A stretch of DNA of 49,670 nt from an uncultured Pelagibacteraceae bacterium (GTDB lineage: Bacteria; Pseudomonadota; Alphaproteobacteria; Pelagibacterales; Pelagibacteraceae). A program made the translations under genes and the position numbers. A model generated the notes under the pieces. That model had not been told where the DNA came from. It searched no databases and worked only from the letters and a program-made list of their open reading frames with translations. Of the stretch, positions 1 to 49,670 are shown one piece after another; position 1 is the stretch's first letter, and every line of letters starts with the position of its first letter. The DNA lies in the NCBI GenBank assembly GCA_902590625.1, contig CACIXL010000005.1, positions 1-49,670 of the forward strand, written 5' to 3'.

Positions 1-278
1 AAAAAAAGCAAAAAACAGTCTCACTTAAAGAAATCAAACTACGACCAGGAACAGAGACCCATGATTATAATTTTAAAATAAAAAATGCTAAAAAATTTAT
101 TTCTAAAGGTAACAAAGTTAAATTTACTGTTAAATTTAAAGGAAGAGAAATGCAACACACTGATCTTGGTAAAGACTTAATGAATAAAATTATAGAAGAG
201 ACCAATGACGTGGCCAAAGTTGAGAGTAAGCCAAAATTTGAAGGTCGACAGATGGTAATGATAATTCAACCTCTGTAA
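1..278 (+). CDS. infC: Translation initiation factor IF-3, C-terminal part (5' end outside window)
   Basis: The frame is open from base 3 to the TAA at 276-278 and encodes the last 91 residues of IF-3. IF-3 binds the 30S subunit, keeps it apart from 50S and checks start-codon and initiator-tRNA pairing. The segment matches the IF-3 C-terminal domain: it opens with VSLKEIKLRPGTETHDY, continues with a basic stretch holding KGREMQHTDLG, and ends with EGRQMVMIIQPL. The N-terminal domain lies off the left edge. It is followed by rpmI and rplT, the classical infC-rpmI-rplT order. In E. coli this operon is repressed by L20, but the leader needed to judge that here is outside the window. Confidence 0.93.
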   Translation, partial: KKQKTVSLKEIKLRPGTETHDYNFKIKNAKKFISKGNKVKFTVKFKGREMQHTDLGKDLMNKIIEETNDVAKVESKPKFEGRQMVMIIQPL

Positions 279-338
279 ATCAACAATAATTGTATCTTGT
301 AAAGATTTATTAATGCCTATATAAGTCCGAAATATTTT

Positions 339-545
339 ATGCCAAAACTTAAAACAAAAAGCTCTGCAAAAAAAAGGTTTAGATTTACTGCTTCAGGTAA
401 AATAAAAATGCCTCAAGCTGGAAAGAGGCACGGTATGATTAAAAGAACAAATTCACAAATAAGAAAACAAAGAGGCACTACAATTATGACTAAACAAGAC
501 TCTAAAATAGTCAAATCGTACATGCCATATAACTTAAGAGGATAA
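339..545 (+). CDS. rpmI: 50S ribosomal protein L35
   Basis: A 68-residue, very basic protein of the length expected for bacterial L35 (about 65). It begins [20 protein letters not shown] and contains the typical G-K-I-K-x-x-x-A-G-K-R-H block at residues 20-31. L35 is a late-assembly component of the 50S subunit. The gene lies 60 bases after infC and one base before rplT, so the three are almost certainly co-transcribed. Confidence 0.97.
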
Positions 546-546
546 T

Positions 547-903
547 ATGGCTAGAACTAAGCGTGGTGTAATTAGTAGAGCAAAACATAACAAAGTTTTG
601 AAATCAGTTAAAGGACAACGAGGTAGAAGAAAAAATACTATCAGAATTGCTCGCCAAGCGATGGAAAAAGCGATGCAATATGCCTATAGGGATAGAAAAG
701 CTAAAAAAAGAGAATTTAGATCTTTATGGATACAAAGGATTAATGCAGGTGTCAGAGCCGAAGGTTTAACTTATGCAAAGTTTATCAATGGTTTAGCTAA
801 ATCAAAAATTAAATTAGATAGAAAAGTTCTAGCAGAGCTTGCTTACAATAACCCTGAGGTATTTAAATCAGTAGTAAAAAAAGTTCAGTCCTCCCTAGCT
901 TAA
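547..903 (+). CDS. rplT: 50S ribosomal protein L20
   Basis: A 118-residue protein matching L20 in length and sequence: an N-terminal arm starting [19 protein letters not shown], the long basic helix that threads into 23S rRNA, and a C-terminal globular part holding [11 protein letters not shown] near residues 74-84. L20 is needed early in 50S assembly and in E. coli also represses its own operon. It starts one base after the rpmI stop and is followed by pheS after 48 bases. Confidence 0.97.
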
Positions 904-951
904 AAGGGTCTTTGATTTAATCCCAACTTAATATAAAAAATCAATTACCTA

Positions 952-2019
952 ATGAGTGATCTAGATAAAATAAGTTCAGTATTTAATGCAAAGATTGATT
1001 CTGTAAAAACGAAAGACGATCTTCAAAATATTAAGACAGAATTCTTTGGTAAAAACGGTCAAATTACACAACAGTTTAAATCCTTAGGATCTTTAGACCC
1101 AGAAAAAAGAAAAGAGTTTGCATCAAATTTAAATAAGATAAAGGACGATCTTACGTCCCAATTAGATCAAAAAAATATTGAGATCGAAACTAGTGAAATA
1201 AACGAAAAACTAAAAAATGAAAAAGTTGATGTAACTCTTCCAATTAGACCTGATCGAAAGGGAAAAATTCACCCTGTGTCTCAAGTTATAGATGAAATAT
1301 CGTCTATCTTTTCAGAAATAGGATTTTCAGTTGCTGAAGGACCAGACGTTGAGTCAGAATATAATAATTTTACAGCATTAAATACACCAGAAGAGCATCC
1401 TGCTAGAGATATGCATGATACTTTTTATTTAGAGGAAAATAAAAAATTATTATTAAGGACACATACATCACCAGTTCAAATTAGAACTATGTTATCAAGT
1501 AAACCACCATTTAAAATTATTGTGCCAGGTAGAACCTACAGATGTGATAGTGATCAGACACATGCTCCAATGTTTCATCAGCTTGAGGGCTTACATATAG
1601 ATAAAGGCATCACAATGGGACACCTTAAAGGTTGCCTAGATTATTTTATAAAAGAATTTTTTGAAGTTAAAAATGTAAAAATGAGATTTAGACCTAGTCA
1701 TTTTCCTTTTACCGAACCTTCAGCGGAAGTTGATATTGGATACAAAATTGAAAAAGGAAAAATGGTTATTGGCGAAGGGGATAAATGGCTTGAAATTTTA
1801 GGATGTGGAATGGTTCATCCTAATGTTTTAAAAAATGTAAAAATAGATACAAAAAAATATCAAGGATTTGCTTTCGGAATGGGAATTGACCGTCTAGCAA
1901 TGTTAAAATATGGAATTAATGATCTAAGATCTTTTTTTGAAGCCGATTATAGATGGCTAAGTCACTTTGGATTTGACCCATTAGATGTTCCAACAAACTA
2001 TAGAGGGCTAAGCAAATGA
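952..2019 (+). CDS. pheS: Phenylalanine--tRNA ligase alpha subunit
   Basis: The catalytic subunit of the alpha2-beta2 enzyme that charges tRNA-Phe; a tRNA-Phe gene is also in this window at 37904. Length 355 is normal. Residues 1-95 form the charged, helical tRNA-binding arm. The class II catalytic core follows, with [10 protein letters not shown] (169-178), FHQLEG (208-213) and the motif 3 segment [10 protein letters not shown] (305-314). The stop overlaps the pheT start in an ATGA arrangement (4 bases), giving translational coupling of the two subunits. Confidence 0.97.
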
Positions 2020-4418
2020 TAATTACAATCCCGTGGTTAAAAGAGCATCTTAAAACATCAGCTAAAGAAAATGAGATTATTGATCGTCTTACAAATATCG
2101 GACTTGAAGTCGAAGGCTTAAAAGAAAACTCTGGAGAGATGAGCAAGTTTAAAATTGCGAAAGTTTTAAAAGCAGAAAAACATCCTAATGCTGATAAGTT
2201 AAAAGTTTGTGACGTTACTATCGGCGGGAAAGAGATTTTAAAAGTTGTATGTGGAGCTCCAAATGCCAGAGAAGGTCTAATCACAATCTATGCACCTCCT
2301 GGAGCTATAATACCTAAAACTAATTTTGAATTAAAGGTAGCTAAAATAAGAGGCGTTGAGTCGAAAGGGATGCTTTGCTCCGAGAGCGAACTTAATTTAT
2401 CTGAGGAAAGTGAAGGGATTATCGAACTTAAAAATAAAGAGAAAGAGATAGGAAAAAGCTATTTTAAAAGTAGCTCACAAAAAGCTATCGATATTTCTAT
2501 AACCCCTAATCGCGCCGATTGTTTAGGCGTTAGAGGGATTGCAAGAGATCTTTCATCTGCAGGAGTTGGAAAATTAATATCTATTAGTAGAAAAAAAATT
2601 AAACAAAATACAAAACACCAAATTAAAACTTCAATTACAAAAGAAAAGAATCAAGGGTGTGATATCTTCGGAAGCTGTTACATTAAAAACATTACTAATA
2701 AAGAAAGCCCTGAATGGCTTAAAAATAAATTAATCGCTTTAGGTTTAAAACCTATCTCTGCTGTAGTTGATATAACCAACTATGTCATGTTTGACCTTAA
2801 TAGACCATTGCATGCTTATGATGCAGATAAAATTAATAAAGAAATTATAGTTAGAAACGCCAAAGAAGGTGAGATGTTTGAGGCATTAGATAATAAAAAA
2901 TATAAATTAAAAAAAGACATGTGCGTTATCTCTGATAAATCTGGTGTTCTTGGGTTAGGTGGAATTATTGGAGGAACAACTACCTCAACTGAATTAGATA
3001 CAAAAAACATACTTTTAGAAGCTGCTTATTTCAGCCCATCTTCAATTAGAAAAACAGCTAGAGCGCTTAATATTAATACTGATGCGAAATATAGATTCGA
3101 GAGAGGAATTGACCCTAATTCAATCAAAGAGGGACTTGAACTTGCGACTGAAATGATTTTAAAAATTTGTGGCGGGGAAGCCAGCAAGTTTCAAATTACT
3201 GGAAAAATGAACCAAAAAAATAAGGTTATTAACTTTCAAGTGGAGAAATTTGAAAAGCTCATTGGTATTTCAATCACCGCTAACGAAATTGACAAAATTT
3301 TATCCTCTCTTGGTTTTAAATGTAAAAAAAGTCAAAAAGCTATAAAAGTGGAAGTTCCAAGCTGGCGGCCAGATGTGAGTTTGGACGAGGATTTGATTGA
3401 AGAACTAATTCGGATCAAAGGATTCAATAATATAAAATTAATTGAACCAAGCAGAAACAGGAACCAAGATACTCTCAACTTTAAGCAAAAATTATTCCAT
3501 TTATCACAGAGATCTTTAGCTTCGAAAGGCTATATGGAAATAGTCACTTGGTCTTTTACAGATTCAAAGATTGATAAACAATTTTCTAAAGGTGAAAAAG
3601 AAATACCAATATACAATCCTATTTCTTCTGATCTAGATGTTTTAAGACGATCAATTTTCTCTAATTTAGCAATATATTTAAAAAAGAATCAAGATAGAGG
3701 TTACGAAGACTTATCTCTATTTGAAATCGGCCCAACATTTTTTGGAAAAAACCCAGGCGAACAACAGATTGTTATCGGTGGTTTGAAATCTGGAAAAATA
3801 AACAGAAAGAGTTGGCTAGATAAGGAAAGAAATGTAGACGTTTTTGATATTAAAAGTGATGCTATTAAAACTTTAGTCGAACTTGGAATAGAAGAAAAAA
3901 ATCTTTTTGTAAGTGATAATACAAAGCACAGTTACCATCCAGGTAGATCAGGATCTATAACATTGAAATCAGAAAAAGGACACCATCTAGCCTATTTTGG
4001 AGAAATACATCCTGCAATTATTAAAAACTTAGATTGTAAAGATAAAAATATCTTTGGATTTGAAATATTTTTAAAAAACATCCCCGAACCAAACAAAAAA
4101 TTGAGACAAAGCAAAAAAAGTTTTCAAGCTTCAGATTATCAGAAATCAGAAAGAGATTTCGCTTTCGTGATAGATAAAATTTTTAAAATCGGTGCTCTAG
4201 AGAAAATTATTAGAGAAGTAGATGAAAATTTAATTCAAAATGTATCTACTTTCGATATTTATGAGGGAGAAAATATTCCAAAAGATAAAAAGTCAGTTGC
4301 GATTAATGTAACTTTACAGGCTATCGATAAAACTTTATCAGAAAATGATTTAGAAGATATCAGTAAAAAAATTATTGATACAGTAAGTAAAAAAACTGGC
4401 GCTTCAATTAGGTCCTAA
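2016..4418 (+). CDS. pheT: Phenylalanine--tRNA ligase beta subunit
   Basis: Length 800 is normal for bacterial PheT. The protein shows an N-terminal [12 protein letters not shown] segment, an OB-fold tRNA-binding domain at roughly 40-150 ([17 protein letters not shown]), the B3/B4 editing region in the first half, a B5 domain near 400-480, the catalytic-like core with a [10 protein letters not shown] segment, and a C-terminal ferredoxin-fold anticodon-binding domain from about 705. It supplies editing and tRNA recognition to PheS. It overlaps pheS by 4 bases and lepA by 1 (TAATG). Confidence 0.96.
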
Positions 4419-6226
4419 TGTCAGACATAAAAAGAATACGTAATTTTTCTATAATTGCACATATTGATCATGGTAAATCAACAATTGCAGATCGAATAAT
4501 TCATAAATGTGGAGGTTTAACCGATCGTGAAATGAAACAACAAGTCCTCGACTCAATGGATATTGAGAGAGAAAGAGGAATTACGATTAAAGCTCAAACA
4601 GTAAAACTCAACTATAAAGCAAAAGATGGTAAAGATTATATTTTAAATATTATTGATACCCCAGGCCACGTTGATTTTGGTTATGAGGTAAGCCGATCTT
4701 TATCAGCATGTGAGGGGTCCCTTTTGATTGTTGATAGCACACAAGGGGTAGAAGCTCAAACTTTAGCAAATGTTTATCAGGCTTTAGAAATTAATCACGA
4801 AGTTATACCAATTTTAAATAAAATAGATTTACCTGCCTCAGATATTGAAAAAACAAAAACAGAAATTGAGGATGTTGTAGGAATTGAAACGACGAATGCC
4901 ATTTCTTGTTCTGGAAAAACAGGAGAGGGTATAGATGAAATCTTAGAGGCGATTATTAACAAATTACCTGCTCCAAATGGGGATATTGAAGAAAAATTAA
5001 AATGTTTACTAGTGGATAGCTGGTATGACAGTTATCTTGGCGTAGTTATTCTTGTCAGAGTCATTAACGGTAAATTAAAAAAAAATATGAAAGTAAAATT
5101 AATGTCTAATGACCAAGAATATGAAATTGAAAAAGTAGGGGTATTCACTCCTAAACCAAATGATATTGAGGAATTAAGTTCTGGTGAAATTGGATTCATC
5201 ATTACAGGTATTAAATCGCTGTCCGAAACAAAAGTGGGAGACACTATTTGTGATGCAAATGCTCCAATAGATAAACCTTTACCAGGATTTAAACCGAGTA
5301 AACCTGTTGTATTTTGCGGCCTCTTTCCTGTCGATAGTTCCGAGTATCAAAAACTAAAAGATGGCTTAGCAAAATTAAAGCTTAATGATGCAAGTTTTTC
5401 TTATGAGCCTGAGTCATCTAGTGCCCTAGGATTGGGTTTTAGGTGTGGTTTTTTAGGATTACTACATTTAGAAATTATTACTGAAAGACTTGAAAGAGAG
5501 TTTGACGTTAATCTAATCACAACAACTCCAGGAGTAATTTATAAAGTTCATAAAACCAAAGGTGAGGTTCTGGACCTACAAAATCCTTCAAATATGCCAG
5601 ATCCATCTCAAATTGAAAAAATAGAAGAACCATGGATCAAGTCAACAATCATTACGCCAGACGAATACTTAGGATCAATTATAAAAATTTGTCAGGATAA
5701 AAGAGGAATACAAACTAATTTAAGCTACTCAGGTAAAAGAGCTGTTTTATCTTATGACCTACCATTAAATGAAGTTGTATTTGATTTTAATGATAAATTG
5801 AAATCTATCTCAAGCGGTTATGCAAGTTTTGATTATGAAATTTCTGGTTACAGGGAAGGTGACTTAGTTAAACTCGGTATCCTTGTAAACTCCGAACCTG
5901 TTGATGCACTAGCAATGATTATTCATAAAGATTTTGCACAAACTACTGGAAGACAAGTTTGTGAAAAATTAAAAGATTTAATACCAAGACATAATTTTAT
6001 GATTCCAGTCCAAGCTGCAATAGGTGGAAAAATTGTTGCTAGAGAGTCTATAAAAGGTTTCAAAAAAGATGTTTTAACTAAAATTCATGGCGGGGGCGCT
6101 ACTGATAGAAAAAGAAAACTTCTAGAAAAACAAAAAAAAGGTAAAGCAAGATCAAAACAGTTTGGTAAAGTTGAGATTCCTCAAGAGGCCTTCATTGGTG
6201 TTTTAAAAATTAATAAAGACGCATAA
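4418..6226 (+). CDS. lepA: Elongation factor 4 (back-translocating ribosomal GTPase LepA)
   Basis: A 602-residue translational GTPase, the usual LepA length. G-domain motifs are clear: P-loop AHIDHGKST (14-22), switch I RERGIT (51-56), DTPGH (80-84) and NKID (134-137). The EF-G-like domains II, III and V follow, then the LepA-specific C-terminal domain with [12 protein letters not shown] and [19 protein letters not shown] near residues 544-580. LepA acts on stalled or misassembled ribosomes at the membrane or in the cytoplasm. It is joined to pheT and to the following glycosyltransferase by 1-base TAATG overlaps. Confidence 0.96.
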
Positions 6227-7248
6227 TGAAAAAAAAATTATTTATTTTCTCAAATGAAAGTATTTCTATTGAAGACAATAAATACTATTGTGATAATCTA
6301 GATTTAAAATCAACTCCAGAAGGTTTAAATAAAAAATTTGAAGTAAATCTTCTTGGCAGAAAGTCATTAAAAAAAAGATCTCATGAAATAAAGTTAAAAA
6401 GAATAAAAGTATTCAATAATATTTTTTCTTATTTATCAGAGGTCAAAAATGCGTCAAAAAATTTAGATAGTAAATTTTTGATAATTTCGATTTCTCCTTA
6501 CACTTTCTTGATTTCTATATTTTTAAAAATTTTAGGACATAAACCTATCGTTTATTTGAGAAGTGATGGTTATGGTGAATACAAAGCAATTCTTGGTGGA
6601 ATTGGACCACTATTCTATCATTTTATGTTTGGTATTACCGGAGCGATTTCAAATTTAATAAGCTGTAGGGATTATATACTTCGTGGAAAAAAGGGAAAAC
6701 TTATAAGTCCATCTCAATTAGATTCGGTTTGGCTTAGACAACCAAAAAATATAGAAATTAAAAACTTTAAACTATTGTATGTAGGAAGAATTAGAGTTGA
6801 AAAAGGTGTTTTTGCCCTGTCTGAGTTGATTAGAAATAAAAGAGATATCTCTTTAACAATTATTGGCGCAGAAAAAGGAAGTTCTAATAAAATAAATCAA
6901 AGTAATATCAAAATTCTTCCCACACAAAGCAATAAAACTAAATTAATAAAACATTATGACGATCATAATATCTTTGTTTTACCCTCATTTACAGAAGGTC
7001 ATCCGATGGTTTTGTTAGAAGCTCTAGCAAGACGAAGGCCAGTAGTTATTTTTGACGAAATTAAACATGTAATAGGAGACAAAAAAGGGATTTTTGTTAC
7101 TAAAAGAAATTTTTTAAGTTTTTTGGGAACTTTGAATAATATTAAAAAAAGTTATAAAAAAATTCAAAAAGATATGAAAAAAAATAAGCTACCAACTAAT
7201 AAAGAGTTCATAGACAAATTCATCAAACTTATTGATGATTTTAAATAG
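6226..7248 (+). CDS. Glycosyltransferase, GT4-like (GT-B fold)
   Basis: A 340-residue protein with the C-terminal nucleotide-sugar-binding half typical of GT4 enzymes: [10 protein letters not shown] at 185-194 and [15 protein letters not shown] at 253-267, where the Glu residues normally contact the sugar nucleotide. The N-terminal half (acceptor side) is poorly conserved, so donor and acceptor cannot be named; a role in surface polysaccharide or lipid glycosylation is inference. No other polysaccharide gene is nearby, and the gene is appended to a translation operon by a TAATG overlap with lepA. Its TAG stop (7246-7248) shares its final G with the first base of tRNA-Ser. Confidence 0.8.
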
Positions 7249-7337
7249 GAGAGGTGGCCGAGTGGTTGAAGGCGCACGCTTGGAAAGCGTGTAAACGGGA
7301 AACCGTTTCGAGGGTTCGAATCCCTCTCTCTCCGCCA
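7248..7337 (+). tRNA. tRNA-Ser(GGA)
   Basis: A 90-base class II tRNA with an encoded CCA. The acceptor arm pairs GGAGAGG (7248-7254) with TCTCTCC and a G discriminator. The D-arm is GCC/GGC, and the anticodon stem CACGC/GCGTG closes the loop TTGGAAA with anticodon GGA, which reads UCC/UCU. There is a long variable arm and a normal T-arm GAGGG-TTCGAAT-CCCTC. Base 1 is the last base of the upstream glycosyltransferase TAG stop codon. Confidence 0.97.
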
Positions 7338-7513
7338 TTTCAAATAAGACTCATTTTGCACACATAAAAATAGTTATTTGCTTGTAAAACGAGTTCATAA
7401 TGAGTCGTTAGGTTCCTTTTCTAGTGAGGGTAGACTCCCGAAATGATAAAAGTGCGTAATTCAAAACGAATTTGATTCGTTTTGATTTTTTATTAATAAA
7501 AAAGGGGGATAAC
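7338..7513 (+). promoter_or_regulatory. Structured leader or small RNA ahead of the small membrane-protein gene
   Basis: This 176-base gap lies between tRNA-Ser and the ATG at 7514. Visible complementarities are GACTCATT (7348-7355) with AATGAGTC (7399-7406), CAAATAA (7341-7347) with TTATTTG (7374-7380), and a strong terminator hairpin at 7461-7491. AAAACGA at 7386-7392 could pair with TCGTTTT (7477-7483) in the terminator's 3' arm, which would make an antiterminator. A CATAAT box at 7396-7401 could be a -10 element. Whether this is a cis attenuator or a small RNA cannot be decided from sequence alone; it matches no riboswitch I recognise. Confidence 0.4.
7461..7491 (+). terminator. Intrinsic terminator directly upstream of a coding gene
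   Basis: TCAAAACGAA (7461-7470) and TTCGTTTTGA (7476-7485) are perfectly complementary over 10 bp (11 bp with a TTG loop) and are followed at once by six T residues (7486-7491). Only 12 bases separate the end of the T-run from the GGGGG ribosome-binding site at 7504-7508, leaving no room for a promoter in between. Transcription of the next gene must therefore pass through this element. Confidence 0.72.
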
Positions 7514-7729
7514 ATGAAAGCAATCTCAGGATTAACTTCAATGTTTGACAGCTTAACAAAAGTAGTGGTTTCATTGCTTGCGTTAGGTATCGCTGTTAGC
7601 TTACTAGGTGGAAATGTTCCATTTGTCGGTGAAATAGCTGGTAACATTATTAGTTTAGTACAATCTTTAGGTGATGCAGGTATAGTTGGATTAATTGCAG
7701 CTATTATCATCCTAAACTTGTTTAAGTAA
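7514..7729 (+). CDS. Small hydrophobic membrane protein, paralogue 1
   Basis: An unrecognised 71-residue protein. The ATG at 7514 is chosen because AGGGGGAT sits 5 bases upstream; a longer open frame would start inside the terminator hairpin. A short amphipathic N-terminus (1-16) is followed by two apolar segments, about 17-34 and 50-69, joined by GGNVPFVGEIAGNIISLVQS. The motif NV-x-F-x-G ... N-x-I-x-L ... LG-x-x-GI-x-x-LI is shared with the next gene at 7818, so the two look like tandem paralogues. The Gly-spaced helices recall small oligomeric membrane proteins or holins, but that is only an analogy. No function can be assigned. Confidence 0.75.
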   Translation: MKAISGLTSMFDSLTKVVVSLLALGIAVSLLGGNVPFVGEIAGNIISLVQSLGDAGIVGLIAAIIILNLFK

Positions 7730-7738
7730 TAAACAACT

Positions 7739-7768
7739 AAAGCTACTTCCCTCGAATTAGCTTTTTAT
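7739..7768 (+). terminator. Weak hairpin with short T-run after the first small membrane-protein gene
   Basis: AAAGCTA (7739-7745) pairs with TAGCTTT (7758-7764) around a 12-base loop and runs into TTATAT. The 7-bp, AT-leaning stem makes this a weak or partial terminator at best. It could reduce read-through to the second paralogue. Confidence 0.4.
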
Positions 7769-7770
7769 AT

Positions 7771-7800
7771 AGCCGCCCTAAGTTTATAATTAGGGCGGTT
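7771..7800 (+). other. GC-rich intercistronic hairpin
   Basis: AGCCGCCCTAA (7771-7781) pairs with TTAGGGCGGTT (7790-7800) over 11 bp, including one G-T wobble, around an 8-base loop. It is among the most GC-rich stems in an otherwise very AT-rich window. It is followed by a run of A, not T, on the plus strand, so it is not a standard terminator in either direction. Its position just before the AAGGA ribosome-binding site (7806-7810) of the second paralogue suggests mRNA stabilisation or differential expression. Confidence 0.6.
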
Positions 7801-7817
7801 AAAAAAAGGAAAAAAAT

Positions 7818-8054
7818 ATGCTTAATTGGGTTTCAACATTAACAAAATATTTAAATAAGTTTTTAGAATTAGGAATATTATTGCTGGCTGTTTCAGTAAT
7901 AGCGGAAATTGTTTTTGGGCCAAATGTAGCTTTTTTCGGTTCTCAAGTGACAAAAAATTTAATTAATTTACTTAATGCTTTAGGTGAGCAAGGAATAGCA
8001 GCTCTAATAATAGTTTTTGCTGTAATTTTTGCGTACAGAAAAATATTAAAATAA
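7818..8054 (+). CDS. Small hydrophobic membrane protein, paralogue 2
   Basis: An unrecognised 78-residue protein with an AAGGA ribosome-binding site 7 bases upstream. It has the same plan as the protein at 7514: an amphipathic start, an apolar helix at about 15-34, the linker GPNVAFFGSQVTKNLINLLN, then ALGEQGIAALI leading into a second apolar helix and a basic tail YRKILK. Aligning the linkers needs only one gap. The two lie 88 bases apart on the same strand. No transport, toxin or enzyme motif is visible. Confidence 0.75.
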   Translation: MLNWVSTLTKYLNKFLELGILLLAVSVIAEIVFGPNVAFFGSQVTKNLINLLNALGEQGIAALIIVFAVIFAYRKILK

Positions 8055-8126
8055 ACACGGTTTTAATATCCACATACAACCTAAAAGAGTCTTAAATAAA
8101 TTTTACGAATCATATAAATTATATCT

Positions 8127-8158
8127 AAGGGCAGTGGAGGGAGACTGAAGCTGCCTTT
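8127..8158. terminator. Possible terminator between converging genes
   Basis: AAGGGCAG (8127-8134) pairs with CTGCCTTT (8151-8158), 8 bp with one G-T pair, around a 16-base loop. It sits in the 109-base gap between the small membrane-protein gene (plus strand) and the NlpC/P60 gene (minus strand). Neither side carries a long T-run, so efficiency is uncertain. The rest of the gap shows nothing I recognise. Confidence 0.35.
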
Positions 8159-8163
8159 GCTAT

Positions 8164-8901
8164 TTACAGCCTTTTAATTCCAATTACCTTCAGTTTAGCA
8201 GTACGCTCAATTCTTTTAATTGTTTGATTGATATCCATGATTACAGTTTTTTTCATTGGCCCATAAGCATGAATTAATTTTTTATTAGACAAAGCTACAG
8301 CAACGTGACCTTTCCAATAAATAATATCGTTCTTTTTTATATTTTTTAATTTGATGTTTTTTCTGAAATACTTAACCTGATCCTTGGCATCTCTTGGACA
8401 GTACCTATTATTAAAATTCAAAAATACTTGTACAAGTGCTGAACAGTCAATTCCTTTGAAAGATTTACCACCCCATTTATATCTTATGTTTTGAAAAGAG
8501 GTTATTTTTCTAAAAAAGTTTTTTTCTTTGTATGAAATAGGTTTAACATCATTTTTTTTTAGCCATCCATTTGCAAATTTTAAAAATTTTGAATTATTTT
8601 CAATTACTTTAATTTTAGAACCAAAGGTAATTTCATTTTTTTTTATTCTATTCGGAAATTTAAAAATTTTTGCCTTTAAAGAAATTACTTTATGCGTAGG
8701 TTTTAAAAAGTTAGAGTATTTTTTATTTAATATGTAACCTTTATAATTATCTTCTTTAATTTTAATTTTTAGCCATTTTTTTGATTTTTTAGATACAGAA
8801 AAGCTTTCACCATAAATCATTTGTGTAACTATTTCAGATTTTCTCGAAGGTTTCTTGTATAAATTTATTACTGAGTAATTATTTGTAAAATATCTAGTCA
8901 T
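8164..8901 (-). CDS. SH3-domain NlpC/P60 cysteine peptidase
   Basis: A 245-residue protein with two N-terminal SH3b-like repeats (about 5-60 and 68-122) and a C-terminal NlpC/P60 domain. The catalytic triad can be read: Cys153 in GIDCSALVQ, His199 in WKGHVAVAL and His211 in LIHAYG. Family members cut the D-Glu to diamino-acid bond in peptidoglycan stem peptides. No signal peptide is visible. The gene overlaps the upstream ampG by 8 bases, so a cytosolic role in trimming imported muropeptides, as for B. subtilis YkfC, is a reasonable inference. It is the last gene of a trkH-ampG-nlpC run. Confidence 0.88.
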   Translation of the reverse strand: MTRYFTNNYSVINLYKKPSRKSEIVTQMIYGESFSVSKKSKKWLKIKIKEDNYKGYILNKKYSNFLKPTHKVISLKAKIFKFPNRIKKNEITFGSKIKVIENNSKFLKFANGWLKKNDVKPISYKEKNFFRKITSFQNIRYKWGGKSFKGIDCSALVQVFLNFNNRYCPRDAKDQVKYFRKNIKLKNIKKNDIIYWKGHVAVALSNKKLIHAYGPMKKTVIMDINQTIKRIERTAKLKVIGIKRL

Positions 8902-10267
8902 TTAAATTAAGTTTATGTCTTATCATGTAAAGAAATATAAGAGATGGAATTACCATTATTGCAGTGATGATAAAAAATATACCCCAGTCTCCATTTAACC
9001 AATCTACTAAAGCTCCAGATGATGCTGCTAAAGTTGTTCGACCCGCTGTACCAATTGAAGCCAACAAAGCATATTGAGTTGCAGTATAATTTCTGTCTAC
9101 CAACATTGAAATAAAAGCAACGAAAGCTACAGTTGCAAAAGCTGCTGCCATATCATCAAATATCACTGCGATAGCAAATAATAATTCTGATTTCCCTGAC
9201 CATGCTAATAAAGAAAAAAGTAAATTTGTTGAGGCCATCAGTATTCCTGAAACAAACATAGCTTTTATTACACCAGATCTAATAGCGAATAAACCACCTA
9301 GCAGTGTAAAAATTACTGTGGTTAACCACCCAAGCCCTTTGGAATACAATGCTATATCTGTCTTAGTAAAACCTATTTCCTTATAAAAAATTACTGACAT
9401 TCTACCAAGAAAAGCTTCGCCGATTTTAAAAAGAAAAATAAAGGCAAGTATTGCTAAAGCAATATTAAAACCATTTTTTTTAAAAAAACTTATAACAGGA
9501 CCAGCGATTGTTCCAGTAAGCCATGCAATAATTTTTGTTAAAAGGTTCGAGGCACCTAATTTATCTTCAATCATTTTGTCAGTTTTTTTTTGAGATTCGC
9601 TTCTATCTGTTTGCAAAACTTCGTTTATAAACATTAAACCAATGTTACAGGCTATAATTACAGCACCCAGAACCAAAAAAGTTATTTGCCAATAATTTTC
9701 AAACCCAAGATTTTGAAAGAATTCTGCTGAAGTAAGTGCAACTACACCGCCTAACTTATATCCAGTCCACCAACCTACAACCGCCATTGCAGCACCAGCT
9801 TGCATTGATTTTCCCTCATTTTCTCCAATTTGTTCAATTCTTAATGCATCCACAGTTATATCTTGTGTGGCTGAAGCAATTGCAATTATCAGACCAAAAC
9901 TAATCACTAATGCTAAATTTGTAGTGGGATTAATTACACTCCAAAATATTAAACTTATTAGGATGATAGATTGCATTAAAACAATCCATCCTCGCCTGTG
10001 CCCAATTTTATCTGTTAACCAAGGAATTCTTACTCTATCTATAATTGGAGCCCATAAATAATTGAAAGCATAAACTGCAAAAATTAATCCAGCCCATCCA
10101 ATAGTACTTCTACTTAAACCATCTTCTTTCAACCAAAGACTTAAACTGCTTCCTATAATGACCCAAGGAAAACCACTTATTGCACCAAGCAATAATATTT
10201 TTATCATTCTGCGATCAAAATAGACTGAGAAAGTTTCAGTAAGTGTTTGTTTTTTATATATTTCCAT
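8894..10267 (-). CDS. ampG: AmpG-family muropeptide permease (MFS)
   Basis: A 457-residue integral membrane protein with about 12 apolar segments, AmpG-like in length and motifs: GFPWVIIGSSLSLWLKEDG near 32-50, GHRRGW (89-94) in the cytosolic loop, and ATQDITVDALRIE (133-145), the AmpG/acetyl-CoA-transporter signature. AmpG imports GlcNAc-anhydroMurNAc peptides for cell-wall recycling. The NlpC/P60 gene downstream supports this substrate. It starts 3 bases after the trkH stop. A related MFS permease with another substrate cannot be excluded. Confidence 0.85.
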   Translation of the reverse strand: MEIYKKQTLTETFSVYFDRRMIKILLLGAISGFPWVIIGSSLSLWLKEDGLSRSTIGWAGLIFAVYAFNYLWAPIIDRVRIPWLTDKIGHRRGWIVLMQSIILISLIFWSVINPTTNLALVISFGLIIAIASATQDITVDALRIEQIGENEGKSMQAGAAMAVVGWWTGYKLGGVVALTSAEFFQNLGFENYWQITFLVLGAVIIACNIGLMFINEVLQTDRSESQKKTDKMIEDKLGASNLLTKIIAWLTGTIAGPVISFFKKNGFNIALAILAFIFLFKIGEAFLGRMSVIFYKEIGFTKTDIALYSKGLGWLTTVIFTLLGGLFAIRSGVIKAMFVSGILMASTNLLFSLLAWSGKSELLFAIAVIFDDMAAAFATVAFVAFISMLVDRNYTATQYALLASIGTAGRTTLAASSGALVDWLNGDWGIFFIITAIMVIPSLIFLYMIRHKLNLND

Positions 10268-10270
10268 AAA

Positions 10271-11719
10271 TTAATTTCTCCAAAAAGATGGAAAAAAAAG
10301 CACTAGCACAGCAAATAATTCTAATCTTCCAAGCAACATACCAATCGCTAATATCCATTTTGATAAATCAGGCAGAGTTTTATAGTTTCCATCAGGTCCA
10401 ATTATCTCACCCAAACCTGGGCCTACATTTGAAATTGAACTTGCCGCACCAGAAATTGAAGTTACAAAGTCCAATCCACTTATGGAAAGAAGCATTGCAA
10501 TAATTAAAAAAATAAATAAAAATGAAAAAATAAAGATAATAACTGACCGTATAAAATCCTCTGAAATTTTTTGATTATTATATTTTGTTAAAATCACACT
10601 ATTAGGATAAATTAATTTCTTTACATAATTTTTTAAAAAAATCAAAAGCATTTGTAATCTAAATATCTTAATTCCACATGCTGTTGATCCAGCACATCCA
10701 CCAATAAACATCAAGAACAAGAAAAAAATTAAAGAAAACTTTCCCCATAAACCAAAATCATCAGTGACATAACCTGTACCAGATAAAATAGAAATAACAT
10801 TAAATGAGGAAATTCTTATTTTTTCAAATAAATTTCCCTCATAATTTATAAATAACAAGTAAAGAAACATTATCAATATTGAAATAGTTAATAAATACAT
10901 TAAACCTTTTATTTGCACATCTTGAAAAAATATTTTTTTATTGCCCTGAGAAAATTTTAGATAAGTGATAAAAGGTATGCTGCCTAAAATGATGAATAAA
11001 CTTGCAACTATTTCAATGTTTGAATTTTTAAAAAAACCTATCGAATTATTATGCGTTGAAAAACCACCCGTTGCTATAGTTGTCATCGCGTGACAAATAC
11101 TATCAAATACTGTCATCCCAAATATCCAATAGAAAAAACCACAAAATAAAGTAAGAATTATGTAAGTGGAGATTATAATGGCAGCAACTTCAATAGTTCT
11201 TGGTAAAATTTTTTCAGTGCTCCCTGGACCTTCCATTTTAAAAAGCTGCATTCCACCTACTTTTAATAATGGTAAAATTGTTATAGCCATTACAACAATA
11301 CCAATTCCACCTAACCATTGCATGATAGCTCTCCATAATAAGATACTTTTGGGGCTATTATCTAAATCAGATATAATAGTTGCACCAGTAGTAGTTATAC
11401 CTGACATGCTTTCAAAAAAAGCATCACTGAATGAAAATGTTTGATTAGATAATACGAAAGGTAGGCTTCCAAAAATTGCGACAGTTACCCAGGCAAGTGT
11501 TGAGAATAAAAAAGTTTGTCTTAGGTTTAATTTTAAATCTTTTTCAAGATTCGCCAGTATGCATAAAATACCAATAAATATGGTTACTATAGAGGATGAA
11601 ATAAAACTATGGCTATTTTCTTTATATATAACTTGCATAGAATATGGCGCAAGCATTGAAAGTCCCAACACGATGAGTAATACGCCGATTAAGAAAAAAA
11701 CTGTTTTGTTACTAGTCAT
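10271..11719 (-). CDS. trkH: Trk-type potassium uptake channel subunit TrkH
   Basis: A 482-residue membrane protein with the four pore-loop selectivity filters of TrkH/KtrB: TTTGAT (109-114), ATGGFS (216-221), SGTGYVTD (313-320) and SNVGPGLG (430-437). The GGCAGSTACGIK segment (340-351) lies in the gating-loop region. TrkH passes K+ across the inner membrane under control of cytosolic TrkA; no trkA is in the window. It is the first gene of the minus-strand run with ampG and nlpC and is divergent from lysK across a 93-base gap. That gap is AT-rich with TATAAA-like boxes but no clear -35 element. Confidence 0.94.
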   Translation of the reverse strand: MTSNKTVFFLIGVLLIVLGLSMLAPYSMQVIYKENSHSFISSSIVTIFIGILCILANLEKDLKLNLRQTFLFSTLAWVTVAIFGSLPFVLSNQTFSFSDAFFESMSGITTTGATIISDLDNSPKSILLWRAIMQWLGGIGIVVMAITILPLLKVGGMQLFKMEGPGSTEKILPRTIEVAAIIISTYIILTLFCGFFYWIFGMTVFDSICHAMTTIATGGFSTHNNSIGFFKNSNIEIVASLFIILGSIPFITYLKFSQGNKKIFFQDVQIKGLMYLLTISILIMFLYLLFINYEGNLFEKIRISSFNVISILSGTGYVTDDFGLWGKFSLIFFLFLMFIGGCAGSTACGIKIFRLQMLLIFLKNYVKKLIYPNSVILTKYNNQKISEDFIRSVIIFIFSFLFIFLIIAMLLSISGLDFVTSISGAASSISNVGPGLGEIIGPDGNYKTLPDLSKWILAIGMLLGRLELFAVLVLFFPSFWRN

Positions 11720-11812
11720 TAAAAATGAGATTATTTAAATAGTTTTAAAATTCAACTTAATATGACGTAATTATATCTGTATTTTGCATATAAAATTTAA
11801 TAAACCATTACT

Positions 11813-13381
11813 ATGCTGGATAATAACTTAATTCAATCTACCTCATCCTGGCCATTTGTTGAAATTAGAAAGCTATTAAAAGATAGAAAAGATATTATAA
11901 GAAAAAAGGGCAAAATAACTTTTCAAACTGGTTATGGGCCAAGTGGATTGCCACATATAGGAACATTTGGTGAGGTAGCTAGAACCTCTATGATGATAAA
12001 TGCTCTTAATCACATAGAAAAAATTAATCATGAACTTATTACCTTTTCTGATGATATGGACGGTTTAAGAAAGGTTCCTGATAATATCCCGGATGATCAA
12101 GTTTTGAAAGATAATTTGGGAAAGCCATTAACTGATATACCTGACCCCTTTAAAAAATTTAATAGCTTCGGTGAGCATAATAATGAGATGCTCAAAGAAT
12201 TTTTAAATAAATTTAATTTCAAATTTACTTTTAAGAGCTCAACAGAAAATTATAAAAAAGGTATCTTTAATAAATCGCTTATAAGAGTTGCAGAAAAATA
12301 TGAGAATGTAATGAACATTATTCTTCCGACTTTACGAGAGGAAAGAAGAAAAACATATTGCCCATTTTTACCGATTTGTCCAAAAACAGGGAAGGTATTG
12401 GAGATACCATTGTTAGAAATAGACAATAAAACAGGAAAAGCAATTTTTGATAATAGAGGAGAAAAAATAGAGACAAGTATTTTAGATGGGAACTGCAAAT
12501 TGCAGTGGAAAGTAGACTGGGCGATGAGATGGTTTACCTTCGATGTTGATTTTGAAATGTACGGTAAAGATTTAACTGAAAGCGCCATCTTATCAAGTAA
12601 GATTTGCAAAACTCTTGGAAAAAATCCCCCAAATGGTTTTGCCTATGAACTTTTTTTAGACGAAAAAGGAGAGAAAATTTCAAAATCAAAAGGAAACGGA
12701 ATTTCTATAGATCAGTGGCTTAGATACGCATCACCAGAGAGTCTCTCCCTTTATATGTACCCTAACCCAAAAAGAGCAAAAAAACTTTATACGGAAGTTG
12801 TACCTAAAACTGTTGATGAGTATTTAACAAGTATAGAAAAATATCCAAACCAAAAAGAAAAAGATAAAATTTTAAATCCAGTTTGGCATATACATAATGG
12901 AAAACCACCGACAGAGAAAATTGTGATGCCTTTCTCAATGTTATTAAATTTAGCTGGGTCTAGTAACGCAAACAATAAAAAAATTTTATGGAAATTTATA
13001 AATAGATTTCATCAAGAGATAAAACCTAAAGATTATCCCATTTTAGATGGGCTAACAGAGTATGCTATAAATTATTTTAAAGACAAAGTTGAACCAAATA
13101 AAAAATTTAAGAAGCCTTCATCTAGTGAAAAGAAAGCATTAGAAAATCTTGTTAAAAAATTATCTGAAATTAAACAAAACTTAAAACCTGAGGAAATACA
13201 AACTATTGTTTACGCCACAGGAAAAGAAAATGGATACGATAAAAATTTAAGAGATTGGTTTAAACTAATTTATGAAGTTGTATTTGGGGAAGAAAATGGT
13301 CCTAGGATGGGTTATTTTGTCAACTTCTTCGGATTGAAAGAGACAATTGAGTTAATGAAAGATAAAATAATAAATAATTAA
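11813..13381 (+). CDS. lysK: Lysine--tRNA ligase, class I (archaeal type)
   Basis: A 522-residue class I LysRS, as found in archaea, many alphaproteobacteria and spirochaetes, and unrelated to the class II LysS/LysU of most bacteria. Class I signatures are PHIGTFGE (47-54, HIGH-like) and KISKSKGNG (288-296, KMSKS-like). The C-terminal half is the helical anticodon-binding cage. The stop overlaps pyrD by one base (TAATG). No class II lysS is present in this window. Confidence 0.95.
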   Translation: MLDNNLIQSTSSWPFVEIRKLLKDRKDIIRKKGKITFQTGYGPSGLPHIGTFGEVARTSMMINALNHIEKINHELITFSDDMDGLRKVPDNIPDDQVLKDNLGKPLTDIPDPFKKFNSFGEHNNEMLKEFLNKFNFKFTFKSSTENYKKGIFNKSLIRVAEKYENVMNIILPTLREERRKTYCPFLPICPKTGKVLEIPLLEIDNKTGKAIFDNRGEKIETSILDGNCKLQWKVDWAMRWFTFDVDFEMYGKDLTESAILSSKICKTLGKNPPNGFAYELFLDEKGEKISKSKGNGISIDQWLRYASPESLSLYMYPNPKRAKKLYTEVVPKTVDEYLTSIEKYPNQKEKDKILNPVWHIHNGKPPTEKIVMPFSMLLNLAGSSNANNKKILWKFINRFHQEIKPKDYPILDGLTEYAINYFKDKVEPNKKFKKPSSSEKKALENLVKKLSEIKQNLKPEEIQTIVYATGKENGYDKNLRDWFKLIYEVVFGEENGPRMGYFVNFFGLKETIELMKDKIINN

Positions 13382-14427
13382 TGTTTTCAATTTTGAGACC
13401 TTATATATTTTCGCTAGACCCTGAAGTGGCTCATGATTTAGCTATTAAATCTTTGAAAGCAAATATTCTTCCAAAAAGTTTTTTTAAAGTGGAAAGCGAG
13501 GAAATGCTTGAGACCAATCTGTTAGGAAAAACAATTTCAAACCCGATTGGCTTAGCGGCTGGTTTTGATAAAAGCGCTGAAGTTTACAACTCTCTTTTTA
13601 AATTTGGCTTTGGCTTTATCGAGGTAGGTACCGTCACTCCAAAACAGCAATTAGGAAATCCAAAACCAAGGATATTTAGATTAGAGAAAGATCAGGCACT
13701 TATTAATCGTCTTGGATTTAACAATCATGGATCAGAAACTGTATCAAAGAGAATATCAAATGATCACCCTGATGGGTTTTTAGGAATTAACATTGGACCA
13801 AATAAAGTAACAAAAAAAAAGGAAGATGATTATTATAATTGTCTCTCAAGACTCGGGATATATGCTGGATATGTAACAATTAATATCTCTTCACCGAACA
13901 CCGAAGGTTTAAGAGATTTCCATGATCATGACGAGATGAATAAACTTTTATCCGGAATAAATAAAATTATAAAAGAAAAGAAAATCAAATGTCCAATAGC
14001 GATAAAAATATCACCTGATATTTATAATAATGAAGTTAGTAAAATAGTTGAATTAGTGAGCCGCCATAAAATACAAGGTATAATAATTTCTAATACAACA
14101 GACAGCAATCGTGATAATCTTTCTGATATTAAAAGACATGAAGTTGGTGGGTTATCAGGACAACCACTTAAGGATATTTCAACAAATTTAATTAAAAAAT
14201 TCTATAAAGAGACTAAGGGAAAGATTGAGATAATAGGAGTCGGTGGAGTGGATTCTGGAGCGAGTGCTTTTGAAAAAATAACAGCCGGCGCTAACGCGGT
14301 TCAACTATATACAGGCATGGTATATAAAGGGCCGGGTATTGTTAAAGAGATTAAAAAAGACTTAATATCAATTTTAAAAAAAGAAAATCTCAAAAATGTT
14401 AGTGAAGCAGTCGGAATTAACGCTTGA
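13381..14427 (+). CDS. pyrD: Dihydroorotate dehydrogenase (quinone), class 2
   Basis: A 348-residue FMN enzyme that oxidises dihydroorotate to orotate in UMP synthesis, passing electrons to quinone at the inner membrane. Class 2 features are the N-terminal extension before the barrel (MFSILRPYIFSLDPEVAHDLA), AGFDKS (60-65), and NISSPNTEGLR (168-178), whose Ser171 is the expected catalytic base. The phosphate-binding GVGGVDSGASA lies near 280. It overlaps lysK by one base and ends 41 bases before rpmB. Confidence 0.95.
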   Translation: MFSILRPYIFSLDPEVAHDLAIKSLKANILPKSFFKVESEEMLETNLLGKTISNPIGLAAGFDKSAEVYNSLFKFGFGFIEVGTVTPKQQLGNPKPRIFRLEKDQALINRLGFNNHGSETVSKRISNDHPDGFLGINIGPNKVTKKKEDDYYNCLSRLGIYAGYVTINISSPNTEGLRDFHDHDEMNKLLSGINKIIKEKKIKCPIAIKISPDIYNNEVSKIVELVSRHKIQGIIISNTTDSNRDNLSDIKRHEVGGLSGQPLKDISTNLIKKFYKETKGKIEIIGVGGVDSGASAFEKITAGANAVQLYTGMVYKGPGIVKEIKKDLISILKKENLKNVSEAVGINA

Positions 14428-14468
14428 CCCCAATGTACACAAGAATTATATAACACCAGGAAAAAATT

Positions 14469-14747
14469 ATGTCTAAAAGATGCGAATTAACAGGAATATC
14501 ACCTTTAAAAGGTCATAACGTTAGCCACGCTAAAAATAAAACAAAAAGAAGATTTCTACCCAATTTAAAGAAAGTCACTTTTAGAAGTGATATTTTAAAA
14601 AAAGATATTAAATTAAGTGTAGCTAACGCTGCTTTAAGAACTGTAGATTTCAAAGGCGGTTTAGATAAGTTTTTAATGTCAGCAAAAAACGCTAAACTAT
14701 CAAAAAAAGTTAAAAAAATAAAAGCTTCAATTTCAGCTAAATCATAA
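14469..14747 (+). CDS. rpmB: 50S ribosomal protein L28
   Basis: A 92-residue basic protein, within the length range for alphaproteobacterial L28 (about 90-100). It begins MSKRCELTGISPLKGHNVSH and continues with KTKRRFLPNL, both diagnostic. AGGA lies 9-12 bases ahead of the ATG. It is followed after 7 bases by a queuosine-precursor-transporter-like gene. Confidence 0.95.
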   Translation: MSKRCELTGISPLKGHNVSHAKNKTKRRFLPNLKKVTFRSDILKKDIKLSVANAALRTVDFKGGLDKFLMSAKNAKLSKKVKKIKASISAKS

Positions 14748-14754
14748 TTCTAGA

Positions 14755-15330
14755 ATGAATTTATTTTACAAACTCTCTATTTTGATGGGTTTGGTTGTAG
14801 TTTTTTCAAATTACTTAGTTCAATTTCCTGTCCAATATATTGGATTAAACGAGATCTTAACTTATGGCGCTTTTAGTTATCCAATCACATTTTTAATAAC
14901 AGATTTAGCAAACCGTGCTTACGGTAAATTGGTTGCAAGAAAAGTTGTTTATATAGGATTTGCTATTGGAGTTTTCTTAACATTATTTGTATCTACTAAT
15001 TTTTCAGATATAATTTCTATAAGAATTGCTGTTGGTTCTGGAGTTGCATTTTTTATTGCTCAAAACTTAGATGTTCAAATCTTTGATTCTTTAAGAAAAA
15101 AAATATGGTATGCGGCTCCTCTCGCATCATCAATAATTGGATCTTTAACTGATACGTTTTTATTTTTTTCAATTGCTTTTTATGCAACAGGAATACCTTG
15201 GGTGACTTTAGCTTTTGGAGATTTAGCGGTAAAGTTATTTATAGCGCTGGTTATGTTAATTCCGTTTAAATTACTAATAAATAAAATAAAAGACTTTTCG
15301 GACAGTTCTATTTCAGAAATTAAGAATTAG
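14755..15330 (+). CDS. YhhQ/VUT-family transporter (probable queuosine precursor uptake)
   Basis: A 191-residue protein with about six apolar helices. It matches the vitamin-uptake-transporter-like YhhQ family, with [16 protein letters not shown] near 41-57 and [21 protein letters not shown] near 121-142. E. coli YhhQ imports the queuosine precursors preQ0/preQ1. It is somewhat shorter than E. coli YhhQ (about 220). Substrate is inferred from the family only; no queuosine gene is adjacent. Its last 4 bases overlap the end of cobT on the other strand. Confidence 0.8.
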
Positions 15331-17126
15331 TGAATAGTTTTTTTATTTTTTTCGACAAATAAGTCTGTTAGCTGATTAATCATCACATCACCTAAATCTT
15401 GAACATCTGTAATTTTTACAGCTTGATTATAATATCTTGTAACATCATGACCAATACCAATAGCTAATAATTCAATATTTGTTTTATTCTCAATCCATTT
15501 AACTGTTTTTTTAAGATTAGACTCTAGATAGTCACTAGTATTTGTCGATAAAGTAGAGTCATCAACTGGAGCTCCATCAGAGATTACCATTAGAATTTTT
15601 CTTTCTTCTTTTCTTCTATTCATTTTGTTATAAGCCCATTTAAGTGCTTCACCATCGATGTTTTCTTTTAAAAGACCCTCTTTAAGCATTAAACCCATAT
15701 TATTTTTTGCCTGTCTCCAAGGTGTGTCTGCTGATTTATAAATAATGTGTCTAAGATCATTTAATCTTCCTGGTAAATTTGGTTTATCATTTTTCATCCA
15801 TTTTTCTCTAGATGATCCCCCCTTCCAATGCTTCGTGGTAAAGCCTAGTATTTCAACTTTAACTGCACATCTTTCTAATGTTCTAGAAAGTATGTCAGCG
15901 CAGATTGCTGCTACTGAAATAGGCTTACCTCTCATAGAACCAGAGTTATCAATTAAAATAGTTACTAGTGTGTCTTTAAACTCGATATCCTTCTCTTTTT
16001 TGAAAGATAAAGAATTAAACGGATCCATAATTATTCTTGGTAATTTTGAAGTATCTAATAATCCTTCCTCAAGGTCAAAATTCCAAGATCTATTTTGTTT
16101 AGCTAAAAGTTTTCTTTGTAACTTGTTGGCAAGTTTAGATATAAAATTTTTAAGCTGTAATAATTGCTGATCTAAATTTTTTCTTAATCTAGTAAGCTCT
16201 TCAGCATTCTCCAATTCCTCAGCCTTAATAATTTCATCAAATTCTTCAGTATAAGTTTTATAATTTATGTCACTTAAAGCATTCTTTCCTTTTTTTCTTA
16301 AATCTGGTTGAGAACTGTCTTCTATTTCAATATTTTCTTCAGCTTGGTCTGACTCTTTCGCTTCATTTTCAAGATCAGGCATGCCAGAATCTATAGACAT
16401 TTCCTCTTGTTTATCCTCTTTTTCTTTTGCCTGTTTTTCCTGATTATCTGGTTTATTTTGCTTATCATCGTTATTTTTTTCGTCATCTTTTTTCTCTTCT
16501 TCATCTAGGTTTTCATCAAGATTCATATCTGCAATAAGCTCAGAAATGAGGGAGTTAAATTTTTCTTGATTTAAAGTAAATTCATTCAATTGACCGATCT
16601 TACCTTTAAATTTCTCACTTAAATCTTTTTTGTATGATTTAAGTTTTTTGTCGATTTGACTATTATTTTCAAAATCAAGAAATTTTGTTCTTAAATAATT
16701 TTCAAAAGATTCAACAATTTTATCTTCACTGCTTTTAAAATCTAAACCATTTACCCTTTCTTGATAAAAAGTTTCAATGTTGTTTTTTACTCCTTTAAAA
16801 TAGCTAGTTCCAATTTTTTCACATCTAATTTTTTCTGAAATTCGGTATAATTGTTTAGATATATTTCCATTAGGCTCAAACTGTTTAAGTGTTTTTGGAT
16901 CAGAGAATCTATGTCTTAAGGATTTTGAGTCTGCTATCGCTCTTATTTGATTATAATTTAGTTTATTTTTAATCGGACTTAGTTCTGGCAGTCTGATTGA
17001 GTTTTTCCCAGATTTAGAGGTATCATTGCCAAATGTAACTTCAATTTTTTCTGAGTTAGACAACGATCTTACTGTAGAACTAATTGCAGTTTTAAAATCA
17101 GCTATTTTTTCTTTTTTATTTTCCAC
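15327..17126 (-). CDS. cobT: CobT-like VWA-domain protein (cobaltochelatase subunit homologue)
   Basis: I place the start at a GTG (17126-17124), one base after the cobS stop, giving 599 residues. A longer frame from 17171 would add 15 residues inside cobS and does not resemble CobT. After an N-terminal segment [15 protein letters not shown] come helical regions, then a long acidic, low-complexity linker at about 203-275 (rich in D, E, K, N, Q). A C-terminal VWA domain carries the MIDAS motif DNSGS at 393-397. CobT partners the AAA+ subunit CobS; with CobN they insert cobalt into hydrogenobyrinate diamide. No CobN or other cobalamin gene is visible here. Confidence 0.9.
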
Positions 17127-17127
17127 T

Positions 17128-18105
17128 TTATAAAGTGATATTAATAGAAGACTCCGGCAAATCTTCTCCAAAACATCTTTGGTAGTATTCAGAAATTATT
17201 TTTTTTTCTAAATCATCACACTTATTTAAAAATGTGATTCTGAAAGCATATCCTTGATCTTTAAATATTCCTGTATTCTCCGCCCAATGCAAAACTGTAC
17301 GAGGACTCATCACGGTTGAGATATCACCATTAATAAAACCTTTTCTTGTGAGGTCAGCAACCTTTATCATGTTTGATAAAAGTTCTTTTCCTTCCTTATT
17401 ATTTAAATTCTTATTCTTTGCTAAAATTATTTCTAATTCTTTTTCAAATGGCAGGTAATTTAACGTTGAAACAATATTCCATCTGTCCATTTGACCCTGG
17501 TTAATTTGCTGAGTGCCATGGTACAAACCAGTTGTGTCTCCAAGTCCAACAGTATTTGTTGTAGCAAAAATTCTAAACAAATCGTGTTGTTGTAATACTT
17601 TATTCTTATCTAATAATGTAAAATTTCCTTCGCTTTCTAAAACTCTTTGAATTACAAACATAACATCGGGTCTTCCAGCATCATATTCATCAAAAACTAA
17701 TGCCACTGGATTCTGAATCGACCAAGGTAAAATACCCTCTTTAAACTCAGTAATTTGCTTTCCATCTTTTAATACAATTGCATCTTTACCAATCAAATCT
17801 ATTCTACTTATATGGCTATCTAAATTTACTCTGACACATGGCCAGTTTAGTCTTGCGGCTACTTGTTCTATATGAGTAGATTTTCCAGTTCCATGGTAAC
17901 CTTGAATTAAGACTCTTTTATTAAAAGAGAAACCTGCTAAAATTGCTAAAGTTGTGTCTTTATCAAATTTGTAGTCAGGATCAATTTTTGGAACGTATTC
18001 ATTTTTTTTTGAAAAAGCACCAACTTGCATATCACTTTCAAATCCAAAAGTTTGCTTTACTGATAATTTGATATCTGTTTTTGGTAAAAATTGTTCTGAG
18101 CTCAT
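17128..18105 (-). CDS. cobS: CobS-like AAA+ ATPase (cobaltochelatase subunit homologue)
   Basis: A 325-residue MoxR-like AAA+ ATPase of the CobS type (usual length about 330). It has Walker [10 protein letters not shown] (69-77), Walker B VALVFDE (134-140), a sensor-like ATTNT segment near 182-186, and [10 protein letters not shown] in the C-terminal lid. CobS forms a ring chaperone with the VWA protein CobT, here directly downstream. The start ATG overlaps the upstream DnaJ-like stop by 4 bases. Confidence 0.92.
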
Positions 18106-18617
18106 TTTTTTCCTAAAGTTTTTTTTAATTGACTATATGCCAAAGTAATTTTTTTTAATTTATCTTCAAATTTTTTATTACCTTGGTTTTTATCAGGATG
18201 ATACTTTTTTACAAGTTCTTTGAATTTTGAGTGTATTTGTTCCCATTTTACCTCTTCATTTAATTCCATTACTTGTAAAGCATCCTTGTCTTGCTGTGAC
18301 ACTTTTGTTTTTTTAAAATCTCTAAAATTTGATGTTTTAAAAATATTTAATTTATCCTCTAAAGCATTGTTCCACAAAATATTAAAAAAATTGTCTGAAG
18401 AACCAAATGTTTTTGTAGATTTGTGCCATGTTAAATCAGATTTTATAAAAAACTCTATTTGCTCATTGTTCATGTTTTCAAAATAATTCCAATTTTTGTT
18501 AAAAATTTTTATGTGATTTAAGCAAAGTAGCCTGTATTTTCTGCTATTATCTTTTTCAACGGGAGCTTTATATGCCCCAATTTCATTACAATTTTCCCAA
18601 TCACAAATTATTTTCAT
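18102..18617 (-). CDS. DnaJ-domain protein with N-terminal Cys/His motif
   Basis: A 171-residue protein with a C-terminal J domain (about 115-171) carrying the HPD tripeptide at 140-142, the element that stimulates Hsp70 ATPase. The N-terminal part has Cys5-x4-Cys10 and Cys32-x2-His35, a spacing that could bind zinc. This architecture, next to cobS-cobT and opposite bolA, is a recurring alphaproteobacterial arrangement. The client is unknown; with CobST it may form an unfoldase or assembly machine. It overlaps cobS by 4 bases. Confidence 0.85.
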
Positions 18618-18647
18618 TGGATAAGTCTATATAGTAAAATTAAATTA

Positions 18648-18905
18648 ATGAAAAATTATTTTGACGAAATTTGTAAGAAATTAAAAAAAGAAATTATTAT
18701 TGAAGATATTTTGATTGTTGATAATTCTCATAAACATAGGGGTCATAAATTTTTTTCTTCAGAAAAATTCCATTTACATTTAAAGATAAGATCATTATAT
18801 CTAAATTCCCTTCCAAGAATTAACGCTCAAAAATTAGTTATGAAAATTTTGAGAGACGATCTAGAAACTAAAATTCATGCACTGGAAATCAGTATTGAGA
18901 AATAG
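18648..18905 (+). CDS. BolA family protein
   Basis: An 85-residue protein with the BolA fold signatures: NSHKHRGH (26-33), FHLHLKI (41-47), a basic helix with R57 and Q61, and KIHALEISI (75-83). BolA proteins partner monothiol glutaredoxins in [2Fe-2S] handling or act as regulators. It is transcribed away from the DnaJ-like gene across a 30-base gap, and its final 17 bases overlap the end of aroB on the opposite strand. Confidence 0.92.
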   Translation: MKNYFDEICKKLKKEIIIEDILIVDNSHKHRGHKFFSSEKFHLHLKIRSLYLNSLPRINAQKLVMKILRDDLETKIHALEISIEK

Positions 18906-20001
18906 CTTTGGTTAATTTTTTAAATTGTTTTAAAGAAATTTTACTTTTATTAGGTAACGCAGTTTTTCCTATATTTTTAAGAAGAATGAAATTAATTTTA
19001 TCATCATTATTTTTCTTATCATTTTTCAAAAAAGGAATTAATTCATCTATTAGGCTCTTTTTATTATATCTTTTAAATGTGTAGTCTAAATTATTTTGTA
19101 AATATAAATTTTTAATGTCGCTTAGCGTTTTTGGAGAACAAATTTGTCTAATTACTGAAAGTTTAGTGGCTAAAATCATACCTGATAATACCGCCTCACC
19201 ATGTGTATTATTTTTGGAATAATTATTTTTTACTTCAATGGCATGGGCAAAAGTATGTCCAAAATTTAAAATCATCCTAGCACCTTTTTCATTTACATCC
19301 TGGGTAATAAAATAATTTTTAATTTCACAGCTTTTTTTAATCGCATACGTTAGCTCTTTTGTATTTTTCAAAAAAATTGAATTTGAATTTTTTTTTAACC
19401 AGTTGAAAAATATTTTATCTTTAATAATTGAATGTTTTAAAATTTCAGCGTAACCGCAAATAATTTCTTTTTTGGGCAAGGAGTTAATAAATGATGTATC
19501 ACTAATAACTAACTTTGGTTGATAGAAAGATCCAATAAGATTTTTACCGTGAGATGAATTCACACCTGTTTTTCCTCCGATAGCCGAGTCTACTTGTGCA
19601 AGGAGTGTTGAGGGAATATTTATAAAATTAATTCCTCTTTTGAAAATACTTGCTACAAAACCAGCTACATCGCCCGTAATTCCTCCACCTAAAGCAATTA
19701 CTAAGTCTGATCTATTTAAATTTTTAGATAATAATTCATTTAAGTAATAATTAACTATATTTATTGATTTATTCTTTTCATTTGCTTCGAATGGAAAGAA
19801 AAAAAGATCAAAATTTTTAAGATTTTTTTTCAAAATTCTTTTAAATTTGACTGGTACTTTTTTATCAATAATTATGGCTATTTTTCTTGTATTAGGTAAC
19901 AAATCTTTTATTTTATTATTCAAAAGATTGATAGAATTCTTCCCAATAAATATCGAGTATCCATCTTTTTTATTTTTGTATTTAATCTCTTGAATTTTCA
20001 T
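18889..20001 (-). CDS. aroB: 3-dehydroquinate synthase
   Basis: A 370-residue enzyme converting DAHP to 3-dehydroquinate, the second step of the shikimate pathway; NAD+ and Zn2+ dependent. It has the NAD-binding GGGITGDVAGF (105-115), the STLLAQVDSAIGGKTGVN block near 131-148, and likely zinc ligands Glu186 (CGYAE), His249 (GHTFAHAIE) and His267 (HGEA). The start overlaps the end of aroK by 20 bases, coupling the two. Confidence 0.96.
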   Translation of the reverse strand: MKIQEIKYKNKKDGYSIFIGKNSINLLNNKIKDLLPNTRKIAIIIDKKVPVKFKRILKKNLKNFDLFFFPFEANEKNKSINIVNYYLNELLSKNLNRSDLVIALGGGITGDVAGFVASIFKRGINFINIPSTLLAQVDSAIGGKTGVNSSHGKNLIGSFYQPKLVISDTSFINSLPKKEIICGYAEILKHSIIKDKIFFNWLKKNSNSIFLKNTKELTYAIKKSCEIKNYFITQDVNEKGARMILNFGHTFAHAIEVKNNYSKNNTHGEAVLSGMILATKLSVIRQICSPKTLSDIKNLYLQNNLDYTFKRYNKKSLIDELIPFLKNDKKNNDDKINFILLKNIGKTALPNKSKISLKQFKKLTKAISQY

Positions 20002-20497
20002 ATAAATTTAAAATTTTATTTACAATTTCTTCTTGTTTTAGTGAATTACATTTAATTCTATAATCGGCTTCATTGTAAATTTTTTTTCTATCAAAATAAA
20101 TTTTCCTAGCAGCAATGTTTATATTTTTTTTATGCAACAGTGGTCTTTGGGTAGTTTTCTTCAATCTTTTAATTAATTCATCTATTGGGATATCCAACCA
20201 AAAGCTAATAGATAATTTTTTTGTCTTTTTCCTTATTTCACTGTTCAAGAAAGCTCCACCCCCTAGAGAAATAACGGAATTATGTTTTTTTAATTCTGAC
20301 AAAGTTACCTCATTTTCAATTTTTCTAAAATAGCTTTCACTTTTATTTTTAAATATTGAGTTTATGGATAAACCTTCTTTAACTTCTATAAGTTTATCAA
20401 CATCAACAAAACTATAATTTAACTTTTTAGCCAAATTTTTACCAATAGTAGATTTTCCTACACCCATCATACCGGTCAAAGTAAGGTTTTTTCCCAT
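19982..20497 (-). CDS. aroK: Shikimate kinase
   Basis: A 171-residue P-loop kinase that phosphorylates shikimate at O-3. Walker A is GMMGVGKST (9-17), the shikimate-binding Asp is in FVDVDKLIE (30-38), and the LGGGAF segment is at 78-83. Its length is typical of the family. It is the first gene of a two-gene aroK-aroB unit, divergent from a small membrane-protein gene across 72 AT-rich bases. Confidence 0.94.
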   Translation of the reverse strand: MGKNLTLTGMMGVGKSTIGKNLAKKLNYSFVDVDKLIEVKEGLSINSIFKNKSESYFRKIENEVTLSELKKHNSVISLGGGAFLNSEIRKKTKKLSISFWLDIPIDELIKRLKKTTQRPLLHKKNINIAARKIYFDRKKIYNEADYRIKCNSLKQEEIVNKILNLYENSRD

Positions 20498-20569
20498 TTT
20501 ATGTTTCTTTTTGATTTTGTTTTTTCATAAATATGTCTTATTTATTAAGTTTAAATTAATTCTTAAAGT

Positions 20570-20749
20570 ATGCAACTTAAATACAACAGACAGCCAAGTT
20601 TAGGAAGTTCATTAATAAAAATTCTCTTTAAATTTTTATTAATTATTATTTTTTTAATCATTGCAATTTTTTTGGTTGAAAAAATCAGCTTTCCAAGTCC
20701 AGAAAAAAAATTCGAGATAGACGTTACTAATGAAATTAAAAAGCTTTAA
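20570..20749 (+). CDS. Single-span membrane microprotein
   Basis: A 59-residue protein, not recognised. A basic N-terminus (K4, R7, K17, K21) leads into one strongly apolar helix at about residues 17-36, then a polar tail that ends EIDVTNEIKKL. The positive-inside rule puts the tail in the periplasm. Its last 20 bases overlap the start of the next gene in another frame, which argues for real, coupled translation. It has no ribosome-binding site that I can see. Confidence 0.6.
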   Translation: MQLKYNRQPSLGSSLIKILFKFLLIIIFLIIAIFLVEKISFPSPEKKFEIDVTNEIKKL

Positions 20750-22463
20750 TTATACAATTGGCTTATTAATTATATTTTTCTTTACACATCTATTTGGTGA
20801 AGAAAAAATTGATATTTGGAAAAATAAAAAAGAAGATAAACCTCAGTCATCAAATCAAACTAACATTACTGAAAACAGTAAATTGCAACCTAAATCATCA
20901 GAAAAATTAAATGATTCAGTTACAGTTCAAATCCAAGAGAGCGTAATAGATGAAACTGAAAAACAAAAAGTCTACGGTGTTTATGAACCTGCAAGCTATA
21001 ATCTTGATTTAAACATGTGGTCACAAACAAAGGCAGAAGATTTTAGGTCGAGCATTAAAAGGCTAAATAAAATTAATTTATCAAAATCTTCAAATGAAAT
21101 ATTAGAAATGATATTATTTTCTTTTTCCTACCCGCCGCAGGGCATGACAGAAAAAGAATTTGTTGATTTAAAAATTGATTGGTTAATAAAAAATAACCGA
21201 ATAGATTTAATAGAAAGTTTTTTGAAAAAGAATGATGATTTTAATGGAAAGAGAAAAGCCGTTCAGTATTTAGTTAATGAAAATATTTCAAGAGCAAATA
21301 TAAAAGAAGGTTGTAATAAGATAAGATTTATAGATGCTAAAATTAAAGATGCCTATCTAGAAAAATTTAAAATTTATTGTTTAATATTTAATAAAAAAAA
21401 AGCTGAGGCTCAACTTTTATTAGATTTATTGCGTGAACAAAAACAATCGAGTCAATTTTATGATGATAAAATAAATTATTTACTTGGTGTTGCTGATAAA
21501 ACTAGCAATAAAATAAATGAAAAAAATCTACTTAACTTTTATCTTTCAAGCGTAACAATTAAAGATTTTAAATATAAACCTACAAAACAAACTAAACCAG
21601 AAATTTGGAAATATCTAAATGCAGCTAATCTAATTGAATTAGAAGATGCATCAGATAAGAAAAGATTAAAGGAGTTAGAGATAGCAGCAAATGATAATCA
21701 GTTAGATAAGAATAAAATTTTTGATATTTACAAACAAATATCATTTAATTTGAATTCTCTTATCAATGCAAAAAATATTTACCAAACCTCAGATAATAGT
21801 GATGCGAGAGCTCTTATTTATCAAAAATATTTACTCTCAGAATCCAATGAGTTGAAAATTGAATATTTATTCATTTTAGAAGAGTTATTTAAAAAAGATA
21901 AATTAATGAATATTTATTCAAAATTTTTAAGTGATAAGATAGAGGAGATAGGGATAGAAAATATTCCAGAAAAATATAAAGAAATAGCATCAGAGAGAGT
22001 AGTATCCGAAGAAGACCTGCTTTTGGGTAAGGTTAAATATAATGATAAAGTTTTACACCAATCTAAAATATTAAAATATTATATTGAGGGAGAGAATAAG
22101 AAGAAAGTTCAAAAAGAAATAGATAAAATTTTTAAAAAAATAAATAAAAATAAAAAATATTTTATTTCTGCAAAAGATTTGGCTTTAGCAGATACGTTAA
22201 TCAATGATGGTTTTACTCTTCCTTCAAATTTTAATTATTCTGAACTTTCAAAGAAATTTGTTGTTCCGAAAAATTTATTAGAATTAATTGATAGAGATGA
22301 AAAAGCTTTCCTAACTCTCAAAATAGTTGAAATTATTGGTGAGGATGAACCTCACCAATTAGATCCAGAAACCATATATTTTGTAACTAATCTTTTAAAT
22401 AAAATGAATTTGGTTACTATTAGAAACAAAGTTTTAAATTCTGCTCTACCATTAAGAATTTAA
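20730..22463 (+). CDS. Exported helical protein of unknown function
   Basis: A 577-residue protein beginning with a signal peptide or anchor (MKLKSFNYTIGLLIIFFFTHLFG, about 1-23). A low-complexity, polar stretch (30-75) follows, then a long mostly helical body rich in Lys, Asp, Glu and Leu. The pattern could be a helical-repeat (TPR- or HEAT-like) solenoid, but no canonical repeat is clear. The C-terminus LDPETIYFVTNLLNKMNLVT leading to LNSALPLRI looks the most conserved-like. The start lies inside the preceding 59-residue membrane microprotein gene, suggesting a partnership at the inner membrane. It is followed by def after 21 bases. Confidence 0.7.
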   Translation: MKLKSFNYTIGLLIIFFFTHLFGEEKIDIWKNKKEDKPQSSNQTNITENSKLQPKSSEKLNDSVTVQIQESVIDETEKQKVYGVYEPASYNLDLNMWSQTKAEDFRSSIKRLNKINLSKSSNEILEMILFSFSYPPQGMTEKEFVDLKIDWLIKNNRIDLIESFLKKNDDFNGKRKAVQYLVNENISRANIKEGCNKIRFIDAKIKDAYLEKFKIYCLIFNKKKAEAQLLLDLLREQKQSSQFYDDKINYLLGVADKTSNKINEKNLLNFYLSSVTIKDFKYKPTKQTKPEIWKYLNAANLIELEDASDKKRLKELEIAANDNQLDKNKIFDIYKQISFNLNSLINAKNIYQTSDNSDARALIYQKYLLSESNELKIEYLFILEELFKKDKLMNIYSKFLSDKIEEIGIENIPEKYKEIASERVVSEEDLLLGKVKYNDKVLHQSKILKYYIEGENKKKVQKEIDKIFKKINKNKKYFISAKDLALADTLINDGFTLPSNFNYSELSKKFVVPKNLLELIDRDEKAFLTLKIVEIIGEDEPHQLDPETIYFVTNLLNKMNLVTIRNKVLNSALPLRI

Positions 22464-22484
22464 TTAAAATATAATCAAATAATC

Positions 22485-23009
22485 ATGTCCTTAAGAAAAA
22501 TTGTTATTGAGCCTGACCCTATTTTAAGAGAAAAAAGTGAGTCTTTAGAAAAAGTTGATGATGAATTAAGGTCATTATTAGATGATATGTTAGAAACCAT
22601 GTATGCTGCTCCGGGCATAGGCTTAGCAGCTGTTCAAGTAGGAGTTTTAAAACGATTAATTGTAATTGATATTTCCAAAGATAAAGAAAAAAAGGATCCT
22701 CTTTTTTTAATAAACCCCAAAATAATTCATAAGTCTAAGCAAACATCTGTTCATGAAGAAGGATGTCTCTCTCTACCTGGACATTTTGCAGAAATTGAGA
22801 GGCCAGCAGAGTGTCAAATTAAATTTATTGATTATAATGGGAAAGAAAAAGAGTTAAGCGCCAAAGGGCTTTTGGCAACCTGTATACAACACGAAGTGGA
22901 TCATCTAAATGGTGTTTTGTTTATAGATTACTTATCAAAATTAAAAAAAGATATGATTGTAAAAAAATTGATCAAACATAAAAAAGAACTCAATAAAGTT
23001 GTTTTATAG
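22485..23009 (+). CDS. def: Peptide deformylase
   Basis: A 174-residue Fe2+ enzyme that removes the formyl group from nascent N-termini. All three family motifs are intact: GIGLAAVQVG (44-53), EEGCLSLPG (91-99, metal ligand Cys94) and QHEVDHLNG (135-143, ligands His136 and His140, catalytic Glu137). It pairs with fmt six bases downstream, which adds the same formyl group to initiator tRNA. Confidence 0.97.
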   Translation: MSLRKIVIEPDPILREKSESLEKVDDELRSLLDDMLETMYAAPGIGLAAVQVGVLKRLIVIDISKDKEKKDPLFLINPKIIHKSKQTSVHEEGCLSLPGHFAEIERPAECQIKFIDYNGKEKELSAKGLLATCIQHEVDHLNGVLFIDYLSKLKKDMIVKKLIKHKKELNKVVL

Positions 23010-23014
23010 ATTTA

Positions 23015-23935
23015 ATGGCGATGAAAATAATTTTTATGGGAACACCGTATTTTGCTGTCCCTATTCTACAAGCGATACATGAATCTGAACATAGGATTTT
23101 AGAAGTTTATACTCAACCCGCAACTAAAAGCGGCAGAGGTCAAAAATTTAACCACTCAGATATTTTTAATTGCGCAGAGCAACTAAATTTAAAAGTAAGG
23201 TTTCCCAAGAATTTTGAATCAAATGAGGAAATTAACCATATTAAAGAATTAAAACCTGATCTAGTAGTAGTAGTTGCTTATGGAAAAATTTTACCTACTA
23301 AGCTACTAAGTTTAAATAATATACTGTTTATTAACGTGCATGCATCTTTATTGCCTAAATGGAGAGGAGCTGCACCAATCCAAAGAGCAATTATGAACAT
23401 GGACGCCCAAACTGGAATATCAATAATGAAAATTATACCAGAGCTAGACGCAGGTCCAGTTATGTTACAGGAAAGTATTAAAATTTCACAAGAGATATCT
23501 TATCAAGATCTAAGTAAAAAAATGTCTATTATGGGAGCAAAATTAATTTTAGATGCAATTAAATTAATAGAAAATAATAACGCAAATTTTATTGAACAAA
23601 GAGCTTCAGAGGCAACCTATGCTAAAAAAGTAGAAAAAAAGGAATCTAAAATCAATTGGAATGAAAATGCTTCAAATATAATTGCAAAGATTAATGCTCT
23701 AAATCCTAACCCAGGCTCTTGGTTTGATCTTTTTGGATCCAGGGTCAAAATTGTTAAAGCCAAAGAAGTTAATACAGAAGGACAGCCGGGTATTATTCTT
23801 AATGAAAATTTTACAATTGCTTGCTCGAAAAATGCTATTCAAGTTTTAGAACTTCAAAAAGAAGGTAAAAAAAAAACGACAGCTCAAGAATTTCTTAGAG
23901 GCAATAAATTAGAAATTGGCACTTCTTTAATCTAA
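23015..23935 (+). CDS. fmt: Methionyl-tRNA formyltransferase
   Basis: A 306-residue enzyme using 10-formyl-THF to formylate Met-tRNAfMet. N-terminal IIFMGTPYFAVPILQ (5-19) and the catalytic Asn107-x-His109 in INVHASLLPKWRGAAPIQ, with Asp145 in PELDAGPV, are all present. The C-terminal OB-like tRNA-binding domain starts near 205. Two starts are possible, 23015 or the ATG at 23021 (MKIIFMGTP); neither has a clear ribosome-binding site. It is linked to def upstream and truA one base downstream. Confidence 0.96.
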   Translation: MAMKIIFMGTPYFAVPILQAIHESEHRILEVYTQPATKSGRGQKFNHSDIFNCAEQLNLKVRFPKNFESNEEINHIKELKPDLVVVVAYGKILPTKLLSLNNILFINVHASLLPKWRGAAPIQRAIMNMDAQTGISIMKIIPELDAGPVMLQESIKISQEISYQDLSKKMSIMGAKLILDAIKLIENNNANFIEQRASEATYAKKVEKKESKINWNENASNIIAKINALNPNPGSWFDLFGSRVKIVKAKEVNTEGQPGIILNENFTIACSKNAIQVLELQKEGKKKTTAQEFLRGNKLEIGTSLI

Positions 23936-23936
23936 A

Positions 23937-24677
23937 ATGTTCAACTATTTACTTAAGATAGAGTATAACGGAAAAAATTTTGTTGGATGGCAAAGCCAAA
24001 AAAACGGTAATTCAATACAAGATGAAATAGAAAAAGTTTTAAAAAGAATTTTAAAATCTAATATAAAAATAATTGGAGCTGGTAGAACCGATAAAGGTGT
24101 ACATGCTTTTGGTCAATATACAAGTTTTAAGCATAATAAAAAAATTGAAAATAAAGATAAATTTTTAAAATCTATTAATTTTTTTTTAGGCAAAAACTTA
24201 ATTTCAGTAATTAATATAAAAGCTAAAAAAATTGATTTTCACGCAAGATTTAATGCTAAAAAGAGAGTCTATGAATATTTAATCATTAATAGAAAAAGTT
24301 TACTTTCTATTGATAAAGGCAGGGCATGGCTTGTAAAAAAAAAAATAGATATGAACCTTCTTAGGAAAGGTGCAAGAATTTTCACAGGCACTCACGATTT
24401 TTCTACTTTTAGAGCCTCCTCTTGCTCAGCTAATTCTCCAGTAAAAAAAATGGAGTCAGTTATTATTCGAAAAAATAATGAGAAAATTTCTATTAGATTT
24501 ACTTCAAAATCATTTTTACAAAATCAAGTTCGATCAATGGTGGGGTGCTTGAAATATTTAGCGACTGGTAAATGGAGTATTTCTGAATTTAAAAGTGTTA
24601 TGAAATCAAAAAAAAGATCAAGATGTGCACCACCAGCTCCTGCAGAAGGATTGTATTTAATTGATGTTAAGTATTAA
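23937..24677 (+). CDS. truA: tRNA pseudouridine(38-40) synthase
   Basis: A 246-residue TruA. The catalytic Asp52 lies in GAGRTDKGVHAFGQ (47-60), and the N-terminal YNGKNFVGWQSQKNG and C-terminal QNQVRSMVG segments are typical. It makes pseudouridine in the anticodon arm of many tRNAs. It is the last gene of def-fmt-truA. Its final 11 bases overlap the SET-domain gene on the opposite strand, and a long T-rich tract follows the stop on the plus strand. Confidence 0.96.
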   Translation: MFNYLLKIEYNGKNFVGWQSQKNGNSIQDEIEKVLKRILKSNIKIIGAGRTDKGVHAFGQYTSFKHNKKIENKDKFLKSINFFLGKNLISVINIKAKKIDFHARFNAKKRVYEYLIINRKSLLSIDKGRAWLVKKKIDMNLLRKGARIFTGTHDFSTFRASSCSANSPVKKMESVIIRKNNEKISIRFTSKSFLQNQVRSMVGCLKYLATGKWSISEFKSVMKSKKRSRCAPPAPAEGLYLIDVKY

Positions 24678-25128
24678 TTTTCTTTTTCTTTTTTTTTATT
24701 CTCCATCTAGATCCCTCTCTAACTATGAAACCACAACATTTTATGGAGCCACATCTACATGGATAATTTTTAAAATCTGCATCAAAACTAAACCCGTAAT
24801 CATAAGAAAATTCATCACCTTTTTTAATATCTTTAATTGAATGAACCCATACCTTAAGACCTGTACCAGTAACTTCACAATTAGGGTCACAAGAATGATT
24901 TATTAATCTTGCTGTATTAAATTTAAAATCTCCATCAAGATCATACTTTTTATTTAAATTAAAAAGATAAATGGCTTTGTCATTATCATACTTAGGATTT
25001 TCTTCAGCTTCCTTTCTTGTAATAACTTTCCCTTTATACTCTATTATTTTTGAGCCCTTTTTAATATCTTTAGTAGCGTATAAACCAAAATTATCTATCT
25101 TTGATCTTCTTACTTTGTAGACCTTCAC
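24667..25128 (-). CDS. SET-domain protein lysine methyltransferase
   Basis: A 153-residue SET protein with the full catalytic set: NHSCDPNCE (77-85), EFSYDYGF (106-113, the catalytic Tyr region), and a post-SET zinc motif CRCGSIKCCG with Cys124, Cys126 and Cys131. Cys80 is a likely fourth ligand. These features predict SAM-dependent methylation of a protein lysine. The substrate is unknown. The start is GTG, within a GTGA overlap with dapE, so translation is coupled. The C-terminus is a Lys run (145-150). It ends the nine-gene run from rpmH. Confidence 0.88.
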   Translation of the reverse strand: MKVYKVRRSKIDNFGLYATKDIKKGSKIIEYKGKVITRKEAEENPKYDNDKAIYLFNLNKKYDLDGDFKFNTARLINHSCDPNCEVTGTGLKVWVHSIKDIKKGDEFSYDYGFSFDADFKNYPCRCGSIKCCGFIVREGSRWRIKKKKKKINT

Positions 25129-26288
25129 TTAAAATAATCCTCTAGGATATTTTGATAAATTTTAGTTAAATTTTTTAAATCTTTTAATGAAACGCATTCA
25201 TCAATTTTATGCATTGTTTTATTAACTAAACCAAATTCAAGACAAGGGGCAATCTTTTTTATGAACCTAGCATCCGATGTACCACCAGTTGTAGAAAATA
25301 CAGGAGTTATTTTAGTAATTTTTTTTATTATACTTCTAGCCATATAGATAGTTTTATTTGGTTTTGTCAGAAAAGATTCACCATTAACATGGAAATTAAT
25401 TTTAAATTTACATCCATTTTTTTTACTCAAATTTTTTACAATTGAACTAATTTTTTTCTTTAAACTACTCGAGGTATGAAGATTATTAAACCTTACATTG
25501 AATTGAGCTCTAGCTATTGCAGGGATAACGTTAGCAGCTTTGTTATCTACATCTATTGATGTAATTTCTAAATTTGAAGGCTGGAAATTTTTATTACCAT
25601 TGTCTAATTTTTGTTCGTTTAGTCTTTTACATATTTTTACCAATGTATTAATAGGATTATTAGAAAGGTGAGGGTAAGCGACATGACCTTGCGATCCTGT
25701 AACAATTATTGTTCCCGAAATACTACCCCGCCTTCCGATTTTTATCATTTCTCCAAGTTTATTAGGATTAGTAGGCTCACCAACTATGCAAAAATCTATT
25801 TTTTCTTTTTTCCTTTTTAAGTAGTCTACTACTTTTTTTGTCCCATTGATTGCAAGGGCTTCTTCATCGCCAGTAATTAAAAAGCTTATAGAACCATTAA
25901 ATTTTTTTCTTTTTTTTATAAATTTTTCTACTGCAGAAATAAAGCAAGCGATTGAACTTTTCATATCATTAGCGCCTCTTCCAATTAGATGGTTATTTTT
26001 TATTGTTGGTTTAAAAGGATTTACAGTCCAATCTTTTATGTTACCCGGGGGTACAACATCAGTATGACCTGCGTAACATAAATTTGGTCCTTTTTTTCCA
26101 AGTCTAGCATAAATATTTTTGATTGGCTTACTAATTCTATTTTTATCTTTAAATTCTAAAATTTTGCAATCAAAACCTAGCTTTCTTAACTGCTTTGCTA
26201 AAAATCCTATGGCACCTGCATCCTCTGGGGTTACACTTGGAAATTTAATAAGCTCTTTTGCTAATGTAAGTTCATTAATGTTATGCAT
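25125..26288 (-). CDS. dapE: Succinyl-diaminopimelate desuccinylase
   Basis: A 387-residue M20-family metalloenzyme that hydrolyses N-succinyl-LL-DAP to LL-DAP in lysine and peptidoglycan synthesis. Metal and catalytic residues can be read: His75 and Asp77 (YAGHTDVVPPG), Asp108 (GRGANDMKSS), and Glu142-Glu143 (TGDEEALA). A C-terminal His sits in NKTMHKIDE. The preceding dapD, overlapping by one base, supplies the substrate route. Confidence 0.95.
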   Translation of the reverse strand: MHNINELTLAKELIKFPSVTPEDAGAIGFLAKQLRKLGFDCKILEFKDKNRISKPIKNIYARLGKKGPNLCYAGHTDVVPPGNIKDWTVNPFKPTIKNNHLIGRGANDMKSSIACFISAVEKFIKKRKKFNGSISFLITGDEEALAINGTKKVVDYLKRKKEKIDFCIVGEPTNPNKLGEMIKIGRRGSISGTIIVTGSQGHVAYPHLSNNPINTLVKICKRLNEQKLDNGNKNFQPSNLEITSIDVDNKAANVIPAIARAQFNVRFNNLHTSSSLKKKISSIVKNLSKKNGCKFKINFHVNGESFLTKPNKTIYMARSIIKKITKITPVFSTTGGTSDARFIKKIAPCLEFGLVNKTMHKIDECVSLKDLKNLTKIYQNILEDYFK

Positions 26289-27115
26289 TAATCTCTTAAT
26301 AAATCATTTATAGATGTTTTGCTTCTTGTTTTCGAGTCAACTTTTTTTACAATTACTGCACAATACAAAGATGGTCCATTAGGATTAGATTTATTTGGTA
26401 AACTTCCTGGCACAACTACAGAATATGCAGGCACTTTTCCAAAAGTGATTTCACCAGTAGATCTATCTACAATTTTTGTTGAAGCCCCGATATAAACTCC
26501 CATTGAAATGACCGCTCCTTCCTCAACTAGAACGCCTTCAGCTATTTCAGATCTAGCGCCTACGAAACAATTATCTTCGATAATTACTGGACCAGCTTGC
26601 AGGGGTTCAAGCACGCCACCAATTCCAGCTCCACCTGAGATATGACAATTCTTTCCAACTTGTGCACATGAACCAACAGAAGCCCAAGTGTCAATCATTG
26701 TGCCTTCATCAACATATGCTCCTAAATTTACAAACGATGGCATAAGTACAACATTTTTAGCAATAAAAGATCCTCTTCTAACAACTCCATTTGGAACATG
26801 ACGGTAACCAGCTTTTTTCCAATCTTTTTCTTTCCACTTCACTGTTTTGCCTGGAACTTTATCATACCAGGTAGTATATGGCCCTTTTGACATTGCCATT
26901 TTATTTACTCTAAAGCTTAAAAGAATTGCTTTTTTAATCCACTGATTAACAACCCAGGATCCATTAACCTTGTTCGCTACTCTTATTTTACCTGAGTCTA
27001 CTAAATCTATCGTTTCATTAATCGCCTTTATAAGTTTTTTATCTGATTTTGGTCCTATTTTTTCTTTAATTTCAAAACTATCATTAATTATATTTTCTAA
27101 TTTATCTAACTTCAT
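26288..27115 (-). CDS. dapD: 2,3,4,5-tetrahydropyridine-2,6-dicarboxylate N-succinyltransferase
   Basis: A 275-residue enzyme (family about 274-285) that transfers succinyl from succinyl-CoA to THDP, the committing step of the succinylase DAP route. An N-terminal helical domain is followed by a left-handed beta-helix of hexapeptide repeats from about residue 110, with [17 protein letters not shown] and [19 protein letters not shown] typical of DapD. It overlaps the HAD gene by 14 bases and dapE by one. Confidence 0.96.
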
Positions 27116-27767
27116 TTATCTCCTTTAAAAATTTTGCCAAGTTATCTGTTTTATAGTTAATAAAATCTTGATCTGAATACTTTGCTGCCCAGGGTTCGTT
27201 ATTTTTAATCCAAACTGTTTTCATTCCTAATTCATGAGCTGGTTTTAAATTTCTTGCTATATCTTCAAAGAATATACAGTATTGTGGCTCAATTTTGTAA
27301 TTTTCTATTAATTTTTTATAAGGCTCTTTGGAAGGTTTTGGAATAAATTCACAATCACGAATATCAAAGATTCCATCAAAAAGTCTATCAATTCCAATTC
27401 TTTTTGTAACATTTAAAGCGTGAGCCCTTGATCCATTGGTAAAAATTATTTTTTTTCCTTTTAATTTCTTAATTTCCTCCTCTAAAAACTTATTTTTATC
27501 TAAAAAACTAAGATCAACGTCATGTACAAATTCCAAAAATTCATCAGCATCAATTTTATGGTTTTTAATCATTCCATTTAAAGTAGTGTTATATTCTTGA
27601 AAATAGCTTTTTTGAATTTTTCTAGCTTCTTCTAAATTAACATTTAGTTTTTCAGAAATAAATTTCGACATTTTTTTGTCTACTTGGTCAAAAACTTTAG
27701 TCGCTCCATCGTATAGAGTGTTATCTAAATCAAATAACCAAAATTTTATTTTTGATAAATCTTTCAT
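27102..27767 (-). CDS. HAD-superfamily phosphatase, pyrimidine 5'-nucleotidase type
   Basis: A 221-residue HAD hydrolase. Motif I is FDLDNTLYD (12-20, nucleophile Asp13), motif II is FTNGSRAH, and motifs III/IV are KPSKEPYKK and [21 protein letters not shown]. The combination of a YDGAT-type start and the helical cap resembles the SDT1/YjjG pyrimidine 5'-nucleotidases, but the substrate is not certain. It lies between argB and dapD with overlaps of 4 and 14 bases. Confidence 0.83.
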
Positions 27768-28633
27768 TCCCTTATTAAAGTCCCAGAACCTTTATCAGAA
27801 AAAATTTCATGTAGTATTGAATGTGGCTTCCTTCCATCAAGTATAACAACACCCCTCACTCCATTTTCCACTGCATCAACACAATTTTGTATTTTTGGTA
27901 TCATACCACCTTGAACAACTTTCCATTTAATAAGGTTTTCTAAATCAAAGGGTTTTATCTCTGTAATCAGTTTTTTTTGATCATCGTAAACACCTTCAAC
28001 ATTAGTCATTAATAATAGCCTTCTGGATTTGAGTTTTTTGGCTATAGCACTGGCCGCTGTATCTCCATTTATATTATATGTTTGTTGATTTTCTCCTAAA
28101 CCAAGAGGTGCAATTATTGGAATTTCATTTTTATTTATTGCGTCGTTAATTAATTGAGAATTAATTTTATTTGGTATACCAACGAATCCTAGCTCTTCTC
28201 TTTCAGGCTTAACTTCAATAATATTATTTTCTTTCGTATGAAAAGATGTTGCATTTGTCCCTAGTTTTTTTAAACTTGAGACTATATCATTATTAAATTC
28301 AATTAGGACCTCTTCAACAACATTAATAATATTTTTATTAGTTACTCTTAACCCATCAATAAATTTTGACTCAATTTTTTTTTTATCTAACTCTCTTTTA
28401 ATTCTAGGTCCTCCACCATGAACAATAATAACTGATAGACCCAATTTATTTAAAATATTAATGTCTGAAATAAAGTTATTGAATACCTTTCTATCAATTA
28501 AAACATTACCCCCATACTTAATTACAATTTTCTCGTTCTTATATTTTGAAACATATTTTTGAACATTTATAATTTCTGGAGCGTCTTTTGGCCAAAACTT
28601 TTTGATTTCTTCAAGAGAAATGTGTTGGGACAT
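27764..28633 (-). CDS. argB: Acetylglutamate kinase
   Basis: A 289-residue amino-acid kinase that phosphorylates N-acetylglutamate in arginine synthesis. It shows KYGG (39-42), HGGGPRI (72-78) and, near the end, KVVQGGMIPKI for nucleotide binding. An N-terminal extension (about 25 residues before the kinase core) is compatible with the arginine-inhibited hexameric type. argJ, the preceding acetyl-transfer step, is elsewhere in this window at 42043. The ATG follows directly on the yidC stop. Confidence 0.95.
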   Translation of the reverse strand: MSQHISLEEIKKFWPKDAPEIINVQKYVSKYKNEKIVIKYGGNVLIDRKVFNNFISDINILNKLGLSVIIVHGGGPRIKRELDKKKIESKFIDGLRVTNKNIINVVEEVLIEFNNDIVSSLKKLGTNATSFHTKENNIIEVKPEREELGFVGIPNKINSQLINDAINKNEIPIIAPLGLGENQQTYNINGDTAASAIAKKLKSRRLLLMTNVEGVYDDQKKLITEIKPFDLENLIKWKVVQGGMIPKIQNCVDAVENGVRGVVILDGRKPHSILHEIFSDKGSGTLIRE

Positions 28634-30319
28634 TTAATTTGTTTTTACTGTAGTTTGTTTTACAATTACATACTGCTGAGCAATTGTTAAAATATTGTTT
28701 ACTGTCCAATAAACAACTAGACCGGATGGGAATGAAGCTAAAATAATTGTTAAAAATAACGGAAAGAAAGCAAAAATCTTAGCTTGTATTGGATCTGCAG
28801 GAGCAGGATTTAATTTTTGTTGAACCCACATAGAAGCACCCATTAAAATTGGCCAAATACCAATTATCATAAAACTTGGTGGATCCCACGGTATAAGTCC
28901 AAACAAATTAAAAATTGTAGTTGGGTCAGCTGCTGAAAGATCTTTTATCCATCCAAAAAAAGGTTGATGTCGCATTTCTAGAGAAATAAACAACATTTTA
29001 TATATGGCGAAAAAGAACGGTATTTGAATCAAGACTGGTAAACATCCTGAGGCAGGATTAATTTTTTCTTTTCTATATAAAGCCATCATTTCTTGTTGTA
29101 ATTTTACTTTGTCATCCTTATGAAGCTCTTTTAGCCTCATCATTTCAGGTTGAACTGCCTTCATTTTTGCCATGGATTTAAATGAGAAGTTTGCTAGAGG
29201 GTAAAAAATTAATCTTATTGCTATTGTAAGTAAAACTATAGCATAACCAAAATTTCCTGAAATTTTAAATAGATAATCTATTACAAAAAATAATGGTTTT
29301 GTGAAAAAGTAAAACCAACCCCAGTCTATCACTAAATCAAATTTATTAATATTTTGATCAGCAGCATATCCATCAATTGTTTCAACTTCTTTTGCCGAAA
29401 CAAATAATCTTAATTGATTAATACCTGTGGACGACTTGTTAATTGTAGTTGGTTCATTAATTATATAATTTGCCTTATAGCCATTGTCATAAAGAAAAGT
29501 TGATTTAAAATTTTTCCCTTTTTCAGGAACAAAAGCTGTCATCCAATACTTATCAGTAATACCCAGCCATCCTTCGTTAGACTCTCTCACTATTTTCTTT
29601 TCTTTAATATCATCATAATCATCTTCTTTTAACTCATCATCAAATACTCCGATAAATCCTTCATGCTGAATATAAAAATTCTGAATGTCATCAGGAATTT
29701 TATTTCTAGTCATTTGAGCATAAGGGTATAAATCAATTGAAGAATTAGAATTATTTCTAACTTGCTGGGTAATTCTAAATAAATATTTATTGTCTAATTC
29801 TATTTTTTTTTCAAAGACAATTCCTTCCCCGTTGTTCCATTGCAACACTATTGGAGAGTTGCCACTTAAAATATTATTACCTTTTACTGACCAAATACTC
29901 TCTTTTGTAGGAATCTTAATTTTATTTCCAACACTGGTCCAGCCAGTTTCAATATAAAAACCATTTTCTGTCTCTGACGGATTTAAAAAAATAATATTTT
30001 TATCTCCCTCAACTTTTTGTTTATGATTTTTAAATGAAATATCGTCAATCTGCGCACCTTTTAAATTTATTGAACCTACAATACTATTATTTTCAATTTT
30101 GACTCTTTTATCTTTTTTAATTGAGTCCTCTCTAGAAATATTTTTAATTATTGTTGGCTGATTTATTGTTGGAGCTATCGAGCCTGCTTCAGATTTCTGT
30201 TCAACTTTTTGATTATTTTTTGGATCGATAGGTTTTTTTGGTGTTTCAAAAAAGGCTCCCCAGAAAAGCAAAACAGACATTGAAAGAGCAATAGCTACAA
30301 ATACATTTCTATTATCCAT
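28634..30319 (-). CDS. yidC: Membrane protein insertase YidC
   Basis: I choose the ATG at 30319 ([16 protein letters not shown]), which has AAGGAG 7-12 bases upstream; the frame extends 8 residues further but lacks support. The 561-residue protein has an N-terminal membrane anchor, a polar linker, a periplasmic beta-domain (about 65-320) and the conserved five-helix insertase core from about 335 to 555, including [20 protein letters not shown]. It inserts inner-membrane proteins with or without SecYEG. It overlaps yidD by 8 bases. Confidence 0.96.
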
Positions 30320-30635
30320 TTTTACTCTCCTTTTTGCCCTCATATTTCCAGCCTGCCTTTTGCAAACTTTCTACTATTACTTTATGTCTTTCTTGTCTGT
30401 TAGCATTTTTTGGAATAGGGATGAAATCTACACCATGTGTGCCACCTAGTGTCTTAAAAGGATGACATTTAAAAATTCTTTTTGTTCCTAACTTTAATCC
30501 TCTTATAAGACCATGAGTACTTAGCGCTTCAATAAAATATTCTGAACAAGTCGGTAAGAATCTACATCTGTTTCCAAGTAATGGAGAAATAAAATATTTA
30601 TAAAATTTTATAATTAATATTAAAATTTTTGTCAT
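30312..30635 (-). CDS. yidD: Membrane protein insertion efficiency factor YidD
   Basis: A 107-residue protein with the YidD signature around [20 protein letters not shown], including Cys24 and Cys30, and an amphipathic N-terminus for membrane attachment. It aids YidC-dependent insertion. At 107 residues it is longer than many homologues (70-90), through a polar C-terminal tail. It sits between rnpA and yidC, the usual order. Confidence 0.94.
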
Positions 30636-30636
30636 T

Positions 30637-30987
30637 TTACTTTTTCAATTTACTAAAACTTTTCTCCATTAATGGCAAAAGCACATCTTGTTTTTGAGCA
30701 TAAGCATTAGACTTACCAAAAACTATATAAGTGTAATCCTTATTAATTGCACCTCTTTTTTTTAATAATTTTTGAACGATTGCTTTTAATTTTCTTCTAA
30801 TTTTGTTTCTTTTAACAGCATTTCCAATTTTTTTTTTCATTACGAAACTAATAAGTAAATTAGATTTATGTTTAGGTTTAAAAAAATTCTTGGCTGCAAA
30901 TATGGAAAAGTAGTCTGTATGAACTTTTTTTTCCTTAAGAGCTTTTTTGAATTGGTTGCTTTTTTTTAAACTTTCAAGCTTAACCAT
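30637..30987 (-). CDS. rnpA: Ribonuclease P protein component
   Basis: A 116-residue basic protein. The RNR box can be read as [13 protein letters not shown] (56-68), with the N-terminal F-K and central [12 protein letters not shown] strand typical of RnpA. It binds the RNase P RNA and helps 5' processing of pre-tRNAs, which matters here because both tRNAs in this window start inside stop codons. It follows rpmH by 5 bases and precedes yidD by 1. Confidence 0.94.
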
Positions 30988-30992
30988 TAATT

Positions 30993-31127
30993 TTAGGTAG
31001 AAAGTGTTTTTCTTCCTTTAGCTCGTCTACGAGCGATAAGTTGTCTTCCAGTTTTAGTTGCCATTCTTGATCTAAAACCATGTCTTCTTTTCCTCACTAA
31101 ATTGCTGGGCTGATATGTTCTTTTCAT
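30993..31127 (-). CDS. rpmH: 50S ribosomal protein L34
   Basis: A 44-residue, highly basic protein. It starts [20 protein letters not shown] and ends [12 protein letters not shown], which is L34 throughout and of exact family length. The ATG is at 31127-31125. It heads the minus-strand run rpmH-rnpA-yidD-yidC. No dnaA gene or DnaA-box cluster is seen beside it, so this is not the gammaproteobacterial-type origin neighbourhood. Confidence 0.97.
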
Positions 31128-31145
31128 AAATATTTAAAGGTATAT

Positions 31146-31175
31146 ATTTTAATTGTTGTCTATTGTACAGGTAAA
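31146..31175 (-). promoter_or_regulatory. Candidate promoter for the rpmH operon
   Basis: On the minus strand TTTACC (31175-31170) and TAAAAT (31151-31146) are separated by 18 bases, a fair sigma-70 match. They lie 19-48 bases ahead of the rpmH ATG. In such AT-rich DNA chance matches are common, so this is tentative. Confidence 0.3.
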
Positions 31176-31177
31176 TT

Positions 31178-31900
31178 ATGAGCAAAAATTTGAAAATATT
31201 TTTAGGATTTTCTTACTTAATCATACTGTTTGTATTCTTATATTTTATTTTTACAGGGATTGAGATTAGCAGATTAAATGATTTCTCTTATTACAAAGAT
31301 TTTCAGAAAAGCTTAAGTGATTATGTAAGTGAAAACATTATTATAAATATAATTTACTTTTTTATCTTTGCAGTTTTATGGGTAGCTCTTCTTGGTTTTG
31401 GTGCACCTCTGCTAATAATCTCTGGAATATTGTTTGGTCAATGGATTGGAACTTTGGTTTCTATAATTTCAATTTCGGTTGGAGCGTTAATTTTGTATTC
31501 TATTGGAGATTTCTTTTTTAGAGATTTAGTAAAGAATACTCTAGAACAAAAATTCGAAAAATATATCGTTCTATTTAAAAAAAATGAATTTTATTATTTT
31601 TTTATCTATAGGTTTATTGGAGGACTAGGAGTCCCATTCGGATTGCAGAATTTAATTCCAATTTTATTTGGAATGAAAAAATTAAACTATTTCTTTTCAA
31701 GTTTTTTTGGATTTATACCCGGGTTTTTTATTTTTAATACAATTGGATCGGGGCTCAATTTATATGTGGCACAATCAGAGAAATTTAACATGCTTGAATT
31801 TATTCTATCTCCAAATATTTATTTACCAATTCTAATGTTTGCTAGTCTTATGATTATTTCTCTTATTATAAAAAAAAAATTTTTTGATGATAAAAATTAG
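31178..31900 (+). CDS. TVP38/TMEM64 (VTT-domain) membrane protein
   Basis: A 240-residue protein with an N-terminal anchor (about 7-28) and a VTT/DedA-like core of several apolar helices. GLGVPFGLQNLIPILFGMK (149-167) and FGFIPGFFIFNTIGSGL (177-193) match the TVP38/TMEM64 family. Family members have been linked to lipid handling or small-solute movement, but the function here is open. Its end overlaps the next gene by 14 bases. Confidence 0.86.
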   Translation: MSKNLKIFLGFSYLIILFVFLYFIFTGIEISRLNDFSYYKDFQKSLSDYVSENIIINIIYFFIFAVLWVALLGFGAPLLIISGILFGQWIGTLVSIISISVGALILYSIGDFFFRDLVKNTLEQKFEKYIVLFKKNEFYYFFIYRFIGGLGVPFGLQNLIPILFGMKKLNYFFSSFFGFIPGFFIFNTIGSGLNLYVAQSEKFNMLEFILSPNIYLPILMFASLMIISLIIKKKFFDDKN

Positions 31901-33626
31901 TGAAAATGTTTTATCTAATGACGCAAGTCCATATTTAAAACAACATAAAGATAATCCAGTCAACTGGCAGACTTGGTCTAAAGAAATATTAGAATTTTCT
32001 AAACAAAGTAAAAAACCTATTTTGCTTAGTATTGGATATGCTAGTTGCCACTGGTGTCATGTTATGGCTCATGAAAGTTTTGAGGATATTGAAACAGCAA
32101 ATTTAATGAATAAATTGTTTATTAATATAAAAGTTGATAGAGAGGAAAGACCTGATTTAGATTTCATTTTTCAAAGTTCATTCCAATTATTTAATCAAAC
32201 TGGAGGCGGTTGGCCATTAACCATGTTTTTGGATGAGAACGGAGTTCCATTTATGGGAGGCACTTATTTTCCCAAAGAGTCAAAACAAGGCTTACCATCA
32301 TTTAAAGAAGTTCTTCAGAAGATTTCTGATGCTTATAAAGATCAAAGAGAAAAAATAATTAATCAAAAAGAATTAATAATCAAAAATTTAGATTTAAAAA
32401 AAAATTCTGTTTTGAGTCAAGATCTGAAGCCTATTCTAGAAATATCTTTAAATAATTTAGATCCAATTAAGGGTGGCTATAAAGGTGCACCCAAATTTCC
32501 AACTTTTAATTTATTTGAAACTCTTCTTTATTTTTATAATACATCTAATGATGCAAAATATCTTAAACCAGTCGAACTAGTAATAAAACAACTTTGCTCT
32601 AAAGGTATATACGATCATGTTGAAGGCGGTATCTCACGATATACAGTAGATGAAGACTGGATAGTTCCCCATTTTGAGAAAATGCTTTATGATAATACTC
32701 AATTTATATTACTACTTTCTAAATATTGTAAAATTAATTCAGACAGTTATTTTAAAGGTAAATTAGAACAAACTATTGAGTTTTTAAAAAAAAATTTCTT
32801 AAATAAAGAGGGTTTTCTAGGCTCCGCTTTTGATGCAGACAGCGATGGAGAAGAAGGTAAATATTACGTTTATTCATATAATGAAATCAAAGATATAGAA
32901 AATATTGATAAATATTTCGAAATTAAAACCGAGGGGAATTGGGAAAATAAAATCATTCTAGTTGAAAAAGAAATACCAACAAATGAAATTTTAAAGGAAC
33001 TTTCTAAAATTAGACTACAAAGGAAAAAACCCTTTTTTGATGACAAGACACAATTAGATTTAAATTGCCTTATGATAAGTGCATTGATTTCTGCAAATGA
33101 TATTTTGCCAAATAAGGAATATTTAAAATTAGCTGAAGAATTTTTCCTTAAAATTGAAAAAAAATACATTGAAGGCAAAATTCACCATAGCTATTCAAAG
33201 GATATAGTTTTCATTGAAGATTATGCTTTTTTAATAAATGCAATAAATGATTTATCAGACAAAACAATGAATTTTAAATATAAAGATTTAGCCAAAAAAT
33301 TGTCTCAAGAAGCAATTTCAAAATTTTTCATAGAGGATAAAAAAATATTTCAAAAAAACCCCAAAAATAATGATGATATTTTTTTCAAACCAATCGATAT
33401 AGGTGATAATACAATTCCTAATGGTAATGCCATCATGCTTATAAATTTAGTCAGACTAGGAATGATGGGTGATGCAAAAAAATTATCTGAAAGCTTGAAT
33501 GGATACCTTAACATTTACAAAAACCATATGATGACTTCCATAAGAGCATTGGATTTTTTTAACAATGTAAGCTCCGGTAAAAATTGTAATGAACAAGGCT
33601 GTAAAATAGATGATAAAAAAAATTAA
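31887..33626 (+). CDS. DUF255 thioredoxin-fold protein (YyaL-like)
   Basis: A 579-residue protein starting at the ATG 31887; an upstream TTG at 31884 is in frame but unlikely. Residues 1-165 form the thioredoxin-like DUF255 domain, with NPVNWQTW and the redox-type motif Cys54-His-Trp-Cys57 in GYASCHWCHVMAHESFED. The rest is an (alpha/alpha)-barrel related to N-acylglucosamine 2-epimerases, including YTVDEDWIVPHFEKMLYDN. It is shorter than many homologues (about 670-700). The biochemical role of this family is not settled. Confidence 0.87.
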   Translation: MIKISENVLSNDASPYLKQHKDNPVNWQTWSKEILEFSKQSKKPILLSIGYASCHWCHVMAHESFEDIETANLMNKLFINIKVDREERPDLDFIFQSSFQLFNQTGGGWPLTMFLDENGVPFMGGTYFPKESKQGLPSFKEVLQKISDAYKDQREKIINQKELIIKNLDLKKNSVLSQDLKPILEISLNNLDPIKGGYKGAPKFPTFNLFETLLYFYNTSNDAKYLKPVELVIKQLCSKGIYDHVEGGISRYTVDEDWIVPHFEKMLYDNTQFILLLSKYCKINSDSYFKGKLEQTIEFLKKNFLNKEGFLGSAFDADSDGEEGKYYVYSYNEIKDIENIDKYFEIKTEGNWENKIILVEKEIPTNEILKELSKIRLQRKKPFFDDKTQLDLNCLMISALISANDILPNKEYLKLAEEFFLKIEKKYIEGKIHHSYSKDIVFIEDYAFLINAINDLSDKTMNFKYKDLAKKLSQEAISKFFIEDKKIFQKNPKNNDDIFFKPIDIGDNTIPNGNAIMLINLVRLGMMGDAKKLSESLNGYLNIYKNHMMTSIRALDFFNNVSSGKNCNEQGCKIDDKKN

Positions 33627-33798
33627 TTGGTTAGCATGGTTAGTGTTAGTAATTTTGTGGAATTACGGATTTCCAAATGCTACTCCACTTCAAGATGTAT
33701 TAGTTGCCGTAATTTTGTCGATATTATTTATAATTATTCAGAAGGTTCAATCTAGAGGCTTGCAAAATAGAGCCTCAAGAAGTAAATTTAAAAATTAA
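33610..33798 (+). CDS. Small two-span membrane protein
   Basis: A 62-residue protein, not recognised. Two apolar segments (about 7-22 and 28-45) flank a short turn GFPNATPLQD, followed by a basic tail with three Arg. Its first 17 bases overlap the end of the DUF255 gene in another frame, implying translational coupling. It may act with the TVP38-like or DUF255 protein; this is inferred from position only. Confidence 0.6.
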   Translation: MIKKINWLAWLVLVILWNYGFPNATPLQDVLVAVILSILFIIIQKVQSRGLQNRASRSKFKN

Positions 33799-33814
33799 TG
33801 AAGGGACGCTCAAT

Positions 33815-34009
33815 ATGGGAATTCACTACGATTATAAATCTACGCGAGGCGATAAAGCTATGAAAAAAGAAGCTAAGCGAAAAGCAAGAATTGAGCAAAG
33901 AAGAGCTAAGCGTTCAGCCAGCAATCCCAAAGAGTCCGAGGAAAAATTAATGCATGACATTGATAAACCTATAACATTAGAGGACTTAACAAACCCAGAT
34001 AAAAATTAA
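33815..34009 (+). CDS. Small charged protein of unknown function
   Basis: A 64-residue protein, not recognised. Residues 1-15 are polar (MGIHYDYKSTRGDKA). Residues 16-36 form a very basic helix-like block dense in Lys and Arg with interspersed Glu, and the C-terminal 25 residues are acidic (HDIDKPITLEDLTNPDKN). This resembles small RNA- or nucleoid-associated proteins in charge pattern only. It has a plausible GGGACG ribosome-binding site 9 bases upstream and sits 16 bases after the preceding gene. Confidence 0.55.
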   Translation: MGIHYDYKSTRGDKAMKKEAKRKARIEQRRAKRSASNPKESEEKLMHDIDKPITLEDLTNPDKN

Positions 34010-34017
34010 TTTTCTTA

Positions 34018-34125
34018 ATGAAATCTTTTGAAAAAAAAGATTCTCTTATTAAAAGCCGTGAGGCTGCATTAAAAAAAAATCTTAAAAAAAGAAAAAAAAT
34101 TAAAATAGAAAAAAAGAAAAAATGA
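34018..34125 (+). CDS. Lys-rich 35-residue microprotein coupled to dcd
   Basis: A short open frame [20 protein letters not shown], continuing to a run of basic residues, with 15 Lys and 2 Arg in 35. Its TGA stop overlaps the dcd start as ATGA, and it starts 8 bases after the previous gene, which fits a real, coupled cistron rather than chance. The [13 protein letters not shown] core has the look of short conserved alphaproteobacterial proteins that precede murA-region genes, but I cannot confirm homology. Nucleic-acid or ribosome binding is plausible from charge alone. Confidence 0.5.
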
Positions 34126-34676
34126 CTGTTCTTTCGGACAAATGGATTAAAAAGGTTGCGAAACAAAAAGGAATGATAAAACCTTTTGTGGATAAACAAA
34201 TAAGAAAAGGAAAAATCTCATTTGGTTTATCCTCTTACGGTTATGACGCTAGAGTATCAAATGAATTTAAAATTTTTACCAATGTAAACTCTGGCATAGT
34301 TGATCCTAAAGTTTTCAAAAAAGAGAGTTTTGTTACTAAAGTTGGAAAGGAATGTATAATTCCACCTAATTCTTTTGCATTAGCGAGAACAATGGAATAT
34401 TTTAAAATTCCCGATGATATATTAGTTATCTGTCTTGGAAAATCTACTTATGCACGTTGCGGAATAATAGTTAATGTAACACCTTTAGAACCTGGTTGGG
34501 AAGGGCATGTAACTTTAGAATTTTCAAATACTACTCCATTACCAGCAAAAATATATGCAAATGAGGGTGTGGCTCAATTTATCTTTTTAAAAGGCAATGA
34601 GAAACCGAGTATCACTTATGCAAATAGAAAAGGTAAATACATGAAACAAAAAGGTGTCACGCTTCCAAAAGTTTAA
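34122..34676 (+). CDS. dcd: dCTP deaminase
   Basis: A 184-residue enzyme of the trimeric dUTPase/dCTP deaminase fold that converts dCTP to dUTP. It contains [10 protein letters not shown] (37-46), [20 protein letters not shown] (106-125) and the expected catalytic Glu133 in HVTLEFSN. The length matches the family (184-195). ATGA overlap with the Lys-rich microprotein precedes it, and murA starts 8 bases downstream. A bifunctional dCTP deaminase/dUTPase is a less likely alternative. Confidence 0.93.
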
Positions 34677-34684
34677 TCTCTTTG

Positions 34685-35944
34685 ATGCAAAAACTTATAA
34701 TTAAAGGTAGTAGAGAATTAAGCGGGAGGATTTCTATATCAGGTTCTAAAAATGCCACTTTACCAATTTTAGCAGCTTCTATTCTTTCAAATCAAGTAAC
34801 AATAAAAAATGTTCCTTTGGTGAAAGATATATTTACAATGGTTGAATTGTTAAATTTTATCGGACTAAATACTAAGATAGTAAAAAAAAAAAATACAATT
34901 GAAATTGAAAATAAAGAAAAAAATATTAACACTTTAGCTCCTTATAAACTTGTAAAAACTATGAGAGCTGGTGTGTTGGTTTTAGGCTCTTTGTTAACAA
35001 AATATAGAAAAGCAAAAGTTTCTTTACCTGGCGGTTGCGCAATTGGGACGAGACCGGTAGACCTACATTTATTTGCCTTAAAAAAATTAGGTGCAAAAAT
35101 TAAAATTAAAGATGGATATATTTTGGCTCAAGCGAAAAAGGGCCTGAAAGGCGCGACAATAAAATTTCCCTCTATTTCGGTAGGAGCCACAGAAAATGCA
35201 TTACTTGCTGCTTTTAAAGCTAAAGGAAAAACTATTTTAAAAAATTGTGCAATTGAACCAGAGATAAAAGATTTGATAAGGTTTCTTAAAAATCTAGGAG
35301 CAGATATTTCCTTAAAAAATAGGACAATTTCGATCTCAGAAAGTAAAATTAAAAGTTCAAAAATTATTCATCATGTTATTTTCGATAGAATAGAATTAGG
35401 CACCTATATGATAGCGGGTGCGTTATTAGCTAAAAAAAATTTAACGATAGATAAAATTGACCCAAAAATAGTTAAAAGCGAATTAAACGTCCTTAAGAAG
35501 ATAGGAGTTAAAATTAAACAAAAAAAAAATTCTATTATTATTAATAGGTCAAAAAAATTAAAAAAAATAAATATATTTACGAAACCATACCCCGGCTTTC
35601 CAACAGATTTGCAAGCTCAACTTATGGTTATACTCACACAGGCAAAAGGTATTTCTAAAATAAAAGAGAACATTTTTGAAAACAGATTTATGCACGTACC
35701 TGAATTAAAGAGAATGGGTGCACAAATACAAATAAAAGATAAAACTGCTATAATAAAAGGGCCAACAAAATTAACTGGTGCTGAGGTTATGGCTACCGAT
35801 CTAAGAGCCTCAGTTAGTTTAGTATTAGCGGGGTTGATCGCCGAGAATAGAACAATAATTAATAGAATTTATCATCTTGATAGGGGTTACGAGTATTTAG
35901 AGAGCAAACTTAAGAAATGTAAGGCCATAATAAAAAGAGTTTAA
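34685..35944 (+). CDS. murA: UDP-N-acetylglucosamine 1-carboxyvinyltransferase
   Basis: A 419-residue enzyme (ATG 34685; an in-frame TTG three bases earlier is discounted) that transfers enolpyruvate from PEP to UDP-GlcNAc, the first committed step of peptidoglycan synthesis. SGSKNATLPILAA (19-31) is the UDP-GlcNAc loop. The PEP-binding loop PGGCAIGTRPVDLH has the catalytic Cys118 (Cys in place of the Asp found in fosfomycin-resistant forms). DUF2948 and hisD follow, a common alphaproteobacterial order. Confidence 0.96.
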   Translation: MQKLIIKGSRELSGRISISGSKNATLPILAASILSNQVTIKNVPLVKDIFTMVELLNFIGLNTKIVKKKNTIEIENKEKNINTLAPYKLVKTMRAGVLVLGSLLTKYRKAKVSLPGGCAIGTRPVDLHLFALKKLGAKIKIKDGYILAQAKKGLKGATIKFPSISVGATENALLAAFKAKGKTILKNCAIEPEIKDLIRFLKNLGADISLKNRTISISESKIKSSKIIHHVIFDRIELGTYMIAGALLAKKNLTIDKIDPKIVKSELNVLKKIGVKIKQKKNSIIINRSKKLKKINIFTKPYPGFPTDLQAQLMVILTQAKGISKIKENIFENRFMHVPELKRMGAQIQIKDKTAIIKGPTKLTGAEVMATDLRASVSLVLAGLIAENRTIINRIYHLDRGYEYLESKLKKCKAIIKRV

Positions 35945-35945
35945 A

Positions 35946-36389
35946 ATGGAGCCAAAAAATTTAAAACTAATCGCTAGAACAGAAGCGGATCTGAGAGTTG
36001 TCTCTGCACATCTCCAAGACTCAATTGCAAGCGTTGCTGACATTGCAAATTTAAAAAAAAACAAGATTTTTCTTATGCAACTTAACCGTTTTATGTGGGA
36101 AGATGTTGAAAAAGGTGTGTTTCGTAAGAATAAACGAATTAGAACTATCTTAAAATTTGAGAACGTAATGAATGTACTATCACGAAATATTAATCAGCTT
36201 AAAAAAGATAAGTTTTTAGATTTTCTAGCTATTGAAACAAATATTACTCCTGATAAAAACTATGAGATGAAAATAATTTTTGCTGGTGATGCAATAATTA
36301 GAATTATCTCTGAGGTTATTGAAGTAACTTTAGATGATCAGGGAGAAGCATGGGACACAAAAAATAAACCAACACATAAAAGCTTATAA
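35946..36389 (+). CDS. DUF2948 family protein
   Basis: A 147-residue protein of the alphaproteobacterial DUF2948 family, recognised from TEADLRVVSAHLQDSIASVAD (residues 13-33), the NRFMWED segment and the RIRTILKFENVMNVLSRNI core. It characteristically sits between murA and hisD, as here. The function is unknown. It starts one base after murA and overlaps hisD by one base. Confidence 0.88.
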   Translation: MEPKNLKLIARTEADLRVVSAHLQDSIASVADIANLKKNKIFLMQLNRFMWEDVEKGVFRKNKRIRTILKFENVMNVLSRNINQLKKDKFLDFLAIETNITPDKNYEMKIIFAGDAIIRIISEVIEVTLDDQGEAWDTKNKPTHKSL

Positions 36390-37696
36390 TGTTAAAAATA
36401 TTAAAACTTGATAATAAAAAATCTTTAAAAACTTTAAAACTATTTTTAGATAAAAGAAAGTCTATACAAAAGGATCAAACCAAAATTGTAAGTAAAATAA
36501 TAAAAAATGTAAAAAAAAATGGGGACAAAGCAGTTTTAAATTATGAAAAAAGATTTTCTAAAATTAAAACAAGATCTAATAAACTTCAGTTATCAGTTAA
36601 AGAAATCAATAAAATTTCTAATAGAACAGATGCAATTTTAAAAAAATCAATTGATTTAGCCTATAAAAGGATAAAAAAATTTCACTCAAAGCAAAAATTT
36701 TCATCTTTTAAATTTAAGGATAAGTACAAGAATGTTCTATCTTATAAGTATTCTCCATTAGAAAAAGTTGGCGTTTATGTACCAGGAGGTACAGCAAGTT
36801 ATCCAAGCACAGTTTTAATGAATTGTATCCCGGCTATAGTGGCTGGAGTAAAAAATATATACCTAACCACTCCATCTTTAAACTCTAAAATCAATCCTGC
36901 AATAGTTTATGCAGCTAAAAAATGTGGCGTAAAAAAAATTTATAAAACTGGAGGCGCTCAGACTATCGCAGCACTTGCTTATGGAACCAAGAAATTTGAA
37001 AAAGTTGATAAGATAGTTGGCCCTGGAAACGCTTTTGTAGCTTGTGCTAAAAAAGAGGTTTTCGGAGACGTAGGAATTGATATGGTTGCTGGTCCTTCCG
37101 AAGTTAGCATTGTTGCAGACAAGTATGCTGATCCAAATTTTGTTGCTGCAGACTTAATAGCTCAAGCAGAACACGATGTTAACGCTCAATCAATATTGAT
37201 TACAAGTGATAAAAATTTAATTAAATTAGTAAATATATCTTTAAAAAAACAAATTAAGACATTGCCAAAAAAAAATATTGCCTCTCAAAGTTTAAAAAAT
37301 TTTGGTTTAGCTATTTTAGCTAAAAATAAAAAAAATATTTTAGAAGCTATTAACACTATTGCTCCTGAACATTTAGAGCTTTGTACTAATAAGAATGATG
37401 ATATTATTAAAGGTATTAAAAATGCCGGATCAATTTTTATTGGTAAATTTTCCCCAGAGGCTATTGGTGATTATATAGCTGGCCCTAACCATGTGTTACC
37501 CACATCAGGCTCAGCAAGATTTTCATCCGGTCTATCTGTTAACGATTTTTTAAAGCGACACTCTCTTATAAAAATAACAAAAACAGGTATTGAAAGATTA
37601 GGATCATCGGTTATAAATTTAGCGATGCATGAAAATTTAGATGGACATGCTAATTCAGTAAAAATGAGATTAAAAAAAGGAAAATTAATTGGCTAA
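36389..37696 (+). CDS. hisD: Histidinol dehydrogenase
   Basis: A 435-residue Zn2+ enzyme that performs the last two oxidations of histidine synthesis. It contains [19 protein letters not shown] near 129-147, [32 protein letters not shown] near 234-243, and AEHD near 260 with likely zinc-ligand and catalytic residues. The length is normal (about 430). It overlaps the TTG start of infA by 8 bases. Confidence 0.96.
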
Positions 37697-37904
37697 ACAA
37701 GAAACTTTAGAATTTAAGGGAAAAGTAACTGAACTGCTTCCCAACGCAATGTTTAGAGTAAAGCTTGAAAATAACCACGAAATTTTAGCTCACACAGCTG
37801 GAAAATTAAGAAAGAATAGAATTAGAGTTCTTGCTGGAGATAATGTAATGGTTGAAATGACGCCATATGATTTAACTAAAGGTAGAATTACTTTTAGATT
37901 TTAG
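37689..37904 (+). CDS. infA: Translation initiation factor IF-1
   Basis: A 71-residue OB-fold protein that occupies the 30S A site during initiation. It reads [20 protein letters not shown], then [20 protein letters not shown], and ends GRITFRF, as in standard IF-1. The start codon is TTG, located inside the end of hisD. The TAG stop (37902-37904) shares its final G with base 1 of tRNA-Phe. A rare start codon and a stop that tRNA processing would cut both suggest tightly limited expression. Confidence 0.95.
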
Positions 37905-37978
37905 GCCTTGTAGCTCAGTAGTAGAGCAGTACCCTGAAAAGGTATGTGTCGTAAGTGCGATTCTTACCAAGGCCACCA
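37904..37978 (+). tRNA. tRNA-Phe(GAA), with atypical D- and T-loops
   Basis: A 75-base tRNA with an encoded CCA. The acceptor GGCCTTG/CAAGGCC pairs perfectly (7 bp) with discriminator A. The D-stem is GCTC/GAGC with a 7-base loop AGTAGTA. The anticodon stem GTACC/GGTAT closes CTGAAAA (anticodon GAA). The T-arm is GTAAG-TGCGATT-CTTAC. Position 55, almost always U (pseudouridine), is G, and the D-loop lacks the usual G18-G19 pair. Base 1 is the last base of the infA stop codon. Confidence 0.95.
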
Positions 37979-38031
37979 CCTACAAGTTTAACACATCGAA
38001 AAATAAAAATTTATCTGATAATTATTTAATT

Positions 38032-39432
38032 ATGAATAAAAAGATCGGACTTTTTTGGTTAAGAGATGATTTTAGACTTGTCAAAAATCATGGACTTATA
38101 GATGCCACCATAAATCATGATCAAGTTGTTGTTTTTTATCTTTATAAACAGAGTATCTATAAAGACCAAGAGGCGCAAAAATGGTGGTTAAGTAGATCAC
38201 TTATAAATTTTAAAGAAAAATTAAATAATTTAAATATTACTCTTGAAATAGTAGAGATTAATTCTTTTAAAATTTTCTTTGATAAATTAATAAAAAATAA
38301 AGATTTCGCTATATATTGGAATAAGGTTTATGAGCCCGACTATCTAAAATTTGACGAATATTTGCTAAGAAATTTTGAAAATAAAAATATTTACCACAAA
38401 AGATTTAAAGGAAATGCTCTTAATGAAATAAATGAAATTAAGAAAAACGATGGTACCCCATTTAAGGTATTCACACCTTTCTGGAGAACAGCGGAAAAAC
38501 ATTATATTGAAAAAATACCAACAAAAGAGAAAGTTATAAAAAAATGTAAAAAAAAATTAAGTTATTTTAAAAATCAGATCAAGCCAGAAAAAATATTACC
38601 TAGAAATAATTGGTTCAAAAATTTTGAGAAAATCTGGTTTCCTGATGAAAAAATAGCTTTAAAAGAATTGCAAAATTTTATTGAAGCAAGAATTTCTAAT
38701 TATTCCGAAGGTCGAAATTTTCCAAATATAGTTGGGACATCAAAATTATCTCCATTTATAAAATTTGGTCATCTTCATGTAGAAACTATTTGGAATGAAT
38801 GTATTAAAAAAAAATCTAAGACCGTAGGAACCACAAAATTTCTAGCTGAAATTGGATGGCGAGAATTTAATCACTCTTTAATAAATCACTTTCCACATAT
38901 GTTAAAAAATAATTACTCGAAAAAATTTGATAAATTTCCATGGGAAAAAAATCCTAAATTTTTAAAAGCTTGGAAAAAAGGTTTGACCGGTTATCCAATC
39001 GTTGATGCCGGGATGAGAGAGCTTTATTCTACTGGATGGATGCACAACAGAGTGAGAATGATAGTTGGCTCATTTTTAGTAAAACATTTATTAATTAATT
39101 GGAAAGAAGGTGAAAAATATTTTAAAAACTGCTTATTAGATTATAGTCCGGCTAGTAATGTTGCCGGTTGGCAATGGGTTGCGGGCAGTGGAGCAGATGC
39201 AGCTCCTTATTTTAGAATATTTAATCCAATTTTACAGGGAGAGAAATTTGATAAAGAGGGAGATTATGTGAAAAAATGGGTACCCGAATTAAAAAATTTA
39301 TCAAAAAAATTTATTCATAAACCTTGGGAATTTAAAAATGAAAAATTTAAATTAGGAAGAGATTATCCATATCCTATAGTAAAGCACGAGGAAGCTAGAG
39401 CAAAAGCTTTAAATGCTTTTAAAAAAATTTAA
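38032..39432 (+). CDS. Deoxyribodipyrimidine photolyase
   Basis: A 466-residue cryptochrome/photolyase-family protein. The N-terminal Rossmann domain starts LFWLRDDFRLVKNHGL, and the C-terminal FAD-binding helical domain contains EIGWREFNHSLINHFPHM, GYPIVDAGMRELYSTGWMHN and NVAGWQWVAGSGADAAPY (about 375-392). These residues fit the class I CPD photolyase group and light-driven repair of UV dimers, suitable for a surface-ocean cell. A (6-4) or cryptochrome-type function cannot be excluded. It follows tRNA-Phe by 53 bases and converges on secA with one base between stops. Confidence 0.9.
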   Translation: MNKKIGLFWLRDDFRLVKNHGLIDATINHDQVVVFYLYKQSIYKDQEAQKWWLSRSLINFKEKLNNLNITLEIVEINSFKIFFDKLIKNKDFAIYWNKVYEPDYLKFDEYLLRNFENKNIYHKRFKGNALNEINEIKKNDGTPFKVFTPFWRTAEKHYIEKIPTKEKVIKKCKKKLSYFKNQIKPEKILPRNNWFKNFEKIWFPDEKIALKELQNFIEARISNYSEGRNFPNIVGTSKLSPFIKFGHLHVETIWNECIKKKSKTVGTTKFLAEIGWREFNHSLINHFPHMLKNNYSKKFDKFPWEKNPKFLKAWKKGLTGYPIVDAGMRELYSTGWMHNRVRMIVGSFLVKHLLINWKEGEKYFKNCLLDYSPASNVAGWQWVAGSGADAAPYFRIFNPILQGEKFDKEGDYVKKWVPELKNLSKKFIHKPWEFKNEKFKLGRDYPYPIVKHEEARAKALNAFKKI

Positions 39433-39433
39433 T

Positions 39434-41998
39434 TTATATATTTCCATGACAATATTTAAATTTTTTACCTGATCCACAAGGGCATTTTTCGTTTCTACCA
39501 ACTTTTTTTTCAGATTTATTTTCTTTAATTTCTTCTTGGCTATTCTCACTTTTTTCCTCATTCGATACAACAATATTTAGATTAAGAAGAAATTTTATTA
39601 AGTCATTTTTAATCTTCGATAACAAAACCTCAAATAAAACAAACGCTTCTTTTTTAAATTCAGATAAAGGGTCCTTCTGGCCATATTGTCTTAAGCCAAT
39701 AACCTGTCTTAATTGTTCTAAATATTGTAAATGTGATCTCCATGAAAAATCAATAATTTGTAAAAATATTTTTTTTTCTAAATTGTTGTTTTGATTTTCT
39801 CCTAAAATTTTAACTCTTGAATTTTTTTTCTCAGAGTACAAACTTTGTAATTTTTTTTTGAACTCAGTCTCATTTATCTTTCCAAATTCAAGTATTTCAT
39901 TATCACTTACCACATTCCCAGTTATACCCTTCATTTCTGTGAGATAGACCTTTTCATCCCCTGACTTTTGAAAATTTGTTCTGACTAAATTTAAATTGAC
40001 GATTATTTCATCAAAAAAATCTTTCAAAATTTCGTTGATATTATTCTCTTTTAAAATTTTTAATCTTTGGGAAAATATGACTTGCCTCTGATCATTCATT
40101 ACATCATCGAATTTAATTAATGTCTTTCGAATATCAAAGTTTCTACTTTCAACTTTTTTTTGTGCCCTCTCCATAGCTTTATTTATCCAGGGGTGATCGA
40201 TAGACTCATTTTCTTTCAATCCTAATTTTTGAAGCATTCCATCAATTGAGTCACCTCCAAATATTCTCATCAATTCATCTTGTAAACTTATAAAAAAGAT
40301 TGTACTGCCAGGATCTCCTTGCCTACCAGATCGACCTCTTAATTGATTGTCTATTCTTCTGCTTTCGTGCCGTTCAGTTCCAATTATGAATAATCCACCT
40401 AAACTTTTTACTCTTTCCTCATTTTTCTTAATTTCTTTTTCATCTTCTTTTTTTCCATTGTAAAGAAAATCTTTATTTCCACCTAATTTTATATCAGTGC
40501 CTCTTCCAGCCATGTTGGTTGCAATCGTCACCGCATTTATTTTACCAGCCTCAGCTATAATACTTGCTTCCTTCTCATGTTGTTTAGCATTAAGAACATT
40601 ATGAATTATTTTTTTACTATCTAGGTACGATGAAATTTTTTCTGATTTTTCAATACTTGTTGTTCCAACTAATACCGGCTGACCTTTTTTGTTGCATTCA
40701 ATTATTTTATTAGTAATTGCATTATATTTTTCTTTTTCAGTTCTATATATCTGATCATTAATATCTTTACGAAGCATTTTTTTATTTGTGGGAATAGAGA
40801 CAACTGGAAGCTTATATATATCAAAAAATTCCTCTGCCTCTGTTATAGCTGTCCCTGTCATTCCAGATAATTTTTGATATAATCTAAAATAGTTTTGATA
40901 AGTTATTGATGCTAACGTTTGATTTTCCTCTTCAACTTTAACATTTTCTTTAGCCTCGATTGCTTGATGAAGCCCGTCAGAAAATCTTCTTCCGCTTAAT
41001 ACTCTTCCTGTGAATTCATCAATTATTTGTACTTTGCCGTCTCTAATTATGTAATCAGTATCTTTATTAAAAAGTAAATTAGCTTTTAAAGCCTGGTTGA
41101 CATGATGTACTAAATCTAAATTAGCTGGGTCATAAAAATTATTATTCTTCAATATTTTTTTTTGGATTGCAAGTTTTTCAATTTTATCGATACCAGAATC
41201 AGTAAGAATTACATTTTTATTTTTTTCATCTAATTCGAAATCACTTTTTTGCAAATGTTTGATAAATTCATTTGATGTAATATAAAGAGTTGTTTTGTCT
41301 TCAAGTTTTCCAGAAATTATTAAAGGTGTTCTAGACTCATCTATTAAAATACTATCAACTTCATCAACTATACAAAAGTGATGATCACGTTGAACCATGT
41401 CTTCAAGCTCATATTTCATATTATCTCTTAGATAATCAAATCCAAGTTCGTTATTAGTTGCGTAAGTAATATCATTTTTGTAATTTTTTTTTCTATCAAT
41501 ATCGTTTAAATCATTTGTGATGCAGCCAGTTGATATTCCTAGATAGTTAAATACTTTACCCATCCATTCCGAATCTCTTTTGGCCAGATAATCATTTACA
41601 GTAACTATATGTACTCCTTTTCCTTCTAAAGAATTTAAGTATGCAGGTAATGTTGAAACAAGAGTTTTCCCCTCTCCTGTTTTCATTTCTGCAATTTTTC
41701 CATTATGAAGAATTAAACCGCCTGCCAGTTGAACGTCATAGTGTCTTTCACCTAGAGATCTTTTAGCTGCCTCCCTAACTAGCGCAAAACTTTCTGGTAT
41801 GATTTCATCAATTTTTAAAGAACCATTTTGAGCGTTTTTTTTAAAATTAAAAGTCTTTTCTTTAAAATCTGCCTCGGTTAAAGACTTAATTGCATTCTCT
41901 TTATTATTTATTGCTTCAATAATGTTTTGAATTTTGTCTAATTCTTGTTGATTAGAGCTTTTAAATATTTTACTAAAAGTTCTTGTAAATAAATTCAT
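39434..41998 (-). CDS. secA: Preprotein translocase ATPase SecA
   Basis: An 854-residue motor of the Sec secretion pathway. Walker A MKTGEGKT (105-112), DEVDSIL in NBD1, the AGRGTDIKLGG helicase-like motif and GRSGRQGDPG in NBD2 are all present. It ends with the zinc-binding SEC-C motif CPCGSGKKFKYCHG (Cys839, Cys841, Cys850, His851), used for SecB and lipid contact. It is transcribed alone, with argJ divergent 44 bases away. Confidence 0.97.
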   Translation of the reverse strand: MNLFTRTFSKIFKSSNQQELDKIQNIIEAINNKENAIKSLTEADFKEKTFNFKKNAQNGSLKIDEIIPESFALVREAAKRSLGERHYDVQLAGGLILHNGKIAEMKTGEGKTLVSTLPAYLNSLEGKGVHIVTVNDYLAKRDSEWMGKVFNYLGISTGCITNDLNDIDRKKNYKNDITYATNNELGFDYLRDNMKYELEDMVQRDHHFCIVDEVDSILIDESRTPLIISGKLEDKTTLYITSNEFIKHLQKSDFELDEKNKNVILTDSGIDKIEKLAIQKKILKNNNFYDPANLDLVHHVNQALKANLLFNKDTDYIIRDGKVQIIDEFTGRVLSGRRFSDGLHQAIEAKENVKVEEENQTLASITYQNYFRLYQKLSGMTGTAITEAEEFFDIYKLPVVSIPTNKKMLRKDINDQIYRTEKEKYNAITNKIIECNKKGQPVLVGTTSIEKSEKISSYLDSKKIIHNVLNAKQHEKEASIIAEAGKINAVTIATNMAGRGTDIKLGGNKDFLYNGKKEDEKEIKKNEERVKSLGGLFIIGTERHESRRIDNQLRGRSGRQGDPGSTIFFISLQDELMRIFGGDSIDGMLQKLGLKENESIDHPWINKAMERAQKKVESRNFDIRKTLIKFDDVMNDQRQVIFSQRLKILKENNINEILKDFFDEIIVNLNLVRTNFQKSGDEKVYLTEMKGITGNVVSDNEILEFGKINETEFKKKLQSLYSEKKNSRVKILGENQNNNLEKKIFLQIIDFSWRSHLQYLEQLRQVIGLRQYGQKDPLSEFKKEAFVLFEVLLSKIKNDLIKFLLNLNIVVSNEEKSENSQEEIKENKSEKKVGRNEKCPCGSGKKFKYCHGNI

Positions 41999-42042
41999 TA
42001 TACATCTATATATGTATTATTAATGTAAATTAAACAGCAATA

Positions 42043-43347
42043 ATGACAATTAATATAAAAAATTTTTTAAATGATAAAACTAAATTATCTAAAATGGGGG
42101 AGTTTCAAAGCCTCAAACAAATTGAAGGCTTAGAAATGGCTTCAATTTCAGCCGATCTTTACAAAGACGGAAGAGATGATTTAGCATTGTTCTATTTTAG
42201 CAAAGGTGCAAATTATGCAACATTGACCACTTCCAATAGTATTACTTCAGAATTTATACCTTGGAACAATAATTCACACAAAAAAATTATCAAAGGTTTA
42301 TTAGTAAATACAAAAAACGCGAATACTTTCACCGGTAAACAAGGGAAGGAAAGTATTGATATTCTTGCAAAAAATTTATCAAGAGTATTAACAATTAAAG
42401 AGTCTAAAAATCAAAAAGGAACAAGTGAAACAGTCAAAATAAAAGATTTAATATTTGCATCTACTGGAGTGATTGGAGAAGAGTTTCCAGTTGATCAGAT
42501 AAGAGAACGCTTGCCAGATTTAGTAGACAGATTAAGGGCAGAGCATAATAAAATGTATTGGATAAAAATGGCTTCAGCAATCATGACAACTGACACAAAA
42601 CCAAAATTAGCTTACGAAGAAATTTTAGTCGGAGATGAGCTTGTAAAAATTTGTGGTGTTGCAAAGGGATCCGGGATGATTGCACCTAATTTAGCAACAA
42701 TGCTTTCATTTATTTTTACTAATGCTGACATTAATTCAAATTTACTCAAGACGCTCCTAAAGAGAGCTACGGCAAACTCTTTCAATGCTATTACAGTTGA
42801 TAGCGACCAATCAACAAATGATATGGTGTCTATTTTTTCTACAAGAGCTATTAAAATTGGACAAAATATTTCCTTAAACGACAAATCAGTCCAAAAATTT
42901 GAAATTGCATTAAAAAAGTTGTGTTTAAATTTAGCGAAACAAATAGTTGTAGATGGAGAAGGTGCAAAAAAGTTTGTAACTATTAATGTTATAAATGCGA
43001 AATCTTTAGGAAGTGCAAAAAATATTGCTTTTTCGATCGCAAACTCACCTTTATTTAAAACAGCGGTAGCTGGTGAGGACCCCAATTGGGGAAGAATAGC
43101 TATGGGAATAGGAAAATCTGGTGAAATTGTTGACCAAAAAAAATTAAAAATAAAAATAGGAAATTTTATAGTTGCTGAAAATGGAAAAGTTTCTGAAACA
43201 TATGACGAGAAAAAACTCAAAGAATATATGGAATGGGGTTCAATAGAAATTGAAATTAATTTGAAGCTTGGTAATGATGCTTTTAAATGTTATACTTGTG
43301 ACTTCACACACGACTATATAGATATAAATGCTGATTATAGAAATTGA
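42043..43347 (+). CDS. argJ: Glutamate N-acetyltransferase / amino-acid acetyltransferase
   Basis: A 434-residue ArgJ that moves acetyl from N-acetylornithine to glutamate (cyclic arginine pathway) and often also makes acetylglutamate from acetyl-CoA. Self-cleavage is expected between Ala218 and Thr219 in KGSGMIAPNLATMLSF, giving alpha and beta chains with Thr219 as nucleophile. The C-terminal AVAGEDPNWGRIAMGIGKSG is typical. The DUF1178 gene follows with no spacing. It works upstream of argB (27764). Confidence 0.95.
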   Translation: MTINIKNFLNDKTKLSKMGEFQSLKQIEGLEMASISADLYKDGRDDLALFYFSKGANYATLTTSNSITSEFIPWNNNSHKKIIKGLLVNTKNANTFTGKQGKESIDILAKNLSRVLTIKESKNQKGTSETVKIKDLIFASTGVIGEEFPVDQIRERLPDLVDRLRAEHNKMYWIKMASAIMTTDTKPKLAYEEILVGDELVKICGVAKGSGMIAPNLATMLSFIFTNADINSNLLKTLLKRATANSFNAITVDSDQSTNDMVSIFSTRAIKIGQNISLNDKSVQKFEIALKKLCLNLAKQIVVDGEGAKKFVTINVINAKSLGSAKNIAFSIANSPLFKTAVAGEDPNWGRIAMGIGKSGEIVDQKKLKIKIGNFIVAENGKVSETYDEKKLKEYMEWGSIEIEINLKLGNDAFKCYTCDFTHDYIDINADYRN

Positions 43348-43770
43348 ATGATCAAGTATAATTTAAAATGTAAAAATGATCACGAATTTGAAAGTTGGTT
43401 TTCTGACTCAAAAGAGTTTGATAAATTAAACAAAAAAAATTTACTTTCTTGTATTTACTGTTCATCAAAAACGATTAAAAAATCAATAATGTCTCCGATG
43501 GTTTCTAATATTAAAAGACAAGATACTCATTATGAAATATTAGATAAAGAACTAAGACGTGAAAAGGATCAACTTCTTAAATTAAGAAGCTATATAGAAA
43601 AAAATTTTAATTATGTCGGTAAAGAGTTTAGTAAAAAAGTGAGAGAAGTGTACTACGATAAAAAAAATAAAAAGGCAATTTATGGAACAACTACTCTTAA
43701 AGAAAGAGAAGAGTTGGCAGAGGAGGGCATAGACTTATTATCAATACCATGGGTAGAAAAGGAGAATTAA
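43348..43770 (+). CDS. DUF1178 family protein
   Basis: A 140-residue protein of the proteobacterial DUF1178 family: N-terminal CKNDHEFESWFSDSKEFD (about 8-25) and Cys-x-x-Cys (LSCIYCSS), probably a zinc-ribbon-like start, then a charged helix with VGKEFSKKVREVYY and a C-terminal TLKEREELAEEGIDLLSIPW. Its function is unknown. It abuts argJ exactly and overlaps ubiG on the other strand by 4 bases. Confidence 0.86.
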   Translation: MIKYNLKCKNDHEFESWFSDSKEFDKLNKKNLLSCIYCSSKTIKKSIMSPMVSNIKRQDTHYEILDKELRREKDQLLKLRSYIEKNFNYVGKEFSKKVREVYYDKKNKKAIYGTTTLKEREELAEEGIDLLSIPWVEKEN

Positions 43771-44495
43771 TTTTTACAACTTGTTATAATATAATTTACA
43801 GATAAATCTTTTGATCTTTTCCATTTTTTAAAAAAAGGATTAAATTTTAATCCAGTTATATCTATAGTAGAAAATTTCTCTTTATATAATAATCTTTCTA
43901 ATTCCTCAGGTTTTATAAACATATTCCAATCATGAGTGCCTATAGGCAGCCATCTTAAAATATATTCTGCACCTATTATAGCTTTTATGTATGAAGCAAA
44001 AGATCTATTAAGAGTAGCAGTAAACATTAAACCATTTTTTTTCAACAGATTTTGGCAAGACTTAATATACAAAGTAACGTCACTTACATGTTCAACTATT
44101 TCTAAATTTAAAATTACATCATACTTTTGAGGCTCATCTAAATTTTCAGGCGAGGTATTTAGATAATTAATTTTAAGATTATTTTTTTTAGAATGTAATT
44201 TTGCAATTTTTATATTTTTCTCAGAGGCATCTATACCAGTAACTTTAGCACCAAGTCTTGACATTGGTTCACTTATTAGACCTCCACCGCAACCAATATC
44301 TAAGATCTTTAAGCTCTCAAAAGGATTAGTTTTTTCACTAGATATTTTAAAAAATTTTTTAATATTTTCTATAATGTACTCTATTCTAATAGGATTAAAC
44401 ATGTGCAGAGGTTTAAATTTACCATTAACATCCCACCATTCTTCAGCTAAATTTGAAAACTTTTGAATTTCTTCTTTATTTATAGTAGTACTCAT
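43767..44495 (-). CDS. ubiG: Ubiquinone biosynthesis O-methyltransferase
   Basis: I use the ATG at 44495 (MSTTINKEEIQKFSNLAEEW), giving 242 residues, the usual UbiG length. An in-frame GTG at 44519 would add 8 residues without family support. The SAM-binding LDIGCGGG is at 65-72, followed by GIDASEKNIKIAK, and the C-terminal GTHDWNMFIKPEEL segment is characteristic. UbiG carries out both O-methylations of ubiquinone synthesis. It is divergent from lysC across 57 bases. Confidence 0.95.
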   Translation of the reverse strand: MSTTINKEEIQKFSNLAEEWWDVNGKFKPLHMFNPIRIEYIIENIKKFFKISSEKTNPFESLKILDIGCGGGLISEPMSRLGAKVTGIDASEKNIKIAKLHSKKNNLKINYLNTSPENLDEPQKYDVILNLEIVEHVSDVTLYIKSCQNLLKKNGLMFTATLNRSFASYIKAIIGAEYILRWLPIGTHDWNMFIKPEELERLLYKEKFSTIDITGLKFNPFFKKWKRSKDLSVNYIITSCKN

Positions 44496-44552
44496 TTTGT
44501 ATATAGTTTTATTTAACACTTATATCTATAATTTATTATATTACATTCTTAA

Positions 44553-45764
44553 ATGGTTAAAAAAGTATTAAAGTTTGGAGGGACCTCTGTTGGGACAATT
44601 GAGAGGATTGAACATGTTGCCAACATTGTAAAAAATGAGAAATCTGCCGGAAATGATGTGATCGTAGTGGTATCAGCAATGGCTGGAAAAACTAATGAGC
44701 TTATACAACTCTCAAATAAAATTTCTAATACATTCAACAAAAGAGAATTTGATGTTCTTATATCTTCTGGAGAGCAAGTGACATGCGCTCTTCTAGCCGG
44801 AGCGTTATTAAAATTAAAAGTGAAATCAAAGTCTTGGTTGAACTGGCAAATACCGATCATCACTGAAGGTGAGCACTCTAATGCTAGAATTATTAATATG
44901 TATACTGATCAAATTGATAATTTTTTAAAAGAAAAAGGTGTAGCTATTATACCCGGATTTCAAGGAGTCTCAAAAAATGGAGATATCACTACTATTGGAC
45001 GAGGAGGTTCTGATGCAACAGCAGTTGCTATCGCTAAGATATTTAATACCGATACATGTGAAATTTATACTGACGTTGATGGAGTATATTCAACTGATCC
45101 AAATAAAATACCAGTAGCAAAAAAAATTGAAAAAATTTCTTATGATGAAATGCTTGAGCTATCATCATTAGGAGCAAAAGTAATGCAACCTTCTGCAGTT
45201 CAAACTGCTATGATGTATGATATTCCTCTTGAAGTAAGGTCAACATTTTCTAATAGAAAAGGAACAAAAATTTTAAATCAAGAAAACATTGATTACACTA
45301 AAAGCGTTACAGGAGTGGCTTACTCAAAAGATGATGCAAAAATAACTATTATTGGAGTTAAAGACAAACCTGGAGTAGCTGCAAATATTTTTGAGCCCTT
45401 AAGTAAAGCTCAAATTAATGTGGACATGGTTATTCAAAATATTTCCTCGGATCAAAAAACTACTGATATCACTTTTACGGTAAAAAGAATCGATGTTTCT
45501 AAAACAAAACAAATTCTTAAAAACGAAAGCAAAGTAGATTATAAAGGAATTGTTGAAAATGTTAATGTTGCAAAAATTTCAATTGTTGGAGCAGGAATGG
45601 TCTCAACGCCAGGAGTTACATATAGAATGTTTAGAGCTTTAGCAGATGAAAAAATAAATATTTTAGCGATCTCTACTTCAGAAATAAAATTATCAGTTAT
45701 AATTGATGAAAGAAACACTTTGGATGCTATAAAAAAGCTGCACACAGTTTTTGATTTAGATTAA
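44553..45764 (+). CDS. lysC: Aspartate kinase
   Basis: A 403-residue monofunctional aspartokinase, first step of the aspartate family pathway leading to lysine, threonine, methionine and DAP. The kinase part has KFGGTSVG (7-14), [13 protein letters not shown] near 149-161 and [11 protein letters not shown]. Two ACT domains from about 265 ([17 protein letters not shown], then [18 protein letters not shown]) imply feedback inhibition, usually by lysine and threonine. dapD and dapE in the same window act later in the route. ispG follows after one base. Confidence 0.95.
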
Positions 45765-45765
45765 T

Positions 45766-46851
45766 ATGGAAATAAGACCTCATAGAAAAATAAATAGAAA
45801 AATTACTAAAGTAATCAAAGTTGGAAACGTAAGTGTAGGAGGCAACTCTCCGATTAGTGTGCAGTCTATGACTAATACATTGACCACTGATGTGATTGGA
45901 ACAATTAACCAAATTCATTCTCTAGAGGAAGCTGGGGCTGATATTGTGAGAGTTTCCTGTCCTGATGAGCTTTCAACAAAATCATTAAAAAATATAATAA
46001 AAGATGTTTCAGTACCTATTGTAGCGGACATCCACTTTCATTACAAAAGAGCTATAGAAGCAGCTGAAGCAGGCGCTAGTTGTTTAAGAATAAACCCTGG
46101 TAATATTGGAAGCAAAGAAAGAGTTATGGATATTATTAAAGCCGCTAAAAATAATAATTGCTCTATCAGAATAGGCGTTAATGCCGGCTCTTTAGATAAA
46201 ACTTTACTTGAAAAATATAAAGAGCCTTGTCCAGAGGCTTTAGTTGAAAGCGCTCAGTATAATATAAAACTTTTAGAAGATAATGATTTTTTTAATTTTA
46301 AAATAAGCGTTAAATCTTCAGATATATTTTTAACGGTTAAAGCATACAAAAAACTATCAGAAATTTGTGATTATCCATTACATTTAGGTGTGACCGAGGC
46401 AGGAGGCTTGTTAACTGGGAGCATAAAATCCTCCATAGGCATAGGCCAACTTCTTATGAATGGCATAGGTGATACAATAAGAGTTTCACTTTCATCTGAT
46501 CCTGTGGATGAAGTTAAAGCCGGCTATGAGATTCTTAAGTCTTTGGGAATTCGATCAAGAGGAGTAAATATAATATCTTGTCCATCATGTGCTAGACAGG
46601 CTTTTCCAGTTATAGAAACAGTAAAATTATTAGAGAAAAGATTGGCCCACATAAAAAAACCAGTAAGTCTATCTATTATTGGATGTGTAGTTAATGGGCC
46701 GGGAGAAGCTGCCCAAACTGAAATAGGTTTAACAGGTGGAGGTCAAGACAATAATCTTCTCTATCTTTCAGGAATACCTCATGAAAAAGTACCAAGCTCC
46801 AAGATAATAGATAAAGTTGTTGAACTTGTTGAAAAAAAAATAAAAGATTAA
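45766..46851 (+). CDS. ispG: 4-hydroxy-3-methylbut-2-enyl diphosphate synthase (flavodoxin)
   Basis: A 361-residue [4Fe-4S] enzyme of the MEP isoprenoid pathway that reduces MEcPP to HMBPP. Cluster ligands are Cys272 and Cys275 (SCPSCARQ) and Cys307 (GCVVNGPGE), with Glu314 as the usual fourth ligand. The N-terminal barrel shows [12 protein letters not shown] and [11 protein letters not shown]. The length fits the two-domain bacterial form. It lies between lysC and prfA. Confidence 0.95.
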
Positions 46852-46860
46852 TATTTAAAT

Positions 46861-47937
46861 ATGGTTCCCATAGATAAAGTCAAAGATATTTTAGGTAAGT
46901 ATGTTTCTTTAGAAAAAGAACTTGCATCAGGTAATATTGAACCCAAAACTTTTGCAAATAAGTCTAAAGAATACTCAAATCTAGGTAGCATAATTCAAGT
47001 TGCTAAAGAATATTTGAACTTTGAAAAAGAAAAGAAAGATTTAGAGAATATGATTAAAGATCAATCAAATGATCAAGAAATGATAGATTTAGCTCAAAAA
47101 GATTTAAGTGAGCTAATAAAAAAAAAAGAAAAGAATGAAAATGAATTGAAACTATTCTTATTACCAAAAGATGAAGATGATAATAAAAATGCTATTGTCG
47201 AAATAAGAGCTGGAACCGGAGGTTTGGAAGCCTCTCTTTTTTGTGCTGATTTATTTAAAATGTACGAAAAAGTTTGTTCAAAGAAAAAATGGAGGCTAGA
47301 TTTAATAAATATTTCAAAGAGTGAAGCTGGAGGTTATAAAGAGGTGATTTTTTCTGTTAATGGTAACGATATTTATTCATATTTAAAATATGAGTCAGGC
47401 GTGCATCGTGTTCAAAGAATTCCTGAAACAGAAACTCAAGGAAGGGTTCATACCTCTGCTGCGACAGTAGCAGTTCTGCCTGAAGTGGAAGAAGTTGATA
47501 TTGAAATTAAAGAGTCTGATCTAAGAATAGATGTTTTTAGAGCAGGCGGACCAGGAGGCCAATCTGTAAACACGACTGACAGCGCTGTTAGAATTACCCA
47601 TATACCAACTGGTGTTGTTGTAAGTCAACAAGATGAAAAATCTCAACATAAAAATAAAGCTAAAGCACTAAAGATTTTAAGATCTAGAGTATATGAAGCT
47701 GAAAAAAGAAGAAAAGATCAAGAAAGATCCAGCAATAGAAGAAGCCAGATAGGGACTGGAGATAGATCAGAAAGAATTAGAACATATAATTTTCCACAAG
47801 GAAGAGTAACAGATCATAGAATAAATCTTACGTTACATAAACTAGATGAATTTTTAAGCGGAGAAATTCACGAAGAAATGAATCAGGAACTTCGTCTTAA
47901 AGAACAAAGCCTAAAACTTGAAAATCTTAACTCATGA
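46861..47937 (+). CDS. prfA: Peptide chain release factor 1
   Basis: A 358-residue class I release factor. The GGQ motif is at 232-234 in [11 protein letters not shown], and the codon-recognition tripeptide is Pro-Glu-Thr (188-190) in [10 protein letters not shown], matching the RF1 PxT form that reads UAA and UAG. That specificity matters here, since both stop codons shared with tRNAs are UAG. Its GGQ glutamine is methylated by PrmC, whose gene overlaps by 4 bases. Confidence 0.96.
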
Positions 47938-48773
47938 AAGTTTTTGAAATAATTAAATTTGGTTCAAATTTACTTAAAGAAAATAAAATACCAGCTCATA
48001 TTTTAGACTCTGAGTTGCTCCTTGCAAAAACACTGGATAAAACTAGAGAAGAAATTTTAATTAATTTAAATGAAAAAATTAATGAAAAAAATATCAATGT
48101 ATTTAAAGACCTCTTAAAAAGAAGGTTAAATAATGAGCCAGTCGCTTATATTTTAGGTGAGAAAGAGTTTTACAGCAAAAGATTTGAAGTAGATAAAACT
48201 ACTTTAATTCCTAGACCCGAAACAGAGATATTAGTAGAAACTATAATCAAAATTTATAAAGAGAGGAAAATTACAATTTTAGATATTGGAACTGGTTCAG
48301 GTTGCATTATTTTGAGCCTACTTAGTTCATTAAAAAAATCAATCGGTACAGGCGTTGATATCTCAAAATACGCAATTCAGATTGCAAAAAAAAATGCTCA
48401 AAATCACAATTTATTTAATAGAGTAAAATTTTTAAATAAATCTTTTGAGGGTATATTTAGTAAAAAATTTGATTTAATTGTATCTAACCCACCATATGTA
48501 GAGAATAAAGACATTAAAAATTTGAGCGATGATATAAAAAGATTTGAACCTAGATTAGCTTTAGATGGTGGCAAGGATGGGCTTGACCTCATTAAAAAAG
48601 TTATTTACAAATCTAAAGAAATCTTAAAATACGATGGAACACTTGCCCTTGAAATTGGCAATGAACAGATACAAAAAGTTTCTAAGATATTAATTAAAAA
48701 AAACTTTAGAATTAAAAAAGTTTTAAAAGATTATAAAAACAATGTTAGGTGCGTTTTAGCCATAAATAATTAG
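47934..48773 (+). CDS. prmC: Release factor glutamine methyltransferase
   Basis: A 279-residue SAM-dependent enzyme that N5-methylates the GGQ glutamine of release factors. It has an N-terminal helical substrate domain, LIPRPETE (91-98), SAM-binding [10 protein letters not shown] (116-125) and the active-site NPPY (185-188). The ATGA overlap couples it to prfA, its substrate. Confidence 0.95.
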
Positions 48774-49157
48774 ATGAACAATAATAATAGAAGAAGAAAT
48801 TTTAGGTCCAGACCTCAAAAAAATAATTTTAGAAGAAGAAGCGTTTCTCTAAACTCTAATAATTCAAACAATCTTCACAGTAATGGAAATTTGAGTTTTA
48901 GCAGAAATGGATCGATGAACAATATTCATAATGTAGAAAAGACAATGTTAAAATATCAACAACTAGCTAAGGATGCTCAAAGCAATGGAGATCCTGTGCT
49001 TTCTCAAAATTATTTGCAACATGCTGATCATTACTTAAGAAGATATAATGAACTCAATCAAAAAAGAGAAAATCCAGCAGAAAAACAATTAGAAGAAGAT
49101 AAATCATTGCTGAAAGAAGATATGATTGAAAAAGAAGCTCAATCTATTTCAAGTTGA
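48774..49157 (+). CDS. DUF4167 family protein
   Basis: A 127-residue protein with an Arg/Asn-rich, probably disordered N-terminus (1-55), which is RNA-binding-like in composition. The conserved DUF4167 core then reads KYQQLAKDAQSNGDPVLSQN followed by YLQHADHYLRRYNEL (about 61-95). The acidic C-terminus is variable. The prfA-prmC-DUF4167 order is common in alphaproteobacteria. The function is not established. It starts directly after prmC. Confidence 0.86.
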   Translation: MNNNNRRRNFRSRPQKNNFRRRSVSLNSNNSNNLHSNGNLSFSRNGSMNNIHNVEKTMLKYQQLAKDAQSNGDPVLSQNYLQHADHYLRRYNELNQKRENPAEKQLEEDKSLLKEDMIEKEAQSISS

Positions 49158-49160
49158 AAA

Positions 49161-49670
49161 CTATCTTAGTTCAGCTAACTTTAAATCAATTTTAATTCTG
49201 TCTAACTCAAAATTTTTCCTATCTTCACCCTTTAAAGTTTTTCCTGAAGGTAATTTTAGTTTTTGAGAATTAACTTTTTTACCGTTTACAATTACTTCAT
49301 AGTGCAAGTGTGGCCCAGTGGAAAGACCTGTTGATCCTACGTAACCAATTATCTGACCTTGTTTGACTTTTCTTCCTACTTTAATTCCTTTCGCAAAAGA
49401 TTTCATGTGTGCGTAAATAGTTTCATATGTTGAATTATGTTTTATCTTTACACAATTACCACCTCCTCCACACCATTTAGCTCTAGTTACTGTTCCTGAT
49501 CCTGAAGCCATTATTGGCGTACCACTTGGTGCAGCAAAATCTGTTCCTCTATGCATTTTATTATAACCTAATATAGGATGTTTTCTCATTCCGAATGAGG
49601 AAGATAAGCGCGCCCCATTGATCGGAGTTTTCATCAAAGACTTTGTTATACTTTTACCTTTTATATCAAA
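49161..49670 (-). CDS. M23-family peptidase, C-terminal part (5' end outside window)
   Basis: The frame stays open to the right edge, so these 169 residues are the C-terminal LytM/M23 domain of a larger protein; in-frame Met/Leu codons near 49634-49637 are internal, not starts. The domain begins KTPINGARLSSSFGMRKHPI, has zinc-ligand motif HRGTDFAAPSGTPI, the GTVTRAKWCGGGGNCVKIKH strand and the HLHYE motif. It predicts a Zn-dependent peptidoglycan endopeptidase or an amidase activator. Both the ligand His residues and the HxH motif are intact, which favours activity. Confidence 0.9.
   Translation of the reverse strand, partial: FDIKGKSITKSLMKTPINGARLSSSFGMRKHPILGYNKMHRGTDFAAPSGTPIMASGSGTVTRAKWCGGGGNCVKIKHNSTYETIYAHMKSFAKGIKVGRKVKQGQIIGYVGSTGLSTGPHLHYEVIVNGKKVNSQKLKLPSGKTLKGEDRKNFELDRIKIDLKLAELR

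Follow-up and report, generated by a model that had tools for sequence, protein, structure and literature searches.

The infA stop codon and tRNA-Phe share one base in a genus of SAR11 bacteria

How is translation terminated when the last base of a stop codon is also the first base of a tRNA? This question is raised by a stretch of 49,670 nucleotides (hereafter the window) from an uncultured Pelagibacteraceae bacterium (assembly GCA_902590625.1, contig CACIXL010000005.1, positions 1 to 49,670 of the forward strand), in which infA, encoding IF-1, runs into the gene for tRNA-Phe. The features of this junction are the following:

36389..37696, + strand, hisD (histidinol dehydrogenase), upstream of infA (open reading frame; Pfam PF00815, E 9.3e-164)
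37689..37904, + strand, infA (IF-1), TTG start and TAG stop (Pfam PF01176, E 4.1e-26)
37876..37897, + strand, RNA hairpin CUAAAGGUA-GAAU-UACUUUUAG over infA codons 63-70 (folding and synonymous-site tests)
37904, + strand, shared base, third of the infA stop codon and first of tRNA-Phe
37904..37978, + strand, tRNA-Phe(GAA) with encoded CCA (ARAGORN; Rfam RF00005)
38032..39432, + strand, DNA photolyase family gene, 3' of tRNA-Phe (open reading frame and Pfam)

A junction shared by translation and tRNA processing

In the window, infA comprises 71 codons and ends with a TAG at 37902-37904. Two methods (ARAGORN and the Rfam RF00005 match) place the 5' end of tRNA-Phe at 37904, and the final G of the infA stop is G1 of the tRNA. 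A preliminary description of this DNA had proposed this shared base, together with a perfectly paired acceptor stem and a TTG start of infA inside hisD, and all three observations are confirmed well beyond the window. Indeed, the acceptor GGCCTTG/CAAGGCC, followed by A and the encoded CCA, is identical in the 113 overlap loci free of N or truncation, and the TTG start within hisD is present in 115/115 overlap genomes, the deeper SAR11 relatives read having an ATG start. At this 5' end, infA overlaps hisD by 8 bases (37689-37696), and hisD and the two open reading frames preceding it are tightly packed, end against end. The window's own assembly (G000), which is incomplete (69.61% complete), contains a single infA and a single tRNA-Phe among the 12 tRNAs found. 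A genome of the same genus that is 95% complete yielded 25 tRNAs with a single tRNA-Phe among them, so that this tRNA presumably has to be processed in every cell.

Regarding transcription, the region 37500-38150 has one weak promoter-like match (37590-37619, inside hisD; mean of 2.6 in shuffled sequences) and yielded no terminator-like site. Since, in addition, the genes abut or overlap, infA and tRNA-Phe are likely carried by one transcript. RNase P cutting such a transcript 5' of G1 would leave an infA mRNA ending in UA without a stop codon, a deduction of the preliminary description that is sound, and one RNA molecule cannot yield both the mature tRNA and the complete message. Of 31 genomes of the genus, many of them incomplete, 21 have an Alpha tmRNA match (RF01849) over the cut-off, the window's own included, so that rescue of nonstop infA RNA would be available.

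As a side observation, infA has UUU as its final sense codon (37899-37901; TTT in 108 of the 115 overlap genomes), which is decoded by the very tRNA-Phe encoded immediately downstream. This final codon was probably inherited from ancestors, and it could couple the supply of tRNA-Phe to the position of the ribosome over the tRNA.

Distribution of the overlap and of similar junctions

infA and the tRNA following it were read in 219 loci of the order, the sister-genus part being a subset of the matching genomes. In the window's genus (g1), with two genomes left out for having an infA match without a listed place (G163 and G237), the overlap is found at exactly -1 with a TAG stop in 114 of 125 loci, which argues against chance. 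One more locus (L094) has the same letters on a contig ending inside the tRNA and is counted with them, giving 115 overlap loci; eleven named public contigs (L002-L012) carry the same overlap, at least some of them being the same genomes as other loci. The overlap is absent in 10 of the 125 loci, three having a spacer of +8 with a TGA or TAA stop and seven a TAA stop without adjacent tRNA-Phe. Among these seven, tRNA-Phe lies 85 bases downstream of infA in L170 and 1003 bases downstream in L085, with a 308-codon frame between; in the other five no tRNA-Phe was found within the 797 bases read, which contain frames of 145 to 260 codons.

In six g1 loci (L085, L174, L181, L189, L209 and L218), infA ends with a complete TAA and is followed by other genes, which we take to be methyltransferase-like, sulfotransferase-like and others. 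In L085 such a gene stands between infA and tRNA-Phe, and in the remaining five the stretch read ends before any tRNA-Phe. The 3' junction of infA may be an insertion site.

A comparison with other SAR11 genomes, suggested in the preliminary description as a check, gave a divided answer: the overlap is kept within g1 and is absent from 80/80 loci of the sister genera g2, g3, g4 and g14. In these, tRNA-Phe is adjacent to infA with a spacer of 1-8 in 18/19 g2 loci, 3-7 in 6/6 g3 loci, 1-8 in 51/54 g4 loci (the remaining three being 13, 18 and 40) and 5 in the single g14 locus. In the deeper groups (g5, g9, g12 and f2), no tRNA-Phe was found within 20 bases of infA in 14/14 loci, and in each of the five such genomes inspected, a Maf-like open reading frame (presumably maf, from its SASPRR motif) separates the two genes. 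In other alphaproteobacteria, tRNA-Phe is 883-2453 bases downstream of infA in 35/61 loci, and in the other 26 none was found within the stretch read. The IF-1 frame is 72 codons long in the 14 deeper loci, compared with 71 in g1, and in the genera without an intervening gene infA is mostly one codon shorter and 1-8 bases from the tRNA. With deeper relatives carrying a Maf-like frame between infA and tRNA-Phe, the overlap appears to have arisen by compaction. Judging from these arrangements, infA most likely reached tRNA-Phe by loss of the intervening DNA and of one codon, the g1 junction having closed later. In a hisD-infA tree of 216 loci, five g3 genomes and the +8 group fall among g1, with mixed and often low support.

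Sharing of a stop codon with a tRNA is not restricted to infA, a second case, which the preliminary description does not mention, being present in the window:

4418..6226, + strand, open reading frame that we take to be lepA, upstream of this second case
6226..7248, + strand, group 1 glycosyltransferase gene of 340 aa with a TAG stop (PF00534)
7248..7337, + strand, tRNA-Ser(GGA) (ARAGORN; Rfam)

Here, the G of the glycosyltransferase TAG is G1 of tRNA-Ser(GGA). The glycosyltransferase has matches in 146/169 g1 genomes, 70 of which were read (71 loci, G027 twice, with the closest matches over-represented): the overlap is exactly -1 in 30 of these genomes by ARAGORN, tRNA-Ser is 0 to 39 bases off in 16, and no tRNA was found in the stretch read in 24. 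This junction varies more across g1 (-1, 0, +2 and more) than that of infA. Among adjacent g1 junctions, 115/118 are at -1 for infA (L094 included) vs 30/46 for the glycosyltransferase, figures uncorrected for ancestry and recombination; the infA overlap hence seems to be fixed more firmly than drift alone would lead one to expect, which counts against pure streamlining.

A deeper intrusion is found for recJ, identified by its RecJ_OB, DHH and DHHA1 domains. In 5/5 g1 genomes (L146 2-1575; L429-L433), its stop codon lies 22 bases into tRNA-Glu(TTC), which encodes the C-terminal VPSSIG and the stop, while a spacer of 45-78 separates the two genes in 25/25 loci of g5, g9, g12 and f2, the groups covered by this comparison. 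Overlap where relatives keep spacers or intervening genes, as streamlining predicts, is thus found for both infA and recJ. Moreover, in the g1 genome G036 a 262-codon frame stops at a TAG on positions 8-10 of tRNA-Val. In total, the stop of the upstream gene is borne by 4/25 tRNAs in G036 and by 3/12 in the incomplete G000, and by none of the 30 tRNAs (of 33 matches) considered in the complete g4 genome G003, where a 70-aa frame ending 29 bases into tRNA-Gly(tcc) was discarded as a chance frame. In the GC-rich relative Jiella (G466), several frames run into tRNAs, chance long frames being common there. Altogether, this sharing looks like a general packing effect, wider than infA, and points to streamlining and not to a dedicated control of IF-1.

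A constrained hairpin at the 3' end of infA

The hairpin, which the preliminary description does not mention, ends 6 bases 5' of G1 of tRNA-Phe, in the part of infA where synonymous variation is most limited. Relative to the gene's codon use, the synonymous entropy ratio is lowest over codons 59-71 (mean 0.62), being 0.74 for codons 31-45 and 0.85-1.12 in other blocks. In a sample of 60 of the 115 loci, codons 62-71 have a mean folding energy of -6.35 vs -2.83 kcal/mol in synonymous nulls; 11% of the null draws match or exceed this stability, compared with 37-68% for the six other segments of infA in the same loci, and a stricter within-gene codon permutation gives p < 0.05 in 35/114 loci (median 0.089), all these values coming from related, non-independent sequences and not being probabilities. 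In g2, energies are similar and the signal is weaker (-6.20 vs -3.23; 22% of draws). The permutation p is below 0.05 in 5/19 g2, 3/6 g3 and 6/51 g4 loci, and the synonymous-null folding test gave no hairpin signal in g4 and the deeper groups.

Individual codons follow the same trend. Thr68 is ACT or ACC in 115/115 overlap loci, both able to pair with G, unlike Thr6, 14, 36 and 58, for which the commonest codon, when pooled, is ACA; Phe69 is TTT in 114/115. The GGT codon of Gly65, which forms an inner pair, is present in 89/115 overlap genomes vs 0/10 g1 genomes without overlap (Fisher p 1.4e-6, uncorrected for ancestry). Regarding the presence of the tRNA, the hairpin is weaker than that of the nearest overlap relative in 6/7 g1 genomes without adjacent tRNA-Phe, by less than 1 kcal/mol in two of the six, and stronger in the seventh (G365), whose tRNA-Phe is 1003 bases off. 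It is weaker as well in the three +8 g1 genomes, in which the tRNA is near (-4.2 to -4.6 vs -7.4).

These data suggest that the junction has a function under selection, and count against pure streamlining. Our best guess is that the hairpin acts at the 3' end that cleavage leaves on infA RNA.

Two other proposals were considered and rejected. A role as insulator of tRNA folding is not supported by the acceptor-stem probability, which is 0.896 for real leaders vs 0.906 in synonymous-codon nulls (50/113 loci sampled), leader:tRNA mispairing being slightly lower than in the null (below the null mean in 36/50 loci). Nor are leader hairpins general at SAR11 tRNAs: mean z is 0.07 in G000 (12 tRNAs), 0.25 in G036 (25) and -0.29 in G003 (30), vs 0.22, 0.23 and -0.52 for the respective control stretches 100 bases further upstream. 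At the glycosyltransferase/tRNA-Ser junction, a hairpin is seen in the window and is non-significant over 29 overlap loci defined by letter pattern (30 by ARAGORN), the null being at least as stable in 42% of draws.

Tolerated streamlining, its rivals and known systems

The reading that we favor, with a probability of roughly 0.6, is that genome streamlining by deletion produced the overlap and that the cell tolerates it. In Ca. P. ubique, the median intergenic length is 3 (PMC2704228). infA and tRNA-Phe would be transcribed together, and IF-1 would be made on nascent or uncleaved RNA, the ribosome reading UAG by melting the start of tRNA-Phe. The tRNA would then fold and RNase P would cut, converting the infA part into nonstop RNA, which would decay or be removed by tmRNA as a backstop. 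Each transcript would thus be translated before cleavage and give its tRNA afterwards, termination and tRNA maturation being mutually exclusive at any moment on one molecule, and the cost to the cell would be a small loss of yield only. The hairpin probably shapes the 3' end or the processing of infA RNA.

The preliminary description had gone further, suggesting that the supply of IF-1 could be tied to tRNA processing. RNase P cleavage would create nonstop infA mRNA, a race between the ribosome and tRNA maturation would set the level of IF-1, and tmRNA would degrade the product. The fixity of the overlap in g1, the presence of tmRNA, the constrained hairpin at the junction and the invariant TTG start all speak for such a control. 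However, infA of the sister genera mostly has a complete stop codon beside this very tRNA, the glycosyltransferase and recJ share their stops in a similar manner, as expected from general packing, and ten g1 loci do without the overlap. The proposed tie is therefore unsupported, and we consider a regulatory reading of the overlap, which we do not favor, unlikely. Tolerated streamlining is preferred over it because unrelated genes share their stops in the same way and sister-genus loci lack the overlap. Distinctly unlikely, in our opinion, is that no conflict exists, most tRNA-Phe arising from a promoter within hisD or infA while the full-length transcripts of infA stay mostly unprocessed. The weak match inside hisD and a TATGAT hexamer in infA codons 60-61 would be candidates for such a promoter. 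However, the promoter-like matches are fewer than the shuffle mean, and the hexamer is not supported as an embedded promoter, since it just encodes a Tyr-Asp pair and is not kept: of the 115 overlap loci, 63 have TAT at codon 60 and 52 have TAC. Moreover, infA transcripts that extend into the tRNA would be cleavable all the same.

Finally, the cleaved infA mRNA (hairpin-AUUUUA) might gain one A to give UAA, the hairpin protecting its end, so that the message works, as in mitochondria. In both -1 overlaps, those of infA and of the glycosyltransferase, UA directly precedes the tRNA; the hairpin is constrained in g1, has similar energy in g2 and is weaker in most g1 genomes without adjacent tRNA-Phe. 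However, bacterial A-tails usually promote decay, the +8 genomes have weaker hairpins with the tRNA near, and G365 has a strong one with the tRNA far away. For recJ, geometry excludes such a repair, as six codons, the last base of the seventh and the stop would all be lost. We regard completion by adenylation as very improbable, and its genus-wide form, in which RNase P takes the last stop base of a few g1 genes and the hairpin-guarded infA mRNA is adenylated to a working UAA, as most improbable. Were it true, the tRNA punctuation of mitochondria would have a counterpart in bacteria.

This junction is a natural, genus-wide case of one nucleotide having to serve both translation termination and a mature tRNA end in a free-living bacterium. 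It could be used to test how much loss of stop codons a cell can bear, whether translation or tRNA processing comes first, and whether organelles are the only place for tRNA punctuation. Gene-calling programs forbidding overlaps between coding sequences and tRNAs may also mis-call such ends.

Among the top-ranked papers of the open-access literature searched, no description was found of a bacterial gene whose stop codon is finished by a tRNA gene. The junction resembles the short co-directional stop/start overlaps of streamlined bacteria, in which neighbors share bases after compaction; in infA, however, the partner is a tRNA gene and RNA processing should remove the shared stop. Another likeness is with E. 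coli ArfA, whose mRNA is cleaved to a nonstop form that tmRNA then deals with (PMC3985003), as cleavage of infA before its stop would likewise give a nonstop mRNA for tmRNA, which is present in g1. However, ArfA mRNA is cut by RNase III in a regulatory process, whereas the cutter of infA would be RNase P and its regulation is hypothetical. By our own yardstick, an ArfA-like device should be confined to the gene that it regulates and shared by relatives, and the infA overlap is neither.

The last comparison is with mitochondrial tRNA punctuation. According to PMC9674279, six human mitochondrial mRNAs abut tRNAs and need cleavage and adenylation for their stop, and, for MT-ND1, a fragment of the flanking tRNA supplies the in-frame stop without lengthening the protein. 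A frame abutting a tRNA that supplies the end of its stop is found in the window for infA (TA/G of tRNA-Phe) and for the glycosyltransferase (TA/G of tRNA-Ser). In contrast with mitochondria, the SAR11 host is free-living and has tmRNA, only a few genes are affected, the DNA encodes a complete stop once the tRNA base is counted, and adenylation at infA is hypothetical. Human MT-ND1/tRNA-Ile, in which the frame runs into the tRNA as in infA, is the closest match in geometry.
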